Of a DNA stretch of 48,580 bases, positions 1 through 48,580 are shown piece after piece. A program made the position numbers and the translations under genes. Numbering within the stretch: position 1 is the stretch's first letter; every line of letters begins with the position of its first letter. Under the pieces are notes generated by a model that had not been told where the DNA came from, did no database searches, and saw nothing but the letters and a program-made list of their open reading frames with translations. This DNA comes from Verrucomicrobiota bacterium. Its GTDB lineage: Bacteria > Verrucomicrobiota > Verrucomicrobiia > Limisphaerales > VHCN01. Where the stretch lies: contig VHCN01000020.1 in the NCBI GenBank assembly GCA_016871675.1, forward strand, positions 1 to 48,580, read 5' to 3'.

Positions 1-217
1 TGTTGGCGCGCAGGTCGCAGATGTGCGTGATCTCGCAGTCCGGCTCGGCGAGGAAGCTGCCCATCACCGAATTGCCGCGCCCGCGCACGCCGATGCAGGC
101 GACGCCGATCTTGCTGTTGGGCTTGGCACTGATGACCGCTGGCGCCGAGGCGAGGAAGATGCTGGCCGTGGCGGTGGTTTTCAAGAATGCACGGCGAGAG
201 GAGGTGTCGGTGTTCAT
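1..217 (-). CDS. Gfo/Idh/MocA-family oxidoreductase, Tat-exported (N-terminal part, runs off the window)
   Basis: Only the first 72 codons are present; the gene continues beyond position 1. The start is the ATG at 217-215. The N-terminus carries a twin-arginine signal (SRRAFLK followed by an Ala/Ser-rich hydrophobic stretch ending near an AKP site), then a Rossmann beginning (KIGVACIGVRGRGN) with a glycine-rich NAD(P)-binding turn and a later ICDLRA strand. This start is typical of the exported Gfo/Idh/MocA oxidoreductases that are numerous in PVC bacteria and probably act on sugars or inositols in the periplasm; the substrate cannot be judged. It is the last gene of a minus-strand series containing a sulfatase and a DUF1080 protein, which fits a glycan-degradation context. 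Confidence 0.8.
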   Translation of the reverse strand, partial: MNTDTSSRRAFLKTTATASIFLASAPAVISAKPNSKIGVACIGVRGRGNSVMGSFLAEPDCEITHICDLRAN

Positions 218-300
218 GTTGGGGGGACGTCGGGTGACGGGGGAATAGACGCCGATGCAGCCGCTCGTTGTTCGACGATTCCTGCACAACCGAGCCACGT

Positions 301-747
301 TCAACGGCCTCGGCTGCTCGGCGAACAACCACGCGCCCGGCGCGCGCTGCATGGCCACCGGCAGGCTCGACAAGCCTGGCGTACCGACCTTCGCCGCGCT
401 TGTCGCCGCCGCGAAGAGGCCGGCGTGCCCGCTGTCGAGTCGTCGAGCCCCTCGATTTCCCAAAGCGTCGCCTTCCGCAGCGCGGGCAGTGCGGCGAGAT
501 GTCGGAAATCCGCTGCGCGCAGTTCGATATGCTTGTTGTCGGACTTGCGATGCCCGCCGAGGTTGACCTCGCTCAGGGTGGCGAGCTTTTCGACGGTCAG
601 CCCCGGCAGGCGCGGTTGCTTGAACCGCGCGTCCACGGACTTGAGCCACGCGAGCGCGTCGTCAGCCGGGGCGGCAAAGGCGTATGCGCTGACGAACAGC
701 GAGGCCGCAAACAGTATTGATGGAGCTAAGTTGTGGATGGCTCTCAT
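301..747 (-). CDS. Short secreted protein, C-terminal half doubtful (possible frameshifted remnant)
   Basis: The ATG lies at 747-745, 17 bases after the sulfatase stop. The first 25 residues form a plausible signal peptide (MRAIHNLAPS then a hydrophobic core ending AFA). Residues 26-80 look like real protein with leucine-rich-repeat-like spacing (LAALPALRKATLWEIEGLDD). After about residue 82 the composition becomes Arg/Ser/Cys-rich, the usual look of a shadow frame in this GC-rich DNA, so the reading frame has probably been lost there. A neighbouring minus frame downstream of that point is open but contains no convincing repeats. I read it as a truncated or frameshifted exported LRR-like protein. 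Function unknown. Confidence 0.45.
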   Translation of the reverse strand: MRAIHNLAPSILFAASLFVSAYAFAAPADDALAWLKSVDARFKQPRLPGLTVEKLATLSEVNLGGHRKSDNKHIELRAADFRHLAALPALRKATLWEIEGLDDSTAGTPASSRRRQARRRSVRQACRACRWPCSARRARGCSPSSRGR

Positions 748-764
748 GAGGCGTGATGGTTACG

Positions 765-2213
765 TCAATTGTCCTTCTCGCCCCAAACTTTCGGCGACTT
801 GAATTCGGCGGACTTGGGGGCGGATTTGGGCGGGACGGCTTGTTTGGCGAGGGCTTCGAGGCGGGTGCGGAGTTCCTTCACCTTGTCGGGGTGCTTGTCA
901 GCGAGGTTGGTTTTCTCGGAGAGGTCGTCTGCGAGGTTGAACAGTTCGATGCGCGGACCGGTTGCGTCGCTTTTCGTTTCGGCTTGCTTGGCTTTCTTTC
1001 CCTTCTTCGCCGCGTCGGCGGGCGCGGCGGCTTCATCGCTGTCGGCGAGGTTGCCGCCCATGACGAGTTTCCAGTCGCCCATGCGGATGGCGCCGTTGCG
1101 CGGCGTGGTGTTGAGCAGGATGGCGTCGTGCGGTGACTTGGCGCCGGCGGTGAGGACGGGCCAGATGTCGAGGCCGTCGGGTGCGTGCGGTTGTTCGAGC
1201 TTCGCGCCCGCGAGGCGCAGGAGCGTGGGGAACCAGTCCACCATGTGCAGTGGTTCGTGGATGAGCGTGCCGGGCTTGATGCGGCCGGGCCACGTGGCGA
1301 AGGCGGGCACGCGCACACCGCCTTCGTAGAGCGTGCCCTTGGCGGCGCGGAGCTTGCCGTTGGTCGCGCCCTGCGCGATGGGCCCGCCGTTGTCGCTGGA
1401 GAAGATGAAGAGTGTGTTGGCCGTCAGCCCGCGTTTCTCGATGGCGGCGGCGATGCGACCGATTTGCTCGTCCACGGCGTGGACCATCGCGCAGTAGGTG
1501 CGGCGCTGCTTGTTCTCGATGTGTTCGTAAAGTTTGAGGTGCTCGGGCAGCGCCTGCAGCGGCGTGTGCGGGGCGTTGAAGGGGACGTAGAGGAAGAGCG
1601 GCTTCGCGGCGTCCTGCTTCTCGATGAGGCGGACAGCCTCGTTGCCGAGCAGGACGGTGGCATAGCCTTCGTCGCGGCAGACTTTGTCGTCGCGGTGCCA
1701 GTCGAAGCCGCCGTCGCGCGTGTGCTCGAAGTAGTCCAGCGCGCCGTTGTAATGGCCGTATTGGTGCGTGAAGCCGCGGCGCGTGGGCAGATACTCCGGC
1801 GCGAAGTGGCCGAGGTGCCACTTGCCGCAGATGGCCGTGACGTAGCCGGTGTCCTGCAACGCCTGCGCGAGCGTGCGTTCGGCGAGGGGCAGGCCGTATT
1901 GCGCCCACGGGCGGACGACGCCGACCTGCAAGCCGTGGCGCATCGGGTAGCGGCCGGTCATCAGCGCGGCGCGCGTGGGCGAGCAGACGGGCTGGACGTA
2001 GAAGGCCTCGAGCTTCGCGCCGGCGGCGGCGAGGCGGTCAATGTTCGGCGTCTTGATTTCGCCGCCGTGATAGCTCACGTCGGTGTAGCCGAGGTCGTCC
2101 ATGAGAAGGAAGATGACGTTCGGCCGCGGGGCGGCGGCGGAGGCGGCCCACGCAACACACAAAAGACACGAAAGGCCGAGAGCCAAAGCGAGGGCAGTCG
2201 TTGTTGGTTTCAT
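765..2213 (-). CDS. Secreted sulfatase (arylsulfatase family)
   Basis: A 482-residue formylglycine-dependent sulfatase that would remove sulfate esters from glycans in the periplasm or outside the cell. After a signal peptide (MKPTTTALALA...ASAAA) come the metal-binding DD of LLMDDLGYTD, the C-S-P-T-R motif in which Cys becomes formylglycine, the GKWHLG motif, an APHTP histidine and a late SSDNGG metal motif. The C-terminal subdomain has a short Lys/Ala-rich insertion around residues 395-415. An in-frame ATG four codons upstream (2225) is an alternative start; the open frame also runs further upstream across the DUF1080 gene but is not coding there. DUF1080 lies 35 bases upstream on the same strand, a common pairing in PVC glycan-degradation loci. 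The anaerobic or aerobic maturase is not in the window. Confidence 0.95.
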   Translation of the reverse strand: MKPTTTALALALGLSCLLCVAWAASAAAPRPNVIFLLMDDLGYTDVSYHGGEIKTPNIDRLAAAGAKLEAFYVQPVCSPTRAALMTGRYPMRHGLQVGVVRPWAQYGLPLAERTLAQALQDTGYVTAICGKWHLGHFAPEYLPTRRGFTHQYGHYNGALDYFEHTRDGGFDWHRDDKVCRDEGYATVLLGNEAVRLIEKQDAAKPLFLYVPFNAPHTPLQALPEHLKLYEHIENKQRRTYCAMVHAVDEQIGRIAAAIEKRGLTANTLFIFSSDNGGPIAQGATNGKLRAAKGTLYEGGVRVPAFATWPGRIKPGTLIHEPLHMVDWFPTLLRLAGAKLEQPHAPDGLDIWPVLTAGAKSPHDAILLNTTPRNGAIRMGDWKLVMGGNLADSDEAAAPADAAKKGKKAKQAETKSDATGPRIELFNLADDLSEKTNLADKHPDKVKELRTRLEALAKQAVPPKSAPKSAEFKSPKVWGEKDN

Positions 2214-2248
2214 GATGCAGTTCATGCCGGGTAGCGGGTGATTCCCGT

Positions 2249-2899
2249 TCACTTCTCGGGCAGCGGTTTCACGGAGATGTTGCGGTAATAGATTTTGCTG
2301 CCGGGATCGTGGCCTTGGAGCGCGAAGGTGCCGCTGGTGAGCCGGCGCGCGGGCGCGCGCTTCTTGCCTTCGTCGGGCTTGGGTTCGGCGGCGGCGGGCT
2401 CGGTCCACTCGATGATGGTCTTGCCGTTGACCTTGGTCGTGACGTTCTTTCCCTGCACGATGACTTCCATCGTATACCACTCCTCGTCCTTCGCGGGCGC
2501 GGTGGGATTGTCCTTGATGCCGTAGAGGCCGGCGCCGCGCTTGGGGTCGCCGTGCGAGTTGTTGACCTGCACCTCGAAGCCCTTGCGCGGGAAGCCCGAG
2601 TCCTGCCACTCGGTGTGGAAGTAAACGCCCGAGTTCGCCTTCGGAAACGTCATGATGTCGAGCTTGAGGTGGAAATTCTTGAAGGCGTGATTCTGCACCG
2701 GCCCGACGTAGAAGAGATGCGAGCGCGGGCCGGACACGACGATCTTGCCGTCCTCGGGCTTGAAGGTGTCGGGGTTCTCGTTGGCCTTCCAGCCATCGAG
2801 GGACCTGCCGTCGAAGAGCGAAATCCAGCCGTCCTTGTCGGCGGCGGTGCCGGTGGCGATGGCGAACAGCGTGGCGGCGAGGGTGAGGAGGGGTTTCAT
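2249..2899 (-). CDS. DUF1080 family secreted protein (3-keto-disaccharide hydrolase-like)
   Basis: 216 residues with a signal peptide (MKPLLTLAATLFAIATGTAA) followed by one DUF1080 beta-jellyroll domain. The family hallmarks are visible: WISLFDGRSLDGWKA at the start, a KIVVSG strand, a FHLKLDI strand, NSGVYFHTEW, GFEVQVNNSH, and the closing GTFALQGHDPGSKIYYRNI segment. Members have lately been linked to hydrolysis of 3-keto sugars made by Gfo/Idh/MocA-type oxidoreductases, which fits the sulfatase and oxidoreductase on the same strand, but substrate assignment here is inference. A Lys/Arg-rich insertion (KPDEGKKRAPARR) sits before the last strands. No strong Shine-Dalgarno is seen upstream of the ATG at 2899. 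Confidence 0.92.
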   Translation of the reverse strand: MKPLLTLAATLFAIATGTAADKDGWISLFDGRSLDGWKANENPDTFKPEDGKIVVSGPRSHLFYVGPVQNHAFKNFHLKLDIMTFPKANSGVYFHTEWQDSGFPRKGFEVQVNNSHGDPKRGAGLYGIKDNPTAPAKDEEWYTMEVIVQGKNVTTKVNGKTIIEWTEPAAAEPKPDEGKKRAPARRLTSGTFALQGHDPGSKIYYRNISVKPLPEK

Positions 2900-3008
2900 G
2901 GCTGAGTGGGATTGGCGATGGTGCGGACGCTAGTCGCCCCCCCGGCTGCGGCAAGCCCGGCGCGGGCTGGCTGAAGGCGAAGTGAACTGCACTTGGGCGC
3001 CCGCCGGA

Positions 3009-3716
3009 TCAGTCGCGGGTGATGGCGGCCATGCGTGATTCGAGTTCGGCGCGCAGGGCTTCGCGCTCGGCGTCGGCCGCCTCGCGCGGGACGCGCAGCA
3101 GTTTGCCGAACGTGACCACACAGCGCGAGAAGGGGAGCGGCACCTGGAATCGGTCCCAACTGCGCGCGCGAATCTTCCATCCGAGCTCATACGACACGGG
3201 CACGATGGGCAGGCCGGTGAGCTGCGCGAGGCCGATGATGCCGTCCTGCACGGCGTAGCACGGGCCGCGGGGACCGTCGGGCGTGACGGCGAGGTCGCAG
3301 CCCTGTTCCGCCGCGGTGGTCATCTCGCGCAACGCCTGCGGGCCGCGCCGGCTCGACGAGCCGCGGACGGGCGTGACGCCGAACAGCTCGAGCACGCGCG
3401 CGAGCATGCCGCCGTCGCGGCTCGCGCTGACCATCGCGGCGAGTTTGCGGCCGGGGCATCGCGCCTGCACGTGGCGGCGATAGAGGATGAGCGAGAGCGC
3501 GAGGCGGTTGTGCCAGATGCAGAAGATGGCTCGTTCGCCCAGGCTTTCGACCAAGTGCCCGGAGTCATCGCGCCAGCGCCATCGCAACGTGGCGGCGAGC
3601 GCGCTGGCCGCGGACCAGATGAGCCGCGCCACGAGGCGTCCGTGCCACGGCGCCTGCCGGGGAATGACGACGCCGCCGGGAGGCGCTGGCTGCGGTGCGG
3701 GCATGGCAGCCGTCAT
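3009..3716 (-). CDS. DUF374 lysophospholipid-acyltransferase-like protein
   Basis: 235 residues of the DUF374 branch of the LPLAT superfamily, which transfer acyl chains to lipid or lipid A precursors at the inner membrane. Visible signatures are a hydrophobic segment near residues 30-45, FCIWHNRLALS, MVSASRDGGMLARVL, the PVRGSSSRRGPQALREM block and the VTPDGPRGP motif followed by GIIGLAQLTGLPIVPVSY. The start codon at 3716 overlaps the ruvA stop in the pattern ATGA, indicating translational coupling; an in-frame ATG at 3704 is a possible alternative. The exact lipid substrate is unknown. Confidence 0.88.
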   Translation of the reverse strand: MTAAMPAPQPAPPGGVVIPRQAPWHGRLVARLIWSAASALAATLRWRWRDDSGHLVESLGERAIFCIWHNRLALSLILYRRHVQARCPGRKLAAMVSASRDGGMLARVLELFGVTPVRGSSSRRGPQALREMTTAAEQGCDLAVTPDGPRGPCYAVQDGIIGLAQLTGLPIVPVSYELGWKIRARSWDRFQVPLPFSRCVVTFGKLLRVPREAADAEREALRAELESRMAAITRD

Positions 3717-4312
3717 TTGCGGAGCGCCGCCCGGACGAGGTCCTCGATGGTCGCGGACTCGCCGAGGACGGCGAGCGCGGCGCGGATGGATTCGTGGGCG
3801 TCCACCTGCTTGAAGCCGAGGGCGACGAGCGCGAGCACGGCGTCGTTGAGTTTCTGGTCGGCGGGCGAGAGCGAGCGGGCGGCGCTGCTGGCTTCCCACG
3901 CGCCCGCGGCGCCGATCTTGTCGCGCAATTCGACCACGATGCGCTCGGCGGTCTTGCGACCGACGCCGGAGATGGACGCGAGCGCCTTGACATCGCCGTT
4001 CGCGACCGCGCCGCGGAATGCGGTGGCGTTCATGCCGCTGAGGATGTTGAGCGCGATTTTAGGGCCGATGCCGCTGACGGTGTGGATGAGCAGCCGGAAG
4101 AGGTCGCGCTCGGCGGCGGTCATGAAGCCGTAGAGCACGTGGGCATCCTCGCGCACGACAAGGTGCGTGAGCAGGCGCACGTCGCCGCCGGGGGCGGGGA
4201 GTTTTTGAAAGCTCGAAAGCGGGATGAGCACCTCGTAGCCGGTGCCGTGGACCTCGACGGCGACCTGCGTGGGTAGCGCCTCGACGAGCTTGCCGTGGAG
4301 GAATGAAATCAT
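3713..4312 (-). CDS. ruvA: Holliday junction branch migration protein RuvA
   Basis: 199 residues, the normal length for RuvA, which binds Holliday junctions as a tetramer and loads the RuvB helicase. The N-terminal OB-fold (MISFLHGKL, VHGTGYEVLIP, LLTHLVVREDAHVLYGF) is followed by two helix-hairpin-helix motifs (SGIGPKIALNIL and SGVGRKTAERIV) and the C-terminal domain III (DAVLALVALGF to the end) that contacts RuvB. Neither ruvB nor ruvC is next to it; instead it is coupled by ATGA overlap to the DUF374 gene downstream. Confidence 0.97.
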   Translation of the reverse strand: MISFLHGKLVEALPTQVAVEVHGTGYEVLIPLSSFQKLPAPGGDVRLLTHLVVREDAHVLYGFMTAAERDLFRLLIHTVSGIGPKIALNILSGMNATAFRGAVANGDVKALASISGVGRKTAERIVVELRDKIGAAGAWEASSAARSLSPADQKLNDAVLALVALGFKQVDAHESIRAALAVLGESATIEDLVRAALRK

Positions 4313-4687
4313 GCTGGCGAGTTGATAGCGGGACGCGAGGCCGAGGACAACCCTGAAGCGCCGCGCCCGCGCTCACATCGGCCGCAGCATTTCGTGGAGC
4401 CTGGTGGGGCGATGCTCGGCGGTGAATGGCGTGCGCAAAAACGGTTTCACGCCGGGCGCCTCGGCCCCGGCGTCGGTCCTGGTTGGTCCCATGGGGCAGT
4501 CCGCACCCGGCGGACTCAAGCGGCCGCCTGATTTGCCACTGCGACCAACTTCGACTCCGGGCGTCCCGGCATCGCAGGGAAACTAGCGGAAGCGGCGGGG
4601 AGGACAAAGAAAAAGTTCCGTGGGCGAACCGGGCTAAATATCCCGCCGCCCCGCCCCGTCCAACGCCCCGGTGAAAGAACCACTCCC
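4313..4687. other. Intergenic region between divergent ruvA and the sialate esterase, no gene seen
   Basis: 375 bases separate the ruvA start from the start of the plus-strand esterase. The open frames here have Arg/Ala/Pro-rich translations without recognisable motifs and look like composition artefacts. It must contain promoters for both directions, but I see no convincing -35/-10 pair. No terminator and no RNA structure could be assigned. Confidence 0.5.
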
Positions 4688-6214
4688 ATGAAACCAATGC
4701 CACTGACTCCCCGAATCCTCGTCGCCCTTGCCGTCTCGATGCTCGCGGCTGCCGCGCGCGCGGATGTGAAACTCCCCGCCATCTTTGGCGACCGGATGGT
4801 GCTGCAACGCGACCAGAAAGTGCCCGTGTGGGGCTGGGCCGACGAAGGCGAGAAGGTCAGCGTCGAGTTCGCGGGCCAAAGGGTCGAGGCGGTCGCGAAA
4901 GGCGGCAAGTGGTCCGTCTCGCTTGCGGCGCTCAAGGCGAGCGGCACCGGCGCGAAGTTCACCGTCACCGGCAAGAACAGGGTTGAGTTCAACGACGTGC
5001 TCGTGGGCGAGGTCTGGTTTTGCTCCGGGCAGTCGAACATGGAATGGAGCATCCGCCAGTCGAAGGACGCCGCGGCGGAAATCGCCGCCGCGAACAACCC
5101 GCTCATCCGTCATTTCAAGGTCCCGCATGTGACCGCCGACAAGCCGCAGGACGAGGTCAAGACGACGGGCGGCTGGCAGCTCACCACGCCCGAGCATGCG
5201 CCGGGCTTCACGGCGGTGGGTTACTTTTTTGGCCGCGCAATCCACAAGGAACTCGGCGTGCCCATCGGGCTGATCGGTTGCAATTGGGGCGGCACGCGCA
5301 TCGAGCCGTGGACGCCGCCGGTCGGGTTTCAATCCGTGCCCGCGCTCAAGGAAAACTTCGCGGACAAGCTCGCGAGTTTCCCCGCGAAGAACCCGGCAAA
5401 GACCAAGGACGGCAAGGACGTGCTCGACAAGGAGGGCAAGCCGGTGATGAACATCAGCAGCAGCTCGCCGCTCTCGATTTACAACGCAATGGTCCACCCG
5501 GTCATCCCCTACGGCATCCGCGGCGCGCTGTGGTATCAGGGCGAATCCAACAACGGCGAGGGCATGCTCTACTTCGAGAAGATGAAGGCGCTCATCGGCG
5601 GCTGGCGCGCGCTGTGGAAGCAGGGCGATTTCCCGTTCTACTACGTGCAACTCGCGCCGTTCCGTTACAACAACCCGGAGCGACTCCCCGGCATCTGGGA
5701 GGCGCAGACCGCCGCGCTGTCCATCCCCAACACGGGCATGGCGGTCACGACCGACATCACCACGCCATTGGACATCCATCCGCCCAACAAACAGGAAGTC
5801 GGCCGCCGCCTCGCGCTGTGGGCGCTGGCGAAGACTTACAACAAGCCCGTCGGTGCCTACGCGAGCCCGCTGTTCGACACGCTCAAAGTCGAGGGCGGCA
5901 AGGCGCGCGTGGCTTTCAAGAATGCCGACGGCGGACTCAAGTCGCGCGATGGCAAGCCGCTCTCGTGGTTCACCGTCGCGGGCGAGGACAAGAAGTTCGT
6001 CGAGGCGAAGGCGGAGATTTCCGGCAACGCGGTGGTCGTCAGCGCCGAAGGTGTCGCCAGGCCCGTGGCCGTGCGCTTCGGCTGGCACGAACTCGCCGAG
6101 CCCAATCTCTCCAACGGCGCCGGATTGCCCGCGTCGCCCTTCCGCACGGACAAGTGGGCCGACGCCGTGATGCCCGCGCCGTCGGCGCTGCCCGCCGCGC
6201 CTGCGAAGAAGTAG
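4688..6214 (+). CDS. Secreted sialate O-acetylesterase (SGNH-type, SASA domain)
   Basis: 508 residues with an N-terminal signal peptide ending near ARA, then the form usual in PVC and Bacteroidetes glycan-degradation genes: an N-terminal beta domain (LPAIFGDRMVLQR, VPVWGWA) and the SASA hydrolase domain. The nucleophile elbow is FCSGQSNMEW at about residue 117, the middle block is ALWYQGESNN, and the Asp/His pair lies in DIHPPNKQEVGRRLALWAL. It removes O-acetyl groups from sialic acids or other acetylated glycans, exported to the periplasm or surface. A sialidase lies some 8 kb downstream, consistent with a sialoglycan diet. The gene stands alone and converges on the methyltransferase gene. 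Confidence 0.93.
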   Translation: MKPMPLTPRILVALAVSMLAAAARADVKLPAIFGDRMVLQRDQKVPVWGWADEGEKVSVEFAGQRVEAVAKGGKWSVSLAALKASGTGAKFTVTGKNRVEFNDVLVGEVWFCSGQSNMEWSIRQSKDAAAEIAAANNPLIRHFKVPHVTADKPQDEVKTTGGWQLTTPEHAPGFTAVGYFFGRAIHKELGVPIGLIGCNWGGTRIEPWTPPVGFQSVPALKENFADKLASFPAKNPAKTKDGKDVLDKEGKPVMNISSSSPLSIYNAMVHPVIPYGIRGALWYQGESNNGEGMLYFEKMKALIGGWRALWKQGDFPFYYVQLAPFRYNNPERLPGIWEAQTAALSIPNTGMAVTTDITTPLDIHPPNKQEVGRRLALWALAKTYNKPVGAYASPLFDTLKVEGGKARVAFKNADGGLKSRDGKPLSWFTVAGEDKKFVEAKAEISGNAVVVSAEGVARPVAVRFGWHELAEPNLSNGAGLPASPFRTDKWADAVMPAPSALPAAPAKK

Positions 6215-6242
6215 CGGCCCGGCACCGGTCCGCGCCGCCGCT

Positions 6243-7472
6243 TCACGCGCGCCGCAGGTAGATGCACTTCAAGTAGTGCGCCTCGGGGAAGGCTGGCGCG
6301 TGGTCCGCCGGATGAAACGTGGTGGCAATCTCCACGAACCCGCCGGCCGGACGCCGCGTCGCGTGGCGCACGATTCCGAAGAACTCCTCCGCGGGCATGT
6401 GGGCCGAGCACGATGCCGCCACCAACACTCCGCCGGGACGCAACAGCCGCGAGCCTTCCGAGGCGAGCCGCGTGTAGGCGCCGGTGGCCGCCGGCTTGTC
6501 CGCCGCGCGCCGCGCGAGCGTCGGCGGGTCGAGGATGACCAGGTCAAAGGACTCGCTTCGCGCCGCGCCGAGCCACTCAAACGCATCCGCCTGCACCGGC
6601 TCGTGCCGGCACGCAGCGACCTCCGGCACGTCGCGGTTCAACTCGAAATTCCGCCGGGCCGAGTCGAGCGCGTGCGCGCTGATGTCGAGGTCGGTGACGC
6701 TCCGCGCGCCGCCGCGCGCCGCGTGCAGCGAAAAGCCGCCGGAGAAGCTGAACGCGTTCAACACGTCGCGCCCGCGTGCGAGTGTGCCGGCGCGCACGCG
6801 GTTCTCGCGCTGGTCGAGGAAGAAGCCGGTCTTCTGTCCGCGGACGATTTCCGCCTCGAACGTCAACCCGTGCTCCAGGAACACCACCGGGCCGCCGGGC
6901 GGGCTGCCGCGAAGGATGCGTCCGTCTTCGAGACCAAACTCCCGTGACGCCACGTCCTGCATGTTGCGGCTGAGCCGCAGCACGACGCGAACCGAGGGGA
7001 GGGCGCCGCCGAGGAGTGCGGTCAATTCCCCGAGCCCCGGCAGCCAGGCGGCGGTGTAAAGCTTGAGCACGAGCGAGTCGCCGTAACGGTCGAGCACAAG
7101 TCCCGGCCAGCCGTCATTTTCGCCGTGAATCCAGCGCCAGCCGGTCGTGCTGGCGTCGAAAAGGGGCCGGCGTTTCGCGAGCGCGGACTCGAGGCGCGCG
7201 GCCCACCACGCGCGGTCGGCGTTGGCGGGTTTGCCGGCGTGGAGCACGCGCACGCGGATCGGCGAGTGCGGGTCGAACAAACCGAGCGCGAGAAAGCGGT
7301 CGCGACGGTCGAAGATGACCGCGAGCTCGCCCGCGCGGCCGGGGCGGTTTTGCTCGCGGATGCTTTGGTCGAAGACCCACGGGTGGCCCTGCCGGATGGT
7401 GTTCTCGGCGGCGGCGGTGAGGCGGAGTCGCAGCCGCGGTTGGGCGGGCTGGGCTGCGATGGATTCCGTCAC
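6243..7472 (-). CDS. Class I SAM-dependent rRNA methyltransferase, RlmI/RlmK-like (PUA plus Rossmann)
   Basis: 409 residues. The N-terminal PUA-like domain ([31 protein letters not shown]) is followed by the central domain and a Rossmann methyltransferase with motif [19 protein letters not shown], the acidic VTDLDIS strand and motif [10 protein letters not shown]. RlmI-type enzymes make 5-methylcytosine in 23S rRNA, and related members modify other positions; the precise target here is inference. Length and domain order match the family. It is the last gene of a minus-strand group and lies 84 bases after the flippase-like gene. Confidence 0.88.
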
Positions 7473-7556
7473 GCGGCGAGGCTATTCGCGGTGAGGAAGG
7501 CTGTCCATCGCGTCGGCTGGCAGCGCGAGCCGTTCCACCTCCCAGCGCGCCCGGCG

Positions 7557-8675
7557 CTAAACATTGTCCTGCGGTCCGACTTGCTGCAGTTCGGCCTCCG
7601 TGAGGTGGTGCTTCTGCTTGAACCCGAGATAGACGAGCCCGCCCACGATGCTCCACGCGAGGCTGCCGGCGAAGGCCAGCAGCGAGAGCGACAGCGCGGC
7701 CGTGTGCGGCACGGCAAGGCCCGGCGCGGCCAGCATGAGCACGTAAAGATTCTCGCGCAGCCCGAGTCCGCTCGGGGTGACCGGAAGCGCCGCGATGCAG
7801 ATGATGATCGGCACGATGACGAACAGTGCCGTCGGCGGCACGCCCAGCCCGAGCCCGTGTGAGAGCGCGAGCAACTGAAGCACGCACAGGGTGTTGAGCG
7901 CGAGCGAGAGCGCGAGGCTCTGCGCGAGAAAGGCCGGTCGCGCTCCGAACACGCGGCACGCATCAAGGCATTGCTCGATCACCGCGCCCCTGGGCAGGCG
8001 ACGCAGCCACTCGCGGGCGCGGGGCACGCCCTTCGACACGCCGCCCCAAAACGCGAGGAACATCAACCCCCCGCAGGCCGCGAGCATCGCAAGCACGAGC
8101 CACGACACCGCGCCAAGCCGCCCGTGCGACGAGAGCAGTTCGCGGTTGGGCAGCATCATCACGCTCGCAAAGAGCAGCATGCTGAACAATCCAATGAGCC
8201 GGTCCGCGAACACCGTGACGGCCGCCTCGGTCTTCTTGTGGTGCGTCTCGCGCGCGGCGTAGTAGGCCTTCATCAAGTCGCCGCCGCTCGAGCCGAGCAG
8301 GAACGAGTTGAAGAAATGCGCAACGAGCGAAATCTCGGTGGCGCGCGCGAACGAGAGGTTGAGCCCGTGGACGCGCAGGACGAGCCGCCACCGGACGACC
8401 GAGAGGAAGATCGTCGCCCCCATGAAAACGAGCGAGAGCGCGAGCGGGCCGGGGCGAACCGCGCTGACATTGCGCCAGAGCTCGCGCGGGCCGTGGATCC
8501 ACGAAGCTTCGAGCCGCTGGGCGCGCGTGAGTTCCTGCCACGCGGGCTGCTGGCCGGTCGACGTCCACGCGAGCTGGCCCTCGTGCCAGAAGATGGTCTG
8601 GAAAATCCACGCGAGCAGCAGCCCGCAGACGGCAAGCCGCCACGCGAGGGCCAGAAACTTGCGGGTGGAGTTCAT
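7557..8675 (-). CDS. Flippase-like polytopic membrane protein (LPG synthase TM region / UPF0104 family)
   Basis: 372 residues from the ATG at 8675, with about eight hydrophobic segments and the family pattern of a large loop after the first membrane helix. Recognisable family blocks are VVRWRLVLRV, the VAHFFNSFLLGSSGGDLMKAYYA region and the C-terminal ALPVTPSGLGLRENLYVLML. Members are related to the membrane part of lysylphosphatidylglycerol synthase and AglD, and are thought to move or modify lipid-linked substrates. The start overlaps the stop of the upstream isomerase-like gene (ATGA), so the two are translationally coupled. An in-frame ATG at 8696 exists but gives an Arg-rich extension that lies inside the upstream gene. 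Confidence 0.88.
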   Translation of the reverse strand: MNSTRKFLALAWRLAVCGLLLAWIFQTIFWHEGQLAWTSTGQQPAWQELTRAQRLEASWIHGPRELWRNVSAVRPGPLALSLVFMGATIFLSVVRWRLVLRVHGLNLSFARATEISLVAHFFNSFLLGSSGGDLMKAYYAARETHHKKTEAAVTVFADRLIGLFSMLLFASVMMLPNRELLSSHGRLGAVSWLVLAMLAACGGLMFLAFWGGVSKGVPRAREWLRRLPRGAVIEQCLDACRVFGARPAFLAQSLALSLALNTLCVLQLLALSHGLGLGVPPTALFVIVPIIICIAALPVTPSGLGLRENLYVLMLAAPGLAVPHTAALSLSLLAFAGSLAWSIVGGLVYLGFKQKHHLTEAELQQVGPQDNV

Positions 8676-9595
8676 TCCGCCGCGCCTTCGCCCCACAGGG
8701 ACTTGATGTGCGCCACGCCTCGGCGCAGGTCTTCGGCGGACGTTGCCGGGTGAAGCTCGAAAACCTTGATGTGGTCGCGCCGCACGAACGGCTTGAGCGC
8801 GGCGAAATCCACCGTGCCCGCGCCGGGCGCGTGATGGTCCTGCGCGGGAAACGCGACGTCGTGAATGTGGAAGCCCAGCAGCTGCGGCGCGAGCGATTCG
8901 AGGTGCATCGCGTGGTGGAGGAAGCCGAGGTTCTCCTTGATCTGCGCGTGGCCGGTGTCGTGCCAGTAACCGATCGCGGGCGAAGTGAACTGGCGGAAGA
9001 ACAGGAAGAAGTCGTCATCGAGCGGGAGCTCCTCGAGGGCCTCGCGGTTCTCGACGCCGAGCTGGAGCCCAAGACGCGAGGCTTCGGCCGCGACGCGCCC
9101 GAGCATCTCGACGACCCGCGCGAACGGCGCTTCCTTGATGGCCTCGCGCCGTTCGAGCAACTCGGCGCACAGGCGGTCATATTTCGGCGAGTTCCTTTCG
9201 CCGCGGGCGACGAGTTCCTTCAGGCGGTCCGTGTAGCCGGGCATCGGAAGGCTGCCGAGATGCAGCACGACGAGCCGTGCGCGGACGCGCGCGGCGGTTT
9301 CGAGCGTCTTGAGCGTGTGCTTCCACGCGCTGTCGCGCTCGCGGCGGTCTTCGGCGGAGAATTGAAACAGGTTGGGCGCCGGCTTGTTCACGCCGAGCGG
9401 CAGCGGGCAGAAGTTGTGGAGCGTGGAGATGCGGATTTCACCGGCGTCCACGGCGGCGAGGATGCCTTCCAGCAATGAGAGCCGGATGCCGTGGCTGAGT
9501 TCGGCGAACTCGAAGCCGAGGTCGCGAATCTCGCGAAGCATCGCGCGGCCGTCGGTGTGGCGGCCGGAGTTCCAGCAGGTGGAAAGGGAATACAT
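8672..9595 (-). CDS. Sugar phosphate isomerase/epimerase-like TIM-barrel protein
   Basis: 307 residues of the AP-endonuclease-2 / xylose isomerase-like TIM barrel superfamily. Typical strands are visible: MYSLSTCWNSG, LGFEFAELSHG, ISTLHNFCPLP, RLVVLHLGS, LQLGVENR, GYWHDTGHAQI, LLGFHIHD and a closing IKVFELHP, supplying the Glu, Asp and His metal ligands expected for this fold. The substrate is unknown. It starts three bases after the stop of the hypothetical gene upstream and overlaps the flippase-like gene downstream, so all three are likely one transcript; a role in making or consuming a lipid-linked sugar is possible but only inferred. Confidence 0.87.
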   Translation of the reverse strand: MYSLSTCWNSGRHTDGRAMLREIRDLGFEFAELSHGIRLSLLEGILAAVDAGEIRISTLHNFCPLPLGVNKPAPNLFQFSAEDRRERDSAWKHTLKTLETAARVRARLVVLHLGSLPMPGYTDRLKELVARGERNSPKYDRLCAELLERREAIKEAPFARVVEMLGRVAAEASRLGLQLGVENREALEELPLDDDFFLFFRQFTSPAIGYWHDTGHAQIKENLGFLHHAMHLESLAPQLLGFHIHDVAFPAQDHHAPGAGTVDFAALKPFVRRDHIKVFELHPATSAEDLRRGVAHIKSLWGEGAAE

Positions 9596-9598
9596 GGC

Positions 9599-10057
9599 TT
9601 AGTCCCCGTGGCGGGCGGCGGGGGGGGCGAGTCGCGCCAGGAGCGCGCGGTAGCGGGACTCGATCGCGGCGGTGTCCCCCGGCGAGGCGTCGCGGTGTCC
9701 GCTGCGGCTGAGGACGGATTTGCAAAATCCGGCGAGCCGCGGCACGAGCGGGACCAGTTCGGCGCCGCCGTTGCCGAGGCGGAATTCGATCACGGCCGCG
9801 AAGGAATCCAGCGCGGTGCCGTCACCGAACGCGTCTCGCTCCATCGCCCGCAACGCGGCTTCGACGTAGAATTGAAATCCCCCGGCGCCCATCCACATCA
9901 GGTCCTCGGTGAAGTAGGGGGCGTTGTCGCGGAAGAGCGCCCCGGCCTGGTCGGGCGACTTGCCGAGGATGTGCTTCGCCGCGACGCGCTCGTCGGGCGA
10001 GTCGAACTCATTGAGGTCCCGCGCTGCGGGCAGCGTCGGGGGCGTCGGGGTGTCCAT
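9599..10057 (-). CDS. Hypothetical protein, soluble, about 152 residues
   Basis: From the ATG at 10057 (MDTPTPPTLPAARDLNEFD) the product has 152 residues, no signal peptide and no membrane segment. It is acidic in the middle (FDSPDERVAAKHILGKS, FTEDLMWMGAGGFQFYVEAALRAM) and looks mostly helical. The motif set resembles no family I can name. It lies just downstream of the rpsU terminator and three bases upstream of the TIM-barrel gene, so it probably starts or follows by read-through the isomerase/flippase operon. An upstream in-frame ATG at 10123 would place the start inside the terminator hairpin and is unlikely. Confidence 0.7.
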   Translation of the reverse strand: MDTPTPPTLPAARDLNEFDSPDERVAAKHILGKSPDQAGALFRDNAPYFTEDLMWMGAGGFQFYVEAALRAMERDAFGDGTALDSFAAVIEFRLGNGGAELVPLVPRLAGFCKSVLSRSGHRDASPGDTAAIESRYRALLARLAPPAARHGD

Positions 10058-10062
10058 TGGTC

Positions 10063-10111
10063 GGAAAACCAAAAAGCCGGATGCCGCTCCGGGAGAAGAC
10101 AGCATCCGGCT
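10063..10111 (-). terminator. Rho-independent terminator of rpsU
   Basis: A perfect 10-base inverted repeat (AGCCGGATGC at 10075-10084 and its complement at 10102-10111) encloses a 17-base loop. On the minus strand it is followed at once by a T-rich tail (TTTTTGGTTTTCC). It sits about 16 bases after the rpsU stop, so it ends the S21 transcript before the next minus-strand gene. Confidence 0.88.
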
Positions 10112-10126
10112 GTGGGAGTTCAAAGG

Positions 10127-10324
10127 TTAGAGGTCGGCGTAACGGGCCTTGAGCATGGCGGTGAACTTGGCCACTTTCATCTTGCGGCGGCGCTTCTCGC
10201 TGGGCTTCTCGAAGCGGCGGTGGTTGCGGACTTCCTTGAGGGTTCCCTCGCGGTCGAGCCGCTTCTTGAGGCGCCGAAGCGCCTTGTCCACCGGTTCGCC
10301 TTTCTTGAGCTTGATCTCGGTCAA
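10127..10324 (-). CDS. rpsU: 30S ribosomal protein S21
   Basis: 65 residues, highly basic, matching S21 throughout: TEIKLKKGEPVDKALRRLKK near the N-terminus, a central LDREGTLKEVR, then RRFEKPSEKRRRK. The homologous region begins at a TTG codon (10324-10322) read as Met; no ATG is available nearby, and upstream sequence in the frame is Pro/Arg-rich without family similarity. A GGGGTGA element lies about 6-8 bases before the TTG and supports this start. S21 sits on the small subunit near the anti-Shine-Dalgarno region. Terminated by the hairpin downstream. Confidence 0.93.
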   Translation of the reverse strand: MTEIKLKKGEPVDKALRRLKKRLDREGTLKEVRNHRRFEKPSEKRRRKMKVAKFTAMLKARYADL

Positions 10325-10445
10325 TCGAATGTCACCCCGTTCCTGCTGCACTGGAGCCGCCGCGCCGGCATGGCGCGGGGGCGTCGAGTCAGGGTGCGGA
10401 GCGTAGGGGGGGCGCAGGGGGGTGTCAACCGGAAGAAACGGCGTG

Positions 10446-10895
10446 TCACACGTCGATGACCGGGCCGTTGCCGTCGTCCTTTCGGTTGGGAACTTCGGGC
10501 TTCGAGCCACGGCGGGAATCCACGCGCACGCGGGCGCCGCCCGTGCCGGTGAGCGCGTTGAGCGCGATCGAAACGAGGCTGATGACGAGCGAACCCCAGA
10601 ACGCCGCGCCGAAACTCTGCACCTCGAAGTTCGGCTTGAGCAGCAGTCCCACCAGATAAAGCAGTCCGGCGTTCACGATGAACATGAAGAGGCCAAGCGT
10701 GACCAGCACCAGCGGGAGCGTGAGGATCACGAGCAGTGGGCGGACAAACGTGTTCAGAATGCCGAGGAACAGCGACGCGACGAACAGCGCCACCACGTTT
10801 TCATAATGGATGCCCTTCACCACGTAGCCCGCCGCAAGCACGGCCACGGTGTTGATGAGCCAGCGCTGCAGGAAAGTCTTGGCTTCCTTGTTCAT
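10446..10895 (-). CDS. Phage holin family IV-type small membrane protein (YvlD-like)
   Basis: 149 residues from the ATG at 10895. Four hydrophobic segments are visible at about 12-28, 34-48, 54-76 and 99-117, with the family blocks WLINTVAVLAAGYVVKGI, ASLFLGILNTFVRPLL, LPLVLVTLGLFMFIVNAGLL and a charged C-terminal tail (SRRGSKPEVPNRKDD). Despite the name, chromosomal members of this family are ordinary envelope proteins of unknown role, and nothing phage-like is nearby. It lies 83 bases downstream of manA on the same strand. The open frame extends upstream into manA but has no family similarity there. Confidence 0.88.
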   Translation of the reverse strand: MNKEAKTFLQRWLINTVAVLAAGYVVKGIHYENVVALFVASLFLGILNTFVRPLLVILTLPLVLVTLGLFMFIVNAGLLYLVGLLLKPNFEVQSFGAAFWGSLVISLVSIALNALTGTGGARVRVDSRRGSKPEVPNRKDDGNGPVIDV

Positions 10896-10978
10896 CAGTT
10901 CAGCCGCGACCGGGCGGGCGGCGCGCGGCGTTGGAATCGAATCGCACGGGGCGACGTTGCGGCGGGACGGCCGCGCGT

Positions 10979-11956
10979 TCAACAGCATTTCCCGGCCGTG
11001 GCCCGCAGCCAGGCGGCTTGTGCGGTTGTCGAGAGTGCGACGGTCGTGTCCGCCGGAATCAGGCAAAACTCTCCCGCCTCCCGCCGGACTTCGAATCCGC
11101 CGCCGGCGATCTGCAATCGCCCGTCGAGACACGCAATGATGGTCGGGGCCGGGTGGTTCATCGTGAGGTGCGATTGCTCGGTCAGTTGCTCGTGCGCGAC
11201 GGAGAACAGGTTGTCATTTACGAGGCAACGCCGCAACCGCTCCGGACTTCCGCCGGGCCGACCCGTGACCAGCGCCGGCTCGAAGTCCCCGAAGTCGATC
11301 GCCTCGAGCGCCTGCCCGACGTGCAGTTCGCGCGGCTTGCCATCGAGCCCCGGGCGATTCCAGTCGAACACCCGGTAAGTCGTGTCCGAGTTTTGCTGCA
11401 CCTCGATCAGCACGCAGCCCGCGCCGAGCGCGTGCACACGGCCGCCCGGCAGGAACATCGCGTCGCCGCGTCTCACGGGGATGCGATGAAAACACTCCGC
11501 AACGGTTCCGTCGCGGACGCGCCGCTCGAACTCCGCGCGTGTGACTCCGCTCCGGAGCCCGGCGTGGATGCACGCATCCGCGGTCGCCTCGGTGAAATAC
11601 CACAGCTCTGTCTTGGGCTCGCCGCCAAGCGCGGCGGCCTTTGCGGCGGGCGGGTGGACTTGCAGCGAGAGCGCGTCCCGCGCGTCGAGCAGTTTCACAA
11701 GAAGCGGGAAGCGCCCGCCGGCCGGCGCCGCGGCGCCGAGCAGTTCGGAGCCGTGATGCTCCATGAGCCAGCGCAGGGTGCGGCCGGCAAGCGGGCCATT
11801 GGTGACCACGCTTTCATCGCCGGGCCGGTCGGAAATCTCCCACGACTCGCCGATGCGCGCGCCGGGCGGCAGCGCCTTGCCATACAAGTCCTGCAACCGG
11901 CGCCCGCCCCACACGCGTTCCTTGAAGATGGGCTGGAAAGTGAGCGGGTAGAGCAT
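10979..11956 (-). CDS. manA: Mannose-6-phosphate isomerase, class I
   Basis: 325 residues. Converts fructose-6-phosphate and mannose-6-phosphate, linking glycolysis with mannose use or GDP-mannose synthesis. The cupin zinc site is visible: LSLQVHPP (Gln and His), PKTELWYF (Glu) and GRVHALGAG (His), with FKERVWGGRRL and GESWEISDRPG near the N-terminus, as in the short bacterial type of about 320 residues. The start is the ATG at 11956; the frame stays open upstream to 12115 but that extension is Arg/Pro-rich. It is the first gene of its minus-strand group and is divergent from the coiled-coil gene. Confidence 0.94.
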   Translation of the reverse strand: MLYPLTFQPIFKERVWGGRRLQDLYGKALPPGARIGESWEISDRPGDESVVTNGPLAGRTLRWLMEHHGSELLGAAAPAGGRFPLLVKLLDARDALSLQVHPPAAKAAALGGEPKTELWYFTEATADACIHAGLRSGVTRAEFERRVRDGTVAECFHRIPVRRGDAMFLPGGRVHALGAGCVLIEVQQNSDTTYRVFDWNRPGLDGKPRELHVGQALEAIDFGDFEPALVTGRPGGSPERLRRCLVNDNLFSVAHEQLTEQSHLTMNHPAPTIIACLDGRLQIAGGGFEVRREAGEFCLIPADTTVALSTTAQAAWLRATAGKCC

Positions 11957-12126
11957 GGGCGCGCGCCGAGTAAACCGCCCGCGGGCGCGGGAGGGAATCA
12001 GGATTTTCCGCCCCGCGAGCGGCGCGGGGGTTTGGACAGGCCGCGGTCCGTGTTGTTCGGTTGCCGTGGCGCGCGGTGCGGCGCCGCCGGGATGCGGGAG
12101 ACGAGCAACCGGCACTTGCCAAACTC

Positions 12127-13254
12127 ATGTTCGATGCACACACTCCCGGCCCTATGGAAAAGTCGCCCCTTGGTTCATCGCCAGCTTCCGCCTCGCCGGG
12201 AGCGCCCGTCGAGCCTTCGATGAAGCAGAAAATGGCCATCCTCGTGCTGGTCGCTGTCATCCTCCTGCTCGGTGTCGCGCTGCTCATGGTCCACAACAAC
12301 GCCGAGGAGCAGAAGCGCCGCGACGCGGCGACCAACATCGGGCTCTCGAACAACATCGTTGAACTCAAGTCGCTCCTCGAGGCGCAGAAGAAGGTCAACT
12401 CCGCGCTCGAAGGCGCGCTCGCGCTCAGGACCGACGAGGCGCGGTCCGCCACAAACACCCTGCTCGCCCTCTCGAACACGTTCGTCACCGTCTCCAACCG
12501 CCTCACCACGCAATTGCAAGCCACCAACCAGGCACTCGCGATGACCGCGGCGGAACTTGCCAAGACCCGTTCCGACGCCCAGTCCGCCGCGGCGAAGGCC
12601 GCCGCCGACCTGGCGCGCATCAAGCAGCAGAGCGAGGCCGACTTCGCGCGCGCGGCCGCCACCGACAAACAGCGCCTTGAGGAAATCGCGCGGCGGGACG
12701 CCCGCATCGCCGAGCTCAACACCAATCAGGAACAACTCGGCAAGCGCATCACCGGGCTCAACGACGCCATCACCGGCCTCAACACGCAAATCGCGAGGAC
12801 CGAGAAGGAACTCGAGAGCACCAAGGGGGACAAGGAGTTTCTCCTCAAGGAACTTCGCCGCCTCCAATCCGAGAAGGCCGAGCTTGAGCGGCAGATGAAC
12901 GACCTCGCCTTCCTCCGCGAACAGGTCAAGCACCTCAAGGAGGAACTCTCCATCGCACGCCGCCTCGACTGGATTCGCCGCGGCATCTTCGGCCCCGACG
13001 AGAAACGCGGCGCCACGCTGCTCTCCGAGGGCTGGAAACCGCAGGCCGTGAAGACCAACCCGCCTGCCGGCAACGTCCTCAACGTCGAGCTCAAGCGCGA
13101 CGGCACCGTGAACGTCACCCCGCCCGTCCGGCCCGCCACCAACGCGCCGCCGCCCGCGCCGAAGGGTTCCACCAACCCGCCTTCAGGCAAGTCCGGCACC
13201 GTGACCCTCCCGCCCGGCGCGCCGCCCGCGGGCGCCGCACCGCCGAAGAAATGA
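12127..13254 (+). CDS. Membrane-anchored coiled-coil protein with Pro-rich C-terminus
   Basis: About 375 residues if started at the ATG at 12127; ATGs at 12154 and 12220 are alternatives. A short Pro/Ser-rich cytoplasmic stretch is followed by one membrane helix (MAILVLVAVILLLGVALLMV), then some 220 residues of Ala/Gln/Glu-rich heptad sequence that should form a long coiled coil. The C-terminal quarter contains a compact DWIRRGIFGPDEKRGATLL segment and then a Pro/Ala/Asn/Thr-rich tail (NPPSGKSGT...PPKK). I do not recognise a named family. It overlaps moaA by four bases (ATGA), so the two are probably co-translated although no functional link is obvious. Confidence 0.8.
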   Translation: MFDAHTPGPMEKSPLGSSPASASPGAPVEPSMKQKMAILVLVAVILLLGVALLMVHNNAEEQKRRDAATNIGLSNNIVELKSLLEAQKKVNSALEGALALRTDEARSATNTLLALSNTFVTVSNRLTTQLQATNQALAMTAAELAKTRSDAQSAAAKAAADLARIKQQSEADFARAAATDKQRLEEIARRDARIAELNTNQEQLGKRITGLNDAITGLNTQIARTEKELESTKGDKEFLLKELRRLQSEKAELERQMNDLAFLREQVKHLKEELSIARRLDWIRRGIFGPDEKRGATLLSEGWKPQAVKTNPPAGNVLNVELKRDGTVNVTPPVRPATNAPPPAPKGSTNPPSGKSGTVTLPPGAPPAGAAPPKK

Positions 13255-14324
13255 CCGCGTCCGCGCCGTTGGCGGATTCGTTTGGCCGCGTCCTGCGCGA
13301 CTTGCGGGTCAGTGTCACCGACCGTTGCAACTTCCGCTGCCTCTACTGCCTGCCCGAGACCGAGGAGGCCGCGAATTTCTACCGCTCGAAGTTTGACGCG
13401 CTGAACAATCCACGGCCCGCCGCGCCCGTCCCCATCGCGCTCAACTGGAAACCCAAGTCGGAAATCCTCAGCTACGAGGAAATCGCGCGCGTCGTGCGCG
13501 TCTTCACCACGCTCGGCATCCGCAAGGTCCGGCTCACCGGCGGCGAACCGCTGCTGCGGCAGGACCTCGAACGCCTCGTCGCCGCAATCGCCGGCCTCGC
13601 GGACATCGAGGACCTCGCGATGACCACCAACGGCTTTCAATTCCCGCACCGCGCGGCCGCGTTGAGGCAGGCGGGACTCCGGCGCGTGAGCTTCAGCCTC
13701 GACTCACTCGACCACGACAACTTCAAGCGCATGACCGGCCGCGACGGGTTGCGCGCCGTGCTCGCGGGCATCGTGCTGGCGGGGGAACTCGGCTTCGCGC
13801 CGGTCAAGGTGAACGCCGTCGTCATCCGCGGCATCAACGACCACGAAGTCGAGTCGCTCGCGGCCTTCGCGCGCGAGCAGCGCGTGAGCTTCCGCTTCAT
13901 CGAGTTCATGCCGCTCGATTCCGGCCGCGCCTGGCTCAAGGAACTCGTCGTGCCGGGGCGCGAGATTCTCGGGCGGCTGAGGGCCGCATTCGACCTGCGC
14001 CCCGTCGAGCCGGCGAACCAGTCCGAGACGGCGCGCCGCTGGGCGTTCGCCGACGGCCGCGGCGAAATCGGCATCATCGCGCCCGTCACCGAGCCGTTTT
14101 GCGGACACTGCAACCGCATCCGGCTCACGGCCGACGGCAAGATTCGCACCTGCCTGTTCAGCCTCGGCGAACACGACCTCAAGCCGCTGCTGCGCGGGGG
14201 CGGCACGGACGCGGACCTCGCCGCGAAGCTGCGCGACATCGCGGTGCTCAAGGAAGACCGCCACCACATCGGCGAACCGGGCTTCGTCCAACCCGAACGC
14301 ACGATGAGCTGCATCGGCGGGTGA
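13251..14324 (+). CDS. moaA: GTP 3',8-cyclase MoaA (molybdenum cofactor synthesis)
   Basis: 357 residues, radical-SAM enzyme converting GTP to the cyclic intermediate of molybdopterin. The SAM cluster is C26-x3-C30-x2-C33 (DRCNFRCLYC), followed by the LTGGEPLLR motif; the C-terminal cluster is C284, C287 and C301 (PFCGHCNRIRLTADGKIRTC), and the protein ends in the characteristic GG. Between the first cluster and the ILSYEE helix there is a loop roughly 18-20 residues longer than usual, containing FYRSKFDALNNPRPAAPVP. No other cofactor genes are in the window. Start overlaps the upstream coiled-coil gene. Confidence 0.95.
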   Translation: MTASAPLADSFGRVLRDLRVSVTDRCNFRCLYCLPETEEAANFYRSKFDALNNPRPAAPVPIALNWKPKSEILSYEEIARVVRVFTTLGIRKVRLTGGEPLLRQDLERLVAAIAGLADIEDLAMTTNGFQFPHRAAALRQAGLRRVSFSLDSLDHDNFKRMTGRDGLRAVLAGIVLAGELGFAPVKVNAVVIRGINDHEVESLAAFAREQRVSFRFIEFMPLDSGRAWLKELVVPGREILGRLRAAFDLRPVEPANQSETARRWAFADGRGEIGIIAPVTEPFCGHCNRIRLTADGKIRTCLFSLGEHDLKPLLRGGGTDADLAAKLRDIAVLKEDRHHIGEPGFVQPERTMSCIGG

Positions 14325-14356
14325 CGTGTGATGCGGTGCGTCCGTTTGAGTTCCAC

Positions 14357-15690
14357 TCACCTCTCCGGCGTGTTCGCGGGGAAGGAATCCTTCCCGTCCG
14401 TGAGCCATTCGAGGTTGAAGCGCGCGAGGGTGAGCGAGCCGGTCTTGTAAATGTTCGCGCCGTCGGTGCTGCCGCGCTCGTAGAAGAGCAGGATGGTGCC
14501 GTCGTTTGCCACGGCGAGGTCGCTGTAGCCGCTGAAGCCCGGCTCCACGGTCTTGCTCAACGGCCACGTCGTGGCCTCGTCGTAGCTGAGTTTCACGGAG
14601 ACGTTTTTCCGGTCGCGGTTTTTGCCGGGCGCTTCCTTGCCGTCGGCGCGGGAGAGGTTGTGCGGGTTGGAGAAGAGCAGGCGGTTCTTCGCGGGCGCTT
14701 CGCTGAGGCGGATCATGCTGGCCATGCAGATGGGTTCGAGCAGTTGGTCGTGGAACTGCGGTTTGGTCCAGCCGGTCGCGCCGTTGCGGCTGGTGGTGAG
14801 CAGGCGGCGGTTGGGTTTCGATTCGCTCCGCATGTTCAAGAGCACCCGGCCGTCGGCGAGTTGCACGGCGCAGGTTTCATTGGGGATGTTCCACTCGCCC
14901 TCGTTCGGACCGGCAATCTCGCCGCGCGTCCATGTGCGCCCGAGGTCGTCGCTGTAGATGACCGATGTGACGGATGGCCGGTGCGCGTGGCCGCCGGTGC
15001 CGGTGGAAATCCACACGGGCACAAGCAGGCGTCCGTGCCGGAGCTGGATGCCGTGGCCGGGACCGGTGGCGAGCACCTTCCAGTCATACTCGGGGCGGAA
15101 CGTGTCGAACGACGCGGTGATTTCGACGGGCTTGCTCCACGTGACGCCGTCGTCGTCGGTGCGAATGTAAAAGCAGCGCGCGTATTCGAGGCAGAAGAGA
15201 AAATGCACCGCACCGTCGCGGTCGGGGATGGCGACGGGGTTGTTGTAAGTGACCTCGCCGTCCGTCGCGAGTCGCTGCGCGAGGGCGACGGGGTTCTTGG
15301 CCTTGGGGCCGGGCACGTCGGCGATCTTCACGCGCGGCTGCCAGCTCGCGCCGTTGTTGGTGGAGCGGCGGAGCAGGATGTCGATCGTGCCCCAGTCGCC
15401 GCGGTCGCTTTTGCGCGCCTCGCAATAGGCCAGCACGGTGGCGCGCTTCGTGGTCACGATGCCGGGGATTCGGTAGAGCGCGTAACCGTCCTTGGCCGCC
15501 TCGAAGAGGTCCACCTTCTCGATGAACGGCGCGGCGGCGGGCGAACGGAAGGGAGCCGCAGTAAGGAGAAACGCGACAATCAACAGCCCCGCGCAGGATT
15601 CCGGGGAGGAACGTGTCACGCCGCGACATGTCGCCGCTTGCGGCGCGATGGCCGCCACCGTCGCGCGACGTTGCGGCTCGGCGGGCAGGT

Positions 15691-15694
<4 letters not shown>
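14357..15694 (-). CDS. Secreted sialidase / neuraminidase-like BNR protein
   Basis: Up to 445 residues. The exo-alpha-sialidase signature YRIPGIV (the RIP arginine motif) is followed by four Asp-box-like turns (STNNGASW, TDDDGVTW, SDDLGRTW, SYDEATTW), giving the six-bladed propeller of the family. It would release terminal sialic acid, or a related sugar, from glycans outside the cytoplasm. The longest start is a GTG at 15694 that overlaps the stop of the DUF1501 gene (GTGA); a second GTG at 15619 would give a more normal signal peptide (core LLIVAFLLTAAPF), so the true start is uncertain. Confidence 0.88.
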
Positions 15695-17136
<1,442 letters not shown>

Positions 17137-17200
17137 CGTGGACCCTTGGTAATCCGCCACGCGCGGAATGGCAAGGGCGGCGGATGCTCACCGCTGCCTT

Positions 17201-17276
17201 GTCCTAATCGTGATCTTGATCCTAATCTCGGGGTTCATGCCGGTTCAGGCCGGAAGATCAGGATTACGATTAGGAC
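17201..17276. repeat. Imperfect inverted repeat (21-base arms) in intergenic space
   Basis: The left arm at 17201-17221 and right arm at 17256-17276 are reverse complements with 19 of 21 positions matching. The arms contain the simple motif TCCTAATCGTGAT / ATTACGATTAGGA, which is AT-rich against the surrounding GC-rich DNA. The 34-base loop holds a smaller dyad (GCCGGTTCAGGCCGG). It lies between the ABC transporter end and the DUF1501 start. Similar short AT-rich motifs are scattered in intergenic DNA of related genomes, so this may be a dispersed repeat element. Confidence 0.7.
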
Positions 17277-17319
17277 TAGGAACTGCCGCCACGCGCGTGA
17301 ACCCTTCGCGCTCGCGCGG

Positions 17320-19161
17320 TTACTCCAACGCCGTCTGCCCGCTCACCACGCGCGCGTAATAGCCGCCCGTGCGGCGTAGTTCCTCGGGGGTTCCGTTCTC
17401 CGTCACGCGGCCGCCTTCGAGCACGATCACCCGGTTCACGCGCTTGATCGTCGGGAGGCGGTGCGCGACGAGGAGCGTGGTGCGGTTGGCCATCAACGTG
17501 TGCAGCGCCTCGACGACGAGCGCCTCGCTTTCGGCGTCGAGCGCGCTCGTGGGTTCGTCGAGCAACAGCACGGGCGCGTCCTTGAGGAAGGCGCGCGCGA
17601 GGTTGATGCGCTGGCGCTCGCCGACGCTGAGCTTGATGGCGCCCTCGCCGACGGGGGTGTGGTAGCGCGCGGGCATCGCCTCGATGAAGAGGTGCGCGTT
17701 GGCGGCCTGCGCGGCGGCGATGACCTCGTCGCGCGTCGCGCCCGGCCGGCCGCAGGCGATGTTCTCGTAGATGGTGGTGGGGAGCAGGAACGGCTCCTGC
17801 ATCACCACGGCCACGTGCGAGCGAAGGTCCTTGAGCACGAGCGAGCGCAGGTCCGCGCCGTCGAGTTTCACGTGGCCGCGCGCGGGGTCGAAGAACCGTG
17901 GCACGAGATTCAGCAGCGTGGTTTTGCCCGCGCCGCTCGGGCCGGTGATGGCGACAGATTCGCCGGGCCGCACGGTGAAGGACACGTCCTGCAACACCGG
18001 CTTGGCATCGAAGGCGAAGGTGACGCGGTCGAACTCGATCCCGCCGGTGACGATGAACGAATCCTTGGTGAGATGCGCCGTCTGGCTGAGCGTGCGCGAG
18101 ATGCCGGCGAAGGCCGTCGCACCCTTGCGGACGACGGGCCGGGCGTCGGGCGCATCCCTGAGCTCGCCGGGCATGTCGAGGATTTCGAAGACCCGGCGCG
18201 CGGCTGCGCCCGCGGTGGCGACGGTGGCGCCGACATGCGCGAGCTGGTTTACGGGCTCGTAGAGCTGCGCGAGATACGCGAGGAAGACGAGGAGCTGGCC
18301 GACGGTCAGGTTGCCCGCGAGCACCTGGCGCGCGCCAACCCACGTGATGAGCGCGATGCCCACGCCGAAGATGGCCGCGACCGCAAGCCCGTAGGAGACC
18401 TCCCAGCCGTGCTGGGCAAGGCGGCGTTCCTGCGCGTTGAACGTCCGCGTGCGGAACTCGCGCGCCTGCAGTTCCTCGAGCGTGTAACCCTGCGTGAGCG
18501 GCATGGCGGCAAGCCCCTGCTGCACCGCGCTGGTGACTTCGCTGTCGGCCTGTTGCGCCTCGGCGCCGCGCGCGGCCATGTGCGGGCCGATCTTGCGCAT
18601 CACATAATACAGCACCGGCCCGATGAGCACCGCGATGAGCGTGAGCAGCGTGTTCGTGCGCAGCATCACCGCCAGCATCAGCGCCAGCGTGAGCGCCGCG
18701 CCCGCGGTCGTCACCACGCCTTGCTGGAACAGCGTCTGAAACGAATAGGTGTCCCATGACGCGCGCTGGATCAGGTCGCCGCTCTTGGAGCCGGAGTGAA
18801 ACCGCAGCGAGAGCCGGTGCAGCGCGGTGAACATCTCCTCCCGCACGCGCCGGAGGCCCGCGAGTCCGACGCGGATCGAGGCGAAGTGCGCCGCCGCCGC
18901 CACCGCGCCCTGGGAAAAATGCACCAGCACCACCGCGGCCGCGAGCAGCGCGATGAGCCCCTCGCGGCTGGTGACGACGCCGAACGGGCCGAAGTCGAAC
19001 CGCGGGTTCACGGACGCGTCGAGCACCTCGTCCACGATGAACGCGAGGGGCCAGGGCTTGAGCAGGTTGAGCAGCACGCCGCCCGTGAGCAGCAGGAGCA
19101 CCTGCCTGATCGCCCGCACATCGGGCTCGAAAAACCGCCAGGATCGCACAACCAAATCCAT
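17320..19161 (-). CDS. ABC transporter, fused membrane and ATPase domains (MsbA-like exporter)
   Basis: 613 residues from the ATG at 19161 (MDLVVRSWRFF); an ATG at 19209 is also in frame. The N-terminal half holds six hydrophobic segments of a type IV exporter fold, with HRLSLRFHSGSKSGDLIQRASWDT as the typical coupling region. The ATPase domain has Walker A GPSGAGKTT at about residue 406, Q-loop VVMQEPFLL, signature LSVGERQR near 511, Walker B VLLLDEPTSALD and the switch histidine in LLVAHRL. A linker of about 30 residues (TAFAGISRTLSQTAHLTKD) before the ATPase domain is longer than usual. A lipid, glycolipid or peptide substrate is likely; it lacks a partner, so a homodimer is expected. Confidence 0.93.
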   Translation of the reverse strand: MDLVVRSWRFFEPDVRAIRQVLLLLTGGVLLNLLKPWPLAFIVDEVLDASVNPRFDFGPFGVVTSREGLIALLAAAVVLVHFSQGAVAAAAHFASIRVGLAGLRRVREEMFTALHRLSLRFHSGSKSGDLIQRASWDTYSFQTLFQQGVVTTAGAALTLALMLAVMLRTNTLLTLIAVLIGPVLYYVMRKIGPHMAARGAEAQQADSEVTSAVQQGLAAMPLTQGYTLEELQAREFRTRTFNAQERRLAQHGWEVSYGLAVAAIFGVGIALITWVGARQVLAGNLTVGQLLVFLAYLAQLYEPVNQLAHVGATVATAGAAARRVFEILDMPGELRDAPDARPVVRKGATAFAGISRTLSQTAHLTKDSFIVTGGIEFDRVTFAFDAKPVLQDVSFTVRPGESVAITGPSGAGKTTLLNLVPRFFDPARGHVKLDGADLRSLVLKDLRSHVAVVMQEPFLLPTTIYENIACGRPGATRDEVIAAAQAANAHLFIEAMPARYHTPVGEGAIKLSVGERQRINLARAFLKDAPVLLLDEPTSALDAESEALVVEALHTLMANRTTLLVAHRLPTIKRVNRVIVLEGGRVTENGTPEELRRTGGYYARVVSGQTALE

Positions 19162-19471
19162 CGCGCTGCGCAGTGTAGGGGCGGCGGTTGCGCGGGCAAT
19201 CTGTTTCACGGCCCGCTGCGTCGATGTTTGAGACGGAACCCGCGCCCGCCGCCGCCAACCTCGGCGAACCGGTGAAGGAGGACATCGCCCTCGGCGTGGA
19301 CAGCCGGCCGCCCGCGGGCAGGTCGAACAGCGGCGTCCTGCTCACGCTCGCGTCCGGCCGCGCGGTCTTCACCGCTGCGCCGGTCGCTTCGATTCATTTG
19401 CCGCAGAATTGTCCTGAACACGTTTGCTTTTCGATGGCGTCCATGTAGAAGAACGGAAGCACACCCACGGC
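19162..19471. other. Divergent intergenic region upstream of the envelope cassette
   Basis: 310 bases between the ABC transporter start and the first DUF4175-like gene. No convincing gene is seen; overlapping frames on both strands are Pro/Ala/Arg-rich. A weak promoter-like pair (TTGCTT near 19424 and TAGAAG near 19446, 16 bases apart) faces the plus-strand cassette but is too poor to call. If the ABC transporter starts at 19209 the gap shrinks to 262 bases. Confidence 0.4.
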
Positions 19472-21130
19472 ATGATCCCGCCTGAATTGCTCGCGCGACT
19501 GGAGCCGGTGGCGCGTCGCCATCGCCGGCTGCAACTGCGGCGGGAACTCGCGCTTTGCTACGGCATCGCGGCCATCGCGGGCCTCGGGCTCATCGGCCTG
19601 CACGGGCTCACGGGCTTCTGGTCCACGGCGCTGGTGCGGCTGCTCGGCGCCGCGGCGTTCGCGGCCGCGATCTTTGTATGGTGGCGCTGGCGTCAGCAAC
19701 CCGTGGACTGGCATTGGGTCGCAGGCGAGATCGAGGCGCGCCACCCGGAGTTGAACACGCTCCTGCTCGCCGCGCTCGAGCAGCAGCCGCAACCGGACGG
19801 CAGCTTCAACTTCCTCCAGCAACGCGTCGTCTCCCAGGCGCTTGAGCACAGCCGGAAAAAACGGTGGACCGACGGCGTGCCCGGCGGCCAGCTCGTGCGC
19901 GCGCAGGCGGTTCACCTCGGCACGCTCGCGTGCCTGCTGCTCGTGGTGTTTGGCCTGCGCAGTTCCGCCGAGAAAGCCGCGGTGCAAAAGGCCATCGAGG
20001 CCGTCGGCGTGCAAATCACCCCCGGCGACGCATCGCTCGAAAAAGGCCAGTCGCTCATCATCTTCGCGCGCTTCGCCGGCCCGCTGCCCGCGGGCGTGGA
20101 TCTCGTGCTCGCCGGCACGCCTGACGGCGGGCGCACCCAGCCGCTCGTCAAGAGCCTCGATGATCCCGTCTTTGGCGGCAGCGTGTCCGAGGCGCAATCC
20201 GACTTCACGTATCGCATCGAATACTCCGGCCAGCGCTCGCGCGATTTCAAGGTGAAGGTCTTCGAGCATCCGAAACTCGAACGCGCCGACGCCGACCTCG
20301 CGTATCCGGCCTACACGGGACTGCCTGCGCGCCGGATTGAAAACACCAGGCGCCTCACCGCGGTCGAGGGCACGAAGGTCCAGCTCGCGTTTCAGTTCAA
20401 CAAGCCCGTCGCGCGGGCGCAACTCGTCGCGCGGGACCAGTCCGCCATCCCGCTCGACATCGTGACCAACAGGCCCGCCGCGTTGCTGAAGGACTTTGCG
20501 ATCGAGGAGAGCAAAACCTACGACCTGCAACTGGTGGACGCCGACGGCCGCACGAACAAGGTGCCGGCGCACTTCGTCTTCGAGGCGCTCAAGAACCGCC
20601 AGCCCGAGCTCAAGCTCACCGCGCCGCGCGGCGACCAGCGCGTCTCGGCGATCGAGGAGATCACCTTCAGCGGCGAGGCGTGGGACGACTTCGGGCTGCG
20701 CGCCTACGGGCTCGGCTTCATGATCGGCGGAGGCGATGCGCAGTTCATGCAACTCGGCGACGACGCCAGGCCGGGCGAGAAGCGGCCGTTCTCCCACGTG
20801 CTGCCGCTCGAGCCGATGCGGCTCGCGCCCGACGAACTCATCGCCTACTTCATCTGGGCCGACGACACCGGGCCCGACGGCGAGGTCCGCCGCACCGCAA
20901 GCGACATGTATTTCGCCGAGGTGCGGCCATTCGAGGAGATTTTCCGCGAAGCCGCGGGCGGCGACCAGGACCAGCAACCGCAACAACAACAGCAGGGCCA
21001 GCCACAGGGCGGGCAAGGGGAGCGCCTCGCCGAACTGCAGAAGCAGATCATCAGCGCGACCTGGAAACTCCAGCGCCAGGCCGCGGGCATCAAAGCTCCG
21101 GCCGCGAAGGGAAAGTCCTCGTTTGAATAG
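19472..21130 (+). CDS. DUF4175-like membrane protein, N-terminal half
   Basis: 552 residues. The N-terminus has two membrane helices at about 28-45 and 54-72 and a third at 147-162, followed by a long extracytoplasmic part of beta-rich repeats (PGDASLEKGQSLIIFARFAG, YPAYTGLPARRIENTRRL, the VEGTKVQLAFQFNKPV block, and an FSGEAWDDFGLRAYGL domain). The C-terminus is Gln/Gly-rich and ends LAELQKQIISATWKLQRQAAG. This layout is that of the first half of DUF4175-type proteins of PVC and alphaproteobacterial envelopes, function unknown. The ORF ends at a TAG and the next gene, which looks like the second half, resumes 33 bases later in the same frame. Start at ATG 19472 (MIPPELLARLEPV); an ATG at 19424 gives a His/Lys-rich extension. 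Confidence 0.82.
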   Translation: MIPPELLARLEPVARRHRRLQLRRELALCYGIAAIAGLGLIGLHGLTGFWSTALVRLLGAAAFAAAIFVWWRWRQQPVDWHWVAGEIEARHPELNTLLLAALEQQPQPDGSFNFLQQRVVSQALEHSRKKRWTDGVPGGQLVRAQAVHLGTLACLLLVVFGLRSSAEKAAVQKAIEAVGVQITPGDASLEKGQSLIIFARFAGPLPAGVDLVLAGTPDGGRTQPLVKSLDDPVFGGSVSEAQSDFTYRIEYSGQRSRDFKVKVFEHPKLERADADLAYPAYTGLPARRIENTRRLTAVEGTKVQLAFQFNKPVARAQLVARDQSAIPLDIVTNRPAALLKDFAIEESKTYDLQLVDADGRTNKVPAHFVFEALKNRQPELKLTAPRGDQRVSAIEEITFSGEAWDDFGLRAYGLGFMIGGGDAQFMQLGDDARPGEKRPFSHVLPLEPMRLAPDELIAYFIWADDTGPDGEVRRTASDMYFAEVRPFEEIFREAAGGDQDQQPQQQQQGQPQGGQGERLAELQKQIISATWKLQRQAAGIKAPAAKGKSSFE

Positions 21131-21163
21131 CGACCGCGACGCCTTACACACTCACCACAAGCC

Positions 21164-23530
21164 ATGAAACCACGCCTGCTCGCCATCGCGCTCACGAGCG
21201 CAGTCTTCGCCACCGCTGTCGTCGTCGCGCAGGAGCGCCGCGCCGCGCCGCCCACGAGACCCTCGCCCGCCGTAAAGCCCACCGGCAATTACAAGGAGGA
21301 CGCCGCCGTCGTCCACGAGGCGCAGCAGAAGGCCCTCGAATTGGCGCAGGTCCTCGCGGGAAAGGCGCAGGACCCCAAGGCGCAGGCCGCCGTCAGCGCC
21401 GCCATCGCCGAGATGGAGCGCGCCATCAAGCTGCTCGACGAGGCCAAGGACAATCCGACGAAGCTCACCGCAGCCGTCGCCGCCGAGCAGGCCGCGTATG
21501 CGCACCTGCTCAAGCTCGCCCCGCGCGAAATCAACGTCTCGCAAAAGAAAGGCCAGAAGGGCCAGCAAAGCGGCAGCCAGCAATCCCGCCAGCGCCAGCT
21601 CGACCAGCTCGACCTCAAGATGAGCGAGAACAAATACGAGCAGCAACGCCTCGCGCAGGACGCCAAGCAATCGCCCGAGCAGCGCGAGCAGTTGCAGGTG
21701 CTCAACCGCCTGCAGGAACTCGCGCGCCGCCAGCAGGACTTGAACGAGCGGCTCAAGGAACTCCAGACCGCGTTGCAAGAGGCCAAGTCCGAGCAGGAGA
21801 CGGAGGACATCCGCCGCCGGCTCAAGCGCCTCCAGGAGGAGGAGCAGAAGATGCTCGCCGACGTGGATGAACTCCGCCAGCGCATGGACCGGCAGGAAAA
21901 CCAGTCCAAGATGCAGCAGGAGAGCAAGCAACTCGACCAGACGCGGCAGGACGTGCAGCGCGCCGCCGAGGCCATGCAGAAGGGCAACGTGCAACAGGCG
22001 CTCGCCTCCGGCACACGCGCCGAGCGCGACCTCGAGAAGATGCGCGACGAGATGCGGAAGAAAACTTCCAACGCCTTCTCCGAGGAGATGCGCCAGATGC
22101 GCCTTGAGGCCCGCGAGCTCGCGCAAAAGCAGGAGCAAATCGGCCGGCAACTCGACCAGCTCACCGACAACAACCGCAGGAAATCCCTCACCGACACCGG
22201 CGAGAAACAGGAGCTCGTGAAACAATTCCAGGAACAGAAACAGCACCTCACAAACCTCGTGGACCGCGCGAAGGAAATCAGCGAGCGCGCCGAGCAGGCC
22301 GAGCCGCTCCTCCACAAGCAGCTTTACGACGCCGTCCGCAAGAACGCCCAGGCCGACGCCGCGAACCTTCGCGGCATGACCGAGGAACTCCTGCAACGCG
22401 GCAAGATGCTCCGGCCCGTTTACGAACTGCTCGAGAAGAACAAGAACACCGAGCCGGGCACCGGGCTCGAGATCGCCGCCGAGTTGATGAAGAACGGTTT
22501 CCTGCCCGAGACAAAGAACATCGAGGAGCGCAGCCGGCGGAGCATTGACGAGTTCAAGCGCGGCGTGGAGCGCGCCGCCGAGAGCGTGCTCGGCGACGAA
22601 GCCGAGGCCCTCCGCATGGCCCGCAAGGAAGTCGAGGCCCTCGCAGAAGCCGTCCGGCGCGAACTGGCGCAGGCCGAGCCGCAAGGCGAAGAGGCGCAGG
22701 CCGGCAAGCCGCCGGGCAAACAGGCGGGCCAGCCGTCCGAGTCCGGGCCGAAAGGCCAGCCCGGCGGGAAATCCGGCGAACCCAAACCCGGCGCGGGCAA
22801 GCCGGGCGAACCGAAGCAAGGCGAAGGCAAACAGGCCGACCCGAAACAGGGTGAAGGCAAACAAGGCGACGGTCAGCCCGGTGAGCCGCAGCCCGGCCAG
22901 GGAAATCAGGGGCAGGGGAAGCAAGGCGAGGGCAAGCAGGGCGATCCCCAGGCACAGAACAACAATCCGCAAGACGGCAAACAGGCCGGGCGCCAGCCCG
23001 GTCAGCAGCCGGGCGAGAACGCGGGCAAGCAAGGCGGCAAGAGTGGAAAAGAGGCGGGCCAGCCGAACCCGGACGGTTCACGCGACCGCGCCGACCTTCA
23101 GAATCGCGTCCGCAACGGTGGCGACGGCGGCGGCGCGAGGCGGACGGGCGGCTTCGACGAGTGGCTCGGCAACCGGCCGGTGTTTCCCGGGCCCATCCGC
23201 GGCGAAGATTATCTGCAGTGGAGCGACCGCCTTCGCGACGTGGAGGAAATGATCGAACTGCCCGACCTGCGCCTCGACGTGCAGCGCGTTCGCGAGGAAG
23301 CGCGCCGCTTGCGTCAGGAAGCGCGCCAGGAACCCACCAAGCCTGACTGGGTGCAGATCCGCACCAAGATCGTCGCGCCGCTCGCCGAGGTGAGCAAGCG
23401 CCTCGGCGACGAGATCGCGAAGCGCGAGTCGAAGGAGGCGCTGGTGCCGATTGACCGCGACCCCGTGCCCGGCAAGTTCGGCGAGTTGGTGCGCCGCTAT
23501 TACGAGGAGTTGGGCAGGAGCAAGAACTGA
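21164..23530 (+). CDS. DUF4175-like C-terminal half: secreted coiled-coil protein with Lys/Gly/Gln-rich region
   Basis: 788 residues. A signal peptide (MKPRLLAIALTSAVFATAVVVAQ) leads into a helical region (NYKEDAAVVHEAQQKALELAQ...) and a long Gln/Glu/Arg coiled coil to about residue 500. Residues 505-645 are low-complexity, built of PGEPKQGEGKQ-like units. The last 150 residues return to a conserved-looking domain (EDYLQWSDRLRDVEEMIELPDLR, then RREARRLR-type helices, ending DRDPVPGKFGELVRRYYEELG). That ending is typical of DUF4175-like proteins of PVC bacteria. The upstream gene supplies the membrane half. No Shine-Dalgarno is visible before the ATG. Likely periplasmic and possibly peptidoglycan- or envelope-linked; function unknown. 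Confidence 0.85.
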   Translation: MKPRLLAIALTSAVFATAVVVAQERRAAPPTRPSPAVKPTGNYKEDAAVVHEAQQKALELAQVLAGKAQDPKAQAAVSAAIAEMERAIKLLDEAKDNPTKLTAAVAAEQAAYAHLLKLAPREINVSQKKGQKGQQSGSQQSRQRQLDQLDLKMSENKYEQQRLAQDAKQSPEQREQLQVLNRLQELARRQQDLNERLKELQTALQEAKSEQETEDIRRRLKRLQEEEQKMLADVDELRQRMDRQENQSKMQQESKQLDQTRQDVQRAAEAMQKGNVQQALASGTRAERDLEKMRDEMRKKTSNAFSEEMRQMRLEARELAQKQEQIGRQLDQLTDNNRRKSLTDTGEKQELVKQFQEQKQHLTNLVDRAKEISERAEQAEPLLHKQLYDAVRKNAQADAANLRGMTEELLQRGKMLRPVYELLEKNKNTEPGTGLEIAAELMKNGFLPETKNIEERSRRSIDEFKRGVERAAESVLGDEAEALRMARKEVEALAEAVRRELAQAEPQGEEAQAGKPPGKQAGQPSESGPKGQPGGKSGEPKPGAGKPGEPKQGEGKQADPKQGEGKQGDGQPGEPQPGQGNQGQGKQGEGKQGDPQAQNNNPQDGKQAGRQPGQQPGENAGKQGGKSGKEAGQPNPDGSRDRADLQNRVRNGGDGGGARRTGGFDEWLGNRPVFPGPIRGEDYLQWSDRLRDVEEMIELPDLRLDVQRVREEARRLRQEARQEPTKPDWVQIRTKIVAPLAEVSKRLGDEIAKRESKEALVPIDRDPVPGKFGELVRRYYEELGRSKN

Positions 23531-23602
23531 GGCGGTTGCTGCGCGAAGCTTCCAACCGTGGCCGGTTGACCGGCGGCGCCTTTGAACGACACTCTGCCCG
23601 CG

Positions 23603-25975
23603 ATGTTCGCCTCCATCATCTTTGCCAACCGCGACTGGCTCGCGCCCGTGGGCGTCACGCTCGCGGTGGCGCTGGTTTTTCTCGTGCGCGGCTACCGCGT
23701 GTCAGGAGCGGAGCCGTCGGTCCGCGGACTGTGTTTCGCGTTGAAGCTCCTCGGCCTCGTGGCGCTCGGCCTCTGCCTGCTTGAGCCGCATTGGAGCGGC
23801 GAGCGCGCGCGGCCCGGCGCGAATCACTTCGTCATCCTCGCCGACAACAGCCAGGGCATGCAGATCAAGGACCGCGACGCGACCGAGACACGCGCCGATT
23901 CGCTGCGCAAGCTGCTCAAGTCCGACCAGGCCGCGTGGCAGTCCAGGCTCGACGAGCACTTTCAGGTGGCGCGTTACGTGTTCGACTCGCGGTTGGTCAG
24001 CACCAAGGACTTTTCCGAGCTGAACTTCGACGGCCGGGCCTCGGCCCTCGGCGCGGCGCTGCGGGGCGTGAAGGAACGCTTCGGCAACCGCCCCATCGCC
24101 GGCGTGCTGCTGCTCACCGATGGCAACGCAACGGACATCTCCGAGGCGCCGCCCGGGCTTGCGGGCGTGCCCGTCTTCCCCGTCGTCATGGGAGAGAACG
24201 CGCCCATCCGCGACCTCGCGGTCCAGAAGGTCGCCGTGAGCCAGACCGTGTTCGAGGACGCGCCGGTCAACGTGCAGGCGGACGTGCTCGCCACGGGCTA
24301 CAACGGCTACGAAATCGTCGCGCAGATGCTCGACCGCACCGGGAAGAAGATCGAGGAGCAGGCGCTCAAGTCGCAGCGCGACTCGGACCCGCTCGCGTTT
24401 CGATTCCAGTTCAAGCCCGACAAGCCGGGGCTTTCCTTCTACCGGCTGCGCGTCTCGGCGAAGAACGAGCTTGAGCAGTTTGGCAACGCGGCGCTCTCCA
24501 CCGAGGCGACGCTCGCGAACAATGCGCGCGTCGTCGTGGTGGACCGCGGCCGCGGGCCGTATCGCATCCTCTACATCGCGGGCCGGCCGAATTGGGAGTT
24601 CAAGTTTCTCAACCGGGCGCTGGCGGAGGATGACCAGGTGCATCTCGTCGCGCTGATCCGCGTGGCGAAGCGCGAGCCGAAGTTCGAGTTCAAGGGCCGC
24701 GTGGGCGAGTCGAGCAACCCGCTCTTCCGCGGGTTTGGCAACCAGAACCCCGAGGAGATCCAGCGCTACGACCAGCCCGTGCTCGTGCGCCTCAACACGC
24801 GCGACCAGGAGGAGCTGCGCGGCGGCTTTCCCACTTCGCCCGAGGAACTCTATGCGTATCACGCGGTGATCATCGATGACTGCGAGGCGGAGTTCTTCAA
24901 GCCCGACCAGCAGTCGCTGCTCCAGCGCTACGTGTCCGAGCGCGGCGGCGGGCTTCTCATGCTCGGCGGCGCGGAGTGCTTCCACCAGGGCAAGTATGCG
25001 CGCACGCCCATCGGCGACATGCTGCCCGTCTACCTCGACCGCAACACGGAGAACTCGGCGCCGCAGCAGGGCTACACCTTCTCGCTCTCGCGCGAGGGCA
25101 TGTTGCAGCCGTGGTCGCGCGTGCGGGCGAACGAAGCCGACGAAAGGCGCCGCGTCGAGGCGATGCCGAAGTTCGACGTGCTCAACCAGGTGAAGGAAGT
25201 GAAGCCGGGCGCGAGCGTGCTCGCCACGGTGAACGACGGCCGCAGGGAGTATCCCGCGCTTGTCACGCAGCGCTTCGGCCACGGCCGCACCGCGGCGCTC
25301 CTCATCGGCGACCTCTGGCAGTGGGGCATGCACGATGCCGAGTCGCACAAGGACATGGACAAGTCGTGGCGCCAGACCATCCGCTGGCTCGTGTCCGACG
25401 TGCCCAACCGCATCGAGCTGGCGACCGAGGCGCAGCGCGGCGATGCGAATCAGGCCATGTTGCTGAATGTCCGCGTGCGCGATGAGAAATTCCAGCCGAT
25501 GGACAACGCGTCCGTCGTGCTGCGCGTGCAACCGCTCGCCGCCGACGCGAAGGCCGGGGCGGAGACGAATTTCATCCGCCTCAACGCCGAGCCCGCCACG
25601 AGCGAGCCGGGGCTGTATCAGGCCACCTACGTCCCGCGCGAAACCGGCGGCTACCAGGTCACCGCGTTTGTCACCAACGCCATCGGCGCCGAGGTCGCGC
25701 GCGCCGAGGCCGGCTGGAGCACGGACCTTGCGGCCGAGGAATTCAAATCGCTCAAGCCGAACCGCCCCCTGCTCGAGGCCATCGCGAAAAAATCGGGAGG
25801 CGAGCTGCTCACGCCCGCGCGGCTGGATGACTTCGCGCGCGCGCTGCCGAACCGCCGCGCGCCGGTGACCGAGGCGTGGACGTATCCGCTCTGGCACACG
25901 CCGCTCGTGTTCCTGTTCGCGCTGTTGTGCTTCGTCGCCGAGTGGGGACTGCGCCGGTGGAAAGGAATGGCGTGA
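23603..25975 (+). CDS. Membrane VWA / glutamine-amidotransferase-like protein
   Basis: 790 residues from the ATG at 23603 (an ATG at 23582 is also in frame). Two membrane helices at the N-terminus (WLAPVGVTLAVALVFLV and LKLLGLVALGLCLL) precede a von Willebrand A domain whose MIDAS starts VILADNSQGM and includes LLLTDGNATD. A beta region and then a class I glutamine-amidotransferase-like domain follow (YHAVIIDDCEAEFF, ERGGGLLMLGGAECFHQGKYARTPIGDMLPVYL), then beta domains, and a C-terminal helix (HTPLVFLFALLCFVAEWGL). This architecture is common in PVC and Bacteroidetes aerotolerance-type (Bat/MoxR) loci, but the MoxR and DUF58 partners are absent here. It starts 72 bases after the DUF4175-like gene and overlaps the next gene. 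Confidence 0.9.
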   Translation: MFASIIFANRDWLAPVGVTLAVALVFLVRGYRVSGAEPSVRGLCFALKLLGLVALGLCLLEPHWSGERARPGANHFVILADNSQGMQIKDRDATETRADSLRKLLKSDQAAWQSRLDEHFQVARYVFDSRLVSTKDFSELNFDGRASALGAALRGVKERFGNRPIAGVLLLTDGNATDISEAPPGLAGVPVFPVVMGENAPIRDLAVQKVAVSQTVFEDAPVNVQADVLATGYNGYEIVAQMLDRTGKKIEEQALKSQRDSDPLAFRFQFKPDKPGLSFYRLRVSAKNELEQFGNAALSTEATLANNARVVVVDRGRGPYRILYIAGRPNWEFKFLNRALAEDDQVHLVALIRVAKREPKFEFKGRVGESSNPLFRGFGNQNPEEIQRYDQPVLVRLNTRDQEELRGGFPTSPEELYAYHAVIIDDCEAEFFKPDQQSLLQRYVSERGGGLLMLGGAECFHQGKYARTPIGDMLPVYLDRNTENSAPQQGYTFSLSREGMLQPWSRVRANEADERRRVEAMPKFDVLNQVKEVKPGASVLATVNDGRREYPALVTQRFGHGRTAALLIGDLWQWGMHDAESHKDMDKSWRQTIRWLVSDVPNRIELATEAQRGDANQAMLLNVRVRDEKFQPMDNASVVLRVQPLAADAKAGAETNFIRLNAEPATSEPGLYQATYVPRETGGYQVTAFVTNAIGAEVARAEAGWSTDLAAEEFKSLKPNRPLLEAIAKKSGGELLTPARLDDFARALPNRRAPVTEAWTYPLWHTPLVFLFALLCFVAEWGLRRWKGMA

Positions 25976-25977
25976 GG

Positions 25978-26940
25978 ATGGCCGCGGCCCCCTTCGTGGC
26001 GCTGCTCGCGGCGGCCACCTGTGCCGCCGCCGCGGTGGCGCCGCAGCAGGCGAACCCCACGGTCATCGTCGCCGTCGGCGCCGCGGGCGAGGAGGAATTC
26101 GGGAATCAGTTCGGGCAGTGGGCGGCCAACTGGTCGAAGGCCGCGCGCGAGGCCGGCGCGAAGTTCATCGGCATCGGCCCCGGCACCTCGGCCTCGACCA
26201 ACGATCTGGCGCTGCTCAAGTCCGCGATCGAAAGCGAGCCCGTGGACGGCCCGGCCGAGTTGTGGCTCGTGCTGCTCGGCCACGGCACGTTCGACAGCAA
26301 GGACGCCAAGTTCAACCTCACCGGTCCCGACCTCGCGGCGACGGACCTCGCCGCGTGGCTCAAGCCGGTCAAGCGGCCCGTCGCAGTCATCAATGCGTCG
26401 TCGGCGAGCGCGCCGTTCATGTCGAAGCTCGCCGCGCCCGGTCGCGTCGTCATCACCGCCACGCGCAGCGGGAACGAGGTGAACTTCGCACGCTTCGGGC
26501 GGCATCTCGGCGAGGCGATGCTCGACGCGCAGGCGGACTTGGACAAGGACGGGCAGACCTCGCTGCTCGAGGCGTTCCTGCTCGCGTCGAGCCGCACGGC
26601 CGAGTTCTACAAGTCCGAGGGCCGCCTCGCCACCGAGCACGCGCTGCTCGACGACAACGGCGACGGGCTCGGCACGCCGGGCGACTGGTTTCGCGGCGTG
26701 CGCGCGGTGAAGAAGGCGAGCGACGGTGCGGCGCTCGACGGGTTGCGCGCGCACCAGTTTCACCTCGTGCGCAGCGCGAAGGAACGGCAGATGCCACCGG
26801 CGTTGCGGATGAAACGCGACGCGCTCGAATTGCAGGTTGCGAAATTGCGCGAGTCCCGCCAGGGCGCGGGCGACGAGGATTACTTCAAGCAGCTTGAGGC
26901 CGTCCTGCTCGAACTGGCGCGACTCTACGAGAAGCAGTAG
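25978..26940 (+). CDS. Secreted caspase/legumain-like (C13/C14 fold) protein, probably catalytically inactive
   Basis: 320 residues from ATG 25978; a GTG at 25972 overlaps the previous stop (GTGA) and is a possible alternative. After a signal peptide come a VIVAVGAAGEEEFGNQF strand and helix, then ELWLVLLGHGTFDSKDAKFNL with the dyad-type His102, and VAVINASSASAPFMSKL where a caspase-fold protease would have its Cys; no cysteine is present near it (NASSASAPF, 139-147). An EF-hand-like loop DLDKDGQTSLLE follows at 187-198 and a second Asp/Gly-rich loop LDDNGDGLGTPGDW at 224-237. The C-terminus is helical (PPALRMKRDALELQVAKL). Probably a periplasmic binding or regulatory protein of the cassette; assignment to the fold is from motif spacing, not from a search. 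Confidence 0.78.
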   Translation: MAAAPFVALLAAATCAAAAVAPQQANPTVIVAVGAAGEEEFGNQFGQWAANWSKAAREAGAKFIGIGPGTSASTNDLALLKSAIESEPVDGPAELWLVLLGHGTFDSKDAKFNLTGPDLAATDLAAWLKPVKRPVAVINASSASAPFMSKLAAPGRVVITATRSGNEVNFARFGRHLGEAMLDAQADLDKDGQTSLLEAFLLASSRTAEFYKSEGRLATEHALLDDNGDGLGTPGDWFRGVRAVKKASDGAALDGLRAHQFHLVRSAKERQMPPALRMKRDALELQVAKLRESRQGAGDEDYFKQLEAVLLELARLYEKQ

Positions 26941-27071
26941 CGGGACGGGCGTCCCGCCAGCCGGCCCCGGTTCACGCTCGTTCTCCGCACGAATCCCCCG
27001 GCCGATTTGCCGGCTTGCGGGCGTCACCGCGGCTGTGTTCTATCCGCGCCGTGTTCAAGCTGCCCAAGGTG

Positions 27072-28121
27072 ATGCGCGCCGTCGTTTACCGGGGCGTGAA
27101 CGACCTGCGCCTCGAAACCCTTCCCGTGCCGCGGATCACCTCGGCTGAAATCCTCGTGCGCGTCGCGGTGTGCGGCGTCTGCCCGACGGACATCAAAAAA
27201 ATCCAGCACGGGACCGTCGCGCCGCCGCGTGTGTTCGGGCACGAAACGTCCGGCACCATCGTCAGGGTCGGCGCGCGGGTGCGCGGCTTGCGCGAGGGCG
27301 ACCGCGTGGCGCTTCATCACCACGTGCCCTGCCTCGATTGCCACGCGTGCCGGCACGGCGCGTTTGCCCAGTGCGCGCAATACAAGCGGACCGGCATTAC
27401 CGCGGGCTTCGAACCGGCGGGCGGCGGCTATGCGGAGTTCGTGCGCGTCCTGCCGTTCTGCCTGCCCGGCGTGGTGAAGGTGCCGCCCCGAAACACGTTC
27501 GACGAGGGCGCGATGCTCGAACCGGTGAACACCGTGCTCAAGGCCGTCCACCGGCTCAGCTTGCAGCGCGGCGACTCCGTGTGGGTGGCAGGCCAGGGGC
27601 CGATCGGGCTGCTGTTCACCCGGCTGCTCGCGCTGCGCGGCATCCGCGTGCTGGCAAGCGATCGTGCGGAAGCGCGCCTCGCCCTTGCCGCCAAGTTCGG
27701 CGCGCGCTTAGTCCTGGGCGCGGACGACCCGGATTTCGAAACCCAACTGGACCTTGCGACGGCCAGCAACGGCCTCGACGCGGCCGTGCTGGCGGTTCCG
27801 GTGGACGCGCTCGTGACCCGCGCCCTGCAACTTGTCCGCGGGGGCGGCGCGGTGATGCTCTTCGCGCACACCCAACGGGGTTCTGCGATTGGCGTGGACC
27901 CCGCGGCAGTCTGTGTGGATGAAAGGTCCCTGGTCGGGAGCTACTCGGCGGACGTGACCTTGCAGAAGGAGGTCGCCCGGCTGGTGTTCTCCCGCCGGCT
28001 CGACGTTCGAGGGTTGGTGACCCACCGCTTTCCATTGGCGCGGACGGCCGACGCGGTGCGACTGGCCGCAAATCCCTCGGTGGATTCACTCAAGGTGGTT
28101 GTCGCCGCCGATACGACCTAG
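27072..28121 (+). CDS. Zinc-dependent alcohol dehydrogenase (MDR superfamily)
   Basis: 349 residues from the ATG at 27072 (MRAVVYRGVNDLRLE); an in-frame GTG at 27051 adds VFKLPKV. Catalytic zinc ligands are the Cys in VAVCGVCPTD and the GHE of VFGHETSG; the structural zinc cysteines are in CLDCHACRHGAFAQC. The Rossmann part has VWVAGQGPIGLLFTRLL and an acidic strand end (VLASDRAEARL), suggesting NAD preference. The overall layout is that of sorbitol, threonine and related polyol dehydrogenases, so a sugar alcohol or hydroxy-acid substrate is likely but not determined. It has no close operon partner; the caspase-like gene ends 131 bases upstream. Confidence 0.92.
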   Translation: MRAVVYRGVNDLRLETLPVPRITSAEILVRVAVCGVCPTDIKKIQHGTVAPPRVFGHETSGTIVRVGARVRGLREGDRVALHHHVPCLDCHACRHGAFAQCAQYKRTGITAGFEPAGGGYAEFVRVLPFCLPGVVKVPPRNTFDEGAMLEPVNTVLKAVHRLSLQRGDSVWVAGQGPIGLLFTRLLALRGIRVLASDRAEARLALAAKFGARLVLGADDPDFETQLDLATASNGLDAAVLAVPVDALVTRALQLVRGGGAVMLFAHTQRGSAIGVDPAAVCVDERSLVGSYSADVTLQKEVARLVFSRRLDVRGLVTHRFPLARTADAVRLAANPSVDSLKVVVAADTT

Positions 28122-28249
28122 GCGGGCGAAACTGGCTGGATTTGGGGCGATTATCGGGACTTGCGACACGTCCGGACGTCGTCGGGACACGGTTCCACCC
28201 GCTGCCTTGCAAGTGCCCTGTCTACAGAGAAATCCTGACAAAAAAACTG

Positions 28250-28278
28250 TTGACGGCTCGAAAGCCGGCTGCGATGTT
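28250..28278 (+). promoter_or_regulatory. Possible sigma-70 promoter of the secreted duplicated-repeat gene
   Basis: A -35 element TTGACG at 28250-28255 is followed after 17 bases by GATGTT at 28273-28278, a weak -10. It lies 31 bases before the ATG at 28310 in AT-richer sequence, within the otherwise gene-free stretch 28122-28309. The -10 matches the consensus at only three positions, so the call is tentative. Confidence 0.3.
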
Positions 28279-28309
28279 CGCACCGCACACGACAAAAGGA
28301 AAACACCAC

Positions 28310-28936
28310 ATGAAGGCCAAAGCGCTTCTCGTCGCAGGACTGGTTCTCGGTGCCGCAACCTCAGCGTTCGCGCAAGGCACGGTCTATTCGGTCAACGCCG
28401 TGGGATTCGTCAACAAGACCCTGCTTCCGGGCTTCTCACTCATCTCGAACCCGCTCAACGCGCCGACCAACACGTTGAACGCGCTTCTGCCCGCGGGCAG
28501 CGTTCCGAATGGCACCGCAATCTACAAGTTTGACGGGACAAGCTTCTCAAGCAGCTTCTTCTTCGGAACCTGGGTTCCAAACTTCACCGTCGTTCCCGGC
28601 GAAGGATTCTTCATCCGTAATCCCGTTGGGACGAACATCACGATCACGTTCGTCGGCAACGTCCAGCAGGGAACGCTTACCACGTCCCTCCCCGCCGGCT
28701 TCTGGATCGCGAGTTCCCAAGTTCCGCAATCCGGCGAAGTCGAGACGGTGCTCGGCCTGCCCGTGGCCAACGGGAATTCCGTCTATCGCTTCAACCCCAC
28801 CAACCAGCAGTATTCGAGCTCCTTCTACTTCGCGGGTTGGGGTGGCAACGAGCCTCGTGTGGATGTCGGCGAAGCCTTTTTCGTCAACCGCGCGACTCCC
28901 GTGAGTTGGACCCGCGTTTTCTCCGTCAACCAGTAA
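28310..28936 (+). CDS. Secreted beta-rich protein with an internal duplication
   Basis: 208 residues. A clear signal peptide (MKAKALLVAGLVLGAATSAFA) is followed by VYSVNAVGFVNKTLLPG. Two homologous halves follow: the first runs from about residue 37 (LLPGFSLISNPLN ... GTAIYKFDGTSFSSSFFFGTW ... VVPGEGFFIRNP), the second from about 126 (SLPAGFWIASSQVP ... GNSVYRFNPTNQQYSSSFYFAGW ... VDVGEAFFVNRA). The pattern suggests two copies of a beta-sandwich or trefoil-like module that carries bulky aromatics. I know similar unnamed secreted proteins from Verrucomicrobia, but no function. An AAGGA element precedes the ATG by about 10 bases. The next gene, a PEP-CTERM protein, follows after 19 bases. Confidence 0.86.
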   Translation: MKAKALLVAGLVLGAATSAFAQGTVYSVNAVGFVNKTLLPGFSLISNPLNAPTNTLNALLPAGSVPNGTAIYKFDGTSFSSSFFFGTWVPNFTVVPGEGFFIRNPVGTNITITFVGNVQQGTLTTSLPAGFWIASSQVPQSGEVETVLGLPVANGNSVYRFNPTNQQYSSSFYFAGWGGNEPRVDVGEAFFVNRATPVSWTRVFSVNQ

Positions 28937-28955
28937 TTCGCAAACTTCCAAGCCT

Positions 28956-29549
28956 ATGAAACTGATCCATCGCCTCTCCCTCGCCGCTTCAGTCCTCCTT
29001 GTGGCTGCTTCCGCGCGGGCCGACTACGTTGTCACATTCTTCAACTTCAACGCCGGTAATTCGCTCCTTGGTGTCGTGTATGACACGGGTGGCGTGACTC
29101 CCCTCGGCTCGGGGTTCTCGGCGCAGATTTATGCGGGAGCGAGCGCCGGCTCACTCGCAGCCATCGGGTCGCGTGCCAATTTTATCGACGGCACGGGCAT
29201 CATTAACGCGGGGGATGTTTCCGTCACGAGCGCCTCGCTCAACGCCGGCTCCTTGGGTGCGTATCAACTGAAAGCTTGGGACAATGTTGGTGGGACCATT
29301 ACTTCCTACGAAGCTGCAGTCGCGGCGGGCCGCAAGGTTGGCGAGTCGGCGATTGTCGGGTTGGGCGGAACCGTCCAGACTTCCGGTTTCGTCTTGGGAG
29401 GAACTATTCCCGGAACACCTCCGACTGTGGTTACCGCGACTGTGAACCTCCACCCGTCATTTTCCGTCGCACTTGTTCCCGAGCCCGGTCTCATGACGCT
29501 TGGGTTGCTCGGTGCCGCGGGATTGTTCCTGCGCCGTCGTCGCGACTAG
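28956..29549 (+). CDS. PEP-CTERM sorting-domain protein
   Basis: 197 residues. An N-terminal signal peptide (MKLIHRLSLAASVLLVAASARA) precedes a Gly/Ser/Ala/Thr-rich extracellular domain with beta-strand character. The C-terminus is a textbook PEP-CTERM anchor: VPEPG, a membrane stretch (LMTLGLLGAAGLFL) and the basic tail RRRRD, which the exosortase/EpsH system would recognise and cleave. The exosortase itself is not in the window. The coding sequence is noticeably lower in GC than its neighbours. It probably shares the transcript with the preceding secreted protein and ends at the hairpin just downstream. Confidence 0.9.
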   Translation: MKLIHRLSLAASVLLVAASARADYVVTFFNFNAGNSLLGVVYDTGGVTPLGSGFSAQIYAGASAGSLAAIGSRANFIDGTGIINAGDVSVTSASLNAGSLGAYQLKAWDNVGGTITSYEAAVAAGRKVGESAIVGLGGTVQTSGFVLGGTIPGTPPTVVTATVNLHPSFSVALVPEPGLMTLGLLGAAGLFLRRRRD

Positions 29550-29566
29550 GGATACCTGCTCTCTTC

Positions 29567-29594
29567 AAGCCGCCCGGAAACGGGCGGCTTTTTT
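29567..29594 (+). terminator. Rho-independent terminator of the secreted-protein pair
   Basis: A perfect 10-base stem (AAGCCGCCCG at 29567-29576 and CGGGCGGCTT at 29581-29590) with a GAAA tetraloop, followed by a T-run of at least six. It lies 17 bases after the PEP-CTERM stop codon. Confidence 0.93.
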
Positions 29595-29605
29595 GTTGCG
29601 CGTGG

Positions 29606-29635
29606 TTGACAGCACACTCGACCCAACACTAGCAT
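29606..29635 (+). promoter_or_regulatory. Sigma-70-like promoter of tRNA-Glu
   Basis: A consensus -35 TTGACA at 29606-29611 is followed, after 18 bases, by TAGCAT at 29630-29635, matching four of six -10 positions. The tRNA begins 19 bases further on, so initiation just upstream of the mature 5' end is expected. Position between a terminator and the tRNA supports it. Confidence 0.6.
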
Positions 29636-29653
29636 CCGCGCGCTGGTTCAGCC

Positions 29654-29728
29654 GGCCTGTTCGTCTATCGGCTAGGACACGGCCCTCTCAAGGCTGAAAG
29701 ATGGGTTCGATTCCCATACGGGCTACCA
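29654..29728 (+). tRNA. tRNA-Glu, anticodon CUC
   Basis: 75 bases including an encoded CCA. The acceptor arm pairs GGCCTGT with ACGGGCT (two G-U pairs). The anticodon stem CGGCC/GGCTG closes the loop CTCTCAA, giving anticodon CTC for GAG. The T arm is ATGGG-TTCGATT-CCCAT with the invariant TTCGA. The D arm holds TAGGAC. All features agree with a normal bacterial glutamate tRNA, and a consensus -35 lies 43 bases upstream. Confidence 0.96.
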
Positions 29729-29826
29729 GCTCCGCGGGTTCGAATTCCGGGTTTGGAGATTCGGGTTTTCGCCCGTGAACCTCCCGGCAATCCACCTTGG
29801 AACTCGGAACTCAAAACTGATTTCGG

Positions 29827-30192
29827 ATGCGCCAGTTCCAGATCATCTTCAATCCGACCAGCGCCGCCGAACTGGCTCGCATGCCGAAGGAGCTCCAGTT
29901 GCAGATCCTCGGCGATTTTCGGGGCCTGCCCGATGAAGTGATGGGGACGGAACTCCAGCACTTCGGCCGGTTGGAACGCCAGGGGCACGTTCTCCACCGC
30001 TTTCGGGTCGGCGACTACCGCATTTACTTCGAGCGTCACCCGCTTGGCGTCGTTGTGCATCGCATCCTGAGCCGGAATACGCTCAAGGATTTCCTCTACC
30101 GGTCGAGCCTTCCGACGGGCGAAGACGAGGCCTTGCAGGAGAATCCGCAGTTCTGGGCGATGATCGACTCGGCGGGTGCGAAGGTCCGGTAG
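29827..30192 (+). CDS. RelE/ParE-like toxin-family protein, orphan
   Basis: 121 residues. The N-terminal MRQFQIIFNPTSAAELARMPKE strand-helix pair and the VLHRFRVGDYRIYFERHPLGVVVHRI block are the RelE/ParE mRNA-interferase or gyrase-poison pattern (Arg-x-Gly-x-Tyr-Arg-x-x-Phe). The C-terminal tail is longer than usual (NTLKDFLYRSSLP...). No antitoxin-like gene is adjacent: upstream is only 98 bases to the tRNA, and downstream is the opposite-strand HNH gene. It may be an unpaired housekeeping member of the superfamily rather than an active toxin. Confidence 0.8.
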   Translation: MRQFQIIFNPTSAAELARMPKELQLQILGDFRGLPDEVMGTELQHFGRLERQGHVLHRFRVGDYRIYFERHPLGVVVHRILSRNTLKDFLYRSSLPTGEDEALQENPQFWAMIDSAGAKVR

Positions 30193-30232
30193 CGATGCCG
30201 GACGGCGCGTGCGGGCACGCGTCAGGCAGGCG

Positions 30233-30847
30233 TCACTGTTCTCCCAACTCCACGTTCCAGTAGGCGAGGTCGAGGAAGTGCTTCCAGCTTTCGTGGCATT
30301 CCAAGCTCACGTTCAGTTGCACGAACGGCCGCCACTTCGGGCGCTTGGGTTTCCGGATCAGCCGCAGCCCCGCCTCCGCCGGCGTGCGGTTTCCCTTGCG
30401 CGTGTTGCACGGAATGCACGAGCAGACGATGTTCTCCCACGTCGTTGGCCCGCCGCGGTCGCGCGGGATGACGTGGTCCAGGTTCAGATCCTTCCGGTCG
30501 AAGATCTGACCGCAAAACTGGCACGTATTGCGGTCGCGCTCGAAGATGTTGTGCCGCGTGAACTTGACCTCCTTGCGCGGGAGCTTGTCGAACACCATCA
30601 GCATGATCACGCGCGGAACGCGAATCCGGAAGGACACCGTGGTGATGGACTCGGCGTGCGGTTCGCGTTCTGAAAAATCACGCCACTCCGAAAAGTCGAA
30701 GGTCTCAAACGCGCCGTCATCGTCGCCGACGACGACCTCGGCGTGGCCTTGGAACAACAGCGTCAGCGCGCGCCGGGCCGAGCAGACGTTCACCGCCTGC
30801 CAGAGCCGGTTGAGCACGAGCACTTGATGGTTCAGGTAGATGCCCAT
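30233..30847 (-). CDS. HNH endonuclease family protein
   Basis: 204 residues from the ATG at 30847 (MGIYLNHQVLVLNRLWQAVNVCSARRAL). The nuclease core is near residue 109: CQFC zinc pair, LNLDHVIPRDRGGPTTWENIVCSCIPCNTRKGN with the catalytic His, the Asn/His spacing and the second Cys pair. The N-terminal region with its FDFSEWRDFSE block and the VPRVIMLM segment is typical of the chromosomal HNH family found in most PVC and cyanobacterial genomes; the biological target is not known. It is transcribed towards the RelE-like gene. Confidence 0.92.
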   Translation of the reverse strand: MGIYLNHQVLVLNRLWQAVNVCSARRALTLLFQGHAEVVVGDDDGAFETFDFSEWRDFSEREPHAESITTVSFRIRVPRVIMLMVFDKLPRKEVKFTRHNIFERDRNTCQFCGQIFDRKDLNLDHVIPRDRGGPTTWENIVCSCIPCNTRKGNRTPAEAGLRLIRKPKRPKWRPFVQLNVSLECHESWKHFLDLAYWNVELGEQ

Positions 30848-31027
30848 TCGCTTTTGCGCGCGGAAAATATCAACGCCTCCCGGCAGTGTCAACGTGCCGG
30901 CGGAGCGCGCGAATTCCCTGTTCCACGCCGCGCCGGGGTGTGCTATGAACAATCACCAAACCGGCTAGAATTCCGATTGGCGCACGGGCGTCTTTTCTTG
31001 GCTGTTCACCGGAGTGACATTGAACTT

Positions 31028-34000
31028 ATGAAGCTCGCACCATTTGCAATCCTGCTCGCCGCCATGGCCGCCACGGCCCCGGCCTTCGGCGCGCCCGCGA
31101 AGAAGGAAGCCGCCAAGAAGGTCAGCTATTACAAGGAGGTCCGCCCCGTGTTCCAGGCCAACTGCCAGGGCTGTCACCAGCCGGCCAAGGTCAAGGGCAG
31201 TTACGTGATGACGGACTTCAAGAAACTGCTTGCCGGCGGCGAGTCCAGGCTCGCGGCCATCGTCGCGAAATCGCCGGACAAGTCGAACCTCCTTAAGCTC
31301 ATCACGCCCGTGGAAGGCAAGGCCGAGATGCCCGAGGGCAGGAAGCCGCTGCACGCCGCCGAGATCGAGCTCATCCGCAACTGGATTGCGCAGGGCGCAG
31401 TGGACGACACGCCCGCGAACGCGAAAGAGCGTTACGACGCAAATCATCCGCCCGTGTATTCCCTGCCGCCGGTGATCACCTCCCTCGACTACTCCGCGGA
31501 CGGCCAGTTGCTCGCGGTGCCGGGGTTCCACGAAGTGCTCCTTCACAAGGCCGACGGCTCCGGACTCGTCGCCCGGCTCGTCGGCTTGAGCGAGCGCATC
31601 GAGTCCGTGCGCTTTTCCCCCGACGGCACGAAGCTCGCCGTTGCCGGTGGATTGCCCGGCCGCATGGGCGAGGTGCAGGTGTGGGACGTGGAAAAGCGCA
31701 AGCTGCTCCTCTCGGTGCCCGTCACTTACGACACCGTTTATGGCGCGAACTGGTCGCCCGACGGCAAGCTCATCGCCTTCGGCTGCGGCGACAACTCCGT
31801 CCGCGCCATCGAAAGCGACACGGGCAAGGAAGTTGTCTTTCAAGGCGCGCACAGCGACTGGGTGCTCGACACCACGTTCAACGCCAAAGGCGACCACATC
31901 ATCTCCGTGAGCCGCGACATGACCTCGAAGCTCACCGAGGTCGCCACGCAGCGGTTCATTGACAACATCACGAGCATCACGCCCAACGCCCTCAAGGGCG
32001 GCATCCACGCCGTCGCGCATCACCCCAGGCGCGAGGAAATCGTCTTCGGCGGCTCCGACGGCATCGCGAAGGTTTACCAGATCTTTCGCACCACCGCGCG
32101 GCAGATTGGCGATGACTCCAATGGCATCTTCCCGCTCGAGCCGATGCTCGGCCGCGTTTACTCGGTCGTGTTCAGCCGCGATGGCAGCGTGATCGCCGCG
32201 GGCTCCGCGCTCGACGGCAAGGGCGACGTATTCGCCACCACCTACACCAGCAGCACCAACCCCATCACCACCGACATGGCGAACGTGATGAAGAAGATTC
32301 CCGCGAGCCGCAATGCGCAGGACCAGGCCGCCATCGCCAAATACAAGGACAGCATCGCGAAGAAACTCTTCAAGACCCCGGTGGACGCGGGCGTGTTCGC
32401 CGTGGCGATTTCGCCGGACAACAAGACCACCGCCGCCGCCGGCTCCGACGGTGTCGTGCGCCTGTTCAACACAGCCGACGGCTCGCGCAAGGGCGAGTTC
32501 CTCTCCGTGAAAGTCAGCGAAGCCACGAAGGCGCTCGCGGTGAAGAAGTTCGAGCCCGACGCCGCGCCCGCCACCGCAAAGACCGAGGCCGGGCAGGAGA
32601 AACTTCCCCCCGGCGTGAAAGTGATCGCGCTCGAAGCCGAGCCCAAGACCCTCGCGATCGCGAAATGGACCGACAGCGCGCAGGTGCTCATCTCCGCGCG
32701 GCTCAGCAACGGCGAAACGGTGGACGTGACGCGCATCGCGAAGCTCGACATCGGCAGCTCGCGCACGGCCGACGTCACGGCGACGGGCGTTGTCCGCGCC
32801 AAGTCCAACGGCTCCACATCCGTCAAGGCCAGCCTCGGCGGCAAGAGCGTCAGCATCCCGGTCAAAGTTTCCGGAATCGAGAGACAACTCGACACCGACT
32901 TCATCCGCGACGTGAACCCCGTGCTCACCAAAGCCGGGTGCAACCAAGGCACCTGTCACGGCTCCAAGGAAGGCAAGAACGGCTTCAAACTCTCGCTCCG
33001 TGGCTACGACGCGAACTACGACGTCCGCGCGTTCACCGACGAACTCGCCTCGCGCCGCGCCAACGTCGCCTCGCCCGACGACTCGCTGATGCTGCTCAAA
33101 CCCACCGCCGCCGTGCCGCACGTCGGCGCGAAGGTCATCGAACCCGGCGACCTCAACTACCGCATCATCCGCGAATGGATCGGCGCCGGCGCGAAGCTCG
33201 ACGAGCAGTCCGCGCGCGTCGCGAAGATCGAGCTCTCCCCTCAAAACCCCGTCGTGCAGCGCGTCGGCTCGCGCCAGCAGATGCGGGTGGTGGCCACTTA
33301 TGCCGACGGCTCGACGCGCGACGTGACGACCCTCGCCTTCGTCGAGAGCAGCAATCAGGACATCGCCAAGGCCGACGCGCACGGCGTGGTCAGCACGCTG
33401 CGCCGGGGCGAGGCCGCGATGCTCGCGCGCTTCGAGGGCGCCTACGCCGCGACGACCGTGACCGTGATGGGCGACCGCGACGGCTTCGCGTGGAGCGAGC
33501 CCGAGAAATGGAACAAGATTGACGAACTGACCGCCGCGAAGTGGCTGCGGATGAAGATCCAGCCGAGCGGGCTTTGCACCGACGACGAGTTCATCCGCCG
33601 CGTGTATCTCGACCTCACCGGCGTGCCGCCCGGCGCGGACGAGGTGAGGGCCTTCCTCGCCGACACGCGCCCGACCCGCGAGAAGCGAGACGCGCTCGTG
33701 GACAGGCTCGTCGGCGGAGACGACTACGTGGACCACTGGTCCAACAAGTGGGCCGACCTCTTGCAGGTGAACTCGAAGTTCCTCGGCGCGGAGGGCGCGA
33801 AGGCCTTCCGCGACTGGATTCGCAACGAAGTCGCGAAGAACACGCCCTACGACGAATTCGCGCGCAAAGTCATCACCGCAAGCGGCTCCAACAAGGACAA
33901 CCCGCCCGCGAGCTACTACAAGATTCTCCGCAAGCCCGAGGACATCATGGAGAACACGACGCACCTGTTCCTCGCCACGCGCTTCAACTGCAACAAGTGC

Positions 34001-36154
34001 CACGACCATCCGTTCGAGCGTTGGACGCAGGACCAGTATTACCAGACCGCCGCCTACTTCGCGCAAGTCGGGCTGAAGAAGGACCCCGCCGCGGGAGACA
34101 GGCAGATAGGCGGCACGGCGGTCGAGGGCGGCAAGCCGCTCTATGAAATCGTCGAGGACTCCACCAGCGGCGAAGTGAAACACGAGCGCACCGGCAAGGA
34201 AACGCCGCCGCAGTTCCCGTATCCCGCCACGTGCGGCCCCGGGGCAAAGGCCGAGAAAAAGCCGTCGCGTCGCGAACAGCTCGCCGCGTGGATCACCGCG
34301 AAGGACAACCGCTACTTCGCCACCAGCTTCGCCAACCGCATCTGGGGCTACCTCACCGGCGTCGGCATCATCGAACCGCTCGACGACATCCGCGCGGGCA
34401 ACCCGCCAAGCAATCCCGAACTGCTCGACTACCTCACGCAGGAGTTCCTCAAGAGCGGATTCGACACGCGTCACTTGATGAAGCTCATCACCAAGTCGCG
34501 CACCTACCAACTCTCGGTCGTGACACACAAGTGGAACGCCGACGACAAGGTCAACTTCAGCCACGCCACCGCGCGACGCCTGCCGGCCGAGGTGCTTTTC
34601 GACAGCATCTACAAGGTCACCGGCGCGAAGTCGAACATCCCGGGCGTGCCCGCTGGAACGCGCGCCGCCGCGCTGGCGGACGCGGTGAAACTACCCGACG
34701 GCTTCTTCGCGACCATGGGCAAGCCGCCGCGCGAATCCGCGTGCGAGTGCGAACGCTCGAGCGACATCCAGCTCGGGCCCGTGATGGCGCTCATCTCCGG
34801 CGCGACCGTCGGCGACGCCGTGAGCGCCGCGGACAATGCCATCGCCAAGCTTGTCGCCGATGTGAAGGACGACCGCGCGCTCATCCACGAGGTATTCCTG
34901 CGTGTGCTCAACCGACCCGCGAAGCCCGGCGAAATTGACGCGACACTCAAGAACTGGTCGCTCATCAAGCCCGACCACGAGCGTGTGACCAAGGAGCTCT
35001 CCGCCTACGAGCAGGTCTTCCCCGGCCTCCAGAAGAAGCGCGAGACGCAACGCGCCACCGACCTTGCCGATGCCAAGGTGGACCTCGCGGACTACGAAAA
35101 GGAGATCGCCCCGCGCGAGGCGAAGCTCGATCAGGAACAAAAGGAGCGCGTCGCGAAGGCCGAGGCGGAGTTGAAGCGCTTTAACGAGCAGGATTTTCCG
35201 AAGCGCGCGGTCGAGTTCGAGAAGAAGCAGGACCTCAAGGTCGCGTGGAAGGCCATCGCCGCGAAGTCCGCCAAGTCCACCGGCGACCTCAAGCTCAAGC
35301 AAGAGGACGACAAATCCATTGTCGTCACCGAAGGCAAGATTCCGCGCGCGGTTTACACCGTCACGTCGGACGCGCAACCCGGCGTGCTCGCGGCGCTGCG
35401 CGTCGAGGCGCTCGCGGACAAGAAGTTCCCCAAGGGCGGCCCCGGTCGCGCGCCGGACGGCAACTTTGTGCTCAATGAAATCGCCGTGACGTTCGCGCCG
35501 ACAGGCGGCAAGCCGGAGGACACGAAGAAGCTCGACCTCACCAAGGCGCTTGCGGATTTCAGCCAGGAGAACTTCGAGGTCGCCAAGTCCATCGACGGGC
35601 AGAACAACCGGCAGACCGGCTGGGCCATCGCGCCCAACGGCGGCTCGACCCACTGGGCGACCTACGAATTGAAGACGCCGCTGACGAATACGGCGGGCGG
35701 CACGCTGACCTTCACGCTCACGCAGCAGTTCAACGGAGGCGAGGAAAAGGGCTACACGCTCGGTCGCTTCCGGATCTCAACCACGGATGCGAAGACGCCC
35801 GGCTTGAGCCAGTCCGAGGAACTGCGCGCCATTCTCGTGGTCGCGCCCGATGCGCGCGCCAAGGAGCAGAAGGACGCGCTGGAGAAATTCGTGCGCGGCA
35901 GCGATCCCGAACTCGCCAAGCGCAACAAGGAACTCGCCGAAGCGAAGAAGCCGCGGCCGATTGATCCGCTCTTGAAGGAACTGCAGGACTCCGTGAAGCG
36001 CCTCGCCGAACCGCTGTCGCCCGATCCGAAGCTCGCGCAACTCAAGCGCGCCTCCGAGCTCAGCACCAAGCACGTCGAGCAGCAGCGCCTCATCGGCGCG
36101 CAGGACCTCGCGTGGGCGCTCATCAACAACCCGGCGTTCCTGTTTAACCGGTGA
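31028..36154 (+). CDS. Giant exported cytochrome / WD40 / Ig-like / DUF1549-DUF1553 fusion protein
   Basis: 1,708 residues; signal peptide (MKLAPFAILLAAMAATAPAFG). Order: PVC-type cytochrome c domain with CQGCH at 46-50; a WD40-like propeller to about 510; an Ig/BIG2-like domain (530-615); a second cytochrome-like domain with CNQGTCH from C638 (spacing CX4CH, unusual); another BIG2-like domain (732-815); DUF1549 from about 838 (DDEFIRRVYLDLTGVPP) including CNKCHDHPF at 988; then DUF1553 from about 1079 (SFANRIWGYLTGVGI). DUF1553 is split: a coiled coil and a beta domain of about 370 residues intervene before its usual closing motif LIGAQDLAWALINNPAFLFNR. Probably periplasmic and electron-transfer linked. 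DUF1501 follows 155 bases downstream. Confidence 0.93.
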   Translation: MKLAPFAILLAAMAATAPAFGAPAKKEAAKKVSYYKEVRPVFQANCQGCHQPAKVKGSYVMTDFKKLLAGGESRLAAIVAKSPDKSNLLKLITPVEGKAEMPEGRKPLHAAEIELIRNWIAQGAVDDTPANAKERYDANHPPVYSLPPVITSLDYSADGQLLAVPGFHEVLLHKADGSGLVARLVGLSERIESVRFSPDGTKLAVAGGLPGRMGEVQVWDVEKRKLLLSVPVTYDTVYGANWSPDGKLIAFGCGDNSVRAIESDTGKEVVFQGAHSDWVLDTTFNAKGDHIISVSRDMTSKLTEVATQRFIDNITSITPNALKGGIHAVAHHPRREEIVFGGSDGIAKVYQIFRTTARQIGDDSNGIFPLEPMLGRVYSVVFSRDGSVIAAGSALDGKGDVFATTYTSSTNPITTDMANVMKKIPASRNAQDQAAIAKYKDSIAKKLFKTPVDAGVFAVAISPDNKTTAAAGSDGVVRLFNTADGSRKGEFLSVKVSEATKALAVKKFEPDAAPATAKTEAGQEKLPPGVKVIALEAEPKTLAIAKWTDSAQVLISARLSNGETVDVTRIAKLDIGSSRTADVTATGVVRAKSNGSTSVKASLGGKSVSIPVKVSGIERQLDTDFIRDVNPVLTKAGCNQGTCHGSKEGKNGFKLSLRGYDANYDVRAFTDELASRRANVASPDDSLMLLKPTAAVPHVGAKVIEPGDLNYRIIREWIGAGAKLDEQSARVAKIELSPQNPVVQRVGSRQQMRVVATYADGSTRDVTTLAFVESSNQDIAKADAHGVVSTLRRGEAAMLARFEGAYAATTVTVMGDRDGFAWSEPEKWNKIDELTAAKWLRMKIQPSGLCTDDEFIRRVYLDLTGVPPGADEVRAFLADTRPTREKRDALVDRLVGGDDYVDHWSNKWADLLQVNSKFLGAEGAKAFRDWIRNEVAKNTPYDEFARKVITASGSNKDNPPASYYKILRKPEDIMENTTHLFLATRFNCNKCHDHPFERWTQDQYYQTAAYFAQVGLKKDPAAGDRQIGGTAVEGGKPLYEIVEDSTSGEVKHERTGKETPPQFPYPATCGPGAKAEKKPSRREQLAAWITAKDNRYFATSFANRIWGYLTGVGIIEPLDDIRAGNPPSNPELLDYLTQEFLKSGFDTRHLMKLITKSRTYQLSVVTHKWNADDKVNFSHATARRLPAEVLFDSIYKVTGAKSNIPGVPAGTRAAALADAVKLPDGFFATMGKPPRESACECERSSDIQLGPVMALISGATVGDAVSAADNAIAKLVADVKDDRALIHEVFLRVLNRPAKPGEIDATLKNWSLIKPDHERVTKELSAYEQVFPGLQKKRETQRATDLADAKVDLADYEKEIAPREAKLDQEQKERVAKAEAELKRFNEQDFPKRAVEFEKKQDLKVAWKAIAAKSAKSTGDLKLKQEDDKSIVVTEGKIPRAVYTVTSDAQPGVLAALRVEALADKKFPKGGPGRAPDGNFVLNEIAVTFAPTGGKPEDTKKLDLTKALADFSQENFEVAKSIDGQNNRQTGWAIAPNGGSTHWATYELKTPLTNTAGGTLTFTLTQQFNGGEEKGYTLGRFRISTTDAKTPGLSQSEELRAILVVAPDARAKEQKDALEKFVRGSDPELAKRNKELAEAKKPRPIDPLLKELQDSVKRLAEPLSPDPKLAQLKRASELSTKHVEQQRLIGAQDLAWALINNPAFLFNR

Positions 36155-36159
36155 TTTTC

Positions 36160-36247
36160 AACCACGCGCGGACACACACGGCCACCGAACCGAAACCGTG
36201 TCGGACCTGGGAGCCCGATCCGGCTTCCCCCGTGTCCATCCGCGGTT
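36160..36247. repeat. Imperfect inverted repeat between the giant protein and DUF1501 genes
   Basis: The left arm at 36160-36181 (AACCACGCGCGGACAC...) and the right arm at 36230-36247 (CCGTGTCCATCCGCGGTT) are partly reverse-complementary, with an extra ACAC in the left arm. It fills part of the 155-base gap. It resembles the short ACGGATGGACACGG type dispersed intergenic motif of related genomes; it has no T-run, so it is unlikely to be a terminator. Confidence 0.45.
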
Positions 36248-36309
36248 AAATTCAATCCCTTGCAATCACGTCAAAGCAGCGTTACAAAACTAGGCAACAA
36301 AGCACCCTT

Positions 36310-37773
<1,464 letters not shown>

Positions 37774-37815
37774 CGCTCATCCTCGTCTTCGCTCCGAAGC
37801 TGCGAGCGAAGAAGC

Positions 37816-37849
37816 ATCCTCGTCCTCGAAAAGGGGACGGGGATTTTTT
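37816..37849 (+). terminator. Rho-independent terminator of the DUF1549/DUF1501 pair
   Basis: A 12-base stem (ATCCTCGTCCTC at 37816-37827, complement at 37833-37844, two G-U pairs) with a GAAAA loop and a T-rich tail (TTTTTCTTTCC) ends the plus-strand transcript. A second small dyad, CTTCGCTC/GAGCGAAG, lies just upstream at about 37789-37812. Confidence 0.85.
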
Positions 37850-37905
37850 CTTTCCAATGCAGAATGGGGGCCGCGATCCGGCTCCGGACCTCGCAATCAT
37901 CAGCC

Positions 37906-39381
37906 TCAATCGTCGAGCGGATACACCGGCCGGCGCACTTTTCGGAACGGGAGCGACTTCAAATTGCTGCTGCACGGGCCCGGCGTGTCCACCCACAACA
38001 TGCGCGCCGCGATCTTGTCGTAGGCGCGGCGGTGCGCGACCGCGGCCTTCACGCCGATGATCGAGAGCAGCGACGGCTCGATCCCCTGGCTGCGCCATTG
38101 GCCGAGGTCGAACGGCGGCGTCCGCCTGCTCGTGAGCAGGATCGTGACGCCCTCGTGCCTCACCACGGCGCACGGGCCCATGTCGAACGCATTCCCGCAC
38201 ATGGACGCGAGGTGGCTGTTCTTGTCCTCGAGTTCGAAGCGGCCGCCCCGATGCGAAACGAACTCGACGCTGAGCGAAAGCGGACCCGCGTCCAGCCGGC
38301 TGCCCTTGCCGCCAACCGCGAGCGTGAGTGTGTCGCCCGGCGGGCGCGTCGCGAGGTGGGCGACCGCCTCGGGATCGTTCAGGCACACGGCGCAGTTCTT
38401 CACGCGATGACTCACCAGCGCGCGCAGGATGCCCGTGCCGTCGCCGGGCGCGCCGCCACCGATGTTGTCCGAGGGTTCGACGAGCACCGTCAGTCCCCCG
38501 CCCGACGGGAGAATCCGCCGCATCACTTCCTCCAGGGGCGGGTCGGTGACATTTCCATCGGCCTTGTGGCGCAGCGCAAACTCGCAGAGTCCGCCCAGCG
38601 CGGCGCGCGCCTCCGCATCGGAGCCGGTCGTTGAGATGCAGAAGCTCACGCCCGTTTCCGGCGTGTCGGCGAAGGCGAATCCGGCGGACACGCTCACGGC
38701 CCAGAAATGCGGATGCTCCTGTTCGAGGCGGCGCGCCATCGCCTCGAGGCTGCGCATGGGCTCGGTCTGCGTGCCCGTGCCCGTCGGCGGCCAGATGATG
38801 GGCGGATGCTCGAACATCATCCGCGGCACGCGGCCTGTGCGGAGGCAGCGGTCGAGCAGTTCCGCCGCCCGCACCGCGGACGCGCGCGCGTCCGTGTGCG
38901 GGTTCTCACGGTAGGCGACGAGGCAGTTCGAGAGCGCGGCCAAGCGCGCCGTGAAGTTCGCGTGCAGGTCGAACACGCCAAACACCGGCACGCGCTCCGC
39001 GCCGCGCAACCTGCGAAGGCGCGCGAGCAGCTCACCCTCCACGTCGGGAAATGACTGCGACGTCATCGCGCCGTGCAGCACGAGGTAGATGCCGTCCACG
39101 CCGCGCGCGAGCTCGGGTCCGGCGTGTTCGCGAAATTCGCCCCACCACGCCTCGATGACGTCATCGTCCACGGTGGCGCTCGGCGGGGCGCGGAAGTCCA
39201 CCGTGGGCAGCACCGTCCAGCCGGACGTGCGCGCGAACTCGAGCACGCCGCCGAACGGCGAGGCGTCGCCCTCGCACGCGAGCAGTTCCGCGCCGCGCCG
39301 CGCCTGGAATTCCGCGAGCGGCGTCGTGCCCTCCACGAAGCAGTGGGTCTCGTGGAAAATCCCTGCGATTAGAACGCGCAT
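37906..39381 (-). CDS. M81 family metallopeptidase (MlrC-like)
   Basis: 491 residues. MlrC-type proteins are zinc-dependent and were first described in microcystin breakdown; PVC bacteria carry many with unknown substrates. Markers are FHETHCF at the N-terminus, LVLHGAMTSQSFPDVEGELL, FGVFDLHANFT, AYRENPHTDARAS, the SVSAGFAFADTPETG block, VEPSDNIGGGAPGDGT and, near the end, LLTSRRTPPFDLGQW. No signal peptide is present, so it is cytoplasmic. It is a lone gene; the following region is the heme-protein gene on the same strand, separated by about 90 bases. Confidence 0.92.
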   Translation of the reverse strand: MRVLIAGIFHETHCFVEGTTPLAEFQARRGAELLACEGDASPFGGVLEFARTSGWTVLPTVDFRAPPSATVDDDVIEAWWGEFREHAGPELARGVDGIYLVLHGAMTSQSFPDVEGELLARLRRLRGAERVPVFGVFDLHANFTARLAALSNCLVAYRENPHTDARASAVRAAELLDRCLRTGRVPRMMFEHPPIIWPPTGTGTQTEPMRSLEAMARRLEQEHPHFWAVSVSAGFAFADTPETGVSFCISTTGSDAEARAALGGLCEFALRHKADGNVTDPPLEEVMRRILPSGGGLTVLVEPSDNIGGGAPGDGTGILRALVSHRVKNCAVCLNDPEAVAHLATRPPGDTLTLAVGGKGSRLDAGPLSLSVEFVSHRGGRFELEDKNSHLASMCGNAFDMGPCAVVRHEGVTILLTSRRTPPFDLGQWRSQGIEPSLLSIIGVKAAVAHRRAYDKIAARMLWVDTPGPCSSNLKSLPFRKVRRPVYPLDD

Positions 39382-39471
39382 CGCGGTGCAAAGTCGGTCT
39401 GAAACGTCCGGCGTGGGACCGGTGCTGCGCAGGTTCGGTTGACCGGGATCTCCCCGCGCGGTTTCATGGAA

Positions 39472-40581
39472 TCACTTCGACGCCTTCTGCAGCGAGGCGA
39501 GATACTCCACGAGATCCATGAGTTCCTGCGTGGTCATGGTTTGCTGCAAACCCGCGGGCATGATCGAGAGTCTGGCCTGCGCGCGGCTCTTGATGCCGGA
39601 CGTTTTGTAGCGCGTCACCAGCCCGCCCACGGACTTGATCGCCACCTCGTCCGCGGCGTCGCTCACGATGAGACCGAACGCGTCCTCGCCGTCCTTGAGC
39701 AGGAGCGTCCACGCCTCGAAGCCCATCGAGATGCCCGCGCTTGGGTCGAGGATGGCTTCGAGCAGCGCGTCGCGGCCGAGCTTGGCGCCGATCTCGGAGA
39801 GCGCGGGGCCGAAGTCCTGTCCGCGCCCGTTCACCACATGGCACTTGGCGCACTGGGTGGCCTCCCGGAAGAACACGGCCTCGCCGCGTTTCGCGTCGCC
39901 CGCCATTTTCAGCAGCTCGGCTGCGGGCGGAAGCGGCTGCGCAGTCAGCGACGGCGGGCGCGGCAGGAGTTTCGCGGCCTCGGCCTTGATTGCGGGCCAG
40001 CGCGTGGCGGCGAGTTCGGAGCCGGCGGTGAACTTCAGTTCCTCGGCGAGCTTCGACTCGCGCGCGAGCCTGAGCAATTCGGCCGCGCCCTCCTGCGTTT
40101 GCGCGAGTGCGCGCACGACTTGTCGGCGCACGGCCCCGTCGCGGTCCGCGTTGGCTAGAACCGGCAACAGGTGCGGGATCACCTGTTTGTCGGCGGTGTT
40201 GCCGAGCGCCTGCACGACGGCGGCGGCGTTGGTGGAGGCGAGCGCCGTGGCGAGCGCCGTGGTGTCCTTCGCAGCGAGCACGAGTCGCGCGGCGGTGACG
40301 CCCGCCTCGTCGGCGGGGAATTTCGAGGCGACTTCGAGAAGCCCGGCCTGCTGGTCGGCGAGCTTGAATTGTTCGACGAGTTTCGCGAATCGGGCCGTGC
40401 CGCGCGTGGCGGCGAGGACTTTGTCGAGAGCGTCGCGGAGGCGCTCGTTGGCTGTTACCTGCGCGGGTTCGAGTCGTGAGAGCGCCTCGATGATGGTCTC
40501 GACGCGCGCGGGATCAAGCTGCTGGGCGGGCGTCGATGGGACGAAGAGGACGACGACGACGAAGGCGAGCAGTCGCTTCAT
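39472..40581 (-). CDS. Secreted HEAT-like plus heme-binding CxxCH (TIGR02603) protein
   Basis: 369 residues from the ATG at 40581 with a signal peptide (MKRLLAFVVVVLFVPSTPAQ). The first 200 residues are alpha-helical repeats of HEAT type (AALASTNAAAVVQALGN, AVRRQVVRALAQ). The C-terminal part is the PVC heme-binding domain: GEAVFFREATQCAKCHVVNGRGQDFGP with heme-attaching CAKCH at 244-248, LLEAILDPSAGISMGFEAW, then SIMPAGLQQTMTTQELMDLVEYLASL whose Met is the likely sixth ligand. It is normally the C-terminal part of a PVC-type dehydrogenase polypeptide; here the dehydrogenase is a separate gene 65 bases upstream. Confidence 0.92.
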   Translation of the reverse strand: MKRLLAFVVVVLFVPSTPAQQLDPARVETIIEALSRLEPAQVTANERLRDALDKVLAATRGTARFAKLVEQFKLADQQAGLLEVASKFPADEAGVTAARLVLAAKDTTALATALASTNAAAVVQALGNTADKQVIPHLLPVLANADRDGAVRRQVVRALAQTQEGAAELLRLARESKLAEELKFTAGSELAATRWPAIKAEAAKLLPRPPSLTAQPLPPAAELLKMAGDAKRGEAVFFREATQCAKCHVVNGRGQDFGPALSEIGAKLGRDALLEAILDPSAGISMGFEAWTLLLKDGEDAFGLIVSDAADEVAIKSVGGLVTRYKTSGIKSRAQARLSIMPAGLQQTMTTQELMDLVEYLASLQKASK

Positions 40582-40646
40582 GACGATGAAAAACGTGCGC
40601 ACCCCGCGTGAGTTGGACCGCGGCGCCCGCGTCGTGCGCACCGTGT

Positions 40647-42752
40647 TCAAATCCCGCCAAGGGCGATCGCGGCGAGGGCGTCGTCCTTTTCCTTGCATTT
40701 GGGGATGAAATCGAGCGCGCGGATGTAGCGGGCCTTCTCGGCCTCGGTCGTGGTCTTGTCGGTGGCGATTTTTGCGAGGAGCGTCGCGGCCTTCGGTGCC
40801 CGCGAGCGCCACAGGATGTCGCGGCCGGCCGGTGAATTCCACTTGTCGCCGACGGCGGCGAGCCAGGCGTCGAGGCAGGCGGCTTCATTCTTGTCCGCGC
40901 CGATGCCGAGCGCTTCGAGATACCAGCGGTCCTTGCCGTCGTGCTTGAGCGCGAGCTGCGCCCAAAGTTTCGGCGCCTCGGGCGACTTGCTGTGTCGGAG
41001 CGCGATGGCGCACTCGCGGCGAACGAGGGCGGAGGCGTCGCCGGTGAGTTTCTTCACCGTGGAGGGCACGTCCATGCCGCGCTCGCGCGCGATGCGCAGG
41101 CCGGTGGCGCGGATGTCTTCGTTCGCGTCCTTGAGGGCGTCCTCGATGTATTTCATTTCCATGCCCTTGATGCGCGCGAGCAGGTGCAGGGCGCGGGCGC
41201 GCTGGCGCGGGTCGGTGCCGGTCCAGAGTTTCTTGAGCTCGGACTCGGCCTTGCCTTGCATGCCGTGGAGCGCGGTCCACGCGATGTAACGTGTGGCGAG
41301 GTTGGGCGACTGCAACGCGGCGACGCCCCCGGCCGCAGACTTGAGGTTGACCGCCGGCACGGTGGGTTTGTGACCCTTCGGGGCGACGCGGTAGATGCGG
41401 CCGGTCATCGTGGCGAGATCGCGGTCGGCCATGTTGTGACCGCCGACGCCGGCGTCGTGCCAGTCGGCGATGAAGACTGAGCCGTCGGGCGCGACGCACA
41501 CGTCGGCGGGGCGATACCACGTTTCGGTGCTGGTGAGCAGGTCAACACTCTGGGCGGTGTAGCCCGCGCCGGATTTCGTCACGGGATACGCGCGAGTCGT
41601 GCGCGGGCCGGCGTCGCAGTGGATGACCTGGTTGCGAAATGGAGCCGGGAGGAGGTTGCCTTCATACACCGCGATGCCGGTCGGCGAGCCCTGTCCGGTG
41701 TGCAGGAGGTTTGGCACGACGCCCGGATCGTGCAGGTGCCATTGGTAAAGAATCTTGTTGTCCTCGGACTCGCCCTTGGCCTTGGCCTTGTTCCAGCCTT
41801 GTCCCCAGCCCGCGCCGGTGAGTTCTTCGGTGTAGCCGTAGTTGCCGAATTCCATCACGAAGTTGATGCGGACGCCTTTGTTGCCGTCGTCGTCGTTGTC
41901 GGACTGCCAGAGCGATCCAAAGGAATCCACGGCGACCTCGTAGTTGTTGCGGAAGTTCCAACCGAGCACCTCGAACTGGGAACCGTCAAGGTTGCAGCGG
42001 AAGACCATTCCCTGCCGGAAAGGGTTGCGCGAGTCGTTGACCACGGTGCCCTCGACGTCCTTCACGGGGTTGCCGTCCTTGTCGTGGACCGATTTGCCGG
42101 TGTTGCCAAAGTTCCAGTAAAGCTTGCCGTCGGGTCCGAAGACGAACGAGTGCGCGGAATGGTCGTGCTGCGGCTGGCCGGTCTTGGTGAAGAGCAGCTC
42201 TTTCTTGTCCGCCTTGTCGTCGCCATTCTCATCGGTGAAGACGAAGATGTTCGGCGAGCAGGAGACGATGACTTTGTTGCCGAGCACGCAGAGCCCGAGC
42301 GCGTTGTTGACGTCGGTGCCTTGATAAAATGTGGTGGACTTGTCGGCCTTTCCGTCGCCATTGGTGTCTTCGAGGATGAGGATGCGGTCGCCCTCGGGCC
42401 GGAGGGGCGGGTTGGACCAGCGGCGGTAATTGGCGCCCTCGGCGATCCAGATGCGGCCGCGGGAATCGATGTCCATGCACGCGGGGTTGATGAGGCGTGG
42501 TTCGCTCGCCCAGAGGGTGGCTTCGAGTCCCTCGGGCGTGGTGAAGGTCTTCATCGCGGCCTGCGCGGCCTCGGGCCCGGACGGGTGCGGTGCTTGCGCG
42601 GCCTTCTCGCGCTCGGCCTTGGCGGCGTCGCGTTTGGCCTTCTCGGCGGGGTCGAGCTTTTGCTTTTCCTGCTCTGCCGAGGCTGCGAAGGAAAGCAGCG
42701 CGCCGGCGAGGGCGGCAGCGGCGGCGAATCGGATGGCGACGGTGTTCTTCAT
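40647..42752 (-). CDS. PVC-type membrane-bound dehydrogenase N-terminal-type protein (beta propeller plus HEAT)
   Basis: 701 residues. Signal peptide (MKNTVAIRFAAAAALAGALLSFAASA), a Lys/Ala-rich linker, then the Pirellula/Verrucomicrobium-type N-terminal domain (TIGR02604): MKTFTTPEGLEATLWASEP, DIDSRGRIWIAEGANYRRW, RILILEDTNGDGKADKSTTFYQG, the SHSFVFGPDGKLY-type blade and NNYEVAVDSFGSLWQSDNDDDGN, a quinoprotein-like propeller. HEAT repeats follow (LARIKGMEMKYIEDALKDANEDIRATGLRIARERG). The heme domain expected at the C-terminus is missing and is encoded by the next gene downstream, 65 bases away. Substrate unknown; periplasmic location expected. Confidence 0.93.
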   Translation of the reverse strand: MKNTVAIRFAAAAALAGALLSFAASAEQEKQKLDPAEKAKRDAAKAEREKAAQAPHPSGPEAAQAAMKTFTTPEGLEATLWASEPRLINPACMDIDSRGRIWIAEGANYRRWSNPPLRPEGDRILILEDTNGDGKADKSTTFYQGTDVNNALGLCVLGNKVIVSCSPNIFVFTDENGDDKADKKELLFTKTGQPQHDHSAHSFVFGPDGKLYWNFGNTGKSVHDKDGNPVKDVEGTVVNDSRNPFRQGMVFRCNLDGSQFEVLGWNFRNNYEVAVDSFGSLWQSDNDDDGNKGVRINFVMEFGNYGYTEELTGAGWGQGWNKAKAKGESEDNKILYQWHLHDPGVVPNLLHTGQGSPTGIAVYEGNLLPAPFRNQVIHCDAGPRTTRAYPVTKSGAGYTAQSVDLLTSTETWYRPADVCVAPDGSVFIADWHDAGVGGHNMADRDLATMTGRIYRVAPKGHKPTVPAVNLKSAAGGVAALQSPNLATRYIAWTALHGMQGKAESELKKLWTGTDPRQRARALHLLARIKGMEMKYIEDALKDANEDIRATGLRIARERGMDVPSTVKKLTGDASALVRRECAIALRHSKSPEAPKLWAQLALKHDGKDRWYLEALGIGADKNEAACLDAWLAAVGDKWNSPAGRDILWRSRAPKAATLLAKIATDKTTTEAEKARYIRALDFIPKCKEKDDALAAIALGGI

Positions 42753-42842
42753 GGCGATGGGTTGGGGGCGGGAAACACTGAGCCCTCGACGCGGCCTGCC
42801 CGTGGGACATTCACGACAGGAAGCGATCGTCGGCGCCGTGGC

Positions 42843-43013
42843 TCAATGACCGGACTTGGGGAGGCAGCCGATCTTGGCGAACGCGATGCAGTAGGCGAGG
42901 ACGACCGCGCCGAGGATCCACCATCCGCCGGGTGAAACGGTGGCCTTATACATCCCCCAGCCGAGCACGAGGCCGAGGACGACATAAACCGCGAGGGTCG
43001 AATAGAATTTCAT
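42843..43013 (-). CDS. Small membrane protein, 56 residues
   Basis: A 56-residue frame from the ATG at 43013 (MKFYSTLAVYVVLGLVLGWGMY). Two hydrophobic segments at 4-21 and 30-48 are separated by a short KATVSPGG turn, with a basic tail IGCLPKSGH. No known family is recognised. It lies 62 bases downstream of dapF in the same direction; compact frame and clear hydrophobic pattern support it as a real gene. Confidence 0.7.
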   Translation of the reverse strand: MKFYSTLAVYVVLGLVLGWGMYKATVSPGGWWILGAVVLAYCIAFAKIGCLPKSGH

Positions 43014-43075
43014 GGGCCGCGAGAATAGTGCGAATGCCGGGGGGCGCAAGCCGCAAGTCCGGTCCCCGGGCCGGG

Positions 43076-43885
43076 TCAGACTTCGACGCGGCCCTCGAAC
43101 ACGAACTCGGCCGGACCGGTGAGATGCACATCGGAGAAGCCGGCGTCGTCGGACTTGAAGCGCACTTCCAGCAAGTCGCCGCCCTGCACCTGCACCCGGA
43201 CGGGCGAGGTGAAGCCGTGCACCCGCGCCGCGATCATCGCCGAGGCGCTCACTCCGGTGCCGCACGCAAGCGTCTCGCCCTCGACGCCGCGCTCGTAGGT
43301 GCGGACGCGGATGTGCCCGGGACCGAGCACCTGCACAAAGTTGACGTTCGTGCCCTTCGGGGCGAAGTGCGGATGAAACCGCACCTCGTGGCCGAGTTGC
43401 TGGACCATCGCGCGGTCGGCGTCGGGCACGAAGACCACGGCGTGCGGCACGCCGGTGTTGAGTGAATGGATCACGGCGGGACCGGTGGAGAGCGCGACCG
43501 CTTCGCCGAGCCGCAGGCCGTGGGGCGGCGTGAGGTTCACGGTGACGCGCGCGCCTTCAAAACTCGCCGCGATGACGCCCGCGCCGGTCTCAAACGTGAA
43601 CCCGCGCTCCGCGCCCGTGAGCCGCTGCACGAACCGGCCAAAGCACCGCGCGCCGTTGCCGCACATGTCGGCGGAGCTGCCGTCGCTGTTGTAGAATTCC
43701 CATGCCCAGTCGGCTTTTCCCGAGGCGCATGGAACGAGCAGGAAGAGTCCGTCCGCGCCCACGCCGCGTTGCCGGTGGCAGAGGCGGGCGACTTGTCCGG
43801 GTGTCAGCCGGATCGTTCCACCGCGGTTGTCCACGAGCACGAAGTCGTTCCCCGCGCCGTTCATCTTGGTGAACTCGATCATCAT
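43076..43885 (-). CDS. dapF: Diaminopimelate epimerase
   Basis: 269 residues, usual length. It interconverts LL- and meso-diaminopimelate in lysine and peptidoglycan synthesis in the cytoplasm. The two catalytic cysteines are present: C75 in DMCGNGARCF and C208 in ETLACGTGVSASA. Other family blocks are FTKMNGAGNDFVLVDN, GVGADGLFLL, NSDGSSADMC, TGVPHAVVFV and PKGTNVNFV. Meso-DAP supply indicates a peptidoglycan or lysine pathway, of interest in this phylum. Confidence 0.97.
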   Translation of the reverse strand: MMIEFTKMNGAGNDFVLVDNRGGTIRLTPGQVARLCHRQRGVGADGLFLLVPCASGKADWAWEFYNSDGSSADMCGNGARCFGRFVQRLTGAERGFTFETGAGVIAASFEGARVTVNLTPPHGLRLGEAVALSTGPAVIHSLNTGVPHAVVFVPDADRAMVQQLGHEVRFHPHFAPKGTNVNFVQVLGPGHIRVRTYERGVEGETLACGTGVSASAMIAARVHGFTSPVRVQVQGGDLLEVRFKSDDAGFSDVHLTGPAEFVFEGRVEV

Positions 43886-43962
43886 CGGCGCGGACGGTAG
43901 CGGCGGGTGTGCGTGGGTTCAAGTGCGGCGTGGTCTGCCGCGGCGAGCCGAGGTGGTCCGGC

Positions 43963-45045
43963 CTACTTCGCGATTTTCAACACGCGGTGGTTCCCGCTGT
44001 CCGTGATGAAAAGCGTGCCGTCGCGGTGCACGGTGACGCCGTGCGGCTGGCTCATTTCGAGTTCGAGGGGCGGGCCGCCGACGCCCCCGGTGCCTTTCCT
44101 TCCGCTGCCGGCGACGCGCGTGATCTTTTCAGTGCCGGGCGAGTAGCGGCGGATGACGTGGTTCTCCGTGTCGGCGATGAGGACGCTGCCGTCGTGGTCC
44201 ATGCAAAGGTGTTTCGGGCCGTTCAACGTCGCCAGACGCGCCTCGCCGCCGTCGCCGGACAGGCCCTTCTGCCCCGTGCCTGCCACGGTGCGGATGCGGC
44301 CGTCGGGCGTGACCGCCCGCAGGGCGTGTCCGCCGCGTTCGAGCACGTAAATCGTCCCTTTCGCGTCCGCGCAAACCGCGCGCGGGTCCACGAGCGGCGA
44401 CTTCGCGGCCTCGGCGCCGTCCTCGGGCGTGCCGCGCTGGCCGTTGCCGGCGATCGTGCGCGCGATGCCAGTCTTGAGGTTCACGGCGCGGATGCGCCGG
44501 TTGTCGAGGTCGGCGAGCAGGAGGTTCTCGGCCTGCGGATCGAGCGACACGCAGTAGATGTTTCCGAAGTCGGCTTTCACTGCCGGGCCGCCCTCGCCGG
44601 TGAATCCCTTCGTGCCCGTGCCCGCGACCGTCGTGATGACGCCGGACTGCGCGTCAATCTTCCGCACGCGGCTGTTCCAAGTGTCGGAGACGAAAATGTC
44701 GCCGTTCGGCGCGACGGCGAGGTTGTGCATGCCGTTGAATTGGGCCTGCGCCGCCGGACCCGCGTCGCCCGCGAAACCTTTCTGGCCGGTGCCGGCGATC
44801 GTGGTCAGGATGCCCTTCGCATCCACCTTGCGCACGCGCTCGCCGCCCCCCATCTCGACGAGGAAGAGCTGGCCAGCGCGGTCGAAGTCCACGCCGAACG
44901 GCGCGACGAGCTTCACTTCAGTCGCGGGCGCGTCCGCGGGTTTGTCGCCGCCCCCGGCGACGAGCGCGACCTTGTCGGCGCGCGCGGTGAGGGTGGCCAT
45001 AATGGTGAACGCGGTGATCGCAATGCAGGCGGGTCGCTTGAACAT
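43963..45045 (-). CDS. Secreted NHL-repeat beta-propeller protein
   Basis: 360 residues from the ATG at 45045. A signal peptide (MFKRPACIAITAFTIMATLTARA) is followed by about six NHL repeats, each with a TIAGTGQKGFAGDGG-like turn and a VAVxPDGxIFVxDTxNxRVRKI-like strand set; three copies read TTVAGTG, TIAGNG and TVAGTG. It forms a periplasmic or extracellular six-bladed propeller without recognisable catalytic residues, probably for binding. It is divergent from the PEP carboxykinase gene, with 149 bases between the two starts. Confidence 0.9.
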   Translation of the reverse strand: MFKRPACIAITAFTIMATLTARADKVALVAGGGDKPADAPATEVKLVAPFGVDFDRAGQLFLVEMGGGERVRKVDAKGILTTIAGTGQKGFAGDAGPAAQAQFNGMHNLAVAPNGDIFVSDTWNSRVRKIDAQSGVITTVAGTGTKGFTGEGGPAVKADFGNIYCVSLDPQAENLLLADLDNRRIRAVNLKTGIARTIAGNGQRGTPEDGAEAAKSPLVDPRAVCADAKGTIYVLERGGHALRAVTPDGRIRTVAGTGQKGLSGDGGEARLATLNGPKHLCMDHDGSVLIADTENHVIRRYSPGTEKITRVAGSGRKGTGGVGGPPLELEMSQPHGVTVHRDGTLFITDSGNHRVLKIAK

Positions 45046-45194
45046 GGCGCGCAGGCTAAGAGGGCCAATGGTGCAACGCAAGCGGCCGCACGTGGTTTGC
45101 GGATGAAGCACCGGCCTGCCGCGTGCAGGCCATCCACTCGCGGCGGCCGGGAGTTCGCTTGCCAAAGCACGCACCGGGGCGAACCATCGCGTGC

Positions 45195-46964
45195 ATGAGC
45201 GAACTTGGAACGACCAAGCCAGCCAACCGCTGCGTCCTTGACTGGATCGATGAGCAAGTCGCGGTCTGCAAGCCCGACCGGGTTTTCTGGTGCGACGGCT
45301 CGGCCGCGGAACGCGCTGCATTGCTCGATCGCGCCGTGGCCGAGGGCGTCCTGCTCAAGCTTAATCCTGAAAAGCTGCCCGGCTGCTACTACCATCGGTC
45401 CAATCCCAACGACGTCGCGCGGGTCGAACAGTGCACGTTCATCTGCACGCACTACGAGGAGGATGCCGGCCCGACGAACAACTGGGCCGAGCCCGGCGCG
45501 ATGAAGGCGCGGCTCCGCGCGATGTGCGATGGGGCGATGCGCGGCCGCACGATGTTCGTCGTGCCTTATCTGATGGGGCCGCCGGGTTCGGCGCTCGCCA
45601 AGGTCGGCGTCGAACTCACCGACTCCATCTACGTCGCGCTGAGCATGGGCGTGATGGCGCGGATGGGCCGCGTCGCATGGGAACAACTCGGCGCGGGCTC
45701 CGGCTTCAACCGCGGCCTGCATTGCATGCTGGACGTGAATCCCGAGCGGCGCCTCATCTGCCATTTCCCGGAGGACAACGCCATCACGAGCGTTGGCTCG
45801 AACTACGGCGGCAACGTCCTGCTCGGCAAGAAGTGTCTCGCGCTGCGCATCGGCTCGTATCAGGGCAAGCGCGAAGGCTGGCTTGCCGAGCACATGCTCA
45901 TCCTCGGCCTCGAGTCGCCCGAGGGTGAAAAGACCTTCGTGGCCGCCGCATTCCCGAGCTCCTGTGGCAAGACGAACTTCGCCATGCTCGTGCCTCCGCC
46001 GCGTTTCAAGGGCTGGAAAGTCTGGACCGTCGGCGACGACATCGCGTGGATGAAGCCCGGCTCGGACGGCCGGCTTTACGCGATCAATCCAGAGGCCGGT
46101 TATTTCGGCGTCGCGCCCGGCACGAGCGAGAAGACGAATCCCAACGCGATGCGCGCCATTGCGCGCGACACCATCTACACCAACGTCGGCCTCAAGCCCG
46201 ACGGCACCGTGTGGTGGGAAGGCCACGATGCCCCGCCGCCCGCCGAGTGCCTCGACTGGCGCGGGAACCGTTGGACGCCCGACTCGAAGGAGAAGTGCGC
46301 GCACCCCAACAGCCGCTTCACCGCGCCCATGACGAACAACCCGATGCTCGCCCCCGAGGCCAGCGACCCACGCGGCGTGCCGATCAGCGCGATCATCTTC
46401 GGCGGGCGGCGCGCGGACACGATGCCGCTGGTTTACCAGGCCTTTTACTGGATCCACGGCGTTTACATCGGTGCCACGCTCGGCTCCGAGACGACGGCCG
46501 CCGCGACCGGCGCGGTCGGGCAGGTCCGTCGCGACCCGATGGCGATGCTGCCCTTCTGCGGCTATGACATGGGCGACTACTTCCGCCACTGGCTGCGCAT
46601 GCGCAAGCTCATCAAGTTCCCGCCGCGCATCTTTCACGTGAATTGGTTCCGCAAGGATGCCGCCGGCAAATTCCTGTGGCCCGGTTACGGCGAGAACATG
46701 CGCGTGCTCAAGTGGATTGTGGACCGATGCCGCGGCCGCGCCGACGCCGAGGAAACACCGCTCGGATGGGTGCCCGGCCCGCACAGCTTTGACCTCGAGG
46801 GACTCCCGCCGGACGCGCACGAACGACTCGACCAGGCGCAGACCATCAACATCAAGGAGTGGCGGCGCGAGCTGCTCCTGCAGGACGAACTCTTCATGAA
46901 GCTCCATTCGCACCTTCCGAAAGAGCTCATCTTCCAGCGCGAACTGCTGGTGGCCCGGCTTTGA
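45195..46964 (+). CDS. pckG: Phosphoenolpyruvate carboxykinase (GTP)
   Basis: 589 residues, close to the usual 600. Catalyses oxaloacetate plus GTP to PEP, CO2 and GDP, the entry to gluconeogenesis. Markers are the P-loop AFPSSCGKTNFAM at 252-264 with the reactive Cys of GTP enzymes, GDDIAWM, the GSNYGGNVLLGKKCLALRI region and FHVNWFRKD. The N-terminal YEEDAGPTNNWAEP and the end RELLLQDELFMKLHSHLPKEL also match the GTP class. Start at ATG 45195 (MSELGTTKPAN); an ATG at 45123 gives a His/Arg-rich extension that lies in the divergent region and is unlikely. Confidence 0.96.
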   Translation: MSELGTTKPANRCVLDWIDEQVAVCKPDRVFWCDGSAAERAALLDRAVAEGVLLKLNPEKLPGCYYHRSNPNDVARVEQCTFICTHYEEDAGPTNNWAEPGAMKARLRAMCDGAMRGRTMFVVPYLMGPPGSALAKVGVELTDSIYVALSMGVMARMGRVAWEQLGAGSGFNRGLHCMLDVNPERRLICHFPEDNAITSVGSNYGGNVLLGKKCLALRIGSYQGKREGWLAEHMLILGLESPEGEKTFVAAAFPSSCGKTNFAMLVPPPRFKGWKVWTVGDDIAWMKPGSDGRLYAINPEAGYFGVAPGTSEKTNPNAMRAIARDTIYTNVGLKPDGTVWWEGHDAPPPAECLDWRGNRWTPDSKEKCAHPNSRFTAPMTNNPMLAPEASDPRGVPISAIIFGGRRADTMPLVYQAFYWIHGVYIGATLGSETTAAATGAVGQVRRDPMAMLPFCGYDMGDYFRHWLRMRKLIKFPPRIFHVNWFRKDAAGKFLWPGYGENMRVLKWIVDRCRGRADAEETPLGWVPGPHSFDLEGLPPDAHERLDQAQTINIKEWRRELLLQDELFMKLHSHLPKELIFQRELLVARL

Positions 46965-46967
46965 GAG

Positions 46968-47041
46968 AGTATTCAGTGTTCAGTCCACAAGGCTCTCCCT
47001 GCGCTTCCGACGGCCCTTCCGAATACTGAACACTGAATACT
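46968..47041. repeat. Perfect 17-base inverted repeat between pckG and the Rieske gene
   Basis: AGTATTCAGTGTTCAGT at 46968-46984 is the exact reverse complement of 47025-47041, with a 40-base loop. The arms are AT-rich in a GC-rich setting and contain the motif TATTCAG/CTGAATA repeated on both sides (also CTGAAC at 47040-47046). It may be a weak transcription-ending hairpin for pckG or a dispersed intergenic repeat; no T-run follows. Confidence 0.75.
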
Positions 47042-47055
47042 GAACTCGCTCCCCC

Positions 47056-47394
47056 ATGCCCCACCAACGCCTCGCCACGACCGCCGAGCTTGCGCCCGGC
47101 GTCACGCGGGCCTTCACCTACAAGGACGCCGATGGCATCCGGCGCGACGGTTTTGTCGCGAACTTCGACGGCAACTTCGTCGCCTTTGAAAACGTCTGCC
47201 GGCACATCCCCGTCACGCTCGATTATGCGGATGGCCGGTTCTTCACCACGGATGGGCGGCACTTCATCTGCCAGACGCACGGCGCGACTTACGAGCCGCT
47301 GACGGGCGTCTGCGTCCGCGGTCCGTGCATCGGCGCGAGCCTCAAGCCGCTCACCATCGAAGTGCGCGACGGCGCGGTGTGGCTCGTGTCCTGA
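47056..47394 (+). CDS. Rieske [2Fe-2S] domain protein
   Basis: 112 residues, a single Rieske domain without a signal peptide. The cluster ligands are C48-x-H50 (ENVCRHIPVTL) and C72-x2-H75 (HFICQTHGATYEPLTG); a further pair CVRGPC at about 86-91 gives the loop. It probably acts as a soluble ferredoxin subunit for an oxygenase or reductase not present here. It follows pckG by about 90 bases, separated by the inverted repeat. Confidence 0.9.
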   Translation: MPHQRLATTAELAPGVTRAFTYKDADGIRRDGFVANFDGNFVAFENVCRHIPVTLDYADGRFFTTDGRHFICQTHGATYEPLTGVCVRGPCIGASLKPLTIEVRDGAVWLVS

Positions 47395-47454
47395 GGCGTG
47401 AATCTCCGCATCCAGCGCGCGTCAGAACACCCGGACGCCGAAGTCACTCCACCC

Positions 47455-48198
47455 ATGAAGACCAACACGACACTCCTCACGCTTGCCACACTCGCATTCG
47501 CGCTGAATCTTTCGGCGCAGGACACCAAGCCCGCCGCGAAGCCCGCGCCGCAACCGCCCGATGTCGCCGCGCCGAAGTTCGGCAAGGACGGCCAGCCCGA
47601 CGCCAATTTCATCAAGCGCCACGAGAGCTTCGTCGCCACCGCGAAGGCCGGCGGCGTGGACGTGGTTTTCCTCGGCGATTCCATCACGGCGGGTTGGGGC
47701 GGCCAGAAGGCCATCTGGGACGCCGCGTTCGGCAAATACAAGCCGGCCAACTTCGGCATCGGCGGCGACCGGACGCAGCATGTCCTGTGGCGCATTCAAA
47801 ACGGCGAACTCGACGGCATCACGCCCAAGGCCGCCGTGCTCATGATCGGCACCAACAACTCCGGCTCCGACTCCGCCGAGGGCATCGCCAAGGGCATCAC
47901 CGCCATCGTGAAGCACCTCCGCTCGAAGACGCCCCACACCCGGATACTGCTGCTCGCGGTCTTCCCGCGCGGGCCGATGCCCAACCCGACTCGCGACAAG
48001 CTCAAGCAAGTCAACGACACCATCGCCAGGCTCGACGACGGCAAAAGCGTGTTCTACCTCGACATCGGCGCGAAGTTCCTCGAACCCGACGGCACGCTCA
48101 CCAAGGAAGTCATGCCCGACTTCCTGCATCTCTCCGCGAAGGGCTACCAAATCTGGGCCGACGCCATCGGGCCGAAGCTGGCCGAGCTGGTGAAGTAA
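47455..48198 (+). CDS. Secreted SGNH/GDSL-type hydrolase
   Basis: 247 residues from the ATG at 47455, with signal peptide (MKTNTTLLTLATLAFALNLSA) and a short Pro/Ala linker. The four SGNH blocks are visible: VVFLGDSITAGW (catalytic S76), NFGIGGDRTQHV (Gly), LMIGTNNSG (N134) and MPDFLHLSAKGY (D222, H225). This is the platelet-activating-factor acetylhydrolase-like subgroup common in Verrucomicrobia, likely an acetyl-ester hydrolase of glycans or lipids. It lies 60 bases after the Rieske gene. Confidence 0.93.
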   Translation: MKTNTTLLTLATLAFALNLSAQDTKPAAKPAPQPPDVAAPKFGKDGQPDANFIKRHESFVATAKAGGVDVVFLGDSITAGWGGQKAIWDAAFGKYKPANFGIGGDRTQHVLWRIQNGELDGITPKAAVLMIGTNNSGSDSAEGIAKGITAIVKHLRSKTPHTRILLLAVFPRGPMPNPTRDKLKQVNDTIARLDDGKSVFYLDIGAKFLEPDGTLTKEVMPDFLHLSAKGYQIWADAIGPKLAELVK

Positions 48199-48399
48199 GC
48201 GTCGCGCTTCGCGCGTCCGGTGCCGGTAATCAACCACCCGCGCGGTCGCGCCCGCCGCGGCTGTGCGATCCATTCGCGCACATCCTGCGCCGGCTGCGGC
48301 CCCGTCGAGAAAGGACTTGCCGCTGCTTTCTGGCGGCTGAGATACTTCCCTCCACGCGCCGCGCTCGACTCCTCCCTTACGCATTACGCATCACTTCCA

Positions 48400-48580
48400 A
48401 TGAACCACGTCCGTCTCGGCATCGTTGGCCTCGGCAACATCGGCAAGTTCCATTGTGGCTACCTGCTCGACAAAAAGATCTCGCGCTGCCAACTGACGGC
48501 GGTGAGCGACGCCTTTGCGCCGAGCCTGGAGCCGTTCAAGAGCAAGCCCGGCCTCAAGACCTTCGCCAGCGCGGAGGCGA
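48400..48580 (+). CDS. Gfo/Idh/MocA-family oxidoreductase (N-terminal part, runs off the window)
   Basis: The first 60 codons from the ATG at 48400 are present. MNHVRLGIVGLGNIGKFHCGYLL is a classic Rossmann start with GLGNIG, followed by the second strand LTAVSDAFAPSLEPFK. Unlike the partial oxidoreductase at the other end of the window, this one has no Tat signal and should be cytoplasmic. The preceding 200 bases hold a short tandem TTACGCAT element around 48377-48394 and no other gene. Confidence 0.85.
   Translation, partial: MNHVRLGIVGLGNIGKFHCGYLLDKKISRCQLTAVSDAFAPSLEPFKSKPGLKTFASAEA

Follow-up and report, generated by a model that had tools for sequence, protein, structure and literature searches.

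A predicted secreted pseudo-caspase encoded with a MoxR-DUF58-BatA-type operon of Verrucomicrobiota and Planctomycetota

The window analyzed here, meaning the whole stretch of 48,580 nt, is contig C20 (48.6 kb) of a 97% complete, 3.61-Mb draft genome of a Verrucomicrobiota bacterium. Four genes lie head to tail within it (Table 1), with 33 bases between ORF1 and ORF2 and 72 bases between ORF2 and ORF3. At the third junction, a GTG start for ORF4 at 25972 overlaps the TGA stop of ORF3 (GTGA), and an ATG at 25978 lies two bases past that stop; the coordinates thus confirmed the arrangement described in the initial annotation. Across the four-gene region, terminator-like sites were no more frequent than in shuffled sequences (8 versus 7.7), and a sigma-70-like promoter was looked for and none seen. 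Orthologs of ORF3 and ORF4, at approximately 37 to 66% identity, occurred in around 30 genomes of the same order, and both are therefore real genes rather than chance ORFs. Neither ORF2 nor ORF4 matched a Pfam or NCBIfam family above cut-off. Elsewhere in the window, a very large protein of a kind typical of the group precedes the second of two DUF1501 genes, and a tRNA-Glu gene follows a small PEP-CTERM-like protein.

Table 1. Features of the window, with positions counted from its first nucleotide
Feature	Position	Strand	Length	Description
DUF1501 gene	15691-17160	-		DUF1501
ORF1	19472-21130	+	552 aa	N-terminal part of DUF4175
ORF2	21164-23530	+	788 aa	C-terminal part of DUF4175
ORF3	23603-25975	+	790 aa	GATase-like membrane protein
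ORF4	25972 (GTG) or 25978 (ATG) to 26940	+	322/320 aa	Putatively secreted pseudo-caspase/legumain-like protein
Small secreted protein	28956-29549	+		Weak PEP-CTERM tail, below cut-off
tRNA gene	29654-29728	+		tRNA-Glu
Very large protein	30923-36151	+		Planctomycete-type cytochrome (PSCyt1), WD40 repeats, PSCyt2 (DUF1549), PSD1 (DUF1553)
DUF1501 gene	36310-37773	+		DUF1501

ORF1 and ORF2 are most likely a single DUF4175 gene that has been split. In 44 of 53 testable loci an open frame runs through both, which are thus one fused gene there, and in the other nine a stop separates them; what was first described as a DUF4175-like pair would accordingly be one gene. ORF1 itself scored 17.2 bits against DUF4175 (PF13779; E 0.0014), below the gathering cut-off of 27.3 bits, and had no match to TIGR02302 in NCBIfam; 21 of its 33 relatives matched DUF4175 at E up to 0.01, the best at 5e-8. 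Its approximately three transmembrane helices are followed by beta-sandwich (Ig-like) domains at residues ~180 to 485 and then by the start of a helix. The AlphaFold2 model (pLDDT 79.7) likewise has N-terminal helices and a beta-rich region at 181 to 485, with Ig-like structural matches of middling Z (~10). ORF2 comprises an N-terminal hydrophobic, signal-like segment, a long coiled coil rich in E, Q, K, and R, a G/P/Q-rich linker, and a C-terminal region. Possession of its own signal-like segment fits a periplasmic location for the coiled coil.

In ORF3, two N-terminal transmembrane helices precede a VWA-like segment, a GATase1_like domain (residues 408 to 597), an Ig-like segment, and a C-terminal transmembrane helix. 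The initial description of ORF3 as a VWA/amidotransferase-like protein was well founded for the second module, with PF07090 (GATase1_like) matching ORF3 at 2.4e-11 (44.1 bits, cut-off 27) and all 24 aligned orthologs at E up to 0.01. Amidotransferase activity is nevertheless unlikely, given that most of 67 sequences have Ser (52) at the nucleophile elbow (position 459), where Cys would be expected, the others having Cys (7), Thr (5), Ala (2), or Met (1). The first module was less clear-cut: no Pfam VWA match was obtained at E 0.01 among 24 family members. MIDAS-like motifs are conserved (D81-x-S83-x-G/S, S/T147, and D173), and hhalign aligned the segment weakly with BatA (probability 25%, E 7.6e-4); together, these suggest that ORF3 probably contains a VWA domain.

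ORF4 begins with a signal-like segment and is putatively secreted. Searching the PDB by sequence with an ORF4 profile gave no match, hence the need for a fold search. Window ORF4 also had no match in Pfam, and five of 30 relatives gave a weak Peptidase_C13 match. The AlphaFold2 model, built with 45 sequences (pLDDT 87, pTM 0.86), most closely resembled legumains (Z 19.2, rmsd 2.4 Å over 191 residues, model residues 26 to 267), with metacaspases, GPI transamidase, and caspases ranking next, and the top Foldseek matches (caspases, MALT1, and legumain) fell in the same superfamily. On the model, ORF4 thus has the caspase-hemoglobinase fold of clan CD (legumain C13/caspase C14), bearing out the fold first proposed from sequence. 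The histidine of its GHG motif (His102, numbered from the ATG) is invariant in both of our alignments. The nucleophile position was mapped, using sequence and secondary structure, to Ser142 (also numbered from the ATG). This residue belongs to an A-S-x-S-A/G motif, similar to ACxSG of legumain, located directly after the strand at 135 to 141. Across 75 aligned rows, drawn from two alignments that share some genomes, this position was occupied by Ser in 68 and otherwise by Ala, Gly, or Pro, never by Cys. ORF4 therefore looks to lack the His-Cys catalytic dyad and is predicted to be a catalytically dead caspase-like protein. It also has a strongly conserved EF-hand-like DLDKDGQTSLLE loop.

To place the four genes in context, we searched for ORF3 and ORF4 in 58 genomes representing as many families of the same order, and used the ORF4 alignment to scan the species genomes of GTDB. 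ORF4 was present in 31 of the 58 genomes, and 30 of those 31 also encoded an ORF3 ortholog or close fragment. The wider scan returned at least 504 relatives, and neighborhoods were taken from the best 80 of these, whose records were titled Verrucomicrobiota or Planctomycetota barring a few metagenome bins. Three near-verrucomicrobial loci (L106, L107, and L128) titled Akkermansia muciniphila, Klebsiella pneumoniae, or Proteobacteria look like bin naming errors. Counting among these best 80 of at least 504 relatives only loci with enough upstream DNA, ORF3 immediately preceded ORF4 in 65 of 67, ORF2 was found upstream in 52 of 58, ORF1 in 50 of 54, BatA in 47 of 54, and DUF58 in 44 of 53, and MoxR was found in most loci that extended far enough to reach it. 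A TPR/Peptidase_MA (metallopeptidase-like) protein and DUF4159 often precede MoxR, giving the order TPR/Peptidase_MA-DUF4159-MoxR-DUF58-BatA-DUF4175 (ORF1+ORF2)-ORF3-ORF4; the same synteny was seen in 13 large loci of the order. As in a Bat-type operon, relatives encode MoxR (AAA_3), DUF58, and BatA (N-terminal and VWA domains) together. The neighborhood search suggested in the initial annotation thus uncovered conserved synteny in two phyla, Verrucomicrobiota and Planctomycetota, with co-occurrence that was close to complete for ORF3 and ORF4. The proposal of a conserved gene set with a predicted envelope location and a pseudo-caspase was upheld, and its supposed self-containment was not: the four window genes correspond to the 3' portion of a more extensive MoxR-DUF58-BatA-DUF4175-GATase-pseudo-caspase operon. 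A stand-alone cassette was rejected, with MoxR-DUF58-BatA directly upstream in relatives and retained elsewhere in this genome.

The absence of Bat/MoxR partners, noted at the outset, holds in the window and not in the genome, where the operon exists in three pieces, all retained, on contigs C5, C46, and C20. On C5 the gene order is TPR/Peptidase_MA-DUF4159-DUF4159-MoxR (locus L094; the tandem DUF4159 genes at 5414-7285 lie ahead of MoxR, and the relatives read have one). The genome carries seven strong MoxR genes outside C20. The MoxR on C5 is 74 to 77% identical to the operon MoxR, and other MoxR genes of the genome reach at most 55%. C46 carries the DUF58 and BatA orthologs together; DUF58 scored 565 bits (next paralog, 295) and BatA 982 bits (next paralog, 174). 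Pfam bore out the families of these C5 and C46 genes, with matches to AAA_3 at 2e-62, DUF58 at 2.6e-50, and BatA at 2.8e-16. An assembly break is an unlikely cause of the split, since none of the three pieces lies at a contig end (ORF1 to ORF4 occupy 19.5 to 26.9 kb of the 48.6-kb C20), and in another genome (G020) the pieces are separated by ~310 kb on one contig. ORF3-ORF4 was likewise separated from the remaining operon in G026, G036, G040, and G044, as in G020, and in G051 ORF1 to ORF4 were split from DUF58-BatA, as in the window's own genome; the break points differ among genomes. Presence of ORF4 agreed with that of ORF3 in 57 of 58 genomes (Fisher p ~1e-15) and with that of BatA in 53 of 58 (Fisher p 7e-11), both tests using one genome per family and ignoring kinship. 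That the parts scatter yet stay co-retained suggests a functional link among them, rather than mere operon inertia.

A profile search of 288 genomes of the phylum also recovered weaker relatives of ORF4. Seven of the eight such loci that were read adjoin MoxR, DUF58, BatA, DUF4175, or ORF3 homologs of other, divergent operons. This is not attributable to chance, for which a rough estimate from MoxR density is ~5 to 10% per locus. These distant pseudo-caspases lack the Cys, and some also lack the His, having LLGTS or IYGDA in place of GHG. At three loci (L238, L239, and L241), the pseudo-caspase is joined to further domains in proteins of ~710 to 745 aa encoded beside MoxR-DUF58-BatA, and the two of these that were scanned (L239 and L241) matched DUF3857 and gave a weaker match to a transglutaminase core. 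In these bacteria, pseudo-caspases thus seem to accompany MoxR-DUF58-BatA operons repeatedly.

The Bat (aerotolerance) operon encodes MoxR, DUF58, and BatA/BatB/BatC/BatD. The operon described here likewise runs from the MoxR AAA+ ATPase through the DUF58 VWA protein to the BatA-type membrane VWA protein. It differs in that DUF4175, the GATase-like membrane protein, the putatively secreted pseudo-caspase, and the TPR/Peptidase_MA protein replace partners of the BatB-E type, and we know of no description of these four as Bat components. Alphaproteobacteria carrying the TIGR02302 family have MoxR-DUF58 operons with DUF4159, DUF4175, and a GATase-like membrane protein, in which, to our knowledge, there is no pseudo-caspase; unlike that family, window ORF1 has no TIGR02302 match. 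RavA-ViaA and NorQ-NorD resemble the present set in the principle that a MoxR hexamer works together with a VWA partner on a membrane-complex client (PMC13036017; for RavA-ViaA, also PMC10585395); however, each consists of two cytosolic proteins whose clients are known, whereas here a multi-protein membrane/periplasmic arm is predicted from the genes. Cyanobacterial pseudo-orthocaspases (Tyr-Ser for His-Cys) also combine a caspase fold with Ser in place of the nucleophile, yet in ORF4 the His is kept and the protein is putatively secreted and operon-bound. The main text of a survey of pseudo-orthocaspases makes no mention of planctomycetes or verrucomicrobia (PMC6426788). In the open-access literature we found no description of the pseudo-caspase-bearing version of the operon, and whole-word searches of 5.39 million open-access papers returned DUF4175 in one and DUF4159 in none. 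With both domains almost unmentioned, the system appears undescribed in that literature, as initially supposed; it is nonetheless a variant of known MoxR/VWA (Bat-type) operons and not a categorically new system. MoxR-DUF58-BatA operons themselves are already known as Bat, without an agreed function.

Taking these data together, we tentatively favor, with confidence a little short of even, the view that these genes specify the part of a MoxR/VWA envelope chaperone machine that lies in the membrane and periplasm, and that a pseudo-protease would serve in it as a recognition or scaffold subunit. This view draws on computed gene linkage, membrane and secretion signals, predicted folds, and catalytic-residue loss. 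In such a machine the proteins would form a complex, transmit force, and bind a client. By analogy with RavA-ViaA and NorQ-NorD, a MoxR hexamer and the cytosolic VWA protein DUF58 would drive ATP-dependent remodeling of the membrane VWA proteins BatA and ORF3. DUF4175, with three transmembrane helices, Ig-like domains, and a long coiled coil, would carry the movement or span the periplasm as a strut. ORF4 would offer a peptide-binding fold that does not cut, a role suggested by its modeled structure, and might either recognize the client or scaffold the complex. The outcome would be the folding, cofactor loading, or assembly of some envelope protein or complex. MoxR/VWA pairs do remodel membrane-complex clients (PMC13036017). 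Leptospira biflexa strains with bat deletions, however, showed no phenotype when tested for growth, morphology, and oxidative stress (PMC3557215), and assembly clients of Bat-type operons are therefore hypothetical.

Phyletic profiles were also scrutinized for a client. Exosortase was uninformative because it occurs in 54 of the 58 genomes of the order; the window's own genome encodes one on contig C10. Copies of DUF1501, counted up to ~26 per genome, were far more numerous in system-bearing genomes (rank test p 7e-5; 58 genomes). Given this ceiling on the counts, and the equally marked difference in genome size, which is likewise larger in system-bearing genomes (p 5e-5), we do not claim DUF1501 as a client, and its association with the system may be indirect.

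Operon linkage alone can outlast physical interaction, and it is quite conceivable, although we think it somewhat less probable than the machine, that this is an ordinary Bat-type MoxR/VWA operon whose parts are co-inherited and co-expressed, the pseudo-caspase being a separate periplasmic binding protein that forms no complex with MoxR. Such a reading would accommodate the ORF3-ORF4 pairing that survives scattering in five genomes, where the tightest unit may be ORF3-ORF4 alone. It would also accommodate the paralogous MoxR operons on contigs C82, C1, and C13 of the window's own genome, in the examined stretches of which a profile search found no pseudo-caspase. (The operon on C82, locus L089, encodes MoxR, DUF58, BatA, GATase-like, and DUF4175-like proteins near the contig end.) It accounts less readily for the co-occurrence of BatA and ORF4 even where the two are unlinked, and for the distant pseudo-caspases that adjoin other MoxR-DUF58-BatA operons.

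That ORF4 is instead an active Ser-His dyad hydrolase, with a caspase/legumain fold in which serine is the nucleophile, and that the operon encodes a regulated envelope protease, we consider unlikely. Its invariant His102, the predominance of Ser in a context resembling ACxSG, and legumains as its best structural neighbors are what such an enzyme would display. However, mutation of Cys to Ser is known to abolish activity in clan CD enzymes, the Ser is itself replaced by Ala, Gly, or Pro in other rows, and remoter relatives have lost the nucleophile position and in some cases the His. It is very improbable that the operon is an immune (conflict) system of the MoxR-vWA kind, whether VMAP or related, in which a caspase is the effector. 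Ternary systems whose neighborhoods combine caspase domains with MoxR and vWA do exist, also in planctomycetes (PMC7159879). Their effector caspases have variable domains, whereas here the caspase-like fold is constant (53 to 67% identity to window ORF4 among relatives in two phyla), putatively secreted, and without a nucleophile. PADLOC gave no more than marginal matches for seven components, and no VMAP-like or iSTAND-like gene was recognized among conserved neighbors, which were read without a VMAP profile.

Returning to the envelope chaperone machine, its pseudo-caspase may have a more general role. It is possible, if rather doubtful, that the MoxR-DUF58-BatA envelope machines of Verrucomicrobiota and Planctomycetota generally include a secreted pseudo-caspase as a subunit. 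A dead clan CD protease, which in one branch carries a transglutaminase-like fusion, would then recognize peptides for an assembly chaperone that spans the envelope and is driven by ATP. The extracytoplasmic role of Bat-type MoxR/VWA operons is a long-standing gap. A constant, well-conserved periplasmic set that includes a nucleophile-less caspase-like protein would make the periplasmic output of the machine testable via a single secreted protein. These data also suggest that bacteria use caspase-fold proteins for roles other than cleavage beyond the cyanobacterial cases.
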